64,000 nucleotides of DNA from Leptolyngbyaceae cyanobacterium M33_DOE_097 (GTDB lineage: Bacteria; Cyanobacteriota; Cyanobacteriia; Leptolyngbyales; Leptolyngbyaceae): contig DVDV01000264.1 of assembly GCA_015296075.1 (NCBI GenBank), forward strand, positions 1 to 64,000, written 5' to 3'. A program made the translations under genes and the position numbers. This document shows positions 1-64,000 of the stretch, piece by piece. Under the pieces are notes generated by a model. It did no database searches. It saw only the letters and a program-made list of their open reading frames with translations, and was not told where the DNA came from. Each line of letters opens with the position of its first letter. Position 1 is the stretch's first letter.

Positions 1-1
1 G

Positions 2-160
<159 letters not shown>

Positions 161-188
161 GCGTTTTGGAATTCAATTTACAGGTTTT

Positions 189-215
189 AGCCCCTGCTTC
201 GGCGGGGGCTTTTTT
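189..215 (+). terminator. Rho-independent terminator of psbD
   Basis: A 9-bp stem (AGCCCCTGC paired with GCGGGGGCT, one G-T pair) with a TTCG loop is followed directly by a run of six T. It lies 28 bases after the psbD stop and argues that psbD is transcribed alone. Confidence 0.9.
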
Positions 216-450
216 GTGGGTGCGATCGCACTTTACGTTTTGCAAACTTCCGTTTTGTTTCGCTTTAGCCGCATCAAGGGTAGGGGCATACTAAGAATGC
301 TAAGAGCCGCGTCTACCACAGGCTTGTGCCATCTCAAGCATCGTCACTCGTTCCTCATAGGCTTGAGGAGAGCGGTCAAACCGATTAATTAGCAAGAAGT
401 TTTGAGGGTTACAGCCTTCCCCCTCCTCAGAATTTAACACCCCAACATGA

Positions 451-1995
451 ATGGTCATGAGCGAATTGCCTTCCGACGTTTCTCTTGCTAAAGATAGCCA
501 GTCCCCCGTTCACAACCGCACCGTACTCCGCCTGCATCGGCCTTTCTTATCACCCTCCAGAAGTGGTGTTAAATTTTCAGCCGAGGCTCTGGCAGCGATG
601 CGGCGATTGGTGGGCATGGTGCAGCGTCTACGATCGCCGGGAGGTGGTTGGCAGTCAGAAGCTACTCCAACACCCGAAAACCTGGTGCCTTACGTCAGCG
701 AAGAAGCCTACGACCTACTCGACACCTTACAGGCCGAGAAAGCAGCCCAACTCCAACCAGAAGCTGCGATCACACAGGAACAACACACCTTCGTGTTTCT
801 AGAAACATTGACCTCGCAATTACTTTGGGCGATCGCGCGCAGTTCCTACCCAACCATGCAACTGTTAGAAGGCATCCCTGCGACTTGCTCAGTTGAGGGG
901 GATGAGTGGCAGGAGGGCATGTTGCGATTGGTGCTTGTCCTCGAAGCTCAGGTTATTGATCCGGCCTGGGTGCTAGACTTAGCCACTCTGCAGCCGCCCC
1001 CGACCTTACTCCCGTTATCCGCTCACATTAAATGTGCCGAGCCTCCATTGGTTGATTCAAGCCTTGATAAGCCAGAGTCAGTTGGAGACTGTGTGGATCA
1101 AATTCAGCGCCGTGCGCAAGCTCTGACGCCAGCATTGACTCCCTTCTTTGAGCGCTCCAGCGCCGACTGGCTCGCACCGGGTAAAGATTGGCAAGCAGGC
1201 GAGTTGCAACTTCGGCTGGGGCTAGAGTTTGTTCCTCTACTTGAACCACCTGCCTCTGGCTTAGCCAGCCTATCGCTGACCAGTCTCCCAGCCACTCCAG
1301 CCGCCTTACCTGAAGAACCACCCAAGCTGTTGACAGCGATCGCGGAGACAATGCGTTTGGCCGATCCTCGTTTGCTGGCCTGGTATAACCAGCTCGCGCT
1401 TCAACAACCGTTTGAACAGCTGCTCAAGCAACCTCGCCCCTGCGAGAGCGATCGCCTGCTTCCTCTAGCAGTTGCAGCCGCCTATGATGCCGCTGATCGC
1501 ATTTATGGTGAAGCACCTCTAAGGCTGTGCTTCGTGCAAGCTGAAAGTGTTGGTGAGTTGTTGCCGCGCCTGTTGTGGACGCTGACTGGCAGTAACCACG
1601 ACATCATGGCCTTAGTCGGAGGCATAACGGCTCAGGTGATGCCTGCCCCTCAGCCCTGGCAAAGCGGCGTCTTGCGGCTAGCGCCCCTGGTTGAGTTACG
1701 AACAGAAACAGGCAATTTTAGCCTTGATTTAGCCACACGTCAGGCTCCCTCGGCGCTGGTTGGCACATTGCGTCCCTGGGCGATCGCTCAAAGTGCAGAA
1801 CTTCCCGCTAACATCCAATTAAGTGATGTGGCAACCCTCTTAGTTGCCCTGCGCCAACAGGTTTGCCTGGGCGCACCGGAGCTGGCTTACCTCTTCGATG
1901 GGGTTTCTGTTGAATATCAAAACAGCCAAACCGACTGGCAAACGGGCACGCTTTATCTCCATTTGAGTCTTGAGTTCTTTCCGATTCGTGGCTAG
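451..1995 (+). CDS. Duplicated-domain protein, degenerate MazG-like and KGK-like
   Basis: A 514-residue protein I cannot assign to a named function. Residues about 50-95 (RRLVGMVQRLRSPGGGW, then LVPYVSEEAYDLLD) resemble the start of MazG nucleotide pyrophosphohydrolases, but the CPWD block and the full E-E-x-x-E metal site are missing, so that activity is unlikely. A W-[QE]-x-G-x-L-x-L motif occurs four times, near residues 152, 246, 402 and 494; this resembles the end of the cyanobacterial KGK domain. The N- and C-terminal halves look like diverged copies, since blocks around LLWAIARS and LLWTLTGS align before the W-x-x-G motif. The start could also be the ATG at 457. The stop is two bases before the next start, so it is probably coupled to the GvpL/F-like gene. 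Confidence 0.75.
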   Translation: MVMSELPSDVSLAKDSQSPVHNRTVLRLHRPFLSPSRSGVKFSAEALAAMRRLVGMVQRLRSPGGGWQSEATPTPENLVPYVSEEAYDLLDTLQAEKAAQLQPEAAITQEQHTFVFLETLTSQLLWAIARSSYPTMQLLEGIPATCSVEGDEWQEGMLRLVLVLEAQVIDPAWVLDLATLQPPPTLLPLSAHIKCAEPPLVDSSLDKPESVGDCVDQIQRRAQALTPALTPFFERSSADWLAPGKDWQAGELQLRLGLEFVPLLEPPASGLASLSLTSLPATPAALPEEPPKLLTAIAETMRLADPRLLAWYNQLALQQPFEQLLKQPRPCESDRLLPLAVAAAYDAADRIYGEAPLRLCFVQAESVGELLPRLLWTLTGSNHDIMALVGGITAQVMPAPQPWQSGVLRLAPLVELRTETGNFSLDLATRQAPSALVGTLRPWAIAQSAELPANIQLSDVATLLVALRQQVCLGAPELAYLFDGVSVEYQNSQTDWQTGTLYLHLSLEFFPIRG

Positions 1996-1997
1996 GG

Positions 1998-2675
1998 ATG
2001 ATTTACGTTTACACGTTCGTTCAGCTACCCAAACAACCGCTGCATCTCCCACCGGGAATCCACAGCCGTTTAGAAGTTGTGCAAGTCGGGGCGATCGCCG
2101 CCGTGGCTGAGCCAGACTTGCCGTTAGAAACCTTACAAACAAGTGATGAACGGCTGCTGCAAGCGGTGATGCAACATGACCACATCATTCAATCGGTATT
2201 TCAACAAACAACGGTATTGCCACTTCGATTTGGCACCTGCTTTCCATCGATTGCCGCCCTACAAGCCCATTTAACAGAAAACTGCGATCGCTATACGCAG
2301 CAGCTCACAGCTCTCGCCAACAAAGCGGAATACACGATTGAGCTGACTCCCCCCGATTTACAAAAGGCCGCGATCGCCCCCGATTTAAAGGGAAAGGAAT
2401 ACTTTCTCGCAAAACGGCGATTGTATGAGCAACAAAGCCAGGAACAAGCCAAGCTACAACACCAACAGCGCGATTTGATTGAGTTGTTAGCTCAGCTTGG
2501 AAAACTACGTCCGTTATCTGCGCCAGAGGCATCGGTTTGTAAGGTTTGCCTGCTAGTTGAGGCCGCCCCCCAGCGATTACAAATGGCGATCGCGCGATTA
2601 CAACAGCACTATGCTGACTGGCAGATCCGGTGTAGCGACCCGCTGCCACCCTATCATTTTCTCGAAGATGTTTAG
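1998..2675 (+). CDS. GvpL/GvpF-family protein (orphan)
   Basis: A 225-residue protein matching the GvpL/GvpF family, minor gas-vesicle proteins thought to help nucleate or assemble the vesicle shell. Features seen are the N-terminal MIYVYTFV strand, the VMQHDHIIQSVF helix, the signature TTVLPLRFGTCF, and a middle helical region ending in a second alpha/beta domain. Length fits the family. No gvpA, gvpC, gvpN or other gas-vesicle gene is in the window, so vesicle formation cannot be concluded; such stand-alone members also occur in strains without gas vesicles. It starts two bases after the upstream stop, which suggests one transcript and a joint role. Confidence 0.85.
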   Translation: MIYVYTFVQLPKQPLHLPPGIHSRLEVVQVGAIAAVAEPDLPLETLQTSDERLLQAVMQHDHIIQSVFQQTTVLPLRFGTCFPSIAALQAHLTENCDRYTQQLTALANKAEYTIELTPPDLQKAAIAPDLKGKEYFLAKRRLYEQQSQEQAKLQHQQRDLIELLAQLGKLRPLSAPEASVCKVCLLVEAAPQRLQMAIARLQQHYADWQIRCSDPLPPYHFLEDV

Positions 2676-3028
2676 TCCCGTCCGGAACGTCGCCCGATCT
2701 CGTGGTAGCTCAATCTGAGCAGCGGCGATCGCAAGCTAAAGAACGGCAATTAAATCAGTTCAATGTTGGGTAGCAGTGAATGCTGCCGTTCAATCCATGG
2801 CAGGGTGCAATTGGGTCTGCTCAATCCGTTCGTATAGTTTGCGGATTGATAAAATTCGCGATCCTGCCCCTACCGCACCAAACGAAATCAGGCCGTTCGC
2901 TTAAAAGTAACTCTGGTAAGGAAACGCACTAAACCCAAAGTGGGTCAAGCGGTTCTCCAAAAATCCATATTTGGAAATGACCCTCATATCTCAAATGAAG
3001 CAAGCCGATCATCACCCAGTGCGTTAAC
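2676..3028. other. Intergenic region, nothing recognised
   Basis: Gap between the convergent GvpL/F-like and RsbW-like genes. No credible reading frame, RNA gene or strong hairpin followed by a T run was found. Confidence 0.6.
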
Positions 3029-3478
3029 CTAGACCACAGCAGGCGACTTTTCAGAACTCCGCATCTGTTTGCAAAGGCGCAGCTCTGTACCTTTTTCGTT
3101 CCACTCTACTTCATCAAAAATCTGATGGAGAATATACAATCCACGACCACACTCACGTTCTTCATGAGTATGTTCTGCCTTATACAAGCCGCAACACTGA
3201 GGCGGACGGAAACCACATCCCTGATCAGAAATGATCCACCAGTACTGATTTGAAGAAATCAAGAACCGGACGAAAACTTTCTTACGAGGATCTAAGGCGT
3301 TACCGTGCTTTGCGGCATTCACCAGTGCCTCTTGCAGCCCCAGGCGCAATTCAGCTTGCCAGGGAGAAGGAATTTCTGCAAGCAAGAGGTCGAGGATCGG
3401 AACTAAGTAGAGAGTGGATGGAAAACTAACTGTGTTCCAGACTCGCCTAGCAGGGCGGGAAGTGAGTGCAATCACCAA
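3029..3478 (-). CDS. RsbW-like anti-sigma/serine kinase ATP-binding protein
   Basis: A 149-residue GHKL-type ATPase of the RsbW/SpoIIAB group. The N box is LGLQEALVNAAKHGN (about residues 46-60), the G1 box is ISDQGCGFRPP (about 82-92) and the G2 region is CGRGLYILHQIFDEV (about 111-125). Such proteins bind and inhibit a sigma factor, or phosphorylate an antagonist, in partner-switching pathways. No antagonist (STAS), PP2C phosphatase or cognate sigma factor is next to it, so the target is unknown. The next genes upstream on the same strand are over 300 bases away, so it is probably transcribed alone. Confidence 0.85.
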   Translation of the reverse strand: MVIALTSRPARRVWNTVSFPSTLYLVPILDLLLAEIPSPWQAELRLGLQEALVNAAKHGNALDPRKKVFVRFLISSNQYWWIISDQGCGFRPPQCCGLYKAEHTHEERECGRGLYILHQIFDEVEWNEKGTELRLCKQMRSSEKSPAVV

Positions 3479-3817
3479 AAAAACCCCACAACGCTCGATA
3501 GAATGTGCAACTACAGCAATTAAAATTGCTTAACTTGAAGACAGTGCGCTTTTTTAGAAAAGCGTTCGTCACACACCCAGACGAATAAACCTACGTAACA
3601 GGTAAAATGCAATTTATTATTCAATTTCAAATTGGGTAACTTGCTAACAAAATCTGACAGCAAGAATAAAACCAACTAAAACAAGCCAATTGCTAATTGA
3701 CCCTATTTTCATAATATCAAAGCACTGGTGATCAGCACCCATTCAATACAAATTTTCAATGTTTCTAGCTGAAACTTATGCCAGATTTTGAAGTGAAAAA
3801 GTTACTTAGGCTACGAA
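3479..3817. other. Intergenic, AT-rich, nothing recognised
   Basis: AT-rich stretch upstream of the RsbW-like gene and downstream of the J-domain gene, both on the minus strand. It probably holds the RsbW-like promoter and the 3' end of the J-domain transcript. No coding frame is supported. Confidence 0.5.
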
Positions 3818-4465
3818 TTAATAAACCTTCTCCATCCGGCGAAAATCCTTTTCAACTTCAGCCCAAAGCGTGCGATTGTGGGGATCAGCGCGGAGAGCTT
3901 TCTTTAGATAAATGCGCGCTTTTTCAAGTTGCCCCTGCTGAATTAAATGACGCCCCCAACGTTGATAGGCGATCGCTTGCCACTGTAAAACTTCGGGATC
4001 ATTTGGAATTCGCTGCACCAAACCTTCAACTAAAGCGATTGCCTGCGGCAGTTTTTGTGTCTTTAAAAGCACCTGCAAGCGTGCGTAAGACTGCTCTTTA
4101 AGTTGTCGCTCTAAGGGAGATAGATCTGGGTTAAACTGCACTCGTGCCTGTGGTGAGGCGGGCTGCTTCACGGTAAAGGTGACTTTCTTGCCAGTGCCAG
4201 AAGTAGACTTTGGTTGACTCGCCGCCTGCCCATTGGCGGGGGTAGCTGCTGCAAACCCAGACGACCCAGCGGGTGAATCAACCATGTGAGCCGTTAGTTT
4301 TTTATAAGCCTGATTGACTCGGATAAACTGTTCCGTTGCGGCGCGATCGCCCGCATTCACATCTGGATGAAACTGCCGCGCCAATCGCCGATAGGCAGCT
4401 TTCACTTCCTCAAAGGAGGCGTCTTTAGTTAGATTTAGAATGCGATAGCTTTCAGCCAGATCCAT
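3818..4465 (-). CDS. J-domain (DnaJ-like) protein with TPR-like C terminus
   Basis: Residues 1-60 form a J domain: ESYRILNLTKDASFEEVK, then YRRLARQFHPDVNAG with the HPD motif needed to stimulate DnaK ATPase. A low-complexity Ala/Ser/Gln linker follows (about 65-105). The C-terminal half (about 115-215) is helical with TPR-like pairs (LLKTQKLPQAIALVEGLVQRIP; HLIQQGQLEKARIYLKKALRADP). There is no Gly/Phe region, zinc-finger or standard DnaJ C-terminal substrate domain, so it is a type III co-chaperone that probably recruits DnaK to specific clients. It is co-directional with the upstream clp operon but separated by about 220 bases. Confidence 0.9.
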   Translation of the reverse strand: MDLAESYRILNLTKDASFEEVKAAYRRLARQFHPDVNAGDRAATEQFIRVNQAYKKLTAHMVDSPAGSSGFAAATPANGQAASQPKSTSGTGKKVTFTVKQPASPQARVQFNPDLSPLERQLKEQSYARLQVLLKTQKLPQAIALVEGLVQRIPNDPEVLQWQAIAYQRWGRHLIQQGQLEKARIYLKKALRADPHNRTLWAEVEKDFRRMEKVY

Positions 4466-4524
4466 TGCTTATTTAACGTTGGCAATTGAATAGAATTCTG
4501 CCATCTCACAATTAAATTGACGAA

Positions 4525-4656
4525 CTTCCACTGAGATGACACCAAAAGGGAAGGGAGAGTCGGGAAAGTCAGAAAAGAGGGTTTGCCTTGTGAGCTTAGC
4601 TCGCTGCTTTCAAATCCATCATCTCCCACGATTCTCTTTAACATCCTCAGTGGAAG
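4525..4656. repeat. Long-range inverted repeat, 14-15 bp arms
   Basis: The left arm 4525-4538 (CTTCCACTGAGATG) matches the reverse complement of the right arm 4642-4656 (CTTCCACTGAGGATG) with one extra base. The arms are about 103 bases apart, between the clpP and J-domain genes. No matching direct repeats were found at the edges. It could be a folded 3' untranslated region of the clp transcript or a small mobile palindromic element. Confidence 0.5.
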
Positions 4657-4684
4657 CAACCAAACGCTAAACACCTGCGATCGA

Positions 4685-5284
4685 TTAAGCTTGAGTGACG
4701 TTTTCGATCACCTGGTCGATCAGGCCATACTCTTTTGCTTCTTGAGCCGACATAAAGTAGTCGCGATCGGTGTCTTTCTCAATTTTTGCGAGGGGCTGCC
4801 CCGTTCGCTCTGCCAAAATCTCGTTCAGCAAACCTCGAATTCGCAGAATCTCCCGTGCTTCAATCTCAATGTCCGTCGCTTGCCCCCGGCTACCACCGAG
4901 CGGTTGGTGAATCATAATCCGAGCGTGGGGCAGCGCTAAACGCTTGCCTTTGCTACCGGAAGCCAGCAAAAATGCGCCCATCGAAGCAGCCAACCCAACG
5001 CAGATCGTCACAACCTCTGACTTAATGTGCTGCATCGTGTCGTAAATCGCCATCCCTGCGGTTACCGAGCCACCTGGAGAGTTGATATAGAGGTAGATTG
5101 GTTTGTTCTGGTCGTCAGAGTCAAGGTAAAGCAGGTAGGCAACGATCGCATTGGCGATGTTGTCATCTACTTCTTCAGAGAGGAAAATAATCCGTTCCCG
5201 AAAGAGTCGCTCGTAGATCCCAATCCATTGCTCATAGGGGCTACCAGGAAGACGATAGGGAACGCTTGGAACACCAATCGGCAT
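4685..5284 (-). CDS. clpP: ATP-dependent Clp protease proteolytic subunit (active)
   Basis: A 199-residue ClpP of normal length with the complete catalytic triad: Ser101 in GLAASMGAF, His126 in IMIHQPLGG and Asp175 in DTDRDYFMS. It is a serine peptidase that forms tetradecamers and degrades proteins delivered by Clp ATPases. It is the last gene of a three-gene minus-strand cluster after two inactive paralogs. In cyanobacteria the ClpP next to ClpR is the ClpP3 type, which forms mixed ClpP3/ClpR rings used with ClpC; that this is ClpP3 is inferred from context. It starts 48 bases after the middle gene. Confidence 0.97.
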
Positions 5285-5332
5285 TGCAAAAATCTCCTAA
5301 AAAATTGAACTTAAACGGAATGGGAGCGATCG

Positions 5333-5995
5333 CTACAAGATTGCAGCCGTTGGCAGGTTGGCAGTTTTGTTACTTTGCAGAACCCGATCAATCAAACCGT
5401 AGGCCTGGGCTTCTTGCGGGGTCATGTAGAAGGTGCGATCCATATCTTTGGTCAGGCGCTCGATTGGCTGCCCTGTATTTTCAGACAGGATCTCTAGCAC
5501 CAACCGCCGCTTAGAAATCACCTCTTCAGCATTGACTTGAATATCCGTCGCCTGCCCTTGGGTGCCAGTCAGCGTATGGTTAAGCGCAATCATTGAATGC
5601 GGTAAACAGCCCCGCTTGCCCTTGGTGCCCGAAGAGAGCAGTAAAGCAGCCATGCCGATCGCCTGCCCCAAGCAGATTGTGACCAGCTCTGACTTGACAT
5701 GCTGCATCGTGTCATAGATGGCCAGACCTGCTGCCACCGACATCATGCCAGCGCCTTCATTTGCCATCCCGGCCAACACGGGGTCGCCCAAAGAGTTGAT
5801 ATAGAGATAGATCGGCTTTGACTGATCTTCAGAGTCGAGATAAAGCAGCGCCGACAGAATCGAGTTGGCTAACCCCGATGTAATCGGCTGGTTGATAAAA
5901 ACAATCCGTTCCTGGCTCATCCGCGTGTAAATGCTGATCCACTGCCAATAGGGGCTACCAGGAACGTTGTACGGCACACGTAAAATTTCGTCCAC
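5333..5995 (-). CDS. Catalytically inactive ClpP paralog (ClpR-like)
   Basis: A 220-residue protein clearly of the ClpP fold (YLYINSLGDPVLAG, DTMQHVKSELVTICLG, QGQATDIQV), but every catalytic residue is replaced: Ser by Gly114 in GQAIGMAA, His by Asn139 in MIALNH, and Asp by Thr188 in DMDRTFYMT. After the IN-S-G strand it carries about 14 extra residues (residues about 76-90) compared with ClpP, in the same loop where ClpR proteins have an insertion. It is thus a second proteolytically dead subunit between clpR (16 bases upstream) and clpP (48 bases downstream), probably a structural or regulatory member of the mixed ring. Its similarity is closer to ClpP in other regions, suggesting duplication and decay. 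Confidence 0.92.
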   Translation of the reverse strand: MDEILRVPYNVPGSPYWQWISIYTRMSQERIVFINQPITSGLANSILSALLYLDSEDQSKPIYLYINSLGDPVLAGMANEGAGMMSVAAGLAIYDTMQHVKSELVTICLGQAIGMAALLLSSGTKGKRGCLPHSMIALNHTLTGTQGQATDIQVNAEEVISKRRLVLEILSENTGQPIERLTKDMDRTFYMTPQEAQAYGLIDRVLQSNKTANLPTAAIL

Positions 5996-6011
5996 AGGGC
6001 TTACCTATTGT

Positions 6012-6707
6012 TTATGAAACACCAGCGGGCAGCGGCAGCGGCAGATCTTTCGCGCTTTCTAGCACGCGATCGATTAAGCCGTATTCTTTGGCCTGCTGCG
6101 GGGTCATGTAGAACATGCGATCGGTATCTTTAGAAATTTTCTCAGGTGCCTGCCCCGTATTCTTGGACAGAATATCGAGCATAGCCGCCTTGTTTTCTAA
6201 GACTTCCTTCGCACGAATTTGAATATCGGTGGCTTGACTACGGCCCATCCCCATACGCGGTTGGTTCAGCACAATCGTGGCGTGGGGCAGACTGGCTCGA
6301 TAGCCCTTTGTACCTGCCGAGAGAATCATAGCCGCCGTTCCCATCGCTTGACCAATGCAAATCGTGTGAACGGGTGGTTTGACATAATTGATCGTGTCGC
6401 AAATGGCAAAGGCTTCTGTTTCTTGCCCGATCGCATCACCCGTATACCAGGATGTACCTGTCGAGTTGATGTAGAAGAAGATTGGCTTCTCAGGATCGGC
6501 AAATTGAAGATAGAGCAACTGAGCGATAATTAGCTTTGTCACGTCTACCCCTAACTGGCGCTTAAAATCATCTGAGGAAACCAGCGGCAAACCCAGATAA
6601 ATGATGCGCTCCTTTAACAAAAGCGAGGGAAGATCTGGCGGGGGGGTGCGATAGTAAGTTTCGCCGTAATAGTAGGCAGACTGAGCAGCTCTGATGGGTG
6701 TTTCCAT
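6012..6707 (-). CDS. clpR: ClpR, inactive Clp protease subunit
   Basis: Matches cyanobacterial/plastid ClpR, including the N terminus METPIRAAQSAYYYGE and the INSTGTSWYTGDAIG segment with its extra loop. The triad is absent: Ser to Gly123 (GQAMGTAA), His to Asn148 (IVLNQP) and Asp to Met198 (DTDRMFYMT). ClpR assembles with ClpP3 into one ring of the Clp core. I chose the ATG at 6707 because the conserved ClpR N terminus begins there; an in-frame ATG 39 bases upstream would add an unconserved tail. First gene of the three-gene clp cluster, so the promoter should lie just upstream. Confidence 0.95.
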   Translation of the reverse strand: METPIRAAQSAYYYGETYYRTPPPDLPSLLLKERIIYLGLPLVSSDDFKRQLGVDVTKLIIAQLLYLQFADPEKPIFFYINSTGTSWYTGDAIGQETEAFAICDTINYVKPPVHTICIGQAMGTAAMILSAGTKGYRASLPHATIVLNQPRMGMGRSQATDIQIRAKEVLENKAAMLDILSKNTGQAPEKISKDTDRMFYMTPQQAKEYGLIDRVLESAKDLPLPLPAGVS

Positions 6708-7099
6708 AGCACGTGTTTCTCGAAACAGATTCAGCCAGAAGGGCACTGTTTATTCATAGTAACGTGAGCCTGGAGCTTATGACGGAGATGGACGGGTTTC
6801 CGTAATATCAGAGGGGGTGTAAGGCTGCAATAGGATTCACCTCAAAGGCGAAAGGCTATGCTAATTAAAAGGTGTCTGTAGGAATTTTGTAAGATTCCTG
6901 AGATTATAGAGACAGCCGTGCATAGAACCTTTTGAATGCATCTAGGTGTCTCATCTATGCTTGGGACAGACAGACTCTACGCAACCTAAGCAGAATTTTT
7001 GAAAATTTATTTGATACTGCTACAAATTTACGAATTCTCTGCTTGTTAGTTTGAATAATTCAGTGCAGCCCGATATGCGATTCATTGGGAGTAAAGAGA
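6708..7099. other. Divergent promoter region, clpR / VWA gene
   Basis: About 390 bases between divergently transcribed clpR and the VWA gene, so both promoters must be here. A short hairpin with AGGAAT/ATTCCT arms is visible near 6880-6900. No reading frame is supported and no operator could be named. Confidence 0.5.
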
Positions 7100-8338
7100 A
7101 TGAGAGTTGGTTTGCAGGCGACGCTCAGTGATGGTGGGGTCGATGCGACAAAATCGGTCAGCCAGCGACAGTTATCGATCGCCGTTTCAGCCATTCCAGA
7201 AAGCAGCGGGCGGAATGTGCCCCTCAACCTCTGCTTGATTTTGGATCACAGTGGCTCAATGGGTGGTAAACCGCTTGAGACTGTCAAAGAAGCCGCGAAT
7301 CGACTGGTTGATCGGCTTGCTCTGGGCGATCGCCTGACCCTGATCGGCTTTGACCATAAAGCGAAAGTTCTCATCCCCAATCAGGTGATTGACAACCCTG
7401 CCAGTGCCAAGTTGCAGATCAACCAATTAAAAGCGGGTGGCGGCACCGCGATCGACGAAGGCTTGCGCCTGGGGATTGAAGAACTGGCAAAGGGCAAAAA
7501 AGACTCAATCTCTCAAGCCTTGCTGTTGACCGATGGCGAGAATGAACACGGCGACAACGATCGCTGCTTAAAGCTGGCAGGTCTAGCGACTGACTACAAC
7601 CTGACCGTTAACACCCTCGGCTTCGGCAACCATTGGAACCAGGACGTGTTGGAGCAAATTGCCGACGCAGGTGGCGGCAATCTCACCTACATTGAGCGCC
7701 CTGAAGATGCGGTTGGCAAGTTTAGCGAGTTGTTTGAGCGAGTCCAGGCGATCGGGTTGACCAATGCCCACCTCCTCATTACCTGCGCCCCAGGGGTGCG
7801 GTTGGCTGAGCTAAAACCTGTCGCCCAGGTCGCCCCCGACACGATCGAACTACCCGTGACGCAGCAAGGTACACAGGCGATCGTCCGGTTGGGCGACTTG
7901 ATGACCGATATTCCACGCATTGTGTTAGCCAACCTGTACCTGGGCCAGATGCCAGAAGGCGATCAGGTGATTGCCCATCTCCAAGTTCGCTACGATGACC
8001 CACTCACGGGCAAAGAACAAATTCTCTCTGACTCGCTGCCAATCGCGACTCACTATCAAAACGGCATTCAGCCTCAACTCAATCCCCAGGTGCAGCAACA
8101 CATCCTGGCGCTGGCAAAATATCGGCAAACGCAGATCGCCGAAGCCAAACTCAAAGAAGGCGATCGCCAAGCTGCTGCCACCATGCTGCAAACTGCTGCC
8201 AAAACCGCGTTACAAATGGGGGATCAGGGAGCAGCAACCGTACTTCAAAGCAATGCCACGCGGTTGCAAGCCGGGGAAGAATTGTCAGAGGGCGATCGCA
8301 AGAAAACCCGCATTGTTTCTAAAACAAAGCTGTGCTAA
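7100..8338 (+). CDS. VWA-domain protein
   Basis: A 413-residue protein with a von Willebrand factor A domain at residues about 40-220. The MIDAS metal site DxSxS is Asp49-His-Ser51-Gly-Ser53 (LILDHSGSMGG), with the downstream Thr in GGGTAIDEGL and the acidic loop in LLTDGENEHGD. The C-terminal part is beta-rich, then helical (AKYRQTQIAEAKLKEGDRQAAA), as in other cyanobacterial YfbK-like VWA proteins. These bind protein partners in a Mg-dependent way; the partner is not evident. There is no signal peptide, so it is probably cytoplasmic. I use the ATG at 7100, which follows an AAAGAG/GGGAG purine stretch, not the TTG 15 bases upstream. Confidence 0.9.
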   Translation: MRVGLQATLSDGGVDATKSVSQRQLSIAVSAIPESSGRNVPLNLCLILDHSGSMGGKPLETVKEAANRLVDRLALGDRLTLIGFDHKAKVLIPNQVIDNPASAKLQINQLKAGGGTAIDEGLRLGIEELAKGKKDSISQALLLTDGENEHGDNDRCLKLAGLATDYNLTVNTLGFGNHWNQDVLEQIADAGGGNLTYIERPEDAVGKFSELFERVQAIGLTNAHLLITCAPGVRLAELKPVAQVAPDTIELPVTQQGTQAIVRLGDLMTDIPRIVLANLYLGQMPEGDQVIAHLQVRYDDPLTGKEQILSDSLPIATHYQNGIQPQLNPQVQQHILALAKYRQTQIAEAKLKEGDRQAAATMLQTAAKTALQMGDQGAATVLQSNATRLQAGEELSEGDRKKTRIVSKTKLC

Positions 8339-8423
8339 TTCCTCTCTGGGAGGAGATTAGAACGGTGCACCACTTTAATTTAAAAATGCTAGACTCTGCG
8401 GTTAATTGGGTTAGGTTGAGCCA

Positions 8424-10595
8424 ATGGCGATGCTAAAACATGCAATGACACAGACCGCCCTCGTTGTTGGGGCAGGTCTCTGCGTGCTGCTGATTGGGGC
8501 AGGCGTCAAAACCGGCTTCAGAATGAGTCAGGGGCAGTCGCCGCTTCCCTTGGTCGGCGAGCAACAGCCGCCCACTTCAGACTCGCAATCCATCGCGTTG
8601 GATCGGCTCAGTTCAGAGGAGCGGCTGCAAAGATTGGAAGCGCTGGCTCAGGGGAACGCTTCAGTTGAGCGCGATCGCGCTCGTTATCTGTTAGCGGCTG
8701 AGTTGCTGCGACAAGACCGCCCCAAGCAAGCTTTGAAGTGGTTAGAGAATCTCGAAACCACCTATCCTCTGCTGGGAGGCCATATTCTGCGGAATCGGGC
8801 GGTTGCCTATGAGCAAACAGGCGATCGCGCCAAAGCTAAAGAAACCTGGCAGGCGTTAGTCAATCAATATCCTGACAATCCGGTAACGGCTGAAGGTCTG
8901 ATCAAACTGGGGCAGACGGAGCAAGCGATCGCCCAGTTTCCGGCGCATCCCCAAACCGTGGCTTTGGCTCAAAAGGGGCTAAAAAAGAATCCTAAAAACC
9001 GAGGGCTGAAGCTGTTAATTGCCCGTCACGGTCACTACCTCTCAGGCTATACCGATTTTCTCGATGCTCTGGTTAAGGAGCATGGGTCAGGGCTGAAACC
9101 AGAAGACTGGGAAGCGATCGCCTTTGGCTACTGGGAGAAACAGCTCTACGGCAAAGCGGGTGAGGCCTATGCCCGTTCGTCGCCCTCGTCACGCAACGCC
9201 TATCGGATCGCACGCGGCTTTCAGCTGGGCAATCGGGAAGGGGCGAAAGTCGCGTATCAAAACATGATTCAGGCGTTTCCTGAAAGTGACGAAACCGCTT
9301 TAGCCCTGCTACGTCTATCGCGGCTGGCGGAACCAACGACCGCGATCGGCTATTTGGATCAGGTGATTCGTCGGTTTCCTGATCGGGCGGGTGAGGCGCT
9401 GTTTGATAAAGCCAATCTGTTAGAACAACAAGGCAAAGGTAAAGAAGCCCAAGAAGCTCGCAAGAGTTTGCTGAATCGTTATGGTAAGTCTAACTCAGCA
9501 GCAGAGTACCGCTGGAAAGTGGCTCAAAGGAGCGCCGCCGAAAAGAATTACAAGTCGGCCTATCGCTGGGCAGAAGGGATCGTTGCCGACAATGGCGAAA
9601 GTGAGTACGCGCCCATGGCCGCTTACTGGATGGGTAAGTGGTCTGAGCAAATGCGCCAAGAACAGCAAGCCCGCAAAGCCTATGAGCAAGTGTTGCGCCG
9701 CTACCCTGAGTCCTATTATGCGTGGCGATCGGCGACGCGTTTGGGCTGGCAGGTCGGCGATTTTGATACGGTACGTGACCTCAACCCAGCTGTAAACCGT
9801 CCTTTAAATCGGCCTGATCTCCCGGTTGGCTCTGACATACTCAAGGAGCTGTTTCGGCTGGGGCAAGACCGAGATGCCTGGGAGCTGTGGCAGGTGGAAT
9901 TTAAGGATCCAGCTAACCCAGCCGTTGCCGAACAGTTCACCGATGGCGTGTTGCGAATTGGGGTCGGTGATTATTTAGATGGCATGTTCATGCTCTCTTT
10001 TTTAAGCCAGCGTGAAAAGCCAGAAGAACAGGAGCAGTATCAAGCCCTCAAACGCCAACGCGCCTATTGGGAGTCGCTCTACCCTTTCCCGTATCTTGAT
10101 CCGATTGAAAGTTGGTCACAAGAACGGCGACTCAATCCCCTATTGGTTACAGCGTTGATTCGACAAGAGTCTCGCTTTATGGCTGGGATCCGCTCATCAG
10201 CGGGAGCCGTGGGTTTAATGCAGGTGATGCCAGATACGGCGGACTGGGTGGCAAAACAGATTCAGTTTAAGAACTATCGGCTGAATCACCCCGAAGACAA
10301 CATCAAGCTGGGCACGTGGTATCTCGACTACACCCATCGCGAGTACAACAACAACTCCATGTTGGCTGTGGCTAGCTACAATGCTGGGCCAGGCGCAGTG
10401 GCTCGTTGGGTACGGGAAAGAGCCGGGGTCGATGTCGATGAGTTTGTCGAAAAGATTCCCTATCAAGAAACGCGGGGTTACGTTAAATCGGTCTTCGCTA
10501 ACTACTGGAATTATTTGAGAATCTACAACCCAGACATTTCTAGACAGGTTGCCCAAATCTCTGAGAAGCATCCACCGTTGGCAATGGCGAAGTAA
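8424..10595 (+). CDS. Soluble lytic murein transglycosylase (Slt70-like)
   Basis: A 723-residue protein. A hydrophobic N-terminal segment (TALVVGAGLCVLLIGAG, about residues 10-26) should export or anchor it in the periplasm. Residues about 60-530 are a helical superhelix of TPR-like pairs. The catalytic SLT domain is at about 555-690: LLVTALIRQESRF with catalytic Glu582, SSAGAVGLMQVMP, and the AVASYNAGPGAVARW motif. It cleaves peptidoglycan glycan strands with formation of 1,6-anhydro-MurNAc. Length and order (superhelix then SLT) fit the Slt70 family. It starts 85 bases after the VWA gene on the same strand; co-transcription is possible. Confidence 0.95.
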   Translation: MAMLKHAMTQTALVVGAGLCVLLIGAGVKTGFRMSQGQSPLPLVGEQQPPTSDSQSIALDRLSSEERLQRLEALAQGNASVERDRARYLLAAELLRQDRPKQALKWLENLETTYPLLGGHILRNRAVAYEQTGDRAKAKETWQALVNQYPDNPVTAEGLIKLGQTEQAIAQFPAHPQTVALAQKGLKKNPKNRGLKLLIARHGHYLSGYTDFLDALVKEHGSGLKPEDWEAIAFGYWEKQLYGKAGEAYARSSPSSRNAYRIARGFQLGNREGAKVAYQNMIQAFPESDETALALLRLSRLAEPTTAIGYLDQVIRRFPDRAGEALFDKANLLEQQGKGKEAQEARKSLLNRYGKSNSAAEYRWKVAQRSAAEKNYKSAYRWAEGIVADNGESEYAPMAAYWMGKWSEQMRQEQQARKAYEQVLRRYPESYYAWRSATRLGWQVGDFDTVRDLNPAVNRPLNRPDLPVGSDILKELFRLGQDRDAWELWQVEFKDPANPAVAEQFTDGVLRIGVGDYLDGMFMLSFLSQREKPEEQEQYQALKRQRAYWESLYPFPYLDPIESWSQERRLNPLLVTALIRQESRFMAGIRSSAGAVGLMQVMPDTADWVAKQIQFKNYRLNHPEDNIKLGTWYLDYTHREYNNNSMLAVASYNAGPGAVARWVRERAGVDVDEFVEKIPYQETRGYVKSVFANYWNYLRIYNPDISRQVAQISEKHPPLAMAK

Positions 10596-10655
10596 CGCTG
10601 CGATCGCGGGCACCTTCCAGTATGCTAAATCCTGTATTGCTCAGGAGTTTCAAAC

Positions 10656-11009
10656 ATGCCACTGATTAAAGTGCAGACCTCAGTGCCCCAAACAGCCGAC
10701 CTTGAGGTGGGTGGTTTATTGAAGCAGTTGTCGAGTAGCCTGGCCAAGCATACAGGCAAACCAGAGTCTTACGTAATGACTGCGTTTGAAGCCGATGTCC
10801 CCATGACTTTTGGCGGCACAACGGACCCAACCGCCTACGTTGAGGTTAAAAGCGTTGGTTCCATGACCCCGGCTCAAACAAAAGCCATGAGCCAGGATTT
10901 TTGTCAACAAATCAGTGACTCGCTCAACGTGCCAACCAACCGAATCTACATTGAGTTTGCCGATGCAAAAGGCGCAATGTGGGGCTGGAATGGCTCGACC
11001 TTTGGTTAA
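10656..11009 (+). CDS. MIF-like tautomerase-family protein
   Basis: A 117-residue protein of the macrophage migration inhibitory factor fold. Pro2 (MPLIKVQT), the catalytic base after Met removal, is present, and the family pattern continues with SYVMTAFEADVPMTFGG, PTAYVEVKSVG and NRIYIEFADAKGAMWGWNGSTFG. Homologs have phenylpyruvate/dopachrome tautomerase activity in vitro; the bacterial role is unclear. It follows the transglycosylase by 60 bases and is closed by a terminator. Confidence 0.92.
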   Translation: MPLIKVQTSVPQTADLEVGGLLKQLSSSLAKHTGKPESYVMTAFEADVPMTFGGTTDPTAYVEVKSVGSMTPAQTKAMSQDFCQQISDSLNVPTNRIYIEFADAKGAMWGWNGSTFG

Positions 11010-11015
11010 AAAAAC

Positions 11016-11058
11016 TGCCCCGACCTCTAACGGGCGATCGGGGCAAGCTTATTTTTCT
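11016..11058 (+). terminator. Rho-independent terminator after MIF-like gene
   Basis: An 8-bp stem, TGCCCCGA (11016-11023) with TCGGGGCA (11038-11045), is followed by a T-rich stretch (ATTTTTCT). An A run lies just upstream, so it may also work weakly in the other direction for ccmK4. Confidence 0.75.
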
Positions 11059-11148
11059 CATTAAATAACATGAACCAATTCCTTGCTATGTAGGTTTGGC
11101 AATGCCCAAGCCCTGCGCAAAGATTGCGTTCTATTTAATCCCTAACCC

Positions 11149-11496
11149 TTAAGCGCCACTGGCGGGGCCTAGCACTCGCCCTTCAACTGCATTACGGAAG
11201 CGCTCAACCTCATCCGTGTAACCAATTGGCAGCACAACTTCAACGTTTTCGTGCGGGTTGGGGATAATTACCCAGGTCTCAACTGTGCCACCCTCAACGT
11301 TAGAAGCCGCTTCCACCCCTGCTTCAACTGCTCGTTTCACTTCCGAGACATCGCCCCGGATGTTGACGGTAAATCGAGCACTACCTGCGCGAATATATCC
11401 AACCAGCGTAATTCGACCCGCTTTGACCATTGCATCAGCCGCTGCCAATACTGCCGGAAAACCCTTCGTTTCAATAGAACCAACCGCCTTCGGCAT
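11149..11496 (-). CDS. ccmK4: Carboxysome shell protein CcmK4
   Basis: A 115-residue single BMC domain protein (AVGSIETKGFPAVLAAADAMVKAGRITLVGYIRAGSARFTVNIRGDV, given here in parts: the start AVGSIETKGFP and the RAGSARFTVNIRGDV strand). The segment WVIIPNPHENVEVVLPI is typical of CcmK4. Such proteins form hexamers that tile the beta-carboxysome facets and whose pores may tune metabolite passage. It is the second gene of a two-gene satellite ccmK locus away from the main ccmKLMN operon, 57 bases after ccmK3. The short C-terminal tail ends in GPASGA. Confidence 0.92.
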   Translation of the reverse strand: MPKAVGSIETKGFPAVLAAADAMVKAGRITLVGYIRAGSARFTVNIRGDVSEVKRAVEAGVEAASNVEGGTVETWVIIPNPHENVEVVLPIGYTDEVERFRNAVEGRVLGPASGA

Positions 11497-11553
11497 TCCT
11501 AATTCTCCTCGTTAACCTGCATGAATAAACAACTTGCTCGCTACAAACGCTAC

Positions 11554-11865
11554 CTAAAATCGAAAGGCATCGACTAGAGGTGTAAAGTCGATTGGCATGA
11601 CCGATTCCACGTTTTCGGGGGGATTAGGCACGATATAGTGTGAAACCAGTCTGTCACCCGGAGGCGTTGCTTGAGCCGCTTGAATTCCCGCTGCGACGGC
11701 TTGCCGCACTTCTGCCGTAGGACCCCTCACTGCCACTAAAAACTCTGCTCGCTCTGCTAAACCAAAATAGACAAGAGTGACTCGCCCCGATTTCACCATT
11801 GCGTCTGCCGCTGCAATCACCGGAGGAAACCCATTTGTCTGAATCACGCCTACCGCAAGCGGCAT
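11554..11865 (-). CDS. ccmK3: Carboxysome shell protein CcmK3
   Basis: A 103-residue BMC domain protein. It has the CcmK3 hallmarks LVYFGLAERAEFLVAVRGP in place of the usual pore segment, and VSHYIVPNPPENVESVMP. CcmK3 is thought not to form stable homohexamers but to mix with CcmK4 in heterohexamers that occupy part of the shell. Gene order ccmK3-ccmK4 is the usual one for this satellite locus. The two genes are probably one transcript starting upstream of 11865. Confidence 0.92.
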   Translation of the reverse strand: MPLAVGVIQTNGFPPVIAAADAMVKSGRVTLVYFGLAERAEFLVAVRGPTAEVRQAVAAGIQAAQATPPGDRLVSHYIVPNPPENVESVMPIDFTPLVDAFRF

Positions 11866-12075
11866 AAGTTGCTCCTAGCAAATCAATCAATAACCCACAA
11901 GATATTCTATGCGTCTTTGTGACCAAATTTGAGGAGAATATCGAGGGTTTGCAGCTTTAAGGCAATTCTTTAAATATGTTCACAGCCTGAAACGTTGGTG
12001 TTTAGGCGATCGCCCCTGGCTTCCCCGGTTCAACCCATTAAGAAAACATGAACTACTCTAGTAAAAACTTGCCAA

Positions 12076-12282
12076 TCAAGAAGTGATGACCCATTTTTTA
12101 AAGCGGTTAGGACTGATGCACCCACGGCTATACGTGACTTCTTGACTGGTATCAGAGGCAAAGTGCACACACCACTGGTGCCGATTCATCTGCAAGTAGA
12201 GGTAGCCAAGTCCAAATGCCACACAGGTAACCGAGCCAAACACGCAGATAGCAAGCGTTTTGCGACGCGATAAATGCTTCAT
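12076..12282 (-). CDS. Small single-span membrane protein, unknown
   Basis: A 68-residue protein with a basic N terminus (MKHLSRRK), one membrane span (LAICVFGSVTCVAFGLGYLYL) and a short polar C terminus with two cysteines. I chose the ATG at 12282 because the signal-anchor pattern starts there; an upstream start would add 30 residues of unremarkable sequence. No family recognised. Whether it is expressed is uncertain. Confidence 0.35.
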   Translation of the reverse strand: MKHLSRRKTLAICVFGSVTCVAFGLGYLYLQMNRHQWCVHFASDTSQEVTYSRGCISPNRFKKWVITS

Positions 12283-12476
12283 TCGAAAAAAACAATAAAG
12301 TTGACCCAATTCCAAATTGGTGATGTGTATAAGGCCGAACCTGATCAACTCCCCACACTTTTGAGTCTGCACAGACTCCAGGTGATTTACTAACCTAAGA
12401 AATTTTTTGCCGCAGAACCGTGGTGCTTGCTACAGAATACAAACAGAGGTCTAACTGCTGCCAACCCCAAAAAGCT

Positions 12477-12716
12477 ATGAGCGATAACAAAGCTGGATTT
12501 CCCTGGTATTTTGCGATCGACGATCGCCTCGTCAAGGTCGTCGCTACCCCCGATGGCGGTATGGACGTACTCGTGCTTGATCCTAGCACAGGCCAATTAG
12601 AGCAAAACCTGGCTTATCTGGCGCAATGCTTTGAACCGGGTCGAGCCGTTGAGCGTTTGACCGAAGCAGAATTTACGACACGCATACAGCAGCAAACATC
12701 TGAGGGGGAAAACTGA
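12477..12716 (+). CDS. Conserved hypothetical small protein
   Basis: A 79-residue protein (MSDNKAGFPWYFAIDDRLVK, ending in QQQTSEGEN) of mixed alpha/beta character without membrane segments or known motifs. The ATG at 12477 fits the soluble fold better than an upstream start at 12420, which adds Cys-rich, unstructured residues. Function unknown. It precedes the adenylate cyclase by 180 bases on the same strand. Confidence 0.6.
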   Translation: MSDNKAGFPWYFAIDDRLVKVVATPDGGMDVLVLDPSTGQLEQNLAYLAQCFEPGRAVERLTEAEFTTRIQQQTSEGEN

Positions 12717-12896
12717 GTCTTACTACCTCGGTTTTGCGAAAGTGAAAGTGTCCTGATGGTGAGTTGACATCTGTATAAGGAAAATATTCGTATACAAATA
12801 AGACAGCAAATGCGATGATCGATTCCTATTTGGGGGCGAGGCTCGTGTATCTAACCAGGGTGATTCGTTTTTTAGCAACTGGTAGGAGACTTGACC

Positions 12897-14405
12897 ATGA
12901 AACCAACGCCTGTCCCTCAATGGTGGCGTTCACTCATTCAACGAGTGGTTGAGCCTGGGTTAGGGTTGCTCAATCGACGCACAATTCTCGTGTTGACCTT
13001 GTTGCTCTGTGCCGGAGTTGCAGGGGCATTGTGGAATATGGCACAACTTTCAACCAACCTGATGCGATCGCAGGCAATCAGTAATGCGGCGCTCTACGCT
13101 CGCACCATGGAGGAAGCTCGCACGCTTTACAGTAGTGCTGTCGTTGATCGGTTAAAGAAAATTGAGGGAGTTGCGATCGGATCAGATATATCAGGCGATT
13201 CAAAGGAGTTTCCCTTACCTGCCGTCTACCTGATTGAGTTGGGCCATCGCATCAGCAGCAATGATAATGGCATGTCAATGCGGTTATACAGCGACTATCC
13301 GTTTCCGCAACGGCAAAAGGAAGGTGGTCCACGCGATGACTACGAGCGAACCGCACTCAAAGCACTAAGGGCAAACCCAGACCAACCCTTCGTTCAGTTT
13401 GTGTCAATTCAAGGTAAGCCAGCGCTTCGCTATGCCCAGGCTGACATCATGAAGCAGACCTGTGTAGAGTGCCATAACGCCCTGTCCGACAGCCCAAAGC
13501 GTGATTGGAAAGTGGGCGATGTGCGTGGCGTACTTGAAATCATTACGCCGCTGGACAAGTTTGTAGCGCAAACCAATGCGGGGTTACGCAATACATTTTT
13601 CACCTTGCTGGCGCTCTCGTGGTTGGGTTTAGCGGGTATCGCGATCGTGATCGGGCGGCTGCGTCAGACCTCACAAGAGCTAGAGTTACGCGTGTATGAA
13701 CGAACGCGACAACTGCAAGCCACTAACCACGAGTTAACCGTTGAAAAAGAAAAATCAGAAGGTTTATTACTCAACATTCTGCCCAGCCCGATCGCCGAGC
13801 GGCTCAAAATTGGGGATGAACGCATCGCGGATGGGTTTGCCTCCGTCACGATTCTCTTTGCAGATTTGGTGGACTTTACCCAATTAGCCGAGCAACTTCC
13901 CCCAAATGAATTAATTGTTTTATTAAACGAAATTTTTTCAGCCTTTGATCAACTGACTGAAAAGTATGGATTAGAAAAGATTAAGACGATTGGTGATGCT
14001 TACATGGTGGCGGGTGGCCTGCCAAAGCCAAGAGCAGACCATGCCGAAGCGATCGCCGAAATGGCTCTAGCCATGCAAGTTGAGATCGAGCGGTTTAACC
14101 AGCGCTATGACTACCAGTGCCGCCTGCGGATTGGGATCAACACTGGCCCAGTTGTAGCAGGTGTGATTGGCACTAAGAAGTTTATTTATGACTTGTGGGG
14201 CGACACCGTTAATGTGGCGAGTCGCATGGAGTCGCATGGAGTCGCGGGTAAAATTCAAGTCACTCAGGCGACTTACGAAGCCCTCCGCGATCGCTACACG
14301 TTTGAACCGCGTGGCATCGTGAGAATCAAGGGCAAGGGCTCGATCGAAGCTTACTTTTTAACAGGCAAACAATCGGTCCCGACTAAAGTGTTGGTGACAC
14401 CTTAG
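12897..14405 (+). CDS. Membrane adenylate cyclase with heme-binding Tll0287-like sensor
   Basis: A 502-residue receptor-type class III cyclase. One membrane span (about residues 23-45) is followed by a periplasmic DUF3365/Tll0287-like domain (about 55-225) with a c-type heme motif CVECH near residue 189, a second span (about 230-252), a coiled coil, and a C-terminal cyclase domain (about 300-495). Metal-binding Asp residues are in FADLVDFT; Lys in KIKTIGD and Asp in YDLWGDTVN are the ATP-selecting pair, and Asn and Arg of VNVASR are the transition-state residues. This predicts cAMP, not cGMP. The heme domain should sense redox state or a gas ligand. The start ATG follows AGGAG; a TTG six bases upstream is less likely. 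Confidence 0.93.
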   Translation: MKPTPVPQWWRSLIQRVVEPGLGLLNRRTILVLTLLLCAGVAGALWNMAQLSTNLMRSQAISNAALYARTMEEARTLYSSAVVDRLKKIEGVAIGSDISGDSKEFPLPAVYLIELGHRISSNDNGMSMRLYSDYPFPQRQKEGGPRDDYERTALKALRANPDQPFVQFVSIQGKPALRYAQADIMKQTCVECHNALSDSPKRDWKVGDVRGVLEIITPLDKFVAQTNAGLRNTFFTLLALSWLGLAGIAIVIGRLRQTSQELELRVYERTRQLQATNHELTVEKEKSEGLLLNILPSPIAERLKIGDERIADGFASVTILFADLVDFTQLAEQLPPNELIVLLNEIFSAFDQLTEKYGLEKIKTIGDAYMVAGGLPKPRADHAEAIAEMALAMQVEIERFNQRYDYQCRLRIGINTGPVVAGVIGTKKFIYDLWGDTVNVASRMESHGVAGKIQVTQATYEALRDRYTFEPRGIVRIKGKGSIEAYFLTGKQSVPTKVLVTP

Positions 14406-14409
14406 AAGC

Positions 14410-16743
14410 TCATTTTCGGCGGAGCGATTTTTGCCGAGTCAACGCTTTCAATTGCTGCTGCAACCCGCCCAGATCAGGGTTTTCGCCACCATAACGCCAG
14501 CGCACGTACGCTTCAGAGATGGTTGAGACACGCTCGGTGCGATCGCCTGGTTGTCTTGACTGCAGGTCACTAGCATATTCCAACGGAGTTTGGGCTGCTG
14601 GCTTAGGCATACCCTGCTGTGCCAACCAACCCAACATTTGCTGGTACAAACGCTCCATTGGGGGTAGTGCGGCTAACCGCCGTTGATGTCGCCAGTTTAG
14701 CCAGAGTAAGGAAAGCAGCCATCCAATCAGTCCTGCGATCGCCATCACTAACAGGGCAATCAACAGTCCGACCCAGCCTTGCGAAAATAGATTGACAAAC
14801 CAACCAATGACGTTGGCGACCCATCCAAACACGGTGCCAAAGAAGCGACCCAACGCACTTGAGACAGGCGATGGCAGCCAACCTGCAACCCAATTCCAAA
14901 ACTGTCGCAACACTGTAAAGGTTTGGTCTTCTTCAATCGACGGGGGAATTAACTCATGCCCCGGAATCGGATCAAACGCAAACCAACCATACTTGGGAAA
15001 GTACACCTCAGTTACCGCATAAGCATCGGTATTTCGCACGACATACAGCCCCGTAAACGGGTTGAACTCGCCAGGAGCAAAGCCGACTGCCAGCCGCGCC
15101 GGAATTCCCAGCGATCGCAGCATGATCGTCAAGGTAGTCGAAAAATGATCGGGATAGCCCCCTTTGAACTTAAATAAGAAAGCCTCAACTAAGTCCTCAT
15201 TTTTTCCCAGGTAGCCCATATCAGGCTGAATCGCGTAGTTTTGCTTGATGGCTTGGGCCAAAAATAGTGCCTTCTCATAAGGATTGGTCAGTGGTTTTTC
15301 TGACTTTGCCAGTAGCGCTTCTGCCTGTTGACGCACCCGTTCGCGAATCTTTGCGGGCACCTCCAGGTAGTGCTTTTGAATTGGCTTGGAATACTTTGTC
15401 GGCGCTTTGGCTAACCGGGTGCGATCGCGGTAAGGCACCTCTGAAATTACTGTATAGGTTAAGCCCTCCCGCAAACCCAGCGGCGATCGCAAGTTTCCTT
15501 CCGGGTCGATCCCAACCTGCACCGTGGGGAAGAACAATTCTTTGGGCTGCGGCAATGCAGGAATAATGTTGGGCAATTCAGTTGTAATCGTGTAAGTCTG
15601 CACCACTTCTTTAGTGCGAGATGCGATCACCGGACGCGGTAAGAAGAACTGATACAACCAGGGGGGGCGACTAACCGTTTTGGATTCTTTATTTCGCGAG
15701 ATTTCCCAGCCTTGACCAAGGTAGCGATCAAAAGCCAGGACGCGCCAGTAGCCTTCTGCCTGCGATCGCACCCGCATCACGACTTTCGGCTGCATCTGAC
15801 CTCGCAAATTTTGATTCATGCGAGTATTAAAACCGTAATAAAACTCTGAATCGAGTTCACCCGGTTCTAGCCCCTGCTCACCTACCCCCCCTGCACCCGA
15901 TCCCTGACTATTCGGATTGCCATTGCGGACGTAGCCCGGATTGATGATCTGGCTATTATCAAAACCTTGCGGGGTGTCAATTTGAGAACTGACCGGAAAA
16001 GTCCGCAGTTGATAGCCCGGTAAGCGCGGCATCATCGCAAAAATCGTCAGCCCCAAAGACAAGATGACCAGCAAGAAGAGACCGAGTTGCTTGGGTGACA
16101 AGCCCACCTGCCGAAAGGGCGATCGCACCGTTGGCCCTTCTAACCCCAGCCGCGATCGATAGTCCAGCACCAGAACGGGCAGGGCGATCGCCAAGAAAGC
16201 GAGCAAAAACAGCCCAAACACCATTGTTTGACTTAGAGTACACGCGACCCCAATCAAAATCAGACCGATCACCATTGAGTAGCCCAGGTCTTTGCGCCGA
16301 GGCAAATCAAACGTGTGCAACACTTGGAGCCGCACCAACAGTTCTGCGAGAACGAGACGGGTGTCGTTGGTCGCACTCCGCAACCCCGCAAAAAATGAAA
16401 AAAGTGCCAGCAGCATCATGATTGCCAGCACAAATTTCACGGCAACATTGCGTTTGCGACGTCGGTAGTAACTTAAAATTGCCCCGGCAATGCTCAATGG
16501 CACCGCCCAATAACTGAGCTTTTCATCACTTCCAGCCGCAACATCCAGGGCGATGATCCCCACTGTCACCATGGCCTGCGCCAGCGCCCGCAGCGCAATC
16601 GAGTTTTCTGGGGCTTCAAGCGGGGTTGCCTCGACTCGGCGCACGACCTGCCGCACCAAGGGCAGCGATCGCCACTGACGGATATTGGTACTACCAGACA
16701 TATTTGCTAGAAAAGAAGACAAATTCATAGCTATCCTAACCAT
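14410..16743 (-). CDS. Transglutaminase-like membrane protein, catalytic residues missing
   Basis: A 777-residue protein. Residues about 50-230 hold five or six membrane spans (DUF3488/TgpA-like N-terminal domain); a large extracytoplasmic region follows with a transglutaminase-like core at about 500-590; a last span lies near 670 and a C-terminal DUF4129-like tail follows. In active members the core has Gly-x-Cys and His-Ala-Trp; here the places read GGYPDHFSTTL (near 528) and NTDAYAVTEVYFP (near 578), so the nucleophilic Cys and the His are gone. The rest (SLGIPARLAVGFAPGEFNP, KYGWFAFDPIPG) is intact. It is probably a structural or binding protein. It converges on the cyclase gene with only four bases between stops. 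Confidence 0.9.
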   Translation of the reverse strand: MVRIAMNLSSFLANMSGSTNIRQWRSLPLVRQVVRRVEATPLEAPENSIALRALAQAMVTVGIIALDVAAGSDEKLSYWAVPLSIAGAILSYYRRRKRNVAVKFVLAIMMLLALFSFFAGLRSATNDTRLVLAELLVRLQVLHTFDLPRRKDLGYSMVIGLILIGVACTLSQTMVFGLFLLAFLAIALPVLVLDYRSRLGLEGPTVRSPFRQVGLSPKQLGLFLLVILSLGLTIFAMMPRLPGYQLRTFPVSSQIDTPQGFDNSQIINPGYVRNGNPNSQGSGAGGVGEQGLEPGELDSEFYYGFNTRMNQNLRGQMQPKVVMRVRSQAEGYWRVLAFDRYLGQGWEISRNKESKTVSRPPWLYQFFLPRPVIASRTKEVVQTYTITTELPNIIPALPQPKELFFPTVQVGIDPEGNLRSPLGLREGLTYTVISEVPYRDRTRLAKAPTKYSKPIQKHYLEVPAKIRERVRQQAEALLAKSEKPLTNPYEKALFLAQAIKQNYAIQPDMGYLGKNEDLVEAFLFKFKGGYPDHFSTTLTIMLRSLGIPARLAVGFAPGEFNPFTGLYVVRNTDAYAVTEVYFPKYGWFAFDPIPGHELIPPSIEEDQTFTVLRQFWNWVAGWLPSPVSSALGRFFGTVFGWVANVIGWFVNLFSQGWVGLLIALLVMAIAGLIGWLLSLLWLNWRHQRRLAALPPMERLYQQMLGWLAQQGMPKPAAQTPLEYASDLQSRQPGDRTERVSTISEAYVRWRYGGENPDLGGLQQQLKALTRQKSLRRK

Positions 16744-16775
16744 AGGCTGGCTAAACTGCCCACAGCAAAGGCACG

Positions 16776-16815
16776 GTCAAAACAAAGCAACCAATAAACG
16801 AGTTACTGGTTGCTT
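16776..16815 (-). terminator. Terminator of hetZ-patU transcript
   Basis: Read on the minus strand, AAGCAACCAGTAA pairs with TTATTGGTTGCTT (one mismatch), followed by TGTTTTG. It sits 44 bases after the patU stop and separates patU from the next minus-strand gene. Confidence 0.65.
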
Positions 16816-16858
16816 CGAACGTCACCTATTTATCTGGGATAGCTAACCCTGACTTCTT

Positions 16859-17944
16859 TTAGCTCAGCTTAATAGCAAACACAAGCGGGGCTTCTTGCGT
16901 GTCTGTTAGTGCAACTTCCAGCTCATAAGACTCAGCGATCGCGACGTCTCCTAGCTCAACACTTAAGAAACCCGCATTCTCGCGATGGGCAGACGCTTCA
17001 ACAGCTCCCCCTCGTAAGAGGAGTGCGCCGCCCATTGGTAAATGCCCTTCGACACGTAGGCGATTTGATTGCTCTGGATGGTAGCTCACCGTTAAACGTA
17101 ACGCACCGAGATCAGTCAGCCACTCTCGCTCAACCGGCTGTTGGGGGGCAACCGCCAACGTCAACGCGGCTAAAATTTCGCGGGCTGCCAACAACGACAG
17201 AACCATCTGTTGTGCTGGCTCGGCTGCTTCGTAATTTTGCAATGAGTGGGCATCAGCAGGTGCGGTCGCAGGCGATCGGGCAGGGGCAGTTAAGACTAAC
17301 CCGGCCAGATAGTTCAACACCTGCTCGCGCTCAGGAAATAGCTCTTCTACGGCATGAACCAATTTGGTTCCTTCTCGCATAGAGGAGCGAATTGCTGTTT
17401 GGCAACGCCGGAACAGTTTCGCCAGTACTGCGTCTGGTAATGCAACTGGCAGGTTAAACGACTGAAGTTGGCTCAGCCACAACCCTGCTGGCACCCGAGA
17501 ACGGGAAACCGGAACTGGGGTTTCGGCTGCATAAGCCGCGTGGGCAAAGCCTGCATCACTCGCGTCATAGTCGTGCAGTTCTGCTTCCCAGGGGAAGAGA
17601 GGAGGATTAAGCTGAATTTCAGCTTCTAGACGACGTTTCAACAGGGCATGAAAACGATCTTGCACAGCAGGTAACTCTCCAAGGTCATGTGACGATTTTC
17701 TTTGATTGGAAAACGCCTCCGAATCACAAGATGCGCTGATGGATATAGTTGGGTCATTCGCTCTAAGCTGCTGCACCTGCGGGGTGAATGAATCATGGGG
17801 GACCCCAGACGAGTCATCGCCGGGAACCTTTCCTGACTCAAGCCCCTGACGAATTGCCTCAGCATCCGCAGGGGAGGCGTTTGGAATCAGTTCTTGCAGC
17901 AACTTGAGAAAGGTTCTCTGTAGAGCTTCTGATTCACCATTCAT
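16859..17944 (-). CDS. patU: PatU, cell-pattern protein
   Basis: A 361-residue protein recognised by its position 12 bases after hetZ and by the block VQDRFHALLKRRLEAEIQLNPP plus FPWEAELHDYD (shown here in parts) near residues 100-130. A disordered acidic N-terminal region precedes it, and a C-terminal beta-rich region ends in YELEVALTDTQ. In Anabaena PCC 7120 patU is split into patU5 and patU3, which affect heterocyst spacing with hetZ; here it is one unbroken gene, as in many filamentous strains. A short AGAGG precedes the ATG. It shares a promoter with hetZ and ends at a terminator. The biochemical function is not known. Confidence 0.82.
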   Translation of the reverse strand: MNGESEALQRTFLKLLQELIPNASPADAEAIRQGLESGKVPGDDSSGVPHDSFTPQVQQLRANDPTISISASCDSEAFSNQRKSSHDLGELPAVQDRFHALLKRRLEAEIQLNPPLFPWEAELHDYDASDAGFAHAAYAAETPVPVSRSRVPAGLWLSQLQSFNLPVALPDAVLAKLFRRCQTAIRSSMREGTKLVHAVEELFPEREQVLNYLAGLVLTAPARSPATAPADAHSLQNYEAAEPAQQMVLSLLAAREILAALTLAVAPQQPVEREWLTDLGALRLTVSYHPEQSNRLRVEGHLPMGGALLLRGGAVEASAHRENAGFLSVELGDVAIAESYELEVALTDTQEAPLVFAIKLS

Positions 17945-17956
17945 GGTTCTAAACCT

Positions 17957-19141
17957 CTATTCATCAGTCGATTCGTTTGCTCCGGACACTATCGAGTTAC
18001 GAATTTCCCAGGCTTGCTCTAATAATTTGAACCATTGCTTTTGCACCTGGTTGACTGTGCAGCCCAAGTGCTGAGCGATCGCCCCATCTGCAACCTTGTC
18101 TTGCTTTAAGTCGAGCAATTTTTGCTGGTGGAGGGTCAACTTCGCACGATAATTCTGCCACTGATGCGGAGTTAAACCCAAATTATGCTCCAGATCAGCC
18201 TCTAGCCACTGGTGCACCAGCTCCCACCGATGCGAAAGCGCAAACCGAATTAGATGATATTTGAAGCGCTGCTGTAAATAGTCGCGCTGGCGAGCGGTTA
18301 AACCCAAGATCACTTCGATCTCATGAGCGGGCAAATCTTGCAGACGCAGCGCAAAGTAATCAGCACAATCACTCTGCTTCCGCTCTTCTAAATAATTCAT
18401 CAACTCATTGATGACGGTTTGGCGCAGCGTATCTTCGGTCGGCTCTGGCTCATGGGCAACCATTTGCTCGCGCACCTGTTGCATTGAGGCAGCATTCCAA
18501 GAGGTTTCACCTTCACCGGAAACCCCCTCAGCAGCTCGCTCCATATCGACCAGGGCATCCCCTGGCTGCTGCTGGGAGAAGGTCTGCGCCCGCAAAATAA
18601 TTAACTGTTGGTTGCGCTGACCGGGTAGAGGAATGCGCCGTTTGCCATAGCGCTCGGTAAAAGACATATACTCAGCCAACTCCAGCAGCGTACGGGGCTG
18701 GTAATTTGGCTGAAGTTGCATCTCACGCCGAAACGCATTGAGCGTCTCCATATAAAAGCCTTGCAAGAAATCTTCGATTAAGGTTAGTCGAGCCTGATAA
18801 CTTGCCTGCATCTGGGAAGGCGTAATATAGCGATAAACGACAGCACTCAAAGTACTGTGCAGCTCAATGCGCCCCCGGCGAGAGCCGAGTTTGTAGTAAC
18901 GCAGGCATTGTTGAAGCCGATGCTTTGCTAAAGTCGTCGCCCAAGCTTGAACGTCACCCGATGCTTGAATGCGCTTGCTTTCAGAACAGATGCGAGTCAC
19001 TTCTTGCAGTAGGCGACTAGCAACGGCCTGACAATCGCGATCGGAAGCTTTTGTTGCGACGCGCAACTCCTCGAGCAGCAGAGGTAAAACTGCGTCCGTG
19101 GTTTGCGTCGTTTCTCTTACTGTGTCGAGAGTCTGATTCAA
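17957..19141 (-). CDS. hetZ: HetZ, developmental transcription factor
   Basis: A 394-residue protein matching HetZ: DVQAWATTLAKHRLQQCLRY, RRGRIELHSTLSAVVYRYI, RYGKRRIPLPGQRNQQLII and a C-terminal helix-turn-helix-like part (VADGAIAQHLGCTVNQVQKQWFKLL). In Anabaena HetZ is a DNA-binding regulator needed early in heterocyst formation and is itself controlled by HetR. Filamentous strains without heterocysts also keep hetZ and patU, so it does not prove differentiation. The 160 bases upstream show no copy of the Anabaena HetR palindrome GAGGGGTCTAACCCCTC. Confidence 0.85.
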   Translation of the reverse strand: MNQTLDTVRETTQTTDAVLPLLLEELRVATKASDRDCQAVASRLLQEVTRICSESKRIQASGDVQAWATTLAKHRLQQCLRYYKLGSRRGRIELHSTLSAVVYRYITPSQMQASYQARLTLIEDFLQGFYMETLNAFRREMQLQPNYQPRTLLELAEYMSFTERYGKRRIPLPGQRNQQLIILRAQTFSQQQPGDALVDMERAAEGVSGEGETSWNAASMQQVREQMVAHEPEPTEDTLRQTVINELMNYLEERKQSDCADYFALRLQDLPAHEIEVILGLTARQRDYLQQRFKYHLIRFALSHRWELVHQWLEADLEHNLGLTPHQWQNYRAKLTLHQQKLLDLKQDKVADGAIAQHLGCTVNQVQKQWFKLLEQAWEIRNSIVSGANESTDE

Positions 19142-19240
19142 CGGTCACCCTTGCCTAACAATGCTAAAAGTGAACTTTTCAGGCAATTAATCACTACTTG
19201 CTAACTAATTGTGGCAACATTCACTCTACGCGTCCAGCTT

Positions 19241-19267
19241 TTGACATCCAGATTCAACGTCTAGAAT
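19241..19267 (+). promoter_or_regulatory. Possible sigma-70 promoter
   Basis: TTGACA at 19241-19246 and TAGAAT at 19262-19267, 15 bases apart, which is shorter than the usual 17. It lies about 40 bases upstream of the 157-residue protein gene. Confidence 0.3.
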
Positions 19268-19304
19268 GAAGTTCCTATCAAAATTTAATGAATTAGAATA
19301 AACA

Positions 19305-19778
19305 ATGGACTTAGAAGAACAGGTCAAGACGCTCATTGAAGACGCTCCAGACGACGAAAACACGATCGCCTATGTGTCTCTGATCGCCCCTGCACTTAAG
19401 CACTTAGCTGAGCAGCTGCGTCACTCTCAGTATTACATTGTGCAAACTCTGGATCAGGACTGGGTCATCACAACTTTAAGTAACAACACCCAACCTGAAG
19501 TAGAGAAGACGGTAGTCTATGCATTCCCTTCTTTACAGGATACCAGTCAAAGTCCCTATCCAATGCAAGACCCAAATTTAATTGCGCTGCCGATTCCAAC
19601 CATCCACATTCTGTTTCAAATGCTGGCCATGGATGTTGTCGATAGCACCATCTTCTTTGAAACACCCGGCAACTTAACGACTGGCACCGAGATTCAACGC
19701 AGTGACATTCAAGCGCTCGTAGAAAGTACATTTTTGAACCAGCGATCGCCCAACTCAATTCCACCCAATATCGCTTAA
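19305..19778 (+). CDS. Conserved hypothetical acidic protein
   Basis: A 157-residue acidic soluble protein beginning MDLEEQVKTLIEDAPDDENT, without membrane segments or recognised motifs. The N-terminal half looks helical (APALKHLAEQLRHSQYY) and the middle beta-rich (WVITTLSN, KTVVYAFP). Function unknown. It is divergent from hetZ, sharing a 163-base upstream region. Confidence 0.7.
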   Translation: MDLEEQVKTLIEDAPDDENTIAYVSLIAPALKHLAEQLRHSQYYIVQTLDQDWVITTLSNNTQPEVEKTVVYAFPSLQDTSQSPYPMQDPNLIALPIPTIHILFQMLAMDVVDSTIFFETPGNLTTGTEIQRSDIQALVESTFLNQRSPNSIPPNIA

Positions 19779-19867
19779 GGTTTCGTGCTTTAGGTAGAAG
19801 CCAGCCCTAGAGTTAAAGGCGCTTGTTAAGCAATGTAACGAAATTGACGTCAAAACGCTTTTCTGTC

Positions 19868-19896
19868 TTGACATCCTCCATTGCAGCCTTTACTCT
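19868..19896 (+). promoter_or_regulatory. Likely sigma-70 promoter
   Basis: TTGACA (19868-19873), exactly 17 bases, then TACTCT (19891-19896). It is 35 bases upstream of the ribbon-helix-helix gene start, which implies a short leader. Confidence 0.5.
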
Positions 19897-19930
19897 TTAT
19901 CCATACCCGGGTACGAAAACTGAGAGTTCT

Positions 19931-20290
19931 ATGCAAGAAAAACAGAAGGTTACACTTTATCTTCCGCACGAGTTACACAGACAGCTCAAAGTCAGGGCAG
20001 CCGTTGACTCAGCGACGATGACCGATTTAGCCCAAAAGGCAATCGAGTTTTACCTAGCCAACGCCGAGTTGGTTGAAAGTTCAGAAACCGTTCATGGACA
20101 TGCGCATCGAGTTTACTCTTGCCCCGACTGCTCTAGTTCAGTTGTTGTCCGTGATGGCGATCTTCATTCCCTGAGCAATCGTTTAAGCGCTCACATTCAA
20201 GAAGACGTAGAAGAGCTTTCCCTTAGTGTTGTTGGTGTGGGTGCTGTAACAGCGAATGCTCAAGGGGAAGACAATTTAGTCCCTTGTTAG
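19931..20290 (+). CDS. Ribbon-helix-helix protein with CxxC
   Basis: A 119-residue protein. The N-terminal 45 residues fit a CopG/Arc-type ribbon-helix-helix DNA-binding fold (KVTLYLPHELHRQLKVRAAVD, given in parts, then MTDLAQKAIEFYL). A middle YSCPDCSSSVVVRDGDL has one CxxC pair. The C terminus is acidic. The ATG at 19931 is used because the fold begins there. It precedes ycf46 by about 100 bases on the same strand, and no toxin gene is adjacent, so it is more likely a regulator or partner of the ycf46 locus than an antitoxin. Confidence 0.75.
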   Translation: MQEKQKVTLYLPHELHRQLKVRAAVDSATMTDLAQKAIEFYLANAELVESSETVHGHAHRVYSCPDCSSSVVVRDGDLHSLSNRLSAHIQEDVEELSLSVVGVGAVTANAQGEDNLVPC

Positions 20291-20392
20291 TTTAAAGCTT
20301 TCGCTTTTGGTTGGTTTGTTACGATGTATCGCTTTGCCTAAGTTCTCTGAAATTTGGGTTTGGTATTCACGCTAGTCGGAGCAGTTTTGTTT

Positions 20393-21904
20393 ATGCAAGA
20401 AGAGCTAAATGTACTAGTTCAAGCCCAATATCCTCTGATTTATTTAGTGACTTCAGAGGAGGAGCGAGCAGAGCAGGCGATCGCAACAATTGCGTCTCAA
20501 CAGCGGCCTCAGCGTCGGGTGTTTGTTTGGACAGTTACGCATGGCATCGTTGAGTACGGTCAGCCTCGCAGTGTGACTCAGCACAGCACTGTTTCTCCTC
20601 AGCCCGCAATTGAGTGGGTTATGCGTCAGAGAGAGCCTGGCATCTTTATCTTTAAGGATTTGCACCCCTTTATCGATAATGCTGAGGTGACTCGTTGGTT
20701 GCGAGATGCGATCGCAAGCTTTAAGGGCACTCAAAAGGCGATTGTGCTGATGTCTCCTTTGCAGCAAATTCCGATTGAGCTTGAGAAAGAAGTTGCTGTG
20801 ATTGATTTTGCTCTACCGAATATGTCAGAGCTGAATCAGGTGCTCACGTTCCATCTTGAACAAGCGCGGAGTCGGCGTCTCTCTACCGAAGGACGAGAAA
20901 AGCTACTAAAAGCAGCCTTAGGTCTGACGCGTGATGAAGCAGATAAGGTTTATCGTAAGGCTCAGGTGACAGCAGGTCGTCTTACAGAAGAAGAAGTTGA
21001 CGTTGTTCTCTCTGAGAAGAAGCAACTAATTCGGCGTAACGGCATTTTAGAATACATCGAAGAAGATGAAACCATTGAGTCAGTCGGTGGTCTAGAGGAG
21101 CTTAAGCGCTGGTTAGTGCAACGTTCTAACGCTTTTACCGAGCGGGCGAGAGAGTATGGCTTGCCTCAGCCTAAAGGGATGCTGATCTTAGGTGTTCCCG
21201 GTTGCGGAAAGTCGCTGATTGCAAAAACCACAGCGCGTTTGTGGGGGCTGCCACTGCTACGTCTGGATATGGGTCGAGTTTATGACGGCTCTATGGTGGG
21301 GCGATCGGAGGCAAACCTGCGCAACGCTCTCAAGACGGCTGAGTCGATTTCTCCTGCGATCCTCTTCATTGATGAAATTGATAAGGCGTTTGCAGGCAGT
21401 GCAGGTTCGGCTGACTCGGACGGAGGTACTTCAAGTCGGATCTTCGGTTCGTTTTTGACCTGGATGCAGGAAAAGACTTCTCCTGTCTTTGTGATGGCAA
21501 CTGCAAACCGAGTAGAGCGTCTCCCTGGCGAGTTTCTCCGCAAAGGTCGGTTTGACGAGATCTTCTTTGTTGATTTGCCAACGGCTGAAGAGCGCAAAGA
21601 TATTTTCAGAATTCATTTACAAAAGCGCCGACGTGAAATCGCCCGCTTTGATTTAGATCAGCTCGCTAACGTTTGCGATGGTTACTCTGGAGCTGAAATT
21701 GAACAAGCTTTGATTGCAGCAATGTATGACGCTTTCGCCCAAGATCGCGAATTTACTCAACTCGATATCATTGCTGCCATCAAGTCAACGCTGCCTCTGT
21801 CGAAGACGATGACAGAGCAAGTGACGGCCCTGCGCGATTGGGCCCGTCAACGAGCCAGGCCGGCAGCGGCTTCAGTTGCTGAATATCAGCGATTGGAGTT
21901 CTAA
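20393..21904 (+). CDS. ycf46: Ycf46-type AAA+ ATPase
   Basis: A 503-residue AAA+ protein conserved in cyanobacteria and red algal plastids. The N-terminal domain begins MQEELNVLVQAQYPLIYLV. The AAA module at about residues 225-460 has Walker A GVPGCGKSLIAK, Walker B ILFIDEIDKAFAG and arginine-finger region LRKGRFDEIFFV. Ycf46 has been linked to photosynthesis and inorganic carbon use; its substrate is not known. The ATG at 20393 is chosen from the conserved N terminus; upstream start would add a hydrophobic 13-residue tail. Confidence 0.94.
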   Translation: MQEELNVLVQAQYPLIYLVTSEEERAEQAIATIASQQRPQRRVFVWTVTHGIVEYGQPRSVTQHSTVSPQPAIEWVMRQREPGIFIFKDLHPFIDNAEVTRWLRDAIASFKGTQKAIVLMSPLQQIPIELEKEVAVIDFALPNMSELNQVLTFHLEQARSRRLSTEGREKLLKAALGLTRDEADKVYRKAQVTAGRLTEEEVDVVLSEKKQLIRRNGILEYIEEDETIESVGGLEELKRWLVQRSNAFTERAREYGLPQPKGMLILGVPGCGKSLIAKTTARLWGLPLLRLDMGRVYDGSMVGRSEANLRNALKTAESISPAILFIDEIDKAFAGSAGSADSDGGTSSRIFGSFLTWMQEKTSPVFVMATANRVERLPGEFLRKGRFDEIFFVDLPTAEERKDIFRIHLQKRRREIARFDLDQLANVCDGYSGAEIEQALIAAMYDAFAQDREFTQLDIIAAIKSTLPLSKTMTEQVTALRDWARQRARPAAASVAEYQRLEF

Positions 21905-21907
21905 AAG

Positions 21908-21935
21908 CTTTCTCCTGCTTCCCACAGGAGGAAAG
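21908..21935 (+). other. Stem-loop between ycf46 and ycf35
   Basis: CTTTCTCCTG (21908-21917) pairs with CAGGAGGAAAG (21925-21935) with one bulge. No T run follows, so it is more likely a processing or mRNA-stability structure than a terminator. Its right arm resembles the strong ribosome binding site of ycf35 about 120 bases later. Confidence 0.45.
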
Positions 21936-22068
21936 GCTAGCAACTGCTAGCAGCAACTAAATAGGTGACTAGCTTAAGATGCAAAGGTTTTACTTTTTGC
22001 GCCAGCTATAAACCAAACTTCCGATTCTCAAAAACGTTGTTCTCAAGTCTCTACAGGAGGAAATCCTA

Positions 22069-22422
22069 ATGTCTCACTTTAGCACCCTGCGTACCAAGAT
22101 CACCGAAGCTGAAATCCTGAAGCAGTCCCTCCGCGATCTGGGTATCTCGGTTAAGAACGAAGCAGACGTCCGTGGCTATAATGGCCAGCGTGTTCGGGCT
22201 GACATCGTTGCCGTTCTGGAAGGCGAATATGATTTAGGTTGGTCTCGCAATGCTGATGGCACTTTTGACCTCATTGCTGACCTCTGGGGTGTTGCTAAGA
22301 AGCACAACCAAACCGAACTGATCAACTCGATCAACCAGAAGTACGCTGTAAACAAGACTCTGGCTGAAGTTAAGCGCCCAGGTCTGCAAAACGCAAACGT
22401 GAAGTTGGTTCTGCAAAAGTAG
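22069..22422 (+). CDS. ycf35: Ycf35 (DUF1257) protein
   Basis: A 117-residue DUF1257 protein, conserved in cyanobacteria and red algal plastids. Typical blocks are MSHFSTLRTKITEAEILKQS, VRGYNGQRVRADIVAV, YDLGWSRNADGTFDLIADLWG and KRPGLQNANVKLVLQK. A strong ribosome binding site ACAGGAGGAAA lies 7 bases before the ATG. The function is not established. Co-directional with ycf46; the 164-base gap holds a stem-loop, so it may have its own promoter. A terminator follows. Confidence 0.93.
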   Translation: MSHFSTLRTKITEAEILKQSLRDLGISVKNEADVRGYNGQRVRADIVAVLEGEYDLGWSRNADGTFDLIADLWGVAKKHNQTELINSINQKYAVNKTLAEVKRPGLQNANVKLVLQK

Positions 22423-22444
22423 TTCCTCTGAGCGTTCCCAGACT

Positions 22445-22478
22445 AACGGGTTAGCCGAGGTGGTTAACCCGTTTTTTG
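22445..22478 (+). terminator. Rho-independent terminator of ycf35
   Basis: A perfect 9-bp stem, AACGGGTTA with TAACCCGTT, an 11-base loop, and a run of six T. Confidence 0.88.
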
Positions 22479-22841
22479 TTGTTTAGGCGATCGCTCAACT
22501 GATTTCGCTGCCCTGATTGATGAAGAGCGATCGCCTGAACACTTTCCACTCTGTAAAGATAATGATAACTTTCTTTATAATTTTGGGTACTGTTGAGATA
22601 AAGCAGCCTTTTACCAGGCGTTATTTACTGTTTTCTGAAAATGTTTACTTGAAAAGGCTTTACAGTGCAATTACCCCTCTTGCTAATTTGTGTTCAGTCG
22701 CACCACTTACTTAGAGGTTTCGTCCAGCGTCTCACTGGGGTTTTTACCTGGTTGACTTCTTTCCCAAGCAGCCCAGGTCACTTTCTATTTGTCTTCTCAA
22801 TATAAAACCACGTAAATGTTTGGCAGTGAGTTGGGCGATTT
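22479..22841. other. Intergenic, nothing recognised
   Basis: About 360 AT-rich bases before the IMPase gene. No supported reading frame. It should hold the IMPase promoter. Confidence 0.5.
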
Positions 22842-23684
22842 ATGACTCCCATTTTGGATCAAGACGAGCAGCAGATGCGCGATGCCATCTTTGGTTGCCG
22901 TACCATTATTGAGCAAATGAAAGGTAGTTTTGAAATTGCTCAAAAAGGGCCAGGGGATTACGTAACCAGTGTTGATGCCGCGCTCGATCGCCGTTTGACA
23001 GAGGTGATTCAATCACTGTTTCCGGCAGATGGCTTAATTACGGAAGAAAATCCTGGCTCGCGCCTACAGTTCACAGAGTCTTTTAAGCGGCTCTGGTGTG
23101 TTGACCCGTTGGATGGCACCGAAGACTTCATTGCAGGCAATACAGAGTATGCCGTGATGGTTGGGTTACTTGAAAATTATCAACCGATCGCGGGTTGGAT
23201 TTATGCGCCTGAAACCGATCGGTTTTGTTGGGGTGGCAAAGGCTGGGGGTTGTATGAAGCAAGTGCTGGATCCACGCCTAAATCGCTTGAAATTGTGGCG
23301 CTGCCGCTCACTTCAACTTTTTGCCCAATTTTGATTGGCAAACGCGACAAAACAAAGTTTGGCGAAACGATTTTGCAACAGATTCCAGGAGCGACGTTTC
23401 ACTCACATGGCAGTTTTGGCTTAAAAGTGCTGGAGGTGATTCAAGGGAAAGCGGGAATGTATGTTTATCTCAATCGCCGCGTCAAGCTGTGGGATACATG
23501 TGGCCCGATTGCATTGGCGATCGCGGCGGGGTTGACCTGCTGTGATTTAGATGGGGAGCCGATTCAATTTAACCCAGCGGCACTTGACCAAGAAACGCTG
23601 ACGCACCATCAACCAATGCTAATTGGTTGGGCAAACTATGTTGAGGAGCTACGCCCCCGGCTCAAAGCAGCGATCGCGCTGTAG
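22842..23684 (+). CDS. Inositol monophosphatase-family phosphatase
   Basis: A 280-residue Mg-dependent phosphatase of the IMPase/CysQ/FBPase superfamily. Metal ligands are seen in ITEENPG, WCVDPLDGTEDF and KLWDTCGPIALA. This family includes inositol monophosphatase, histidinol phosphatase and 3'(2'),5'-bisphosphate nucleotidase (CysQ); the sequence alone does not decide the substrate. It has no signal peptide and is probably cytoplasmic. It is likely transcribed alone. Confidence 0.92.
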   Translation: MTPILDQDEQQMRDAIFGCRTIIEQMKGSFEIAQKGPGDYVTSVDAALDRRLTEVIQSLFPADGLITEENPGSRLQFTESFKRLWCVDPLDGTEDFIAGNTEYAVMVGLLENYQPIAGWIYAPETDRFCWGGKGWGLYEASAGSTPKSLEIVALPLTSTFCPILIGKRDKTKFGETILQQIPGATFHSHGSFGLKVLEVIQGKAGMYVYLNRRVKLWDTCGPIALAIAAGLTCCDLDGEPIQFNPAALDQETLTHHQPMLIGWANYVEELRPRLKAAIAL

Positions 23685-23924
23685 CTTTTTCATGGCTCTC
23701 TCCAGCAATCCTGACCGTTGGCTCTTCCTTTACCAGATCTGCACTCATGCTCAAGATTCTCAACATTTCCTATACATCTAAAGCAAATGTGCTGCGAATT
23801 TAATGAAAAGATTGCTAGGATTTCTGGCATATTCGATAGCAGATTGGATTGCTCTCCCATCCGATAAAATTTGCCTCCACCTAACCTAATTCACTGACTA
23901 CCTTTTATTCGCCCTGCTTTTTTC

Positions 23925-24614
23925 ATGCAAACAGAAGCCTTTAGTGAGCTATTTCCGCTGTTGAGTTCTGCGAATGCCGAAACCCTTGATTGGTTGCTTT
24001 CTGTCGCAGTCGAACACGAGTACCCAGCCAACCGCGCGGTCTTAATGGAAGACGCCTGGGGAAATGCGGTCTATTTCATCGTGTCAGGTTGGGTGAAAGT
24101 GCGGCGACTGTCATCTGGCGAAGAAGTTGTGACTTTAGCCATTTTGGGGAAAGGCGACTTTTTTGGCGAAATGGCCATTTTAGATGAATCGCCCCGCTCC
24201 ACCGATGTGATTGCACTTTCGCCTGTAAAGTTGATCAGCATTTCGGCGCAGCGCTTTATCCAAACGCTGTTTAAAGACCCCCAGTTGCACCATCGGATGC
24301 TGCAACTCATGGTTCGCCGCTTGCGTCAGACGAATCTTCGGTTTCAGTTGCGGCATCAACCCCCAGCTGTAAAACTTGCAAACACCCTGGTTACACTCGG
24401 CGAAACCTATGGGCACGAAAGCTCGAACGGCACCGAGATTTACAATATTCCCTTCAAAGATCTAGCGGATGTCAGCGACATTGGGGTGGAAGAGACGACT
24501 AAAATCATGGAAAAGCTAGACAGCAAAGGCTGGATCAAGATTGAACCTAGCAACAACCTGATCCATCTCGTGAATATGAAGCAATTGGCCAACCTTGCGA
24601 GCAAAACTCAGTAG
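23925..24614 (+). CDS. Crp/Fnr-family transcription regulator
   Basis: A 229-residue protein. Residues about 10-125 are a cyclic-nucleotide-binding beta roll with the phosphate-binding cassette GDFFGEMAILDESPRSTDV, which keeps the Gly-Glu and Arg-Ser expected for cAMP binding. A dimer helix follows, then a winged helix (about 165-225; FKDLADVSDIGVEETTKIMEKL as recognition region, shown in parts). It could be a cAMP receptor; a predicted adenylate cyclase lies 10 kb upstream. It lacks FNR or NtcA hallmarks (no N-terminal Cys cluster). It is 14 bases upstream of the M61 peptidase gene, so they are probably co-transcribed. Confidence 0.9.
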   Translation: MQTEAFSELFPLLSSANAETLDWLLSVAVEHEYPANRAVLMEDAWGNAVYFIVSGWVKVRRLSSGEEVVTLAILGKGDFFGEMAILDESPRSTDVIALSPVKLISISAQRFIQTLFKDPQLHHRMLQLMVRRLRQTNLRFQLRHQPPAVKLANTLVTLGETYGHESSNGTEIYNIPFKDLADVSDIGVEETTKIMEKLDSKGWIKIEPSNNLIHLVNMKQLANLASKTQ

Positions 24615-24628
24615 CACTTAATAGATCT

Positions 24629-26467
24629 ATGAATCAAGAAGACTTCACGAGTGATCGAGACGCTATAACCGATTACCGCAGCGATCGCCCCCAGGCCCCA
24701 TCAGCGACGGCTACTCAACCACAAACTGAAGTTACCTTGGCCTATCAGGTGGCGATGCCAACGCCTGCCAACCATCTCTTTGAAGTGACGCTCTGTGTGT
24801 CGGGTTGGCAACAGGCAGTGTTAGACCTCAAAATGCCCGTCTGGACTCCTGGGTCGTACCTGGTGCGGGAATATGCGCGGCATGTGCAAGATTTCACAGC
24901 AACGGCAGAGGGGCAAGCGTCCCCGCGATCGTGGCGTAAGCTGAGCAAAAATCATTGGCAAATTGATACGGCGGGTTGCCGAACGATTACGGTGCGGTAT
25001 CGGGTCTATGCCAACGAGTTAACCGTGAGAACAAATCACCTCGATCAAACCCACGGTTACTTTAATGGAGCCGCTTTGTTTTTCTACGTGGCGGGTTATC
25101 AACGGCAGCCCTATCAGATTGCGATCGCCCCACCCGCAAACTGGCATGTTTCCACCGCTTTAGCCGCTTTAGCAGATGCAACCAACACCTTTGTTGCAGA
25201 AAATTTTGACATTTTGGTCGATAGTCCGTTTGAAATCGGCAATCATTTCATTTACGACTTTGAAGCGGCTGGAAAACCTCACCAACTCGCCATTTGGGGC
25301 ACAGGGAACGTCAACCCCAGCTCAATTGTGGCGGATATGCAAAAAATCATTCAAGTCGAGTCTGACTTATTTGGCGGGTTGCCCTACGATCGCTACCTCT
25401 TTTTGCTGCATCTCGCAACCAACGGCTACGGTGGGTTAGAGCATCGCAACAGTTGTTCTTTGATTTACCATCGGTTTGGGTTCCGCGTGCGGGATAAGTA
25501 CGAGCGGTTTATGCAACTCGTAGCCCACGAATTTTTCCATTTGTGGAACATTAAGCGGCTGCGACCCGATGCGTTAGAAACGTTTGACTACGAGCAAGAA
25601 AATTACACGCCATCGCTCTGGTTTAGTGAAGGTACAACGAGCTACTACGACTTACTGATTCCTCTTCGCGCCGGGATTTACCCGGTTGGGAGTTACTTGA
25701 ATTCCTTAAGCCGAGAGTTATCACGGTATTTGACGACACCTGGGCGCAAGGTGCAACCGTTAAGTGAGTCGAGTTTTGACGCCTGGATCAAGCTCTATCG
25801 GCAAGATGCAAACAGTCCAAACAACCAGATCTCCTACTACTTAAAGGGGGAGATGGTGACGCTGATGCTCGATTTGCTGATTCGCGATCGCCATGCCAAC
25901 CAGCGATCGTTTGATGACGTGCTACGGCTACTCTGGGAGGAATATGGCAAACCCGAAATTGGGTTTACCCCAGCTCAACTCGAAAAAGCAATTGAATCAG
26001 TGGCAGGTATTGATTTAAGCGACTTCTTTGAGCGCTACCTGCACAGCACAGAAGAGTTGCCGCTGAACGAGTACCTGCTCCGGTTTGGGTTGCAACTTCA
26101 GCCAGAGGGGAGTGACCTACCATTTACGGGGATGACGCTCAAAGTTGAGCATGGCCGCCATCTGGTGAAGTTTGTCGAAATCGATTCTCCGGCTCAGCAA
26201 GCGGGCATTGATGCTAGCGATGAGATTATCGCGATTAACGGGTGGCGAGCAACACCAGAGCAATGGGGCGATCGCCTGCGCGAAGTCCAGCCAGGTGACG
26301 TGATTCAGGTGAGCTACTTCCACCAAGATGAGTTGCGGCAAAGTCCGCTGTTGTTAGGTGAGCCAAGACCTGCACACTATCATATTGTTCCGGTGGCAGA
26401 ACCGACGACCCAGCAAGCCGAGAACTTTTTGGGTTGGTTGGGGGTGCCGCTACACGAGTTGATCTAG
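24629..26467 (+). CDS. M61-family metallopeptidase with PDZ domain
   Basis: A 612-residue protein of peptidase family M61 (glycyl aminopeptidase). The N-terminal beta domain is followed by the zinc motif HEFFH starting at His300 (VAHEFFHLWNIKRLRP), the third ligand Glu in WFSEGTTSYYD, and a C-terminal PDZ domain at about 500-585 (LVKFVEIDSPAQQAGIDASD as its core, then INGWRAT). No signal peptide is seen, so a cytoplasmic role is likely. It is coupled to the Crp/Fnr gene upstream and its 3' end overlaps the convergent tail-assembly gene by 18 bases. Confidence 0.93.
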   Translation: MNQEDFTSDRDAITDYRSDRPQAPSATATQPQTEVTLAYQVAMPTPANHLFEVTLCVSGWQQAVLDLKMPVWTPGSYLVREYARHVQDFTATAEGQASPRSWRKLSKNHWQIDTAGCRTITVRYRVYANELTVRTNHLDQTHGYFNGAALFFYVAGYQRQPYQIAIAPPANWHVSTALAALADATNTFVAENFDILVDSPFEIGNHFIYDFEAAGKPHQLAIWGTGNVNPSSIVADMQKIIQVESDLFGGLPYDRYLFLLHLATNGYGGLEHRNSCSLIYHRFGFRVRDKYERFMQLVAHEFFHLWNIKRLRPDALETFDYEQENYTPSLWFSEGTTSYYDLLIPLRAGIYPVGSYLNSLSRELSRYLTTPGRKVQPLSESSFDAWIKLYRQDANSPNNQISYYLKGEMVTLMLDLLIRDRHANQRSFDDVLRLLWEEYGKPEIGFTPAQLEKAIESVAGIDLSDFFERYLHSTEELPLNEYLLRFGLQLQPEGSDLPFTGMTLKVEHGRHLVKFVEIDSPAQQAGIDASDEIIAINGWRATPEQWGDRLREVQPGDVIQVSYFHQDELRQSPLLLGEPRPAHYHIVPVAEPTTQQAENFLGWLGVPLHELI

Positions 26468-26803
26468 CGACTCTTCTGCAAAGACTTCGGTTGGCGTGTC
26501 GGGTTCAGCGATCGGTTCTAGCTCGTTAATGGCGCGGTAAAACTGTTGCAAATAATTGAGGTCGCAGGCAAACATCTCTTCGATGAGGGTGGGGGTCACT
26601 TCGTCGATGCCTTCGAGTTGGGTGATAACGCGGGAAAGAATGATCACAGTTGCGTAGGCTGGATTTGTCTTGACGCGGGGATCCCGCATGGGAACGATTT
26701 CGTCCATTGTGCGGGAAAGGCGCATGACGCCATTGCGATGGAGGATGCCATCAGCGTCGAGGTAGCCTTTGGGTAGGGTGAACTCAAATTCGGTTTGCAA
26801 CAT
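26450..26803 (-). CDS. Phage-tail assembly chaperone-like protein of injection system
   Basis: A 117-residue protein starting MLQTEFEFTLPKGYLDADG and with the pattern FxFxLPxGyxDxdGxxHRxGxMR, then NPAYATVIILSRVITQLEG. This resembles tail assembly chaperone-type proteins found in phage-like contractile injection clusters (Mu gp41/E family-like). It is the last minus-strand gene of the cluster, after sheath and two tube genes, but is separated from the tube gene by a 540-base gap that contains a dispersed repeat. It overlaps the M61 gene by 18 bases. Function is by context. Confidence 0.72.
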   Translation of the reverse strand: MLQTEFEFTLPKGYLDADGILHRNGVMRLSRTMDEIVPMRDPRVKTNPAYATVIILSRVITQLEGIDEVTPTLIEEMFACDLNYLQQFYRAINELEPIAEPDTPTEVFAEESLDQLV

Positions 26804-27003
26804 AGGTTCTATGGTTCTATCAAGCTCGGTTCATCAATCAGCAATTCCGGGTGCGTCGGGGCAGGTTTTGCTTTTACAATCCACTCCTGGCTGAGGTTTG
26901 TCTGCTGAACCCGCCTGTACAAATAAAAGGCTTTAAACCAGACTCTAGTGACTTGGCTGAAATAATATCAGTTAAATCGGTATGAGACGGGGCGATCGCG
27001 CAG

Positions 27004-27163
27004 TTTTTGGGGGCGGCGGAGCCGCAAGACCGGGGGACTTCCCCCCTGCCAAAGCATTTTCGCTGGCACAGCGTCAGTGAAAAATACTTTGTTCCCCAGC
27101 TCGTAGGGGCCTCACCCCCCTACCACCCCCGCAAGGTCGCACGGGTGAGAGTTGAATGATTGA
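27004..27163 (+). repeat. Dispersed structured repeat, copy 1
   Basis: First of three copies in the window (others near 49.9 and 62.3 kb), all in the same orientation. The unit begins with a T run and GGGGGCGGC, then CCGC, a GGGGGAC..TTCCCCC palindrome, a GTAGGGG..CCCCTAC hairpin, ACCCCCGCAAGGT and GTTGAATGA. This copy is longer because it carries about 45 extra bases in the middle. It lies inside the injection-system cluster. Confidence 0.85.
27051..27090. repeat. 40-bp imperfect palindrome nested in repeat copy 1
   Basis: AAAGCATTTTCGCTG at the left pairs imperfectly with CAGTGAAAAATACTTT at the right, around a short GCACAGCGT centre. The other two copies of the repeat lack it, which suggests insertion into this copy or deletion from the others. 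Confidence 0.55.
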
Positions 27164-27343
27164 GTTTAGCGACTTTAAGGGCAGTGAGTTCGGTACTTGG
27201 AAAATGAGTTTCATTTGAAGAGGTGTTGCTGAGTGTAGATATGATTTTTGGGTAAGCATCTGTGCGCTAGGAGAGTTTTGCAAAACGCCCTTACAAAATT
27301 CATATACCTGCTCAACAACGCCCGTTGGTTGAAGGGTTGAGTG

Positions 27344-27832
27344 CTATTGCGATCGCACAAACTCTTCGCAGGCAAGTTCCATCTCTTCGATTTCAATATC
27401 GTTTCCGGCGGAGTTGACATCAGCCAGGGTGTAGCTGGTTGGAAAGGCACCAAAAAACTCAAACCGAGCTTGCATGTTGCCATCCTGGTCATAGATGCTG
27501 AGGGAACCGTTGCGACGTTGCTCGGCCCATTTGCCCTGTTGCACAGCTTTAAACCAATTCCATACAGTCATGGATTGGGTCATGCCCCGTTTCAGCACGA
27601 TATTGTTGACTTTTACATTGCCTGGCACCTTGGTGCGAACGACATTGCCGTGCTTGGCTTGGCCCCATTTTTGGGCAGTGACTTCGCAAACTTCGACGAC
27701 TTCTTGAGTCGTTTTAAAGCCGCGACACTCCATAAAGTAAGCATCAGCGGGTCGATCGCCACCATCGAGCTTTAGCTCTAGGTAAAAGCGACAGTTGGTT
27801 AATACTTCGGGCAGGCTACCAGGAGTTGCCAT
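27344..27832 (-). CDS. Contractile injection system inner tube protein
   Basis: A 162-residue protein of the phage T4 gp19-like tail tube family. Family features are NCRFYLELKLDG near the N terminus, KVPGNVKVNNIVLKRGMT and MTVWNWFKAVQQGKW in the middle, and GSLSIYDQDGNMQARFEF then GAFPTSYTLADVNSAGND near the end. Tube proteins stack as hexameric rings through which the effector passes. It is paralogous to the upstream tube gene; extracellular contractile injection clusters usually have two such genes. It follows that gene by 79 bases. Confidence 0.92.
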   Translation of the reverse strand: MATPGSLPEVLTNCRFYLELKLDGGDRPADAYFMECRGFKTTQEVVEVCEVTAQKWGQAKHGNVVRTKVPGNVKVNNIVLKRGMTQSMTVWNWFKAVQQGKWAEQRRNGSLSIYDQDGNMQARFEFFGAFPTSYTLADVNSAGNDIEIEEMELACEEFVRSQ

Positions 27833-27911
27833 AATCGCACCTGAACTTGCAGGACAAAGAATAAATCGGCAAAAAATAGAGGGCGTGGCAAAGCGACACC
27901 CTCTATCTGCG

Positions 27912-28382
27912 TTACATCACGCGTTTAATGCCTTCATGAATCAGAGTGATCGTTTCGTTGGCAACATCCGTGCCGCCTGCTTCTAACTTCGGCCCTTCAT
28001 ATTTCGTCGGGTAGGCGTTGATCAGTTCCCAGCGGGCTTTCATTTCGCCAGCCTGATCCAACACGCTGATTGAAGCTTCCTTACGGTTTTGGCTAGACCA
28101 GGAGTTTTTACCTCCCTCGTTTTTATTGCAGTTTTGAAACCAGTCGTAGAGCGCGCGATCTGTCGTGGCAACAATCTTGACTGTAACGGGGGTGAACTTG
28201 ACCCGAGTTGGAGCGGCTTGTCGCAGGTTGATTGCGCCTTTACCTGAACCCAACACTTTGTCGCCTCCAGCCGCCGGGGACTCAGCACTTAACCCCGACA
28301 CTTCTAAAATCATCTTCTCCGTAACACCGGGAGAAGCTTCAAAGTAAAATCGACAACTGACGAGGACTTCTTCTTGTGGCAT
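27912..28382 (-). CDS. Contractile injection system tube protein, second type
   Basis: A 156-residue gp19-like tube protein starting MPQEEVLVSCRFYFEASPG. It shares with its neighbour the SCRFY start, LYDWFQNCNKNEG, EASISVLDQAGEMKARWEL and the AYPTKYEGP end, but the sequences are quite different. One of the pair probably builds the long inner tube and the other a short section next to the baseplate or tip, as for PVC1/PVC5-type pairs. It starts 193 bases after the sheath stop. Confidence 0.92.
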   Translation of the reverse strand: MPQEEVLVSCRFYFEASPGVTEKMILEVSGLSAESPAAGGDKVLGSGKGAINLRQAAPTRVKFTPVTVKIVATTDRALYDWFQNCNKNEGGKNSWSSQNRKEASISVLDQAGEMKARWELINAYPTKYEGPKLEAGGTDVANETITLIHEGIKRVM

Positions 28383-28575
28383 GACTCATTACCTGTGAAT
28401 CGATGTGATTAAAAGGTGGCAGGGTTCAGATCAACCTTTGTGATTCTGTTTTCAGCGATCGCCCCTACCCTCCCGGAAATAAATGGACTGGAATTTACGA
28501 ATTGAAATGAAGTAGCAGAGCGCCTTCGTAGGGTTAAAGTCCACTTTGTTAGGAACTCTGCTGAATCAACTCACC

Positions 28576-30222
28576 CTATTCCTCTTCGTCTTGGCTATTC
28601 CACTGGCTGATGCGGAAGACGACAAACTCGGCGGGGCGTACCGGACAAATGCCGACCTCGACATACAACCGACCCAAAATCATGGTGTCGGGAGTGTTGA
28701 TATCACCGTCGCACTTCACGTAAAACGCTTCTTCGGGAGTGCCACCAAACAACGCGCCTTCACGCCACAGCCGCTCTAAGAAGTTGCTGACTGTACGGCG
28801 AACCCGCGCCCAGAGGTCTTCGTCGTTGGGTTCAAACACAACCCACTGCGTCCCCAATTCAATCGACTTCTCGATATAGCTAATCAGACGCCGCACGTTG
28901 ATGTAACGCCATTCCGTCTTATCTGGCTCAACCAGAGTACGCGCGCCCCAAATCTTGATCCCACGGTTGGGGAAGGTGCGGATGCAGTTGATCCCCATTG
29001 GGTTGAGCAGCTCTTGCTCGCGGAAATTGGTGTCGTAGGCCAGCCCAATTACCCCACGCGGCGTTTCATTCGCAGGTGCTTTGTAAACCCCACGGGTTTC
29101 ATCGGTGCGCGACCAAACGCCCATCACATGCCCACACGGGGGAATCATAATTGGGCGACCCGCATTGCGTGGGTTGGGCACTTTAATCCAGGGGTAATAG
29201 AGGGCTGCATACATCGATCGCCGATTGAACTCGTTTTGGAGCCAGTTGGCAACGTGCTGAGGCTTGAGCCGATCGGGGGGTGTATCAAGCACCACCATCC
29301 GGTTTGCCGGGTTTGGTGTGGCGTTTTCGCAGAGGCTCACCATCAATTCCATAATGCCGTGGACTTGATCGAGGTTCATTAAGCCCGCTTCATAGACCCG
29401 CATCAAATCAGGGCACGCCATGATCGTGACTTCGTCGATCTCGCACAAACCCTGGATCCCGGTGCGATCGTCCCGGACGCCTTGAATATCACGGGAGAAG
29501 CGATCCGGGGAAGCTGGGAGAATCGGTGGATTCACCTCATAGTTACCGTTTGCCGGACGTCGAGCCAAGGGCTGCCCCGTTTGTGAAATATCAACAGCGG
29601 CAATATATTCAGATGAAGCAAGTGCTTCAACAGCATAGACCCCAACTCCCGCTTCCACATCGGGATTCATGGTCAGGTGGTCATAACGCTCCAGTTCTTC
29701 ACCATTGCGAGTCACAATCACACTGAAGAATTCACCTGTGTCGATCGGTGGCTCTGCCTCTGGATCAGCAGGCGGAGTAGGTGAGCTGCCATCAACCCGC
29801 ACCTCAACGCGCCCGTTTTCATGCTCCTCTGGTTTCAGCGAGAAGCCCAAAGCAGGACGGTTACTGCGAGTCGCTAGCTTCAAGCCACTTTCGGGTAGGG
29901 CTGGAGCCTTAGTGCCAGGTAACTGAGTCCCAATGCTCATGACCCAGCAGCGACCACCGCCATTTAAGAACCAGCCATTGACCGCAAAAGGCAGATAAGC
30001 ATTGAAATCAGTAAAACCATCCGAACCTTGCTTTGAGAAATATTGCAAATATTGGTTCCAACTCGTGACCAGCATCGGTTTATAAAGTTCTGCACCACCC
30101 CGCACATCTTCGGTAAAGCCGATAAAACCAGCAACGTTGGTCTGAACACCTTCAATCGGGCGACTTCCCCGATCAATCTCTTCGATGTAGATACCTGGAG
30201 CAAAATAATCGAGTCTAGGCAT
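28576..30222 (-). CDS. Contractile injection system sheath protein
   Basis: A 548-residue phage-tail-sheath protein. The N terminus PGIYIEEIDRGSRPIEGV and TNVAGFIGF are hallmark sheath features; a variable, partly disordered insert (about residues 130-165, rich in Pro and Glu) is followed by the conserved C-terminal half (VVLDTPPDRLKP, YPWIKVPNP, SRTDETRGVYKAPAN, INCIRTFPNRGIKIWGART, YINVRRLISYIEKSIE, QWVVFEPND). The sheath contracts to drive the tube through a membrane. First gene of the minus-strand cluster. No baseplate, spike, ATPase or effector gene is beside it, so those must be elsewhere if the machine is complete. Confidence 0.95.
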   Translation of the reverse strand: MPRLDYFAPGIYIEEIDRGSRPIEGVQTNVAGFIGFTEDVRGGAELYKPMLVTSWNQYLQYFSKQGSDGFTDFNAYLPFAVNGWFLNGGGRCWVMSIGTQLPGTKAPALPESGLKLATRSNRPALGFSLKPEEHENGRVEVRVDGSSPTPPADPEAEPPIDTGEFFSVIVTRNGEELERYDHLTMNPDVEAGVGVYAVEALASSEYIAAVDISQTGQPLARRPANGNYEVNPPILPASPDRFSRDIQGVRDDRTGIQGLCEIDEVTIMACPDLMRVYEAGLMNLDQVHGIMELMVSLCENATPNPANRMVVLDTPPDRLKPQHVANWLQNEFNRRSMYAALYYPWIKVPNPRNAGRPIMIPPCGHVMGVWSRTDETRGVYKAPANETPRGVIGLAYDTNFREQELLNPMGINCIRTFPNRGIKIWGARTLVEPDKTEWRYINVRRLISYIEKSIELGTQWVVFEPNDEDLWARVRRTVSNFLERLWREGALFGGTPEEAFYVKCDGDINTPDTMILGRLYVEVGICPVRPAEFVVFRISQWNSQDEEE

Positions 30223-30694
30223 AGGTCGCTTCCTAGGTTACAAGCGGTGAGTAAGGCGATCGCGGAGCTGTTTTTCTCAGTGCCGCTCAGGCAGGGCAGC
30301 AATGACACCACCATGCGTCATCAGCCTCGCGATCGCTTCGTTTAAGTTGGCTCCAGGTTAAGCGGGGCAAGCATCCAGCGAGAATTAGACTTTGGTCGAA
30401 ATGTAAAACACTCCCCCTTGACTCGCTACCCCACCTGACTCCCTCGACCCTCTACGCCTCTTCACTTTTTTCCACATCTCGTTACGTACGTTAAGCTTAC
30501 TTGCAATGTTTCTTAGGCTTCGCAGCAAGAGCTTAAAGCTTTTGGGAGATGCCAGAGCTTTTAACAATTCCTAGCTAGTATTGGCTGTAAAGGGCGATAG
30601 TCTTTGTCGAAAGAAGCGTCTTATATGCGACTTAAACGGCACAGGCTTTTGCAGATAATGATGCAATCTTCTTGCAACCGCTTTGGAGTAAAGA
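30223..30694. other. Divergent promoter region, sheath / transaldolase
   Basis: About 470 bases between divergent genes. No supported reading frame. A GGAG motif lies close before the transaldolase ATG. Promoters for the injection cluster and the transaldolase should be here, but I could not name boxes with confidence. Confidence 0.5.
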
Positions 30695-31873
30695 ATGGCT
30701 AAAAATCTGCTTGAGCAGCTACGCGAAATGACGGTTGTAGTTGCAGATACAGGCGATATTCAAGCGATCGCGAAGTACACCCCGCGTGACGCAACGACAA
30801 ACCCCTCCCTGATTACAGCAGCGGCTCAAATGCCGGAATATCAGGAGATTGTCGATGAAACTCTGAGACAGGCAAAGCTAGACGCGGGTTCTGGTGCAGC
30901 CGATGAGCAGATTTTATCAACAGCGTTTGATCGGCTTGCGGTTTCTTTTGGCAAACGCATTCTAGAAATCGTGCCTGGGCGTGTTTCGACCGAGGTTGAT
31001 GCACGACTGTCTTACGATACGGAAGCCACCGTTCAAAAAGCACGTTTCCTTATTTCTGAATACGAGAAGGCTGGAGTCACGCGAGAACATGTGCTGATCA
31101 AAATCGCCTCAACCTGGGAGGGCATTAAAGCTGCAGAAATTCTTGAAAAAGAAGAAATTCATTGCAATCTCACCCTCCTCTTTGGGCTACACCAGGCGAT
31201 CGCCTGCGCAGATGCCAAAGCCACGTTGATCTCGCCGTTTGTAGGCCGCATTTTAGACTGGTACAAAGCTGAAACCGGCAAGGATTATGCCCCCCACGAA
31301 GACCCTGGCGTACTCTCGGTGACGCACATCTACAACTACTACAAAAAGTTTGGCTACACCACCGAAGTTATGGGTGCAAGCTTCCGCAATATTGGCGAAA
31401 TCACAGAATTAGCTGGATGTGATTTGTTAACCATCTCGCCCAGTTTATTGGGTGAGTTAAAAGCAACTGAAGGAGAACTACCACGTAAACTTGACCCCGA
31501 CAAGGCCGCCTCAATGGAGATTGAACGGCTCACCATTGACAAAGAAACGTTTGACAAAATGCATGCGGCTGACCCAATGGCTTCTCAAAAGCTAGATGAA
31601 GGCATTACTGGCTTTACCAAAGCACTGGTTGCCCTTGAGAAATTGTTATCTAAGCGACTACTCGCTTTAGATGGGGAGGCCACGATTAACCATGCGGCTG
31701 AAGATATTTTTCAGACCTATGACCTGGATGGCGATGGCTTCATCACGCGCGAAGAGTGGATGGGTTCGGATGCAGTGTTTGACGCCCTAGATGCAAACAA
31801 AGACGGCAAAATTACAGCCGATGAATTAGGCGCGGGGTTAGGTGCTGCTTTTCATCTCGCTGAAGTGGGTTAA
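30695..31873 (+). CDS. tal: Transaldolase with C-terminal EF-hands
   Basis: A 392-residue protein. Residues 1-325 are a TalB-type transaldolase, moving a dihydroxyacetone unit between sedoheptulose 7-phosphate and glyceraldehyde 3-phosphate; the Schiff-base Lys136 is in [10 protein letters not shown], and [10 protein letters not shown] is conserved. The C-terminal 60 residues add two EF-hands, [12 protein letters not shown] (about 344) and [12 protein letters not shown] (about 366), with all calcium-ligand positions. This fusion occurs in other cyanobacteria and suggests Ca control or oligomer contacts. It lies 28 bases before glgP, so they are probably an operon. Confidence 0.95.
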
Positions 31874-31901
31874 CGTCTGATTTCTTTTGAGGATAAAAAT
31901 T

Positions 31902-34460
31902 ATGCAAACACTCGAAGACCAAATCCCACCAGGGTGTCCAACTGTAAGGGTTGAAGATGACCGCACAGGCTTAAGTATTGAGACACTGAAGCGGGCTTTT
32001 TTAGATAACTTGTTCTACATTCAGGGCAAGTTTCCAGGCATTGCGACCAAAAATGACTACTACATGGCGTTAGCCTACACCGTGCGCGATCGCCTGCTGC
32101 AACGCTGGTTAAGCACCGCTCACACCTATGCTCAGCAAAAAGCTCGCACCGCTTGTTATCTCTCAGCCGAGTTTTTGATGGGGCCGCATCTGGGCAACAA
32201 CTTGATCAACTTGGGCATCTTTGACCAGGTGAAGCAAGCCGTTGAAGAACTAGGTTTAAATCTTGACGAATTAATGGATCAAGAAGAAGAACCCGGTTTA
32301 GGGAATGGCGGTTTGGGACGCTTAGCCGCGTGCTATTTGGACTCAATGGCCTCCCTCGAAATTCCGGCGATCGGCTATGGCATTCGCTACGAATTTGGCA
32401 TCTTTGATCAAGATATTCGCGATGGCTGGCAAGTCGAAGTCACTGATAAATGGCTGCGCTTTGGCAACCCCTGGGAGATCATTCGCCCAGAGTGGTCTGT
32501 TGAAGTGAAACTCGGCGGTCATACCGAAAACTATGTCGATACGAATGGGCGCTACCGCGTGCGATGGATACCTCGCCAAATTGTGAAGGGCATCCCCTAC
32601 GACACGCCAATTTTGGGTTATAAGGTCAACACTTGCAACACCCTCCGTCTATGGGCAGCTGAAGCACCGGAATCATTTGATTTTGAAGCTTTCAACGCAG
32701 GGGATTATGTGGGCGCTGTTCAAGAAAAAATGATGTCTGAGAACTTATCAAAGGTTCTCTATCCCAACGACAACATTTCGCAGGGCAAACGTCTTCGTTT
32801 AGCACAACAAATCTTCTTCGTATCATGTTCTCTGCAAGACATGATTCATATCATGAAGCGTCAAGATTTGCCCCTTGAACAGTTCCCTGAAAAGTTTGTG
32901 GTGCAGTTAAATGACACGCACCCCTCGATCGCCGTTGCCGAGCTGATGCGCTTGCTGCTCGACGAGCATGACATGGAGTGGGATAAAGCGTGGGGCATTG
33001 TCACGCGAACCTTTGCTTACACCAACCACACCTTACTGCCAGAAGCCTTAGAGCGCTGGCCGTTGCCACTATTTGCAGATCTACTGCCGCGTCACCTGGA
33101 AATCATTTTTGAAATCAATAAACGATTTTTAGATGATGTGCGAATTCGCTATCCCGATGATATGGAGCGTGTTGGTCGCATGTCGATCATCGATGAAAGT
33201 GGGGAACGCTATGTCAGGATGGCAAACCTCGCCTGTGTTGGCAGTTTTGCCATTAATGGTGTTGCCGCTCTCCACAGCGAGTTGTTGAAAAAAGATGTGC
33301 TGAAAGACTTTTATGAGTTTTACCCAGCTAAATTCAGCAATAAAACCAATGGTGTCACGCCCCGACGGTTCATGGTGTTGAGTAACCCCCGGTTGACTAA
33401 TTTGGTAACAGCTAAGCTAGGTGACAATTGGATCAAAAATCTCCATGATATTCGTGGGATCGAGCAATATATCGATGATCCCGGCTTCAGGCACGAGTTT
33501 CGTCAGATCAAACTGGCACTCAAACAAGACCTGGCCGATCGCATTAAACGAGATTATGACTTAACAGTTAATCCACTTTCGTTGTTTGACATTCAGTCAA
33601 AACGAATTCACGAATATAAACGCCAACACCTGAATGCGCTTCACATTGTGACGCTTTACAACCGCATCAAAGCAAACCCCAACATTGAAATTACACCCCG
33701 CACTTTCTTGTTTGGTGGTAAGGCTGCTCCCGGTTACTACATTGCGAAGTTGATTATCAAATTAATTAACTCAATTGGTGATGTGGTGAACCGTGATCCC
33801 GATGTGCGCGATCGCCTCAAAGTCTTGTTCTTAAAAGACTACAATGTGAAGTTTGCTCAGCGTGTGTATCCGGCGGCTGACCTATCTGAGCAGATTTCTA
33901 CGGCGGGTAAGGAGGCTTCGGGTACGGGCAACATGAAGTTTGCCATGAACGGCGCTTTGACAATCGGCACACTCGATGGAGCTAACATCGAAATTCGTGA
34001 AGAGGTTGGGGCCGAAAACTTCTTCTTATTTGGTCTGACCACTGAAGAGGTCTATGCCAAAAAGGCAGCCGGGTATAATCCACGGGAATACTACGAACAC
34101 GATGATGAGTTGCGGTTAGCAATCGATCGCATTTCTTCTGGCTTTTTCTCTCATGGTGATCCCGAGTTATTCAAGCCGTTGATCAATGACTTGCTCGGCC
34201 ATGACCAGTACATGTTGATGGCTGACTATCGGTCTTATATCGACTGCCAGGATCGAGCCGACCATGCCTTCCGTGACCAAGAGAATTGGACTCGTATGTC
34301 CATTCTCAACGTGGCGCGGATGGGTAAGTTCTCTAGCGATCGCTCAATTAGCGATTACAGTAACGATTTTTGGCAGACAAAATCTATCCCCGTAGAAATT
34401 GGAGATTACCTCCAAATTCCCAATTTGCTTCAGTCGAACAATCCCCTAGCTTCTCGTTAA
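31902..34460 (+). CDS. glgP: Glycogen phosphorylase
   Basis: An 852-residue GT35 phosphorylase that releases glucose 1-phosphate from glycogen. The pyridoxal phosphate lysine is Lys679 in EASGTGNMKFAMNGA; GNGGLGRLAACYLDS, NDTHPSIAVAELMR and LFGGKAAPGYYIAK are conserved. The chosen ATG follows GAGG; a TTG 15 bases upstream is unlikely. Coupled with transaldolase upstream, it links glycogen breakdown to the pentose phosphate route. A stem-loop follows the stop. Confidence 0.97.
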   Translation: MQTLEDQIPPGCPTVRVEDDRTGLSIETLKRAFLDNLFYIQGKFPGIATKNDYYMALAYTVRDRLLQRWLSTAHTYAQQKARTACYLSAEFLMGPHLGNNLINLGIFDQVKQAVEELGLNLDELMDQEEEPGLGNGGLGRLAACYLDSMASLEIPAIGYGIRYEFGIFDQDIRDGWQVEVTDKWLRFGNPWEIIRPEWSVEVKLGGHTENYVDTNGRYRVRWIPRQIVKGIPYDTPILGYKVNTCNTLRLWAAEAPESFDFEAFNAGDYVGAVQEKMMSENLSKVLYPNDNISQGKRLRLAQQIFFVSCSLQDMIHIMKRQDLPLEQFPEKFVVQLNDTHPSIAVAELMRLLLDEHDMEWDKAWGIVTRTFAYTNHTLLPEALERWPLPLFADLLPRHLEIIFEINKRFLDDVRIRYPDDMERVGRMSIIDESGERYVRMANLACVGSFAINGVAALHSELLKKDVLKDFYEFYPAKFSNKTNGVTPRRFMVLSNPRLTNLVTAKLGDNWIKNLHDIRGIEQYIDDPGFRHEFRQIKLALKQDLADRIKRDYDLTVNPLSLFDIQSKRIHEYKRQHLNALHIVTLYNRIKANPNIEITPRTFLFGGKAAPGYYIAKLIIKLINSIGDVVNRDPDVRDRLKVLFLKDYNVKFAQRVYPAADLSEQISTAGKEASGTGNMKFAMNGALTIGTLDGANIEIREEVGAENFFLFGLTTEEVYAKKAAGYNPREYYEHDDELRLAIDRISSGFFSHGDPELFKPLINDLLGHDQYMLMADYRSYIDCQDRADHAFRDQENWTRMSILNVARMGKFSSDRSISDYSNDFWQTKSIPVEIGDYLQIPNLLQSNNPLASR

Positions 34461-34474
34461 GCTGATATTGATGT

Positions 34475-34520
34475 GAAGAACCCCATCTCGACTCTTGCGT
34501 TTGATGGGGTTTCTTCAAGA
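34475..34520 (+). terminator. Probable terminator of tal-glgP
   Basis: GAAGAACCCCATC (34475-34487) pairs with GATGGGGTTTCTTC (34503-34516), 13 bp with one bulge. The tail is only mildly T-rich. Confidence 0.6.
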
Positions 34521-34625
34521 TTCTTACCGACCCCTTGACGCTCACAATTTGTCTTCGTAGTCTGAATGTGTCTTACACGACAAGCTTAGAACTCAGAACT
34601 CTATCTCGCACGATTCGGATCAAAC

Positions 34626-35024
34626 ATGAATACCAGCAAAGACCCTAAGTTTTTAGTTGACCACCAGTCCGTTGCTTCGTTAATTAACCAACTCCACGAG
34701 TATTTCAAAGATTCTCATGCTCACTACGAAGTTGAGCGGAGCCAGTTGATGAGTAAGCTCGATACCGTCGATCAAGAACGTGAACTAGAGCTGCATCGCG
34801 AGTTGCGTAAAGTTGAAGCAGAGATTTCTTTATTTAGCGTGTTGAGCGATGCCCTGTCGATCGCCGATCGCATCTTACACACGCGTTCTGTGATGAACGA
34901 GTTAGGTCTTGATAACCCCCTCTACCGGATGCACTGTGAGGCGATTCCTGATGGAGACAACAAAGTTTCGATTCACTGTGAAACGCTGCCAATGGACAGT
35001 GCAGAAGTCACTAGCCGCAATTAA
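34626..35024 (+). CDS. Conserved hypothetical protein
   Basis: A 132-residue helical protein (VDHQSVASLINQLHEYFKDS, then a charged coiled coil VERSQLMSKLDTVDQERELE), ending in a beta-like segment with three Cys/His pairs (RMHCEAIP, VSIHCETLP). No family recognised. It precedes the histidine phosphatase by 14 bases, so they are probably co-transcribed. Confidence 0.7.
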   Translation: MNTSKDPKFLVDHQSVASLINQLHEYFKDSHAHYEVERSQLMSKLDTVDQERELELHRELRKVEAEISLFSVLSDALSIADRILHTRSVMNELGLDNPLYRMHCEAIPDGDNKVSIHCETLPMDSAEVTSRN

Positions 35025-35038
35025 CCTGATCAAACCCC

Positions 35039-35677
35039 ATGGGAGTCAAAATCTATTTCTTACGCCACGGGGAAACGATCTACAGCCGGACCAATAGTTA
35101 TTGCGGTGACACGGATGCAGAGCTAACACCAGAGGGTGAGCAAATGGCCGTTGCGTTTGCCGAAGCCTATCACCCTCTGCCCTGGTTAGCCGTCTATGCC
35201 AGCCCTATGCGCCGCACGATCGCAACGGCTCAGCCCTTATGTAATGCAATTCAAATGGAAATGCAATTGCGTCAGGGCTTAAAAGAAATTGCTTATGGTG
35301 ACTGGGAAACCAAAAACGCCCAGATTGTTAAGCAAACGTACCCTGACGAGTATACCCGCTGGGTAGCAGAACCCGCGTGGCATGCGCCCCCTGGCGGCGA
35401 AACGTCTCTGCAAATTGCCAATCGCGCCTTACCAGTGATTGCTGAAATTGAGGCAACCTACTCTGAAGGGAATGTGCTGGTTGTTTCGCATAAAGCAACG
35501 ATACGGATCATTTTGTGTAGCTTACTGGGCATCGATTTGGGGCGCTATCGCGATCGCCTGGATGTCCCCGCTGGCTCGCTCAGTGTTGTTGCGTTTGAGA
35601 AATATGGGCCGCGCCTAGAACGGTTGGGCGATCGCTCGTATATGCCAGCCCATCTACATCATCTTCCGGGCAGTTAA
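35039..35677 (+). CDS. Histidine phosphatase (phosphoglycerate mutase-like)
   Basis: A 212-residue branch-1 histidine phosphatase. The catalytic motif LRHGET is at residues 8-13, the second Arg in YASPMRRTIATAQ, and the acid Glu/His in VVSHKATIRI. Such proteins dephosphorylate small sugars or phosphoproteins; it lacks the length of cofactor-dependent phosphoglycerate mutase. Close to the upstream hypothetical gene and 190 bases before pta. Confidence 0.92.
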   Translation: MGVKIYFLRHGETIYSRTNSYCGDTDAELTPEGEQMAVAFAEAYHPLPWLAVYASPMRRTIATAQPLCNAIQMEMQLRQGLKEIAYGDWETKNAQIVKQTYPDEYTRWVAEPAWHAPPGGETSLQIANRALPVIAEIEATYSEGNVLVVSHKATIRIILCSLLGIDLGRYRDRLDVPAGSLSVVAFEKYGPRLERLGDRSYMPAHLHHLPGS

Positions 35678-35866
35678 TTGGCTCACCACGCAATGTACGA
35701 TACTTCATCCCTACTTTTTACTTGCTAAGCTAAAAAAACAAATCCCAACGCTTTCCTCCTGCGTCGTTTGGGAATAATAGGCTTAACGATAATCAGAAGC
35801 TTAGTAGAAACTGAGTTTAGCAAAAGTGCCAGACTGATTACCTTCCATCTTAAAAAAGGGATGCAG

Positions 35867-37981
35867 ATGTCACAAAATCTCTACATTGCAGCAATTGAAC
35901 CTGGCAGCGGCAAATCTCTCGTAATGCTGGGTTTGATGGAGCTACTCTCAAAACGCATTCATCGGGTTGGCTTTTTTCGCCCTGTGATTCATGCCAGTAA
36001 CCGCTCCAATCAAGATATTGAGTTAGTTCGCGATCGCTACAGTTTGAACTATCCCCACGAGTATTTTTTTGCGCTCACCCATGCCGAAGCTCGTCGTCTG
36101 ATCGCAAATGGCGAAACCGATGAGTTGCTCAAACGCATTATTGAGAAGTATCGGGTGATTGAACGTGAATGTGATTTTGTCTTGTGCGAAGGCACTGACT
36201 CACTCGACATTGACTCCGCCTTTGTGGATAACTTTAATGCTGAGGTGGCGAATCATCTAGCTGCCCCTTTATTACTGGTTGCAAATGGGCAGGGACGCAC
36301 CACCGAAGAGGTGATTAGCGCAGTTAGAACCGAACGGGATGCGTTCTTAGAGGCAGGTTGCACGATCGCAGCGACCGTGGTTAACCGCGTCTCACCTGAT
36401 TGTGTTGGGGACACGGTTCAGCAGCTCAACACAATTTTGGATGGAACAGATCCCGTGTTTGTGTTGCCCGAAGACCCTGTGTTGGCAAAGCCTACGATCG
36501 CAGAAGTGGCGGATGCTGTGAATGCTCAATTTATTCATGGCGATCGCGAACACCTCAACCGCGAGGTGTTGGTTACGAAAGTGGCGGCTATGCAGATTCC
36601 CAATTTTTTGAGTCGGATGCAAGAAGGCAGTTTGATTTTAGTGCCGAGCGATCGCGCCGACATCATCCTTACCTGCATGGCGGCTACCTTTTCTGACAAC
36701 TGCCCCAACATTGCTGGTTTAATTCTCACGGGCGGTCTAGAGCTTGCATCAGCTGTCCAAAATCTGTTGAAGGGGTCTCGCTGGAATATTCCCATCTTTA
36801 GTGTCAGCAGCGACACGTTTGAAACGGTTACAGCAGTTAACCGGGTGAGATCGCAACTGACCTATGACAATCACCGCAAAATTGCAGCGGCGCTGGGTTT
36901 ATTTGAAACGTATGTGGATAGCAACCAAATGGCGGAGTGCATCTCGGTTTCGCGCTCTGATCGGGTCACACCCTTGATGTTTGAGTATGACTTGATTGAA
37001 CGCGCCAAAACCCAGCGGCAACATATCGTGTTGCCTGAAGGCAGCGAGGAGCGCATTCTTCAAGCTGCAGAAATTCTATTGAGACGCGGTGTAGTTGATC
37101 TGACGCTGCTGGGGAATGAGGCGCAAATTCGCGAAAAAATTGCCACGCTCGGCTTAAGTCTCGATGCCGCTCGCATTGTCGATCCATTTCAGTCTGAGTG
37201 GTATGACGACTTTGCTCAAACCTACTTTGAGTTACGGCAGCACAAGGGCATCACGCTGGATTATGCACGCGATGTGATGCACGACATCAGCTACTTTGGC
37301 ACGATGATGGTCTACCACGGCAAAGCCGATGGCATGGTGTCAGGCTCGGTCAACACAACAGCTCATACAATCCGTCCGGCGCTTGAGTTCATTCGCACGA
37401 TGCCCGGTTGCTCAATTGTGTCGAGTGTTTTTCTCATGTGTTTAGAAGACCGCGTGTTAGTTTATGGCGACTGCGCGGTGAATCCAAACCCGAATGCACA
37501 ACAGCTAGCCGACATTGCGATCAGCTCGGCCGAGACGGCCCAAACCTTTGGTATCGAACCGTTAATTGCGATGCTGTCTTACTCCACAGGCGAATCAGGC
37601 AAAGGCGAAGAGGTCGAAAAAGTGCGCGAGGCAACTCAAATTGTGCGACGGCAACGGCCTGACCTGCAAGTTGAAGGGCCAATTCAATACGATGCAGCCG
37701 TGGATGAAAATGTCGCTAAAACAAAGCTGCCTGATAGCAAAGTGGCAGGTCATGCAACGGTGTTCATCTTCCCAGATTTGAATACGGGCAACAACACTTA
37801 CAAAGCGGTGCAGCGGTCGGCGAATGCGGTGGCGATCGGCCCGGTTTTGCAGGGGTTAAAGAAGCCTGTGAATGATCTGAGTCGCGGTTGTACTGTGACG
37901 GATATTGTGAATACCGTAGCCATTACAGCGATTCAAGCGCAGGCGATCGCGCAACAAGTCCCGGCTTTAGCGCTCGTGTAA
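35867..37981 (+). CDS. pta: Phosphate acetyltransferase
   Basis: A 704-residue long-type Pta that interconverts acetyl-CoA and acetyl phosphate. Domains are an N-terminal P-loop domain (AAIEPGSGKSLVMLG near residue 8), a DRTGG middle domain (about 215-330) and the C-terminal PTA_PTB catalytic domain (about 375-700) with LPEGSEERILQAA, MVSGSVNTTAHTIRPAL, NPNPNAQQLADIA and KPVNDLSRGCTV. The ATG at 35867 follows AAGGG with a six-base spacing; an ATG six bases upstream is possible. With glgP it suggests fermentation or acetate overflow. Confidence 0.96.
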   Translation: MSQNLYIAAIEPGSGKSLVMLGLMELLSKRIHRVGFFRPVIHASNRSNQDIELVRDRYSLNYPHEYFFALTHAEARRLIANGETDELLKRIIEKYRVIERECDFVLCEGTDSLDIDSAFVDNFNAEVANHLAAPLLLVANGQGRTTEEVISAVRTERDAFLEAGCTIAATVVNRVSPDCVGDTVQQLNTILDGTDPVFVLPEDPVLAKPTIAEVADAVNAQFIHGDREHLNREVLVTKVAAMQIPNFLSRMQEGSLILVPSDRADIILTCMAATFSDNCPNIAGLILTGGLELASAVQNLLKGSRWNIPIFSVSSDTFETVTAVNRVRSQLTYDNHRKIAAALGLFETYVDSNQMAECISVSRSDRVTPLMFEYDLIERAKTQRQHIVLPEGSEERILQAAEILLRRGVVDLTLLGNEAQIREKIATLGLSLDAARIVDPFQSEWYDDFAQTYFELRQHKGITLDYARDVMHDISYFGTMMVYHGKADGMVSGSVNTTAHTIRPALEFIRTMPGCSIVSSVFLMCLEDRVLVYGDCAVNPNPNAQQLADIAISSAETAQTFGIEPLIAMLSYSTGESGKGEEVEKVREATQIVRRQRPDLQVEGPIQYDAAVDENVAKTKLPDSKVAGHATVFIFPDLNTGNNTYKAVQRSANAVAIGPVLQGLKKPVNDLSRGCTVTDIVNTVAITAIQAQAIAQQVPALALV

Positions 37982-37998
37982 AGCCATTCAGCCATGCG

Positions 37999-38274
37999 CT
38001 ACACCCCTTCTAACCCCTGCTCCGTAACACGATAACGAATTGCACCTTTGGCCGTTTCAGGGTTCACCACCACGCCCTTTTGCGTCACCACGATCGCCCC
38101 GCTGTTAGCCAACTCGCAGCCAACTTCACGCACAAGCGGCATCAGCGCACGCCAATCGGTAGGATTCAGACTGCGAGCTACCTCAGAGGGACAGATGGTT
38201 TTCTGCAACCCCCGCGATCGCACTTTGGCTAAAATAACTTTGCGAATTACCTCCGGCCCGCAGGCTTCAGGCAT
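37999..38274 (-). CDS. DUF3253 protein
   Basis: A 91-residue protein of the DUF3253 family (VIRKVILAKVRSRGLQKTIC, PSEVARSLNP, WRALMPLVREVGCELANSG, VVTQKGVVVNPETAKGAIRYRV; each seen as a block). The fold is probably a winged helix, with unknown function. Its start overlaps the end of the TetR gene by eight bases, which indicates translational coupling. Confidence 0.82.
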   Translation of the reverse strand: MPEACGPEVIRKVILAKVRSRGLQKTICPSEVARSLNPTDWRALMPLVREVGCELANSGAIVVTQKGVVVNPETAKGAIRYRVTEQGLEGV

Positions 38275-38887
38275 CTTTGACCAATACCCCGTTTAAGAAG
38301 ATGTCAGCCATCTCTTCAGCCATTTGCTGCATCTCAGCTGGGGAAGTATTTTCACCCATAATTGTGCCTTGACTGAAACCAGCGACAGTAAACATGCCCA
38401 AAAACACGCGAGCCACCGTACGCGGATTCATCGGGCGGTAAGTGCCTTGATCCATTGCGGTTTGAAAGAATGCTTCCGTCACATCCGTCATTTTGTTGAT
38501 CACTTCGGTTTGGATGCGATCGCGTAACTCTGAATGAAACTGCGCTTCCATAAAACAGACCCGCAGCAAATCAGCATTCTGGTGCAGGTGCAGCATCCGT
38601 CGTCGCATCACTTGCGCCACTGCTTTATAGCTGCCCATTTCACTCAACTCGGTCAGCAAATCCGTCAGCAACTCTACCCAACCCTGACTGACTACTTCCA
38701 CCAAAATGGCTTTCTTGTTGGTGAAATAGCGAAACAACGTGCCCTCTGCTACGCCTGCTGCCTCTGCCAGATCACGCGTAGTTGTGCCGTCATAGCCACG
38801 GCGCGAAAACAAACGTAATGCCGCTTTCAAAATTCGACTGCGCGTCTCTGTTTCGGCGGGAGGCGGTTGATACGAAGCGCGTAGCAT
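38267..38887 (-). CDS. TetR-family transcription regulator
   Basis: A 206-residue TetR regulator. The N-terminal helix-turn-helix is at residues about 15-60: RILKAALRLFSRRGYDGTTT, DLAEAAGVAEGTLFRYFTNK. The C-terminal ligand domain is variable, so its ligand is unknown. I use the ATG at 38887; the ATG-equivalent at 38914 would add nine residues. It is translationally coupled to the DUF3253 gene and divergent from the Fur-family gene, with a shared 221-base intergenic region holding a palindrome. Confidence 0.9.
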   Translation of the reverse strand: MLRASYQPPPAETETRSRILKAALRLFSRRGYDGTTTRDLAEAAGVAEGTLFRYFTNKKAILVEVVSQGWVELLTDLLTELSEMGSYKAVAQVMRRRMLHLHQNADLLRVCFMEAQFHSELRDRIQTEVINKMTDVTEAFFQTAMDQGTYRPMNPRTVARVFLGMFTVAGFSQGTIMGENTSPAEMQQMAEEMADIFLNGVLVKDA

Positions 38888-39057
38888 AGACAAGCCTGCT
38901 CTCGAAACATACAAGTAGGCTTATTCTGCAATGATCTTTTGGGAAACGGTTGGGGCTGTAATGAATCTTACAAAGAGTCGTATCATAGGATTCTAAAACA
39001 AAGTTGTAGCGAGTTTGCTTTAGCATGTGATACAACGGTAGTAACGAATGCGAGCAT

Positions 39058-39072
39058 TGTAAGACTTACAAC
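39058..39072. promoter_or_regulatory. 7-1-7 palindrome, likely Fur-family operator
   Basis: TTGTAAG-A-CTTACAA is a perfect 7-1-7 inverted repeat, the geometry of Fur/PerR/Zur boxes. It is 36 bases upstream of the Fur-family ATG. A half site CTTACAA occurs about 100 bases upstream, near 38970. Autoregulation is inferred. Confidence 0.6.
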
Positions 39073-39108
39073 GGCGCAGTTTTAAAGTAAGCCCTGAGGG
39101 CAGTTTTT

Positions 39109-39570
39109 ATGCAAAACGACGCGACGACTTTGAAACCTATTCGCTCTCTCGACGATGCGCTTGATCGTTGCCAAACGTTAGGGATGCGCCTCAGTCGTCA
39201 ACGTCGCTATATCTTAGAGCTGCTCTGGCAAGAAAAAGAGCATCTTTCTGCTCGCGAAATTTACGATCGCCTCAACCGTCAGGGCAAAGAGATTGGGCAC
39301 ACTTCGGTTTATCAAAATTTAGAAGCACTATCTGAGCAGGGCATTATTGAATGCATTGAGCGGTCTGATGGGCGGCTCTATGGCAATATCAGCGATGCCC
39401 ATAGCCATGTTAATTGCATCGACACACAACAGATTTTAGATGTGCATGTGCAACTTCCAGAAGAGTTAGTTCGTCAAGTAGAAGCACAAACCGGGGTTCG
39501 CATCACCGAATATCACATTGATTTCTACGGTTATCGCAACAAATCCGATTCAGGCTCTACCGAAGCGTAA
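39109..39570 (+). CDS. Fur-family transcription regulator (FurC/PerR-like)
   Basis: A 153-residue Fur-family repressor. The winged helix is at about 25-95 (RLSRQRRYILELLWQEKEHL, then GHTSVYQNLEALSEQG), followed by the metal-binding dimer domain with AHSHVNCID and EYHIDFYGYR. The two CxxC structural-zinc motifs of many Fur proteins are missing, as in the cyanobacterial FurC/PerR group to which it looks most similar; this subgroup assignment is from memory. It probably senses peroxide or metal. A palindromic operator lies just upstream. Confidence 0.88.
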   Translation: MQNDATTLKPIRSLDDALDRCQTLGMRLSRQRRYILELLWQEKEHLSAREIYDRLNRQGKEIGHTSVYQNLEALSEQGIIECIERSDGRLYGNISDAHSHVNCIDTQQILDVHVQLPEELVRQVEAQTGVRITEYHIDFYGYRNKSDSGSTEA

Positions 39571-39961
39571 GTTAGAGTGTCATTAACTTACATTCTCTGA
39601 TAGTTGCAAAATTTGCTGTCCGTTCTAAAATAACGGTACAGGAGTTCTTAAAGTCTTCAGGACTTAAGTAGATGAATTAGGTGCTGTCATTCTAGGCGAT
39701 GACACAGCGCAGCCTGCGGCAAGCTTGGAGGCTTCAAAAAGCTTTGCTACACCATGCTTCGTATCCGTAGCCAACAGCACTCCTTTCATTGCATCAGTCT
39801 CAGTTTTGTACCAATGAGAGGTGTAGCTATTTGGCTAATACTCTCAGCTTTAGTCTTTCGCTAGGGTGTTGATTATCGACGTTGGCTTGAGACCTGACGG
39901 TACAAGCGTCAAAAATTTAAATTAACTCTACGGTTGCTTGGTGTGAGAGGCAAGAAAGCCG
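39571..39961. other. Intergenic, nothing recognised
   Basis: About 390 bases between the Fur-family gene and the repeat protein. No coding frame, terminator or RNA gene is supported. It should contain the promoter of the next gene. Confidence 0.5.
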
Positions 39962-42184
39962 ATGGAAAATAGTTCGGCGGGTACGCATGGAAATGACAAT
40001 GGCGGCGATCAACACGCTTATCTCCCAGATGGCGAAGCGATCGCGTTTGAAGGTTTGCCCAATCAGGCAAATCTAGCTTCAGAGGCTGTCAATGGGGTTG
40101 AACCAGGTGACACGAGGGATGGCTTGCAGATTGCGGCTGATCTATCGTCGCCTCAACGACGCTTGCGAATTTCAGCGCTGCCCTTACCTCTGATCTTTTT
40201 GGGCATTCTGACAGGGGTGACGGGGGTGGGTGCGGGTGCATTCTGGCGCTTGTTGAGCCTGCCACCTCTGCCTACCTGCAAAACGATTGACGCTAACGTT
40301 GAAGAAAGCGATCGGCTTTACTGTGCTGAGCAAGCCATTCGTGCGGGTGAACCCGGTGCGTTGTTAGCCGGACTCCGCATGGTTAAGACCTGGCCTGCCG
40401 ATAGCCCCCTTTTTACCCGTGCCCAGGGGTTAGCCGCCGAATGGTCAGATGCCCTGCTAACCGTTGCGCGAATCTCTGCTGAAAAAGACAAGTTAGAAGA
40501 AGCGATTACGCTCGCCAAAACGATTCCCGGCAACGTTCCGATTTATGACGAAGCGCGGCAAGCGATCGCCACCTGGGAAACACTGAAAAATCGAGCAAAA
40601 ACGACTGAAGAGAAAGCAATCCAGGCACTTAAACGCCAACAATGGTATGCAGCGGAACGGCAAATCGCATTGTTAGCTGACATCGGTGGTGGCAAGAATG
40701 TCCAGCGATCGCTGCAACTCAAACAACGCCTCAAAAATGAGCGCTTAGCGTATCTCAAGCTGCAACCCGTTCGACATTTCATTAAGGTGGGTCGCTTTGC
40801 CGATATGGAAGCTGTTAACCGCATGGTGCAACGGGCGCAGCAAATTCCGCCTGACAGTTATGTGCGTGCCCTGGCAAACCGGGAAGTTGATCGGATTGTG
40901 GCTGGCGTTAACAAAATTGTGAGTCAGCGGCTCGCTAATCAAGACTTTGCGGGCGCTGTCGCGATCGCGGCAGCCTTTCCTAAGACGGTGACAGCGCCAA
41001 CCCTGGTGCGCGATATTCTGGCTTATCAGCAAGCTGAACCTTTACGTCAGGCGACTTTAACCAATCAGTCGATTTCACAACGTCTGTTTCAACTTTGGGC
41101 GGTGCTGCCTCAACTGCAACGAATTCAGTCCAATAGTTTGGTGTACCCCAAAGCAAAGCAGTTGCTGCCGACTCTGCAAAGTCAAATGCAAGACCTGACT
41201 CGCTTGCATGCTGCTACGGCAGTGGCTAGCAAAAAAGAAGCTGCGAGTTATCAACAAGCGATTCAACTGGCGGCGGCTGTACAACCCAATCGTCCCTATC
41301 GTTTGGTGGCCCAGTCGTTGATTGCGCGTTGGCAAAAAGACTTGCAGTATGCCCAAGACCGCCCGATTTTGCAGCAAGCAGAGGCGCGGGCAGCCAGCAC
41401 AACCGTAGAAGGGTTACAAGAGGGCATCCAAATTGCCCGTAAGATTGCTCCCAACCGCGTCTTGAGGGCTGATGCAGAAGCCGCGATCGCCCGCTGGACT
41501 CGACTGATCCAAATCCAGGAAGATCGCCCCATTCTGCAACAAGCCCAAGCTCTGGCGCAACAGGGTAATTTGCAGCCAGCGATTCAACTCGCCAGCAAGA
41601 TTGGCCCCAATCGGGCCCTTTCGCCCCAGGCGAAAACCGTGATTCAACGCTGGACGGGCTTAATTCAAATGGCAGAAGATCGCCCAGTTTTGACACGGGC
41701 ACGCACCCTCGCCGCGCGTGGTTCGCTAGGCGGCGCGATCAATGTTGCCAGCCAAATTGCACCCGGACGCGCCCTCTATAGTGAAGCACGCTCTGCGATC
41801 GCGCAGTGGGCAGGGCAAATTGAGGCCATTCGGCAGGCAGAGCGGCAACGCCAGTTGGAGTTAGCACAACGGGCCGAAGCCGCCCGCCGAGCAGCCATGC
41901 GTCCTGCCGCAGTCGTTAGCGATCGGGCTGAATCAACTACGGCTGAGCCACAATCGACACGTAGACGGTCAGCGGTTGAGGCTCCGACTGAAGGGCAGCC
42001 CATTCGATCTCGTCGCCGCACTGTGGTTGAACCGCCAGCCCCCAAGCCAGCACCTGCGCCACCGCCCGCACCCGCACCCGCACCGACTCAAGAGGCTCCG
42101 GCTGAGTTACCCCCGGCTGAACCCACACCTGCAGCGCCAGCCCCTGTTGTCGTGCCAACTGTGCCAGAGTTGCCCCCTCCTTAA
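39962..42184 (+). CDS. Membrane-anchored repeat protein with Pro-rich tail, unknown
   Basis: A 740-residue protein. An acidic N-terminal cytoplasmic part (about 1-75) is followed by one membrane span (LPLIFLGILTGVTGVGAGAF, about 75-95). The rest is helical and TPR-like; from about residue 440 to 620 a 52-residue unit recurs, with the pattern I-[AG]-P-N-R-x-L..A-x-x-x-I-x-R-W..E-D-R-P-[IV]-L. Alternating Pro/Ala/Glu runs form the last 80 residues. No catalytic motif is seen. It may be a scaffold; similar repeat proteins occur in cyanobacteria without known function. Confidence 0.85.
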   Translation: MENSSAGTHGNDNGGDQHAYLPDGEAIAFEGLPNQANLASEAVNGVEPGDTRDGLQIAADLSSPQRRLRISALPLPLIFLGILTGVTGVGAGAFWRLLSLPPLPTCKTIDANVEESDRLYCAEQAIRAGEPGALLAGLRMVKTWPADSPLFTRAQGLAAEWSDALLTVARISAEKDKLEEAITLAKTIPGNVPIYDEARQAIATWETLKNRAKTTEEKAIQALKRQQWYAAERQIALLADIGGGKNVQRSLQLKQRLKNERLAYLKLQPVRHFIKVGRFADMEAVNRMVQRAQQIPPDSYVRALANREVDRIVAGVNKIVSQRLANQDFAGAVAIAAAFPKTVTAPTLVRDILAYQQAEPLRQATLTNQSISQRLFQLWAVLPQLQRIQSNSLVYPKAKQLLPTLQSQMQDLTRLHAATAVASKKEAASYQQAIQLAAAVQPNRPYRLVAQSLIARWQKDLQYAQDRPILQQAEARAASTTVEGLQEGIQIARKIAPNRVLRADAEAAIARWTRLIQIQEDRPILQQAQALAQQGNLQPAIQLASKIGPNRALSPQAKTVIQRWTGLIQMAEDRPVLTRARTLAARGSLGGAINVASQIAPGRALYSEARSAIAQWAGQIEAIRQAERQRQLELAQRAEAARRAAMRPAAVVSDRAESTTAEPQSTRRRSAVEAPTEGQPIRSRRRTVVEPPAPKPAPAPPPAPAPAPTQEAPAELPPAEPTPAAPAPVVVPTVPELPPP

Positions 42185-42263
42185 ATTGCGGCAATTACAG
42201 CCATAGCACCGGACGAAGGCTGACCGGGGCGAACCCTACACTCCCAACAAGCTGGACAAACCA

Positions 42264-42316
42264 TGACCCGACCGACTCCTAAATTTCACGTAGGTTGATT
42301 GGAGTCAGCCGGGTCA
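42264..42316. terminator. Hairpin between convergent genes
   Basis: TGACCCG and GACTCC (42264-42279) pair with GGAGTC and CGGGTCA (42301-42316), with a three-base internal mismatch. There is no T run on either side, so termination in either direction is only possible, not certain. Confidence 0.4.
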
Positions 42317-42366
42317 ATTGTCGTTTAGAAATGGTGTCTTCGCTAGCAGGCGATCGCTCTATCCAA

Positions 42367-42933
42367 CTAAGCGGCAGCGACTGTTTTACCCACCGTAGAA
42401 ACTAGCAGCACATCCACTTGTTCATCCTTAGGTTGGTGCAACTGCACTTCAACATTAGGACCAAAGAAGTTGGTCATCTTTTCTTGTTTTTGCTGCCAGA
42501 TCTCAAAAGGAATCATCGGCGAGTCAAACTCAAGCACCAGCGTGTAAGCTCCATCAGTTGAGATTTCACGAATGCCTTTTAATAGAGGCCGCTCTTCATC
42601 GGTTGGGCTTAAACCCAAATGCGATAAGGTGGAGTCAAGATGCGCCTCTTGACCATAACGATAACGAGTGACATCTTTGCGAATCTGGTTTTGTGTAGCC
42701 GTTGCTTGGCGATCGCGCAGAGCCACTAACGCTTCCGTGGGTTGTTCGGTATAAGGCGTAGGTTTTAGTTCAGCGGCTTTTAGCGCAAAACCACCCAGCA
42801 ATAGCGGGATACCATAGAAAAAGCCAGCTAGATTGAGGGTTGCGTTACCACTAAAATAGGCAGCAAAGCCGATGATAGTAATCACGCCCCCAACAGTCAT
42901 ACCCAAGCTTCCTAACGAAATCTGCCGTAACAT
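42367..42933 (-). CDS. DUF2854 membrane protein
   Basis: A 188-residue protein of the DUF2854 family, conserved in cyanobacteria and plant plastids. Two membrane spans near the N terminus (LGMTVGGVITIIGFAAYF and LNLAGFFYGIPLLLGGFAL) are followed by a soluble domain with TRYRYGQEAHLDSTLSHLGL and YTLVLEFDSPMIPFEIWQ. The function is not known; a plastid location for plant homologs suggests a thylakoid role. Two direct repeats lie upstream of its start. Confidence 0.88.
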   Translation of the reverse strand: MLRQISLGSLGMTVGGVITIIGFAAYFSGNATLNLAGFFYGIPLLLGGFALKAAELKPTPYTEQPTEALVALRDRQATATQNQIRKDVTRYRYGQEAHLDSTLSHLGLSPTDEERPLLKGIREISTDGAYTLVLEFDSPMIPFEIWQQKQEKMTNFFGPNVEVQLHQPKDEQVDVLLVSTVGKTVAAA

Positions 42934-42984
42934 AAAAGAAGAACCTGCTCACTGCGAAAGTGCGATCAGTTCTATTATCTCGTT

Positions 42985-43030
42985 GTCAGCCCTAAATTTT
43001 GCTCCTATCAAAGGTCAGCCTTAAATTTTG
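42985..43030. repeat. Direct repeat pair upstream of DUF2854 gene
   Basis: GTCAGCCCTAAATTTTG (42985-43001) and GTCAGCCTTAAATTTTG (43014-43030) differ at one base and are 29 bases apart. They lie 52-97 bases upstream of the DUF2854 start and could bind a regulator on one DNA face every three turns. Confidence 0.45.
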
Positions 43031-43101
43031 TTACTTATTTAATTTAATCTGGGAACAATTTATTCTACTGCTGCTGGGCAGTCTACCTGATTTAACGTCA
43101 A

Positions 43102-43140
43102 AGGGGTGGGGGTTACATCCCCAGCTAGGGTTCCACCCCT
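43102..43140. other. Inverted repeat, GC-rich hairpin
   Basis: AGGGGTGG (43102-43109) pairs with CCACCCCT (43133-43140); an inner GGGG/CCCC pair may extend it. No T run follows in either direction. Role unknown. Confidence 0.45.
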
Positions 43141-43229
43141 GTACCTTCCAGTCGTAACCCATTAGGCTAAGGCTATAACCGTTCTCACGCCCTCTCACCC
43201 GACTCGGTGCAATCGTTTATAGGATCTTT

Positions 43230-43487
43230 ATGCTGCAAGATGAAAGCCAGGTATTGCCACAGAAAGCGAAACTTATGGAGCAGCTCAACTCGCTCAAACG
43301 CGAGGATGAGATGCTGTACAACATTTTGGCAATTGATATTTGGGCCCTTGCAAAGACAATGGATGAGTACCAACCTGGTTTTTGGTCTCTCTTCATGAAA
43401 AACCGCGAACAGGCCCTCAAACGATTTTTAGATGAGATGATTAAGGCTAAGCCTGCGGATACAAAGCGTCCTCCCTTCTTGCGATAG
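43230..43487 (+). CDS. Small conserved hypothetical protein
   Basis: An 85-residue charged helical protein (QKAKLMEQLNSLKREDEMLY, then NILAIDIWALAKTMDEYQPG and WSLFMKNREQALKRFLDEM). No membrane span or motif. AGGA lies eight bases before the ATG. Function unknown. Confidence 0.65.
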   Translation: MLQDESQVLPQKAKLMEQLNSLKREDEMLYNILAIDIWALAKTMDEYQPGFWSLFMKNREQALKRFLDEMIKAKPADTKRPPFLR

Positions 43488-43708
43488 GCTAATCGCTGGA
43501 AAAAATTGGTCGCTTTCATCTTTGGCTAGATACAGAGCCCCCCCCTGACTCCACTAGAATGGTCTCGTAGCGTATAGACCTACGGTTTATGCGCTTAAGA
43601 GGAAGTGTCAAACGGTCAGGCGTTTAGCCAAAGTTGACGATTGGCCGAGTCTGTAACCGAACCAGAGATCGCTGCGTTTATTGTCATAGAGTGGAAGGAG
43701 TTATCAGC

Positions 43709-43894
43709 GTGTCAAATTTGGATCAGATCAAAGAACGAGTGATCGAGATCGCCAGTAAGCGTGAAGCATTAGTGCGTCTGCTTGAGCAACCCGACCTGGG
43801 CACCTTGAGAATTGACGTGAACCAAGCCCTCGAAGAAATCGACGACTTGTTAGACGAGTTTGATCGGGTTTTTCCGGCTTCTGAAAATTCCTAA
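43709..43894 (+). CDS. Small conserved hypothetical protein, GTG start
   Basis: A 61-residue acidic helical protein (LDQIKERVIEIASKREALVR, then VNQALEEIDDLLDEFDRVF). GGAAGGAG ends eight bases before the GTG at 43709, which decides the start over upstream codons. Function unknown. Confidence 0.65.
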   Translation: MSNLDQIKERVIEIASKREALVRLLEQPDLGTLRIDVNQALEEIDDLLDEFDRVFPASENS

Positions 43895-43949
43895 ACCAAA
43901 ATAAGAGAGGTGGTCATCACTCTCTACTTGTGTTTCTTGAAAGCACTAA

Positions 43950-43997
43950 AAAAAATCGCTTGGGTCTGGTCGAATCCGTTTTAATTTCACCAGACCT
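43950..43997 (-). terminator. Probable terminator of response-regulator gene
   Basis: Read on the minus strand, GGTCTGGT pairs with ACCAGACC (8 bp), and after CAAGCGA a run of eight T follows. It lies just after the response-regulator stop. The gap of seven bases between stem and T run lowers confidence. Confidence 0.5.
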
Positions 43998-44003
43998 ACT
44001 CAA

Positions 44004-44423
44004 TCAATTCGAATGAACTTCAGCTTGATTTCCAAGTTGTTTAATTAAGCAAAACAGATCAAAAGTGCTGACATCTTTGCCGCAGAAGCCATCAAAGGAC
44101 TGCATTTGATGCGCGATCGCGGCTCTCTGGTCCTTTAAGGATGAGTAGGCCAGAATCTTCGTGTCAGGGCATAGTTGCTTGATCTGAGTTGAAGCTGAAA
44201 AGCCATCCATTACAGGCATTTGCAGATCTAGCAAGACCACATCTGGGTGAAGCGATCGGGCTTTTTCCACCGCTTCTAACCCATTGCTCGCAAGACCTGT
44301 AACCTCCATTTCAGAATAGTTGCTCAGTGCCAGTTGCAAGCTAAGCAGCGTTAGCTCGTGATCATCAACGAGCAACACTTTCACTTTTTTTGGGTTAATA
44401 GAAACCACCACGGTACACCGCAA
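44004..44423 (-). CDS. Receiver-only response regulator
   Basis: A 139-residue CheY-like protein. The acidic pocket is in VLLVDDHEL (about residues 17-24), the phosphorylated Asp66 in VVLLDLQMPVMDG, the Ser/Thr position in ILAYSSL and the Lys in FCGKDVS. There is no output domain, so it acts by binding a partner or in a phosphorelay. No kinase is next to it. The start is uncertain: TTG at 44423 or GTG codons a few residues later. The sigma factor gene upstream ends 153 bases away on the same strand. Confidence 0.88.
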   Translation of the reverse strand: MRCTVVVSINPKKVKVLLVDDHELTLLSLQLALSNYSEMEVTGLASNGLEAVEKARSLHPDVVLLDLQMPVMDGFSASTQIKQLCPDTKILAYSSLKDQRAAIAHQMQSFDGFCGKDVSTFDLFCLIKQLGNQAEVHSN

Positions 44424-44576
44424 TGCAATGTAGACGACAATTTTGTTGCACAGTGCCAGTCTAGTGCCTCGCTATACAAAATCGCCTCTACCGTAGGGAT
44501 AAAGCATTCCGAATGTAAACAATAGTTTATATTGAGCAACCGTGCTTCATGCGCTGTCGAATAACCACTGTCGCGC

Positions 44577-45569
44577 CTATTTCCAGTCTTTGAGCAAAGC
44601 CTGCCGACGAGGATGACGCAATTTACGCATGGCCTTGGCTTGAATCTGCCGCACCCGCTCACGCGAAAGCTGGTAGATTTCACCAATTTCGCTCAAGGTG
44701 TAGTGCTGACCATCGGTTAAACCAAAGCGCAATTTAATAATGTCGCGTTCTCGTTCGCTGAGGTGATCTAACACCGAATTGAGGCGATCGCACAGCAACT
44801 TATGGTCTAAACATTCGTTGGGCGGCACATTGTCGGCATCTTCAATCAGTTGCATCAGCTCGGTGTCTTCTTCACGGCCAACCCAAGCATGTAAAGACAA
44901 CGTGCCCTGGCTGACATCTAACACCTGATCGAGTTTGTCTTCATCAATTTCTAATGCAGCGGCTAGCTCTGCTTTTGTCGGTTTGCGCCCCAATTGTTGC
45001 GATAACATCTGACGGGCTTTGCGAACCTGATTGAGCTTTTCAACCATGTGGACGGGCAGACGTACAGTACGGGACTGAGAGGCGATCGCGCGGGTGATGC
45101 CTTGCCGAATCCACCAGTAAGCATAGGTTGAAAATTTATAGCCGCGTTCATAGTCAAATTTTTCAGCCGCTCGCATTAAACCCATCGCTCCTTCTTGAAT
45201 CAAATCTAAAAAAGGAACGCCTCGGTTTAAATATTTTTTGGCAATTGAAACAACTAAGCGAAGATTCGAACGAACAAGTTTTCGTTTTGCTTGTTCTGCT
45301 TGCGCTCCTCCTTTTGCAATTTCACGAGCCAGCTCAATTTCTTGTGCTTGAGTCAATAGCGGATAACGTGCCATTTCTCTCAAGAAAAGACCAACCGAAT
45401 CATCAGAAAGGCCCAAGCGATCGGCCGTTGTTGGTTTAAAGGAAGCCGCACTGATCGCAGCCGCTTCTGCTTCTAAATCTTCAACCTCATCAACCGGAAA
45501 ATCAAAGTCTGGTGCTTCAGATTCAATCCTATTCATTTTCATCATTTCAGAAGGTAGTTCGACACTCAT
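44577..45569 (-). CDS. Group 2 RNA polymerase sigma factor
   Basis: A 330-residue sigma-70-family protein without region 1.1, so a non-essential group 2 factor. Region 1.2 is [20 protein letters not shown], region 2.4 is [18 protein letters not shown], region 3 is [20 protein letters not shown], and 4.2 ends in [20 protein letters not shown] plus [18 protein letters not shown]. In cyanobacteria such factors (SigB-SigE) respond to carbon, nitrogen, dark or stress; which one this is cannot be decided here. The start at 45569 follows the MSVELP N terminus. It faces a 1.2-kb AT-rich upstream region. Confidence 0.93.
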
Positions 45570-46203
45570 ACACACTCACAGATAGTTGTATAAAACGTCC
45601 TAAAATTGCCCCAACTCTAGCAAAAAAAAGGAAAAAAGAAACCATCAAACGAAATTTTTGTTTAAATTTTTGTATCAACTTAGTGATCTGCCAAGTTATC
45701 GACCAGGCAATGATCCCTGCTTCGATTTCTATCGAAAACTAGAACCTAAGACTGGTTATTTAAACACACCCTAAACAAAAATCACAGAGGCAAAAGTCTA
45801 CTGCATCAATCAACCGCTTTAAACAAGGGCACCTGAGCAGTAGGCCCCTTTTCTCTCTGGTTAAAGCCTGATTTCAGAACTTACTCATTCCGCTCGTGAA
45901 GATTTAGACTTTCTCTTCAGCGCGACTATGAAAAGCAAACATATTTGCCCTGTTTAATAAAGCTTTATTTTTTATCACTGTCAAGGGCTTTTGCTTAAGA
46001 GAAGCTGATCGACTTCAACAAATTTGTTCTTTCCTACTTATTTAAAAGTTTCTGCTTCGTTTTTTTTAAATAGGTGTATGCTGGAAAGTTTTTTCTTTGA
46101 AGGCAAAAGATTTTTTCAAAAAAAGTGATTCATTTTTTAGAAATGGGTATATTCTGAAGGTTTTGTTTCGCCAAACCTATCTTGATTGCCATTTCCTACG
46201 ATT

Positions 46204-46267
46204 GATAAGACAGCCTTATTTAAAGAGATCTCATTCTTTTAAAGAGATAAGACGCTCTTATTTAAAG
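46204..46267. repeat. Direct repeats with 42-base period
   Basis: GATAAGACAGCCTTATTTAA and GATAAGACGCTCTTATTTAA (each continued by AG) start at 46204 and 46246. They are 22 bases long with three mismatches. Confidence 0.5.
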
Positions 46268-46719
46268 GAAGGGAACTGCAACTGATTCCATTCGCGTTTG
46301 TGCAATCACTCACGGGCCAGCAGTCTAGCCGCGCAAAATGTTTGTTATTCGCCCTGGATCCTACTAGCCAGAGGGTTCAACCCAAGTCAGAATTCAGGGT
46401 CGGCAGACCTGTGCTGAATCAGAGCCGACTGAGTGGAGCGATCGCCTTCACCAACCGCTGTTTTTCTTCAACGCGCAATCTTCACTCAAAAATCCAACTC
46501 AGTAACAACTGGGTTGAGCTACTTTTTGGAATTGCTGAAATGGAGACAAAACCAGCATTTACAGAGTTTTCATTCAGACTTCACTCTACCTTGATGAGTA
46601 ATTATGCTGATTTAACTCGCGGTCATGACGGAAATTTGTTAAGTTTGTATTCGAGGAAACCTTCGTCTACATCGCGGTTGTAATAGTCTGCGTCGAGAAG
46701 GCTTAAACGAAGATAATTG

Positions 46720-46731
46720 ACTCAATTGAGT
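46720..46731. promoter_or_regulatory. Perfect 12-bp palindrome upstream of CP12
   Basis: ACTCAATTGAGT reads the same on both strands and lies about 80 bases before the CP12 start. It could be an operator for a dimeric regulator. Confidence 0.4.
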
Positions 46732-46811
46732 AAAAGAGCGGCGCTTTTAGCTCTGCTGCTGGCTCAATCAACGGTTACGGTATCTGTTTCAGATTGAGAG
46801 GACGGAAAGCC

Positions 46812-47033
46812 ATGAGCGATATTCAAGACAAAATTAAAGAAGAGATCGATAATGCCCACTCTGTTTGCGATATCAACGGTAGTGAATCGCCTGAGTGTGC
46901 TGCAGCCTGGGATGCAGTAGAAGAGTTACAAGCTGAAGCTTCGCACCAAAAGCAAGTGAAGCCCAAAAACTCTTTTGAGCAATACTGCGACGATAACCCC
47001 GAAGCTGCTGAGTGCCGCATCTACGACGAATAA
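46812..47033 (+). CDS. cp12: CP12, Calvin cycle regulator
   Basis: A 73-residue CP12 protein. Under oxidising dark conditions CP12 joins and inactivates GAPDH and phosphoribulokinase. Both redox cysteine pairs are present: VCDINGSESPECAAAW (N-terminal loop) and YCDDNPEAAECRIYDE (C-terminal GAPDH-binding loop), with the AWDAVEELQAEASHQ motif between them. The start follows a GAGGA-like site. A long AT-rich region lies upstream. Confidence 0.96.
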   Translation: MSDIQDKIKEEIDNAHSVCDINGSESPECAAAWDAVEELQAEASHQKQVKPKNSFEQYCDDNPEAAECRIYDE

Positions 47034-47211
47034 GGCGATCGCGTGCGGTACACCTGCTGATTGAGATTCATCAACTATTGGCAGGGACTTCTCAGAAGTT
47101 AGTATGATAGGTCTGCTACCCTCTTGTTCTGACAGTTTCTTGCTCCAAACTGCTCAGACCAGGAGGGTTTTGAATCTTAAATGACACTCAAAACCGTATT
47201 CCATTGCTGTT

Positions 47212-47817
47212 ATGCCCACCTTTACCTGGTTACCCGCGCTTGTTTGGACTGATTACCGTTTAGCCCTTTTGCTCCTGGTAGTAGTGCCACTCGTTTTGTT
47301 GATTTGGGCAGCCGTTAAAGGCAACGAAGTTTTGCAGCGATTGCTCATCATCTACTGGCGCGTTTCTAGCTTATTAGCTGTCACGGTTTATCTCATGATT
47401 GGGTCGTTTCCAATTAGCTTCGTGACAGGCTGGGTTGCGCGGTTACTGATTCCTTTAAGTCTCTGGTTTTGGGTTGATCTCAACGAAGAAATTCGCGAAC
47501 AAAAGTCAAATGCGCTAAAGCTGAGTTTTACGACTTGGCGCTGGGCTGTCTCGATCTACAACTTAATCGGGGCCGCTATTTTGACGCCCTTTCTGCAATG
47601 TGCCTTTAAACCTGGGCAAGCAATGGTGCAAGATTCATTTTGTCAACCCTGGTTAGCACCCACCTGGCTGTACTATCAGGTCTTCCATACTGGACGGTTT
47701 AAGCCTTACTTCTTAGGTTTCTTGGGCTTGATTGGGCTTGGCGTTTATGTGTTGTATTTTGCCTGGTTCCTCGTTGTGCGGTTGGGTCGTCAAGGGCGAT
47801 CGGCAGTTGGTCAGTAG
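47212..47817 (+). CDS. DUF3177 membrane protein
   Basis: A 201-residue integral membrane protein with about five spans, of the DUF3177 family found in cyanobacteria. Conserved blocks include LVWTDYRLALLLLVVVPLVL, VTGWVARLLIPLSLWFWVDL and CQPWLAPTWLYYQVFH. Function unknown. The AGGAGGG near 47161 is far from the ATG, and no better site is seen, so translation start is uncertain. A 23-codon frame starting at 47181 overlaps it out of frame. Confidence 0.85.
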   Translation: MPTFTWLPALVWTDYRLALLLLVVVPLVLLIWAAVKGNEVLQRLLIIYWRVSSLLAVTVYLMIGSFPISFVTGWVARLLIPLSLWFWVDLNEEIREQKSNALKLSFTTWRWAVSIYNLIGAAILTPFLQCAFKPGQAMVQDSFCQPWLAPTWLYYQVFHTGRFKPYFLGFLGLIGLGVYVLYFAWFLVVRLGRQGRSAVGQ

Positions 47818-47847
47818 GTTTTATCGTTATTCAGCGATCGCGTACCT

Positions 47848-48141
47848 GTGAATCAATTTACTCGTTTAGAACGCTATACCGAGAAACAGCGGCAAGAAGT
47901 TTTGCTGGTTACAGCTGAAATTGCTAATCAGGTGGAGCAGGTTCTTGTTTTTCGTGGTTTTTCTAGCTCGCTGACGAATCCAACGGCGTATGACCCCGAT
48001 ATTCCGGTTCTGCCTGAGTCAGCCAAGATTGTCTCAATTGATCGTCTACGTGGCCCCTACAATCCAACAGCACCGGAGTATTTGCAGCAGGGTTTAACCT
48101 GGGATGAGTTGGTGGTGTTGCTCGAAGCAGTTGGGGTTTAA
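47848..48141 (+). CDS. Conserved hypothetical protein, GTG start
   Basis: A 97-residue soluble protein (NQFTRLERYTEKQRQEVLLV, then VEQVLVFRGFSSSLTNPTAY and LPESAKIVSIDRLRGPYNP). It resembles a small conserved cyanobacterial family without known function. It starts 30 bases after the DUF3177 stop and is probably co-transcribed. Confidence 0.72.
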   Translation: MNQFTRLERYTEKQRQEVLLVTAEIANQVEQVLVFRGFSSSLTNPTAYDPDIPVLPESAKIVSIDRLRGPYNPTAPEYLQQGLTWDELVVLLEAVGV

Positions 48142-48407
48142 AGCTCTGGCGATCGCGGGTGCAGGTAGCAAGTCCTCTTTTTTTGGGCTTGCACCAGTCC
48201 ATCGTGACTTGAGAATTTAATTGCTGAGATTTTTGCGCCGATCTCAGAACTTTGTGGCTTAATAGCTGTGCGATCGCGCTTCAGATCCGTTATTTTTCTG
48301 ATTCGTTTTTTTACAAAGAAAGGGTGATGCAAGGCGGAAATTCGATGTTCGCCTGCGGATAAAGTGTTATTCTCCACAGTGTGTGATGTGAGTGGAGGTG
48401 TTGGTCT

Positions 48408-49877
48408 ATGGTTATGTCTGTTTCTCACCTTGAAGAAGCATACTCGGCGACGACTGCTTTTAGCAAGCCAAACAGCCAGACAGGCTGGACGGGTCTAGCC
48501 TTGCCCGATTCTCGTTTGTTTGGGACTGATGGGATTCGTGGCAAAGCAGGCGACTTTTTAACCGCTCCTTTAGCCCTGCAAATTGGTTACTGGGCAGGGC
48601 AAGTTTTACGCGCTGAAGTGGGCAAAGTAGCGCCAATTATTCTTGGGCAAGACTCCCGCAACTCTAGCAGCATGTTGGCGATGGCGCTTGCGGGCGGGTT
48701 GACGGCAGCCGGGTTAGAAGTTTGGGATCTGGGTTTGTGCCCAACGCCTGCGGTGGCTTATCTGGCTAGTATGTCAGAGGCGATCGGGGGGGTGATGATT
48801 TCTGCTAGCCATAACCCACCAGAAGACAATGGCATCAAGTTTTTTGGGGCAGATGGTGGCAAACTCTCGCTAAAGCTGCAAGAACAGATTGAGGCGGCTC
48901 TACGCGGCAACCTGAGCCAGTTAACAACTTACAATGGAGCCTACGGTCGGTATTGCCATCGCAGCGAGTTGCTCCAGCATTATTGTGCGGCGTTACAAGA
49001 TCCGCTTAAGACTGCACATCAAGATAATCAACCACTGAAAGGCTTGCGGGTGGTGTTAGATTTGGCCTGGGGTGCCGCAACGCAATTGGCTCCGATGACG
49101 TTTCAAGCGTTGGGGGCAGAAGTTGTCTGCTTGCATGACCAACCCGATGGCGATCGCATCAATGTCAACTGTGGCTCGACGCATTTGGCTTCGCTGAAGA
49201 CGGCGGTGGTTCAGCATCAGGCTGATTTAGGTTTTGCGTTTGATGGCGATGCCGACCGGGTGTTGGCGGTCGATGCTCAAGGGCGCACGGTGGATGGTGA
49301 TTACATCCTTTACCTTTGGGGTTGTGAGCTACAGCGTCGGGGTGAGTTGCCTAACAATACGATCGTAGCAACGGTGATGTCGAATTTAGGCTTTGAGCGT
49401 GCTTGGGAGGCTCAGGGTGGCACGTTGCTGCGTACAGCGGTGGGCGACCAATATGTTTACGCCGAAATGAAAAATACTGGCGCGGTGCTTGGCGGTGAGC
49501 AGTCGGGGCACATCATTTGTCATCATTACGGCATAGGTGGCGATGGTTTGATGACGGCGTTGCATTTGAGCAGTCTGGTGCGGAATGCGGGTACATCGCT
49601 GACTGACCTGCTAGACAAGAGTTTTCAACCTTATCCACAGTTGCTACAGAATGTGCGGGTTGAGGATCGCGCTCGGCGGCGCAACTGGCAGGAATGCGAA
49701 GCGCTGCAACAGGCGATCGCGGCGGCTGAGGCAGATATGGGCGATCGGGGTCGGGTGCTGGTGCGGGCATCGGGTACGGAGCCGGTGATTCGCGTGATGG
49801 TAGAAGCGGCTACGGTTGAGTTGGTAAATCACTGGACGAGTACGCTGGTGGCGGTGGTTGAGCAACATCTGGCTTAG
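48408..49877 (+). CDS. glmM: Phosphoglucosamine mutase
   Basis: A 489-residue alpha-D-phosphohexomutase converting glucosamine 6-phosphate to 1-phosphate for peptidoglycan precursors. The active-site phosphoserine is Ser134 in [18 protein letters not shown]; the metal loop is [14 protein letters not shown], the sugar loop is GGEQSGHII and the phosphate loop is [20 protein letters not shown] near the N terminus is a family mark. The N terminus is about 35 residues longer than in E. coli. Confidence 0.95.
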
Positions 49878-49927
49878 CCTGTGAATGAGCACCGTACCTT
49901 TGGGGTTGTTGGGGTTGGAGGCGACAA

Positions 49928-50040
49928 TTTGGGGGCGGCTCTGCCGCCAGATCGGGGGACGTCCCCCCGCCCCCCCGCTATGTAGGGTCCTGACTCCCCT
50001 ACAACCCCCGCAAGGTGTTGTGGGTATAAGTTGAATGAGG
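49928..50040 (+). repeat. Dispersed structured repeat, copy 2
   Basis: Second copy: TTTGGGGGCGGC, then GCCGCCAGATCGGGGGACG, CCCCCGC, the hairpin GTAGGGTCCTGACTCCCCTAC (in two parts GTAGGG and CCCCTAC), AACCCCCGCAAGGT and GTTGAATGAGG. It lies between glmM and mobA. Confidence 0.85.
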
Positions 50041-50172
50041 TCGTTCTGTCGCTTTATGGGTCAACAGTTAAAGACTTTGGGTGTCAGCAATAGGGACGGG
50101 TGAGGTAAGGCGAAAGTTGCTTTTGGTTTCGGGGCTTTGGAGTTTGAGATTTCTGTCTGGTCAGGCGGGAAG

Positions 50173-50775
50173 ATGTCAAACTTAAGTGCGATTGTGCTGG
50201 CAGGTGGGCAAAGTCGGCGCATGGGAAGCGATAAGGCACTTTTGTCAGTCGCTGGGCAACCACTGCTTAGATACGTTTGTGAGCAGGCGTTGGTTTGCGT
50301 TTCTCAGGTGTGGGTGGTGACGCCGTGGGGCGATCGCTATCGGGATCTGTTGCCGCCTGGTTGCGAGATTGTGGATGAGGAGCATGGCTCTGGTTGGCAG
50401 GGTGGCGGACCGTTGTTGGGGTTTGCTCAGGGATTGTCGAGTGTGACAACGGGGTGGGTGCTGTTGTTGGCGTGTGACTTGCCCAATATCAGGGGGGAGA
50501 CGCTCAAACGCTGGGCTAAACAACGCGAGACGATGAGCCCAGCGATCTCGCTTTTACCACGTGGCTCAAAAGGGTGGGAACCGTTGTGTGGTTTTTATCA
50601 AACAGGGTGCCGGGTCAGTTTAGAGGCAGCGATCGCGCGAGGCTGTCGTTCGTTTCACGCCTGGCTGATGGATGAGGCGGTGCAAGAACTGTTGCTTGAG
50701 TCGGGCGATCGCGAGCAATTGCTAAATTGCAATACACCGGAGGATTGGGCGAGTTTAGGGCATCCGTTGGGCTAA
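50173..50775 (+). CDS. mobA: Molybdenum cofactor guanylyltransferase
   Basis: A 200-residue MobA that attaches GMP to molybdopterin. The nucleotide-binding signature LAGGQSRRMGSDKALL is at residues 9-24, and LACDLPNI holds the metal Asp. Start at 50173 follows GGGAAG and fits the family; the upstream ATG adds 12 residues. Its stop overlaps the convergent glycosidase stop by two bases. Confidence 0.93.
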   Translation: MSNLSAIVLAGGQSRRMGSDKALLSVAGQPLLRYVCEQALVCVSQVWVVTPWGDRYRDLLPPGCEIVDEEHGSGWQGGGPLLGFAQGLSSVTTGWVLLLACDLPNIRGETLKRWAKQRETMSPAISLLPRGSKGWEPLCGFYQTGCRVSLEAAIARGCRSFHAWLMDEAVQELLLESGDREQLLNCNTPEDWASLGHPLG

Positions 50776-52148
50776 ACGACACGGTTTTGTTTGATGCACT
50801 CGGCATACCAGTTGAAGCTGGCTTTGGGGATGCGCTCTTGGGTGTCGTAATCCACGTAGGTCAGGCCAAAGCGGCGATCGTAGCCCCAGGCCCATTCAAA
50901 GTTGTCGAGCAGGCTCCAGAGAAAGTAACCCCGAAGCGGATAACCTTCTTGAATGGCGCGATGAGCAGCTCGCAGGTAGTTCCGCAGATAGAGAATGCGT
51001 TCTGTATCGACGACTTCGCCATGAGCGTTCACGGTATCCCAAGCCGCGCAACCGTTTTCCGTAATGAAGATCGGCAAGTTGGGTTGCCCCAGTGCTTCGG
51101 TTAGATGGCGTACCCCCCAATACAGAGCGTCGGGCAACATCCACAACCAGGGCATGTTTAAGCGGGGGTAATGGTCCGACAGGTGCAGCTCTTCGTAGCC
51201 GCGATCGCTGTCTGACGCTCTGACGTAGCTTCCGGTGTAGATGTTGAGGCCAAAGGCGTCTAGGGGCTGATGAATGATGTTGAGATCGCCATCGCGAATT
51301 TCGGGGGCATCCGCTCCGAGATCGGTCAGCAGTTGGGGAGTGTAAGCCCCCGTTAAGGCTGGAATTAAAATGCCGCCGTTGGTACCAAGGCGATACAACG
51401 CTTTGAAGGCAGCGTCGATATTAGCAGGGGTTTCGCTGATCGGCACTGGAATCGCAGGATTATCGACTAAAGCAACAGTGCAGGGGCGACGAGTGGCTGC
51501 TCGAATCGCCTGACACCCTAACCCATGTGCTAATAGAGCATGGTGGCTGGTTTGCCACACTTCTTTGTTGGTTTTGACTGTGGTGCCGGGGGCATGGGGT
51601 GGGGTGCCCGTGTGGGAGTAGCCCAGGTGAGTAAAGCAAATAATCTCATTCAGGGTCATCCAATGGGTGACGCGATCGCCCAACCGTTTCACAACAGCCG
51701 TCACATAATCAGCAAAATCGTAGGCCATTTCACGACTTTGCCAGGAGCCATAGCGATCTTCCAGCGCCTGGGGGCTATCCCAATGAAACAGGGTCGCATG
51801 GGGAGTGATGCCGTATTTGAGGAGCGTATCGACGAGACGACGATAAAAATCGATCCCTGCTTCGTTAACTTGACCTCGCCCATCGGGCACAATGCGGCTC
51901 CAGGCGATGCTAAAGCGGTAGTTTCGCACACCCAGTTGAGCCATCAGGCGCACATCTTCTTCGTAGAGGTGATAGTGGTTACAGGCGATCGCGCCAGTGT
52001 CACCATTCAAAACGGCTCCTGGGCGGGCGCTAAAGGTATCCCAAACGCTCGGTTTGCGCCCCCCTTCATTGACAGCACCTTCGATTTGGTAGGCAGCAGT
52101 TGCAACCCCCCAAGCAAAATTACTGGGAAACTGATAGTAACTCGTCAT
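50772..52148 (-). CDS. GH1 beta-glucosidase-family glycosidase
   Basis: A 458-residue family 1 glycoside hydrolase. The acid/base Glu168 is in HWMTLNEIICF and the nucleophile Glu364 in IFITENGCA; FPSNFAWGVATAAYQIEGA and FLWSLLDNFEWAWGY are hallmark blocks. It hydrolyses beta-glycosides such as cellobiose in the cytoplasm (no signal peptide). The natural substrate is not known. Lies 25 bases after pyrD, so possibly the same transcript. Confidence 0.95.
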   Translation of the reverse strand: MTSYYQFPSNFAWGVATAAYQIEGAVNEGGRKPSVWDTFSARPGAVLNGDTGAIACNHYHLYEEDVRLMAQLGVRNYRFSIAWSRIVPDGRGQVNEAGIDFYRRLVDTLLKYGITPHATLFHWDSPQALEDRYGSWQSREMAYDFADYVTAVVKRLGDRVTHWMTLNEIICFTHLGYSHTGTPPHAPGTTVKTNKEVWQTSHHALLAHGLGCQAIRAATRRPCTVALVDNPAIPVPISETPANIDAAFKALYRLGTNGGILIPALTGAYTPQLLTDLGADAPEIRDGDLNIIHQPLDAFGLNIYTGSYVRASDSDRGYEELHLSDHYPRLNMPWLWMLPDALYWGVRHLTEALGQPNLPIFITENGCAAWDTVNAHGEVVDTERILYLRNYLRAAHRAIQEGYPLRGYFLWSLLDNFEWAWGYDRRFGLTYVDYDTQERIPKASFNWYAECIKQNRVV

Positions 52149-52173
52149 AGTTCATACTCATCAGATTGAGATT

Positions 52174-53301
52174 TTAGGAATGTCCAACAGCCTCAGAGAT
52201 CGACTTCAGGCCGAGATCGTCGAGTTTGTGTAGTAACCCTTGCAACACATTACGCATCATCGCGGGTCCTTCATACACCCATCCGGTGTAAACCTGCAGC
52301 AAACTGGCACCCGCAGTCAGCTTTTCCCAGGCATCCTCAGCGCTAAAAATGCCTCCCACACCGATAATTGGTAGCTGCCCGCCTGTTTCTTGATAAATAA
52401 AGCGAATCACCTCGGTTGAGCGTTGCCGCAAGGGTGCGCCGCTAATGCCTCCGGCTTCTTCGGTGACCGATCGCCCGGTCGCTTGAATTGTCTGTGTTTT
52501 GAGCTGGCTGCGTGAGATGGTGGTGTTTGTCGCAATAATGCCAGATAGATGATGAGTTTGAGCCAGCTTTAGAACTGCATGGATCTCTTCCCACTCTAGA
52601 TCAGGGGCAATTTTCACGAGCAATGGTTTTTGCTGCGTGTTTTCTGCTTGCAGTGCTGTGAGAATTGGCTCTAAGGATTCTGCCGCTTGCAGCGATCGCA
52701 GCCCTGGTGTGTTGGGTGAGCTGACATTCACAACAAAGTAGTCACCCAGATCTTTTAACAGCCGAAAACTAGCCCGGTAATCCTCAGCGGCGGCTTCCAA
52801 GTCGGTGATTTTTGACTTACCCAAGTTAATCCCTAGCGGAATTGGGTGCGTCTGCGTCTGCCACCGTTGCGCCAGGTGAGCTTGTAGGGCGGCAGCACCT
52901 CGGTTGTTAAACCCCATGCGATTGAGCACAGCCTGGTCTTCTAATAAGCGAAATAAACGGGGGCGATCGTTGCCGGGTTGCGCATGGAAAGTGACGGTGC
53001 CTAGCTCGGCAAACCCAAACCCAAAGGCCGACCACACTCCTGATGCCAGACCATCTTTGTCAAAGCCAGCTGCTAACCCCACCGGATTTGGGAAGTTTAG
53101 CCCCCAAAGGGATTGTTTCAAGCGCACATCGGGCAGGGTGAAACGGTCATGTAGTTGCTGATGGAGCCACTGCGTTGTCGGTTGCTGATGCGATCGCTCG
53201 AGCCAACTCAGCCGCCCCATCACCAGGTGATGCATCATTTCAGGGTCAGCATTTAGCCCAGAAAACAAGATTGGGCGAAGTAAGTTCTTGTATAAATCCA
53301 A
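52174..53301 (-). CDS. pyrD: Dihydroorotate dehydrogenase (quinone), class 2
   Basis: A 375-residue class 2 DHODH of pyrimidine synthesis using quinone at the membrane. The N terminus [20 protein letters not shown] and the FMN/dihydroorotate region [25 protein letters not shown] (seen as [14 protein letters not shown]) with catalytic Ser, and [16 protein letters not shown] are conserved. A TTG at 53301 with AAGGA nine bases before it best fits the family N terminus; a GTG 24 bases upstream gives a longer frame. Both are possible. Confidence 0.92.
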
Positions 53302-53803
53302 TGTTCTGCGTCCTTCTGCAAGCACTCTTTCCCCTGCAGTTACTCTACATGAAACCCAGTCTAATCAAGGAGGTGAGCCGTTAAAGTGCTGTTAAGTTTT
53401 AACTTCGATACAATCCCGTCATGGTCACACTCACAAGCCTCTGTAGGGCTTACAATCGAAGTCTATTAGAGCAATTACGAACAATCTCGCCCACGATTGC
53501 GCCATTTAGCTCACTCAGCAAAACCCCTCATAACGCTTCCCCATCAAAAGTGTTGGCGCACCGTTCTAAATCCTTGGCCTGTTCCGATAAAATCCATGAT
53601 CATTGGCGAATTTGTAGCCTTTGGCAGTGTATTTAAAGTTATCAGCATTAAACTGTTCACATAGTGTTTTTTGGTTTGAGTTCCGACGTGCTTGATTAAC
53701 CTTAGGTAGATGAATAGTTGGGGTTTTTCCATCTGTTTCAGCACGTAGTTAATTGTCTTTTTTGGTGTGTGTGATTTTCATTGCCATGTAGCGATCGCAA
53801 CCT
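53302..53803. other. Divergent region, pyrD / sensor protein
   Basis: About 500 bases between divergent genes. It contains AAGGAGGTGA (near 53368), a strong ribosome-binding-like sequence with no convincing gene after it, and a TACAAT-like box near 53410. A 71-codon frame at 53421 has no family likeness. Confidence 0.5.
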
Positions 53804-56596
53804 ATGGTTTCGCAGAAAGAGTCAAACGCTTACGATAAACAACTCATCGCCCTGGGTCGCACACTGCAAACTCTACGGGAAGAAGAAAACACGGATGTTC
53901 TCATTGATACAGTCATCAGTTTCTTAGCGACAGAGTTTGAGTACACCCTGGTTTGGGTGGGTTTGTATGATCGCATTGAGCACCGCTTACTGGGTAAAGG
54001 CGGCAACACACCCCAAGGTAGAACGCCCCTGCTGACCCAACGCTTTCTGTTGAATCCTGGCGATTTGCTAGAACAGGTTGTGATTCAACAACGGCCCCTC
54101 GCTGTTCCAGATTTGCGCGAAGAGTTGCGGGCAGGAGAATGGCGCAAAGCGGCTCAGCAGCTTGACGTTCGTGGCACTGTCATCTTCCCAATTCGCTATC
54201 GAGACTTGTGTTATGGGGTCGCATTATTAGGCACTCCACACTGGGGAATTTCACCAAAATCCGATGAAAAAGCGCGTTTGTCGATGATTTTGGGGAGTTT
54301 GGGCGCGGCTCTCTTTCAAATTGAGAGCGAATGGAAACGCCAGCAAGAAAAGCGACCCGATCAACCTCTGCTGACGCTGTTAACAAACATGCGGGAAATG
54401 ACGGGTTTAGGGCCACGCTTAGAAGCGGTTGTCGAAGAAACGCATCGATTTGTGCAACCTTCACGCACGAGTGTCTACTGGTTTGAGCGAGAACGGCGTT
54501 ACTTTTGGCGGCGTGTTAGCAATCATCAACGCACGACGGGCTTTAATGAAGCGAATCAACCCGCATCGGGCATTACCGTGCAAGAAGTGAGCGGCTTTTA
54601 TCAGGCACTTCTATCGGATCAGCTGGTTTCAATTGGAGAAGCGCACAGTTCCCTCAAAGCCGATATTACAACTCGTTTAATGCAACAAATTCGGGCGCGA
54701 TCGCTACTGGCAGCCCCGATTTTGTTTCAAGGCGAGTTGCTTGGCTTTTTGGCGGTTGAAGGCAACGACCCCCGCATTTGGGAAGACGAAGAGAAGAGTT
54801 ATATCCGGGGAGCCGCCCAAATTATTGCGCTGACGAACCCACTCAACGAGATGGAGCAAACCATCAGTGAGATCAAGACGGATCAACACTTAACGGCTGG
54901 CATTGCTCGCTCAATCTGCCATGAGGACGAGTGGAAAGCCACGCTTCAAACGGCAGGGGGGCAAGTTTGCCAGCGGTTGCGTGCTGAGCGATTTATGCTG
55001 TTTCGGCTCGACCCAGAGTTGGATCAGTTTGAGCTGGCTTATCAAACTCAACCGCATAACCGCCGTCCCCTAATGTCCCCAATTGGGCAACTGCCAAAAG
55101 AAACTCGTAAGTCACTAGAGACTAGCAAAGAACCGATCGCCTTTGAGAGTTTAGACATGGATGACCAGTTGGGCGAATGGCGATCGCACCTATTGGAGTT
55201 AGGCGTACATGCGGTTCTGCTCTGCAATACCCGATTGGGCAATGGGTTAGAAGGCATCGTCGCAATTTGTCACGAAACGCCGCGCACCTGGAACCGAGTT
55301 GAGCGCGATCTGGTTCAAATTGTGAGTCAACAGATTGGTTTGATTTTGCACCAGTGGAGCTTGCTACAGCAGACTGAGCAGCAAAAGAAAATCAACCAAA
55401 CGATTCAGTGGGGGTTAACAGCAATTCAACAAACCCACCAACTTGAGAATCTAGAAAAATCGGCCTTGCAGCACGTCGGCCACGTTTTACAGGTGCCGTT
55501 GGCGTTACTCGTTACCTGGCTTCCTGGTCGCAGTGCCGGACGCATTACAACGGCAATGCCGCCTGGTGATCATTTCGCTGTGAATACGGGAGTAGTGATT
55601 CCGATTCAAACAGACCCGTTGATTCGCTGGGCCTTAGAAGCTGAGGATTTGTTGATCATCGGTGAGGCCGAGATTCCGGCTGAGACGCGCCAATGGCTGA
55701 CCGGAAGCAGCATTGGTCAAGTGATTGTCAAAGCCCTCCGCACAGCCCCCAACCATGAACCTACCGGACTTTTGTTGGTCGCGGATGCAGGCACTCGTTA
55801 CTGGTCAGAGCAACATCTCAAAGCGTTGAGTACACTCGTGAGCCAATTGGCCTGGTCGCGCCGATACGTCAGCTTGACCGATAACCTAGCCGTGCAGCGC
55901 GATGAGTTTGAGCGGTTGAACTGGTACAAACACCGTCGGCTTGAGGATTTATATCGAGCTTTAACTAATAGCCTCAAGCGCTTTAATGAGTTAGGTAGCT
56001 CAAAAGAGCCACTCTACGATACGCGTCAACAACAAATTTTGCGGCAATTGAATGATGCGATCGCCCCTGTGCAACCTTTGCTGCAAGAAGAGTTTTGGCG
56101 AGTTCGGCCACAGACCCACACCATGTCCCTGATTAGCCTGCTCAAGCGTGGGATAGAGCGGGTTGACTGGGTGATTAAACAGCGGCAGTTGTGGTCGCAA
56201 GTACACGACGAGACCAACCTGACGATTAACGGTGATATCGACAAGATTGAGTTGGTGCTTTATGAGCTGTTGTTGATTGCCTGCCAGCGATCGCCGAATG
56301 GGGGGCGTATCGACCTCTGGTGTCGGCAGATTGACAACCGCTGGTTTGAGCTTTCGATTACAGATGGTGGTCAAATCGACCCGCGCTTAATTGCCGATCT
56401 AGAGCGGGGCAAAGCCGAAGATTTGCTTAAACCTTCTACTCTGGATTATGCCCCAGGCCAACACCTCAACATCTGCCAGTCATTGGTCAAACTCGCAGGT
56501 GGCGAGTTGAGCGTCTATCAACTTGAAGATGCCCGCGTCGTGAGTCGTTTAATTCTTCAGATTGCGCCGGGGCAAGCGGCTACCAAAAAGACGTGA
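53804..56596 (+). CDS. Multi-GAF sensor protein with degenerate histidine kinase end
   Basis: A 930-residue soluble signalling protein. Three or four GAF domains span about residues 15-680 (for instance [20 protein letters not shown] start; [58 protein letters not shown]). The dimerisation helix [19 protein letters not shown] near 709 has a His but not the HELRTPL pattern. In the ATPase end the N box reads [14 protein letters not shown] without the usual Asn, although ITDGGQIDP and [16 protein letters not shown] resemble G1 and G2. It may be a pseudokinase. Its 3' end overlaps maf by 17 bases. Confidence 0.88.
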
Positions 56597-57176
56597 TATC
56601 CAGGTGAAACTCTTCGAGCATGTGTCGCAGTAAAGGCAGGCTTAGCCCGATGACGTTGCTATAGCAGCCATCTAGCTTTTCAATGAAAACACTGCCTTTG
56701 CCTTCTAGAGCAAAGCCACCCGCACAATTCATGGGTTCACCTGTGGCAACATAGGCCGCGATTTGGCGATCGCTCGGCTGCCCAAAATGGACTTCGGTGA
56801 TTTGCCGTTGCACCAGTGTTTTGACTGAGTCGCCCAGGCTGATCAAAGCGTGCCCGGTATAGAGTTTGCCAACCTGCCCACGCATCTGTTGCCAACGGGC
56901 GATCGCCTCCTCACGACTCGCTGGCTTACCGTGAATCTCGCCATGAATCGACAGAATCGAGTCACACCCTAACACCACCGCAGGATACTCGGATCGCTCT
57001 AGAGAATCAGCAACCGCTTTGGCTTTACAGAGGGCGAGGGTTCGCACCAGCGAGTCGGGGTCTGCGGCTGAAACTTGCGACTCGTCAAAGTCGCTAGGGC
57101 GAACAGATGGATTGATGCCAATGCTTTGTAGCAGTTGACGCCGAGCAGAAGAAGCAGACGCAAGAATAAACCGCAT
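56580..57176 (-). CDS. maf: Maf-family nucleotide pyrophosphatase
   Basis: A 198-residue Maf protein that hydrolyses non-canonical or house-cleaning nucleoside triphosphates. Motifs are [41 protein letters not shown] with the catalytic Asp, and [20 protein letters not shown]. The length is normal. It overlaps the convergent sensor gene by 17 bases. Confidence 0.94.
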
Positions 57177-57302
57177 AAATTCTGAGGATTGCCTTAAAGG
57201 AGGGCACAGCCGATCGGCATGCGATCTCTATTCATAGCAGAAACCACTACCAGTCATCCGGTTGAAAGTTCAGCAGGTAGGGGAGTAAGCGTGAGGGGCG
57301 AT

Positions 57303-57352
57303 CACAAAAAAACGCCGAGAAAACTGGCTCAATCCAATGTTTCTCAGCGTTT
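57303..57352 (-). terminator. Rho-independent terminator of tic22
   Basis: On the minus strand AAACGCTGAGAAAC pairs with GTTTTCTCGGCGTT (one mismatch), followed by a run of seven T. It lies about 70 bases after the Tic22-like stop. Confidence 0.85.
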
Positions 57353-57420
57353 GCAGGTTTCTAGTAGTTACTTAGCACTGGGGATAGCCATGCTTGCCGC
57401 TCCCCGTGGTAATTTGAAAC

Positions 57421-58230
57421 TTACTTTTTAGGAGCGGGTTTAGCCGCAGGCTTAGGCGCATTGCTTTGGCTTGCACCACCCGCAGGCTGGTTCTTCACCA
57501 CATACTCGATCGCATCGCGGGGTGGCACCAGGCGAATCGCACTAAACGAAGCCTCATTCTTAGAGGTCATGGTTGCCATCAGCGAAGCTAGATCTAGCAC
57601 TTCAACCTCAATATTGTTTGCCAGTTTGGGGTCTTGCTTCTTGAGTGGCTCTAGCGCTGCCATCAAATCGGCTTTGCTGAAAAAGATAGGCCAATCAACA
57701 ATTTTCTCGCCTTCACGGGCAACCAGATAGCCTTTTTTATCCTTAAAACGAGCCACAAATAGCGGCGTACTCTTGAGTTGATCGACTTTCTTACCGTCTT
57801 TTTGTAAAAGCTCTACTGCATCCTTCACATTCTGCTGAGAGGGGATACAGCATTCAAACACAAAGGTTACGTCTTTCTTCTCTTTACTTTCTTTATTATG
57901 AATGTAGATTGCTGATAACGGCTGGACAAAGACTTTTCCTTGACTGCCTACATTTGGGTTGGCCTTTTTAACCTGCTCAAGATACGACTGAGCATCTTTA
58001 GGGGAAGTAAACGCAAGAGCGACCTTTGGCCCTTTTTTATCACCACCCGGTTCAGTCGTTAACAGCACGCCTTGGTTGTTACCAATCAGAAAAACAGGTA
58101 CCCGATCTAAAATCTTGATGATTTCCTGCTCAGGAATTGCTAAGGCCCGTCCTGCGTTGACCAGAAAAGAACCAATCAGGGTGCTAACAATGAAGCTAGC
58201 GATCGCTCCGCGTCGCAGAATCGATTTCAT
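57421..58230 (-). CDS. tic22: Tic22-like protein
   Basis: A 269-residue protein of the Tic22 family. The signal peptide ends in ALA near residue 31 (FIVSTLIGSFLVNAGRALA), so the protein is exported. Blocks KILDRVPVFLIGNNQGVLLT, GPKVALAFTSPKDAQSYLEQ, PVFLVQPLSAIY-like QPLSAIYIHNK and DVTFVFECCIPS fit. In plants Tic22 assists chloroplast protein import; the cyanobacterial form is periplasmic or thylakoid-lumenal and supports outer-membrane protein biogenesis. The Pro/Ala/Lys-rich tail is disordered. A terminator follows. Confidence 0.92.
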   Translation of the reverse strand: MKSILRRGAIASFIVSTLIGSFLVNAGRALAIPEQEIIKILDRVPVFLIGNNQGVLLTTEPGGDKKGPKVALAFTSPKDAQSYLEQVKKANPNVGSQGKVFVQPLSAIYIHNKESKEKKDVTFVFECCIPSQQNVKDAVELLQKDGKKVDQLKSTPLFVARFKDKKGYLVAREGEKIVDWPIFFSKADLMAALEPLKKQDPKLANNIEVEVLDLASLMATMTSKNEASFSAIRLVPPRDAIEYVVKNQPAGGASQSNAPKPAAKPAPKK

Positions 58231-58415
58231 GGGGACTCCTGCATTATTGCTATAGGGTTAGCCGATCAACTGTAGGGAGACGGCACTAGCTTGCTACACC
58301 AATACCGTGAATCAACCATTTTTCAAGTCAATCATTATATCGTTACAGACGTTGACTATTCTAAACAGCGATTGGTTCCACGTGGGTTATTTGTGCCGAT
58401 CGGTGGATTGTCACA

Positions 58416-61289
58416 CTATAGCTTCATCAAAGCACGCCAGTCCGCGATCGCTTGCTCAGACCAGAGCCAATCTTGAGCCAGGGCATTGGGTGTAAAGTCT
58501 TGCGGTGCAGCCTTCAATACTTTTTGTCGTAGGCGAATAGCTTCAGCATACATCCCAGCGCGCCGATCTTCGGGGAGAGACTGAGCATTTTTCATTAAGG
58601 TGAGAGCCATCCCCGCGTAGGCAGTCAGCGCTTCTTTAGGCAACGGTTGAGCGTCAGCACTGGTTTGCAGGCCGAGTAACTCAATGGTGCGGAACCAGGC
58701 TTTGCCAGCTAAGTCAGGTTTCCCGGCGGTGTAGTGGGCAAACCCCAACGCGTTTTGCGCGAGCGGACTGGGGCGCTGGTCAGTTGCAGTTCCCCAAAAG
58801 CGCAGAGCATCATTGATGCTGTAGTCACGATCTGCCTTCCGCACTGACGACTGCCAAGCCAACCGTCCCTTTAGAAAAAGTACGGTCGGGTCTTCAATTT
58901 TTTGATTAGGCACCGTGTCCATCACGGTTTGAACCGCTCTTAACTCACCGCGATCGAGCAAAATCTCAACCGCCGCTTGCCCTTCCGCCAACTGGTTGTG
59001 GTTAAAGTGATCGATCGCTTTTGCCATCAGTTCATTTTTGCTGAGCTGATCAAGGGGGCGATCGGTGATCACGTCTTCTTCAGCGGGTGGTTTTTGCCAG
59101 AGCGGTAACTGCTGTCTAAGTGCCCAAACACCACCAATCACCAGCAACACGCTAGCCGCACCCAGACCCACCCATTGCCAGAGCGAAGGACGACGATTGA
59201 GAGCAGAGCCATAGCGCGGCAAATAGCGGATCGGCTCAGTCGAGGTATAGGGTAACTCCACTGGATCTTTAGGGGGTAGCTGCCACGCACTGGAGTCATA
59301 CACGTTATCAGCAGGCAAAGCCGCTACAGGAGTGGGTTGCAATGGTTTACCCAGCGATTGATTTTGTCGCCGCAACGCTTCACCCAACTTCTGGTAGGCC
59401 GCCGCGAGATTGGGATTGATCTGAATTGCCCGGTTCAACGACTGCACCGCTTCAGCAAAATTACCTTGTTGGTAAAACGCATTACCCAGATGGTGATAGA
59501 CCACGGCTGAGTTGGGTGCGAGTTTAAGGGCTTGTTGATACGACGAAATGGCTTCAGCGAGGCATCCCTGCTCAAACAGGGCATTGCCCAAGATCCGATA
59601 GGCTTCTGGATCGTTGGGTGTGAGTTGAATCGCCCGTAAACCCGCCGCGATCGCCGCTGTTGATTTCCCTGCATCTCGCAATAATCGCTCTAGCTCTTGA
59701 TAAAGCTCTGGATCATCACTTTTGTCTGCCACAACTGCCGTTTCAGTCGCGATCTGTGAGGTCACAATTGCAGGGGCTGTTGCCGCCGGACTGGACTTTA
59801 ACGCAGGAGTCGCTTGCGTCAACACAGAATAATCGACCCGACTTGACGCATTCCCCGTCGGTAATAGGCTCTCGTCAGCAGGAGCCTTTTGCGTCACGGG
59901 TTGATCAACTGGCGGCGAAGCCGAGAGTTGGTTAACCATGCGAGCCACAGTTTCCCAATCAGAGGTGTCATCTAAGTCATCTAAGCCAAAGTCATCCACC
60001 GGATTGTCGATGAGAAAATCCGTGTCATCGTCGGCTCCACCCACCGCAAGCGCCAGCTCATTTTCGGGTATCAGTGTGTCTAACGGTTCTGCGTTAGCAT
60101 CTGGCAATAGCAACTCATCTGAATGATGGCCTACCTGCAAGAACCCATCATATTTAGGATGCAAGTAGAGAATTGGCAACGCCCAGTAGAGCTGGCTCGA
60201 ACCGTAGGAAGATAAAAGTCCCTGACGGGCACGATTGAGACTCAAATCAATAGAGTAGGCTTGCTTGAGATTGCGATAAAACAAACGGCTGAGATTGAGC
60301 GCCACATCATCAGGGATACGCTCTGCCATTGCCAACACTGCCGGAATGCCCCGCCAAACCAAAGCTTCTGCCAGGTTGCGCTCATTGATTCCTTCAGAAG
60401 CGGCTGTATAGCCACCCCGACAGGAGTTAAACACCGCCATGCGAATGCCATTATTGGCAAGCAACCCAGCCAGATCATCGCCGCTCAAGGTTTCTGTTAA
60501 ACCTGTTTTGCTATTGACCAGGTAAAGATTGCCACCATTTGACCCCAGGTTGCTGTGCCCAGCGTAATGAAAGATTTGGTAGTAGTTGTGCTCTAGCGCT
60601 TGTGTGAGTTGCTCACAACCCGCCTGATCAAGAATGGTTAACTCAATTCCTGACGCACCATTTGCATTGCCCTGCAACTCTTCCTTGAGGTGTTGAGCTT
60701 CTTGCCGGAGGGCCAACGCATCTTGATCGCTGGGAGCAGCCAGCACCATCAAAATTCGCAGGGGTTGCCCCGGTTGAATCACGGGCACCTGTTGAAACTG
60801 CAAAGAGGAGCTAAGGGCAGCAAAACTAGAGTGGTAGCGCGAGAACAAGACATCGGTGCCCGTCGCGAGGGGGCGATCGCCCGCGTACATCACTTCCCAA
60901 GGTAAGCGCGGTAAATAGTTGTCTTTCATGCCTAAACGCAGCCGCAATACCTGTTGCAGGTGCTGGGCAATGCCACGCGCGGTCATCCAACTATCGCGAA
61001 TAGTGCCTTGAAACAGAGCATTGTAGAGTTGCTGCCCCAGGCTTACCAAACTGGTAGGCGGTTGGTTGCCTGCGTCACCATTCAAGGCAGAAATCGCACC
61101 AAGATTATCGCCCCGTAATAGCCCAGTAAGCGGGTCGTTCATCAGGATGCTTGCTTGCTTGAGCCATTGCTCCACATCCCAGAAAACGCGTTCTTCTGCC
61201 AACGGCACACCCGGTTCGACCCGCTCCGTTCGCACGAGATACTCATTCCCTCCAATCGGAGTGACAGAAATGTGAAATTCCTGGGTCAC
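58416..61289 (-). CDS. CHAT-domain protease-like protein with TPRs and membrane span
   Basis: A 957-residue protein from the GTG at 61289, which follows GGAG with an eight-base gap; an ATG 60 bases upstream has a weak site. A caspase-like CHAT domain fills about residues 20-390, with the full dyad: His245 in IFHYAGHSN and Cys290 in AVFNSCRGG. A linker with acidic and Pro-rich parts follows, then three to four TPRs (about 530-640; ILGNALFEQGCLAEAISSYQ, HLGNAFYQQGNFAEAVQSLN, KLGEALRRQN). One membrane span (VGLGAASVLLVIGGVWAL) lies near 710 and a TPR-like end follows. CHAT proteases act in cell death and defence, for example with gasdermins or TPR-CHAT/Csx29; no effector, sensor or CRISPR gene is adjacent here. 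Confidence 0.93.
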   Translation of the reverse strand: MTQEFHISVTPIGGNEYLVRTERVEPGVPLAEERVFWDVEQWLKQASILMNDPLTGLLRGDNLGAISALNGDAGNQPPTSLVSLGQQLYNALFQGTIRDSWMTARGIAQHLQQVLRLRLGMKDNYLPRLPWEVMYAGDRPLATGTDVLFSRYHSSFAALSSSLQFQQVPVIQPGQPLRILMVLAAPSDQDALALRQEAQHLKEELQGNANGASGIELTILDQAGCEQLTQALEHNYYQIFHYAGHSNLGSNGGNLYLVNSKTGLTETLSGDDLAGLLANNGIRMAVFNSCRGGYTAASEGINERNLAEALVWRGIPAVLAMAERIPDDVALNLSRLFYRNLKQAYSIDLSLNRARQGLLSSYGSSQLYWALPILYLHPKYDGFLQVGHHSDELLLPDANAEPLDTLIPENELALAVGGADDDTDFLIDNPVDDFGLDDLDDTSDWETVARMVNQLSASPPVDQPVTQKAPADESLLPTGNASSRVDYSVLTQATPALKSSPAATAPAIVTSQIATETAVVADKSDDPELYQELERLLRDAGKSTAAIAAGLRAIQLTPNDPEAYRILGNALFEQGCLAEAISSYQQALKLAPNSAVVYHHLGNAFYQQGNFAEAVQSLNRAIQINPNLAAAYQKLGEALRRQNQSLGKPLQPTPVAALPADNVYDSSAWQLPPKDPVELPYTSTEPIRYLPRYGSALNRRPSLWQWVGLGAASVLLVIGGVWALRQQLPLWQKPPAEEDVITDRPLDQLSKNELMAKAIDHFNHNQLAEGQAAVEILLDRGELRAVQTVMDTVPNQKIEDPTVLFLKGRLAWQSSVRKADRDYSINDALRFWGTATDQRPSPLAQNALGFAHYTAGKPDLAGKAWFRTIELLGLQTSADAQPLPKEALTAYAGMALTLMKNAQSLPEDRRAGMYAEAIRLRQKVLKAAPQDFTPNALAQDWLWSEQAIADWRALMKL

Positions 61290-61946
61290 TGGCTTTCTCC
61301 AAGCAATTTGTGATGCGCTCCCTTTTGAGTTAGACAGCGATCGCTGCATTTACGTTTAAACCCAACGCAAATCTCTAACCATCCGGTAAGAATTGATTCG
61401 TGCAGTTTGAAACTCCGTTAGAGTGTGTCGATTTAAGGAACGTCAATCGAGCTACAGCGAAGGTTTATGACGACAGACAGGCACTCAAAGGGATTTCGAT
61501 CAGTTGGTAGATGCACGAAGCCTGGTAGAGCTTTATTAAATACTTACCTTTCATCATGCCACGCCCTTTATTGCGTTGAAAAATCTGCCCGGAAAAGTTA
61601 CTGAAACTTCAAACATGGGCTTTAAGGGGGTTCGGCTTTTCTAAATGAACTAAAAAATTCATCGGTCGGGGGGCTGATCGACTGACTGATCAAAACTACA
61701 GCTTGGCGAAAAGCGAACTCGTATCGGCTATGCCACAGCTTTGGATGGCATATGCCAAGATCGATTTTTCAAATTTTCCGGATGAGGCATACCAGATTGG
61801 AATAGTGGAATGGTAGATGCACCCTGAATATTTTCCCTGGCTCACTCGTGGGTTGGGGAATTTTTTTTTGCACTGCGATCGCACGAAAAAATCAGAATAC
61901 ACAGAACCTAGTCAGCACAGCGTTTGGATGGGGTTTTAAGATAGTT
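61290..61946. other. Intergenic, upstream of CHAT gene
   Basis: Gene-free stretch including the CHAT promoter. It has a run of eleven T near 61860 and no supported coding frame. The downstream end borders the MITE-like element. Confidence 0.5.
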
Positions 61947-62192
61947 ATCCCTGAAAAACTACTCCGGTTTTAAGGGTTCTATCCACCAAGCTCTGCTGGG
62001 CAAGGGCTTTAGCGGTCGAATTTCAGGTATCTGGAAACCCCGGTTGTGCCAGAATAGGCATCCCAAGCTGCAAAAACTCGTGTGATTTCACCAGATTCTT
62101 CAAGGGTTTGAGCGGTTTCTTGCAATTTTTCACCTGGCTTCGAAGGCTAAAACCCTGATACTAAAGGGCTGATGAGGTTTTTCAGGGACGAC
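61947..62192 (+). mobile_element. MITE-like element with TIRs and 10-bp flanking direct repeat
   Basis: About 246 bases. A perfect 12-bp inverted repeat, TCCCTGAAAAAC at 61948-61959 and GTTTTTCAGGGA at 62177-62188, is near the two ends. An identical 10-bp direct repeat TAAGATAGTT flanks it at 61937-61946 and 62193-62202. There is no open frame. The layout (short terminal inverted repeats, target duplication, no transposase) is that of a miniature inverted-repeat element; the 10-bp duplication size fits IS4-type transposases. The TIRs are offset by three bases, so the exact ends are uncertain. Confidence 0.65.
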
Positions 62193-62241
62193 TAAGATAG
62201 TTTGACTTGGGTGAATCGGATTTTGGGAGATAAAAGCGGAG

Positions 62242-62353
62242 TTTTGGGGGCGGCAGCGCCGCAAGATCGGGGGACTTTCCCCCGCGCCCCCGCTTTGTAG
62301 GGTCCTAACTCCCCTACAACCCCCGAAAGGTCATGCGTGTGAGTGTTGAATGG
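62242..62353 (+). repeat. Dispersed structured repeat, copy 3
   Basis: Third copy, closest to copy 2: TTTTGGGGGCGGC, then GCCGCAAGATCGGGGGACT, CCCCGC, GTAGGG...CCCCTAC hairpin, AACCCCCGAAAGGT and GTTGAATGG. Same orientation as the others, about 40 bases after the MITE-like element. Confidence 0.85.
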
Positions 62354-62742
62354 TTAGCTAGCTATCCGTTGAGGGCAGGCAGATCAACATTCTGATCGTT
62401 GACAGAGGGTACGGGTGGCGTGAGGCGACGGTTATAAAGGCGGACGGCCTACGAGGAAGATCGCAAAACTTTGCAGCGTGAAAGACTTGCGAAAGCTGTC
62501 TGTCCTGAAGAGGCGCTTTCTGGAAAGAGTGCAAAGTGTCGATTAAGCCTGCGTAGCAGGGTTTCTCCCCCACCCCCAAAGGTCGCTGCTCGGAATAAAT
62601 TGCGCTTAAAAGAAAGCCTTTTCGATCACGGCAAGGTTTGCCCACGCGTTGCTAGAAGGTAGAGTTAAGCGAAAATGTAGGGCTTACCCTGAAACCCTGT
62701 CATCTCAATCCCCAAAACGCCTCTAAAGAAAGCAAGCTTGAC
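62354..62742. other. Intergenic, nothing recognised
   Basis: Bases between the repeat copy and a small minus-strand gene. A 95-codon minus-strand frame here has irregular composition and no family likeness; it is not called. Confidence 0.5.
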
Positions 62743-62967
62743 CTAAGACTGCGTCTCAAATCGAGAAACTTCCAGCACTGGGCCAATCATCGCCAACGTC
62801 ATGACATCCTTGCGGATCTCTCCTTCAACTTTTACCTTCAAACCCTTGTGCTTTAAGTCAGCCGGGGGTTGATGCAACTCATAGGTTTCACCACTGCTGG
62901 TCACCAAAGCCCAGGCACCTGTGCCAAAACCCTTGTGCTCAATTGTTCCTTCAAGTTGAATACTCAT
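62743..62967 (-). CDS. Small conserved hypothetical protein
   Basis: A 74-residue, beta-rich soluble protein (MSIQLEGTIEHKGFGTGAWA, then LVTSSGETYELHQPPADLKH and KVKVEGEIRKDVMTLAMIG). The spacing of strands suggests an OB-like barrel. Function unknown. It starts 32 bases after the subtilase stop and may share its transcript. Confidence 0.72.
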   Translation of the reverse strand: MSIQLEGTIEHKGFGTGAWALVTSSGETYELHQPPADLKHKGLKVKVEGEIRKDVMTLAMIGPVLEVSRFETQS

Positions 62968-62999
62968 AGAACAGTCTCAAATTCGGTTTGTCATGTTCA

Positions 63000-64000
63000 C
63001 TATAGATGACGCACTTCGGGCTTAGCCGCGAGAGAAGCCAGAGCAAAGCACATCACTGCATTCACCCCTAAAAATGCTCGTGCGATCGCGCCATTTCCTA
63101 ACCACATCAGATCAGGGGCGATCGCGGCCCTGACCCCTAGGCAAGCAGCTACACCAAGCGCTGTACCAACTGCAAACCATTTCCAGCGTGCATGCCCTAA
63201 AAACAGCAAGATCAGCACAAAAGGAATCAACACACTGGCAAAAATTGGATTTAACAGCGTCGTGCCTTGCACCGCACTACCCAACTCTGGCAATGAGCTG
63301 CCCATCACGCGAAACGGCATTTGGGGTAAATCAAACAAGTAACACCCTTTAAGGGGAAAAATACCTGCACTACCAGCCACCAAGCCCATCGAAAGCGGCC
63401 AACTCCAACCAAAGGGAAAGTAATTCCGCAAGAACCAGGCAAAGATGTATGAACCAAGCACCATCGCGATCTTAGGCAGTAATGCAGTAACGCCACCATC
63501 AATCCAAAACCGAGGGTTGAGATAGCCATTGTCACGCAGCCAGTTAAAGAAATCGCGGAAGGTGATCTGTCCTTTTTCAGCGAGTTTGACGGCGGCAGCA
63601 GCATCTAGCTTGCCAGCTCCATAGTGATTCAGCGCGTCATCCGTAACAGGAATTGCCGACTGCTTCAGCACTTGCTCAATTTGGTCTGGATCAGTGATAC
63701 CCGATGCGCGCACCAGTGCCGCCACCCCTGCTACGTGAGGAGCTGCCATACTGGTTCCTTCAAACGCAACATAAACATCTTCACCAGGGACATCGGGGTT
63801 AATCGTATTTTGCAAAATTCCACCGGCTGGGTCGTCCCCATTCTTCAACCCGCCCGGAGCCGCAATATCAATCCCAGCGCCATAGTTCGAGTAAGGCGTC
63901 TTGCTACCAGCCGGATCAAGTGCAGCCACTCCGACCACATGGCGGTAGCGGGCTGGATAAGAAACCGCATTCTGACCTTCGTTACCCGCCGCTGCAATAA
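63000..64000 (-). CDS. Subtilisin-like S8 peptidase with membrane C terminus (partial)
   Basis: The C-terminal 333 codons; the start lies beyond the window. The peptidase part keeps AAAGNEGQN (oxyanion Asn) and GTSMAAPHVAGVAAL (catalytic Ser). The catalytic Asp and His are outside. After the domain a linker (QITFRDFFNWLRDNGYLN) leads to four or five membrane spans, such as PKIAMVLGSYIFAWFLRN and PIFASVLIPFVLILLFLG and NAVMCFALASLA. Subtilases with a multi-span C-terminal region are uncommon; the protease would be held at a membrane. Which side it faces depends on the missing signal peptide. Confidence 0.9.
   Translation of the reverse strand, partial: IAAAGNEGQNAVSYPARYRHVVGVAALDPAGSKTPYSNYGAGIDIAAPGGLKNGDDPAGGILQNTINPDVPGEDVYVAFEGTSMAAPHVAGVAALVRASGITDPDQIEQVLKQSAIPVTDDALNHYGAGKLDAAAAVKLAEKGQITFRDFFNWLRDNGYLNPRFWIDGGVTALLPKIAMVLGSYIFAWFLRNYFPFGWSWPLSMGLVAGSAGIFPLKGCYLFDLPQMPFRVMGSSLPELGSAVQGTTLLNPIFASVLIPFVLILLFLGHARWKWFAVGTALGVAACLGVRAAIAPDLMWLGNGAIARAFLGVNAVMCFALASLAAKPEVRHL

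Follow-up and report, generated by a model that had tools for sequence, protein, structure and literature searches.

MITEs are usually viewed as leftovers that are defined by their ends. Another set of small dispersed mobile repeats in cyanobacterial genomes, that of Elhai et al. 2008, reportedly has units of 20–30 bases in heptamer arrays; our repeats resemble these as small mobile repeats of cyanobacteria, a likeness drawn from the title. The bacterial MITEs Correia/NEMIS, RUP and the cyanobacterial Nezha, set beside our repeats by description as given in parts of two sources (PMC10969869; PMC3733652), are short, non-coding and dispersed and adjoin genes, all of which applies here, and relatives of our family have the corresponding inverted repeats and target duplications. 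Unlike these MITEs, our family has one structured core that is common to unrelated end types, and no autonomous parent was found in the few genomes searched for one. The characters that define a MITE are present in the relatives, whereas the copies in the window (the whole stretch of 64,000 nucleotides analysed here, from Leptolyngbyaceae cyanobacterium M33_DOE_097) have direct-repeat ends, as is general in their genome, and no visible duplication. Rickettsia palindromic elements (RPE), compared by description rather than sequence and from parts of the same two sources, are palindromic repeats in frame in protein genes, as are copies of our family in cobN of one genus; unlike RPE, copies placed elsewhere are intergenic, and the cobN copies number two, have opposite orientations and are common to five genomes. 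REP/GTAG repeats, including the cyanobacterial GTAG-15/16, are likewise dispersed intergenic palindromes that also occur in cyanobacteria, but our unit is a far longer one of several hairpins and its tag is not conserved (PMC3733652, in part). Our repeats form a genuine family of mobile, structured elements that is undescribed within the literature searched (cyanobacterial repeats, MITEs, palindromic elements and cobN; some sources represented in part, and most subscription papers outside the search). Its copies are probably a non-autonomous, MITE-like mobile DNA family of one cyanobacterial family, with a conserved structured core. That the family is mobile DNA is well supported, because tens of dispersed, gene-free copies have a GC-rich multi-hairpin core in common and because two relatives show inverted-repeat bounds and, often, target duplications.

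The three copies originally predicted at 27.0, 49.9 and 62.2 kb of the window are real. A covariance model of the core (R1, whose alignment included two of the three) recovers all of them, at 62266–62332 (E 5e-16), 49951–50017 (E 1e-15) and 27085–27138 (E 4e-7), and gives no further credible copy in the window, the next matches having E-values of 0.21, for part of the 27 kb copy, and 0.97. The 49.9 kb copy (49922–50120, + strand), aligned with 30 other copies, consists of the left body, the hairpin core and part of the middle; the right part is absent. The 62.2 kb copy (about 62231–62627, + strand, boundaries by eye) is near full length, with the right terminal repeat present and the right hairpin module reduced. 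The 27.0 kb copy (27004–27159, + strand) carries the core in a long variant, its body reaching ∼ 155 bases because of an extra 42-base hairpin, CAAAGCATTTTCGC..GTGAAAAATACTTTG, at 27050–27091 (+ strand) between hairpins P1b and P2. The extent of the predicted body of 110 bases was put too small: the complete unit measures ∼ 500 bases, and similarity among copies continues past GTTGAATG to ∼ 62627 in the 62.2 kb copy and ∼ 50120 in the 49.9 kb copy. BLAST of the genome with the 49.9 kb copy gave at least 40 matches, including itself and the 62.2 kb copy (E 3e-27); the matches listed hold 38 others, the weakest at E 3e-24, and the 27 kb copy is absent among them. Taken alone, the 14-base motif is only weakly above chance (four matches vs 0.77 expected; 1 of 100 shuffles as high). 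Judged by open reading frames, the window copies are intergenic, as had been claimed, and the 49.9 kb copy is flanked by glmM and a mobA-type gene. Their bodies are GC-rich compared with the window (0.60–0.63 vs 0.50), but the 300 bases to the left of the 49.9 kb copy already reach 0.59. Flanking duplications, which had been suggested as a check, are absent: none is visible beside the three copies, and the longest shared words are of 7–8 bases.

In the 49.9 kb copy hairpin P1a (GGCGGC TCT GCCGCC, 49934–49948, + strand), read from the sequence, is followed by P1b (CGGGGG..CCCCCG, 49953–49969, + strand), which is seen in alignments A1 and A3 and is positive in a motif test in 57 of 59 genomic copies. 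Hairpin P2 (GTAGGG..CCCTAC, 49982–50002, + strand), assessed by pair counts on A1, shows a compensatory A-U/G-C change across genera. The box AACCCCCGCAAGGT (50003–50016, + strand) could pair with CCTTCTGGAGGGGG of the 3′ module in relatives; covariation for this pairing was zero among the 17 longer cores of alignment A2. Fold energy is unexceptional for the composition on either strand (z of −0.99 and −0.79 against dinucleotide shuffles), and the structure therefore rests on covariation. A1 comprises 47 cores from several genera; one of its P2 pairs is A-U in 24, G-C in 22 and G-U in one, and four pairs have both partners changed, where shuffles average 1.4 (0/500). A2 has 13 doubly changed cells, mostly in hairpin P4, against a shuffled mean of 4.1 (0/500), and its four covarying pairs do not exceed shuffles (123/500 as high). 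In A4 (22 cores of genus g4, two of them from locus L173, where they lie in a 429-base inverted repeat at a contig end that is perhaps an assembly artefact), one P2 pair is G-C in 14, U-A in seven and broken in one; covarying pairs are no more numerous than in shuffles, and 7/500 shuffles reached the covariation score. All of these counts come from related sequences and so do not represent independent events. The covariation asked for in the original prediction thus appears, at some stem pairs, as compensatory changes that support base pairing, with evidence that is uneven.

Nearly all copies aligned from this genome have GTAG at the P2 stem, and the copies are palindromic and intergenic, which is what would be expected of REP-type repeats moved by a RAYT (HuH) transposase. 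We regard this origin as very improbable. The GTAG belongs to the stem and is replaced by GTGG or TTGG in other genera, the unit spans 110–500 bases rather than 20–40 bases, and relatives show target duplications together with inverted repeats; a palindrome of 20–40 bases with a conserved terminal tag, by which REP (GTAG/CGTC) repeats are recognized, is not what these copies have.

A search of the whole genome (6.96 Mb, 437 contigs) with the pattern TACNACCCCCGNAAGGT, allowing at most one mismatch, found 59 places, 47 of them exact, compared with one for the reversed pattern. This contradicts the two outcomes that would have spoken against a family, namely no other copies or matches confined to GC runs. 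The number is a lower bound, since right-half matches occur at further places such as C388, C203 and C13. With 28 copies forward and 31 in reverse (p 0.79), the common orientation that had been pointed out is correct for the window and, genome-wide, a coincidence of it. Measured from the anchor, similarity spans about −90 to +130 in 55–59 of the 59 copies and +190 to +320 in 22–25. The complete unit of ∼ 500 bases runs from the left end through P1a, P1b, P2, the box ACCCCCGCAAGGT, the middle and a second GC-hairpin module to the right end. Both unit ends carry ∼ 50 bases that resemble each other, run in the same direction and enclose a palindrome, AAAAAGCCTTTTT, and a weak, imperfect inverted repeat lies inside these direct repeats. 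The direct repeat lies beside copies; no strong solo occurrence was found, and weak similarities (E 0.02–0.4) exist elsewhere, for example at C13, C36, C399 and C179. At one locus two units stand head to tail, 499 bases apart, with one ∼ 50-base repeat common to both, and two further copies have the right end of another unit directly upstream. Among 15 near-complete copies, mean pairwise identity is 0.93–0.94 over P1b and P2, 0.66–0.75 over much of the middle, 0.81–0.89 in the right third and ∼ 0.45 at the outer ends. The extra 42-base hairpin between P1b and P2 is found in nine of the 59 copies, the 27 kb copy among them. The units, of 110–500 bases, have no gene of their own; transposase reading frames inside two copies of a relative (L148, L150) are those of inserted ISs. 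With no gene carried, copies on both strands, and inverted repeats and duplications in relatives, the idea of a small non-autonomous or RNA-structured repeat family is supported.

Searched for in other cyanobacteria, as had been proposed, the 67-base core turned up in 20 of 42 genomes from the same family and in 12 of its 19 genera (at most 22 candidates scored per genome). In an even sample of the phylum, the covariance model found it in six of 386 genomes, the window's own included, a lower bound because of strict filters and 13 scored candidates per genome. The same-genus genome G001 has no core at E 0.001 (16 of 35 candidates scored; 3 of 3 in the family survey). Neither the window element nor 18 loci match Rfam 15 at the gathering score, relaxed matches lying far below the cut-offs, and PLSDB plasmids contain no similar DNA. 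Five single matches to the exact core pattern in GTDB contigs, a search that may leave out records very near the window, come from unrelated bacteria and are taken as chance. Sites of GCGATCGC, a palindrome linked to cyanobacteria (PMC4390886), number 106 against 1.35 expected.

By a simple reading-frame heuristic, the 59 copies lie in 25 convergent, 25 tandem and three divergent contexts, six being unresolved, whereas the 29 intergenic regions of at least 120 bases in the window comprise four convergent, 18 tandem and seven divergent. Convergent versus divergent placement differs between the two sets (p 0.002) in what is a crude test, based on reading frames and with the intergenic regions of a single window as its null. 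Coarser scoring of 20 copies from the relatives G015 and G010 gave five convergent, 13 tandem, no divergent and two unresolved contexts. Avoidance of promoters is expected if the insertions are those that can be tolerated, and also if they go into terminator-like palindromes. The bias towards gene 3′ ends would also suit host regulatory RNA elements (3′ UTR structures, terminators or mRNA stabilizers) that were spread by recombination and kept for their function, as would the compensatory stem pairs and the high identity of the core relative to much of the middle, although other parts of the unit also reach 0.81–0.89. We nevertheless think such a role unlikely. Tandem copies are mostly antisense (17, vs eight sense; p 0.11), so that no fixed strand would be transcribed; the cobN copies described below lie in an open frame, which speaks against an obligatory terminator there and argues against termination as a general role; and MITEs entering palindromes near 3′ ends would produce the same placement. 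Two further observations come from the window. NsiR1 (nitrogen stress-induced RNA 1) occurs as tandem copies in heterocyst formers; the window has a single match, which scores 58.3 bits (gathering score 39) and lies at 61811–61867 (+ strand), 0.4 kb upstream of the 62.2 kb copy. At 27344–28382 (− strand) two adjoining genes have T4 gp19-like tail-tube domains and may belong to a contractile injection system or to a phage remnant.

Further evidence that the repeats are mobile DNA comes from the relatives. In G001 the orthologous glmM/mobA junction measures 19 bases from the stop to the inferred start, compared with 295 bases in the window, where it contains the repeat. The flanks have diverged and a clean junction is not visible; the shorter junction could be a deletion in G001. 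The flanks of the 62.2 kb copy match different contigs of that genome. Genome G015 (one contig, 5.35 Mb) is more informative: 16 copies were taken, ∼ 10 of which are nearly identical elements of ∼ 323 bases, the rest being diverged or truncated. Over G015 and G010 together, 16 two-ended elements have type 1 ends, CTAC(T/C)GTGTA(C/T)ACA...GTAG, one-ended copies being left out and a seventeenth row having been dropped as a spurious overlapping pair; 13 of the 16 contain the core motif. Target duplications of 7–12 bases border 12 of the 16, eight of them exact, and a clear duplication is missing in the other four. Frequently the duplicated sequence forms the middle of a palindrome, for example CTCTCCCAAGTTTGGGAGAG. 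In a control of the duplication score, 7/7 elements reached the score and none of 1400 shifted flank pairs did. Type 2 ends, GCAGGGTGGTTTCA, bound eight two-ended elements in G010, six of which have the core motif. Three of the eight show 17-base duplications (one exact, two with one mismatch; two of the three have the core motif), and five lack a clear duplication. The two end types are unrelated and both surround the same core in G010, so one core is combined with two end types within one genome. Terminal inverted repeats of the MITE kind are thus present in G015 and G010.

Searches by end pattern found no autonomous element with type 1 ends in G015 and G010 (14 loci inspected) and none with type 2 ends in G010, G015, G014 and G000. 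The end pairs and single ends inspected are deleted forms or have foreign ISs inserted. Two end pairs of G015, of 1.65 kb and 2.1 kb, were considered as the autonomous partner and rejected; both are inserted ISs. Loci L148 and L149 of G015 hold one and the same IS in opposite orientations at the same position of the repeat, of ISAzo13 type by Pfam (one of the two scanned), and in L148 the transposase is split into two reading frames that overlap by 4 bases. One element of G015 holds an IS with a DDE_Tnp_1 transposase. Separately, copies at L166, L205 and L118 have another small palindrome, TGTTTTGCTTGTGAGAAC..GTTCTCACAAGCAAAA or similar, as an insert within their 3′ hairpin module; it occurs in two genera and in both orientations.

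Pairs of cores 2 kb apart in genus g4 were considered as a large IS, a reading that was rejected; the two copies lie inside cobN. In five g4 genomes the two cores, in opposite orientations, are in frame within one open frame, and the two of the five proteins scanned both match the cobaltochelatase subunit CobN, the product of a vitamin B12 gene (TIGR02257 above its cut-off; Pfam CobN/Mg-chelatase). In the protein the cores correspond to stretches such as RGTSPRSPAMWGPNSPTPPEQ and YSGGVGELGPHIAGGRGEVPR. In-frame insertion was not seen among the 59 copies of the window's genome, where two lie in reading frames of 129 and 184 residues that we judge spurious. Codons for the same amino acid differ at 12.7% in the cobN cores and 39.7% in the rest of the gene (ten pairs, five genes; uncorrected for composition), and 0/1000 random window pairs were as low. 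Amino-acid change amounts to 15% in the cores and 17% in the rest of cobN, compared with 65% in the immediate neighbours. Orthologous forward cores have GTGGGG..CCCCAC in some species and TTGGGG..CCCCAA in others; protein change therefore accompanies kept pairing. The 42-base extra hairpin recurs here at the same core position as in the window's genome, in three cobN copies (loci L171 and L172), its presence varying with species: one genome has it in both copies, another in a single copy of the two.

Strict conservation of the core might reflect gene conversion among copies instead of selection, an explanation that is compatible with a mobile origin and that we hold possible, if on balance doubtful. 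Among g4 cores, those that share a locus in different species (distance 0.116, 27 pairs) are not more alike than those from different loci of different genomes (0.110, 153 pairs), and the distance is slightly smaller between cores of a single genome (0.092, 30 pairs), one of the two L173 cores being left out of this comparison; the occurrence of the extra hairpin in both cobN copies of one genome also fits exchange. However, the within-genome effect is small, and conversion alone need not produce an orthologous P2 pair in cobN that is G-C or U-A according to species. The pattern of the cobN cores is compatible both with selection towards a shared structure and with exchange among copies. A further proposal, which we put forward tentatively, is that the core is a portable module: unrelated transposon ends would carry the same hairpin array, which selection on base pairing rather than on protein would keep over long periods, even in both orientations within the biosynthetic gene cobN.

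If the copies are MITE-like mobile DNA, as we favour, transposases supplied in trans would act on its ends, and insertion would favour palindromes and positions near gene 3′ ends. The core is not bound to one set of ends, given the two inverted-repeat types of one relative and the direct terminal repeats here, and what maintains it may be selection on the structure of the nucleic acid, exchange of sequence between copies, or both. The unusual parts of this family are the changing ends around a fixed core and the survival of that core inside cobN. In contrast to the usual view of MITEs, here it is the inside that is conserved and the ends that vary, and even within a coding gene the inside has hardly changed. 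Should selection be responsible, the core would have a function, either for the element or for the host, which would be testable in culturable cyanobacteria; should gene conversion be responsible, the family would be a clear example of short bacterial repeats that evolve in concert.
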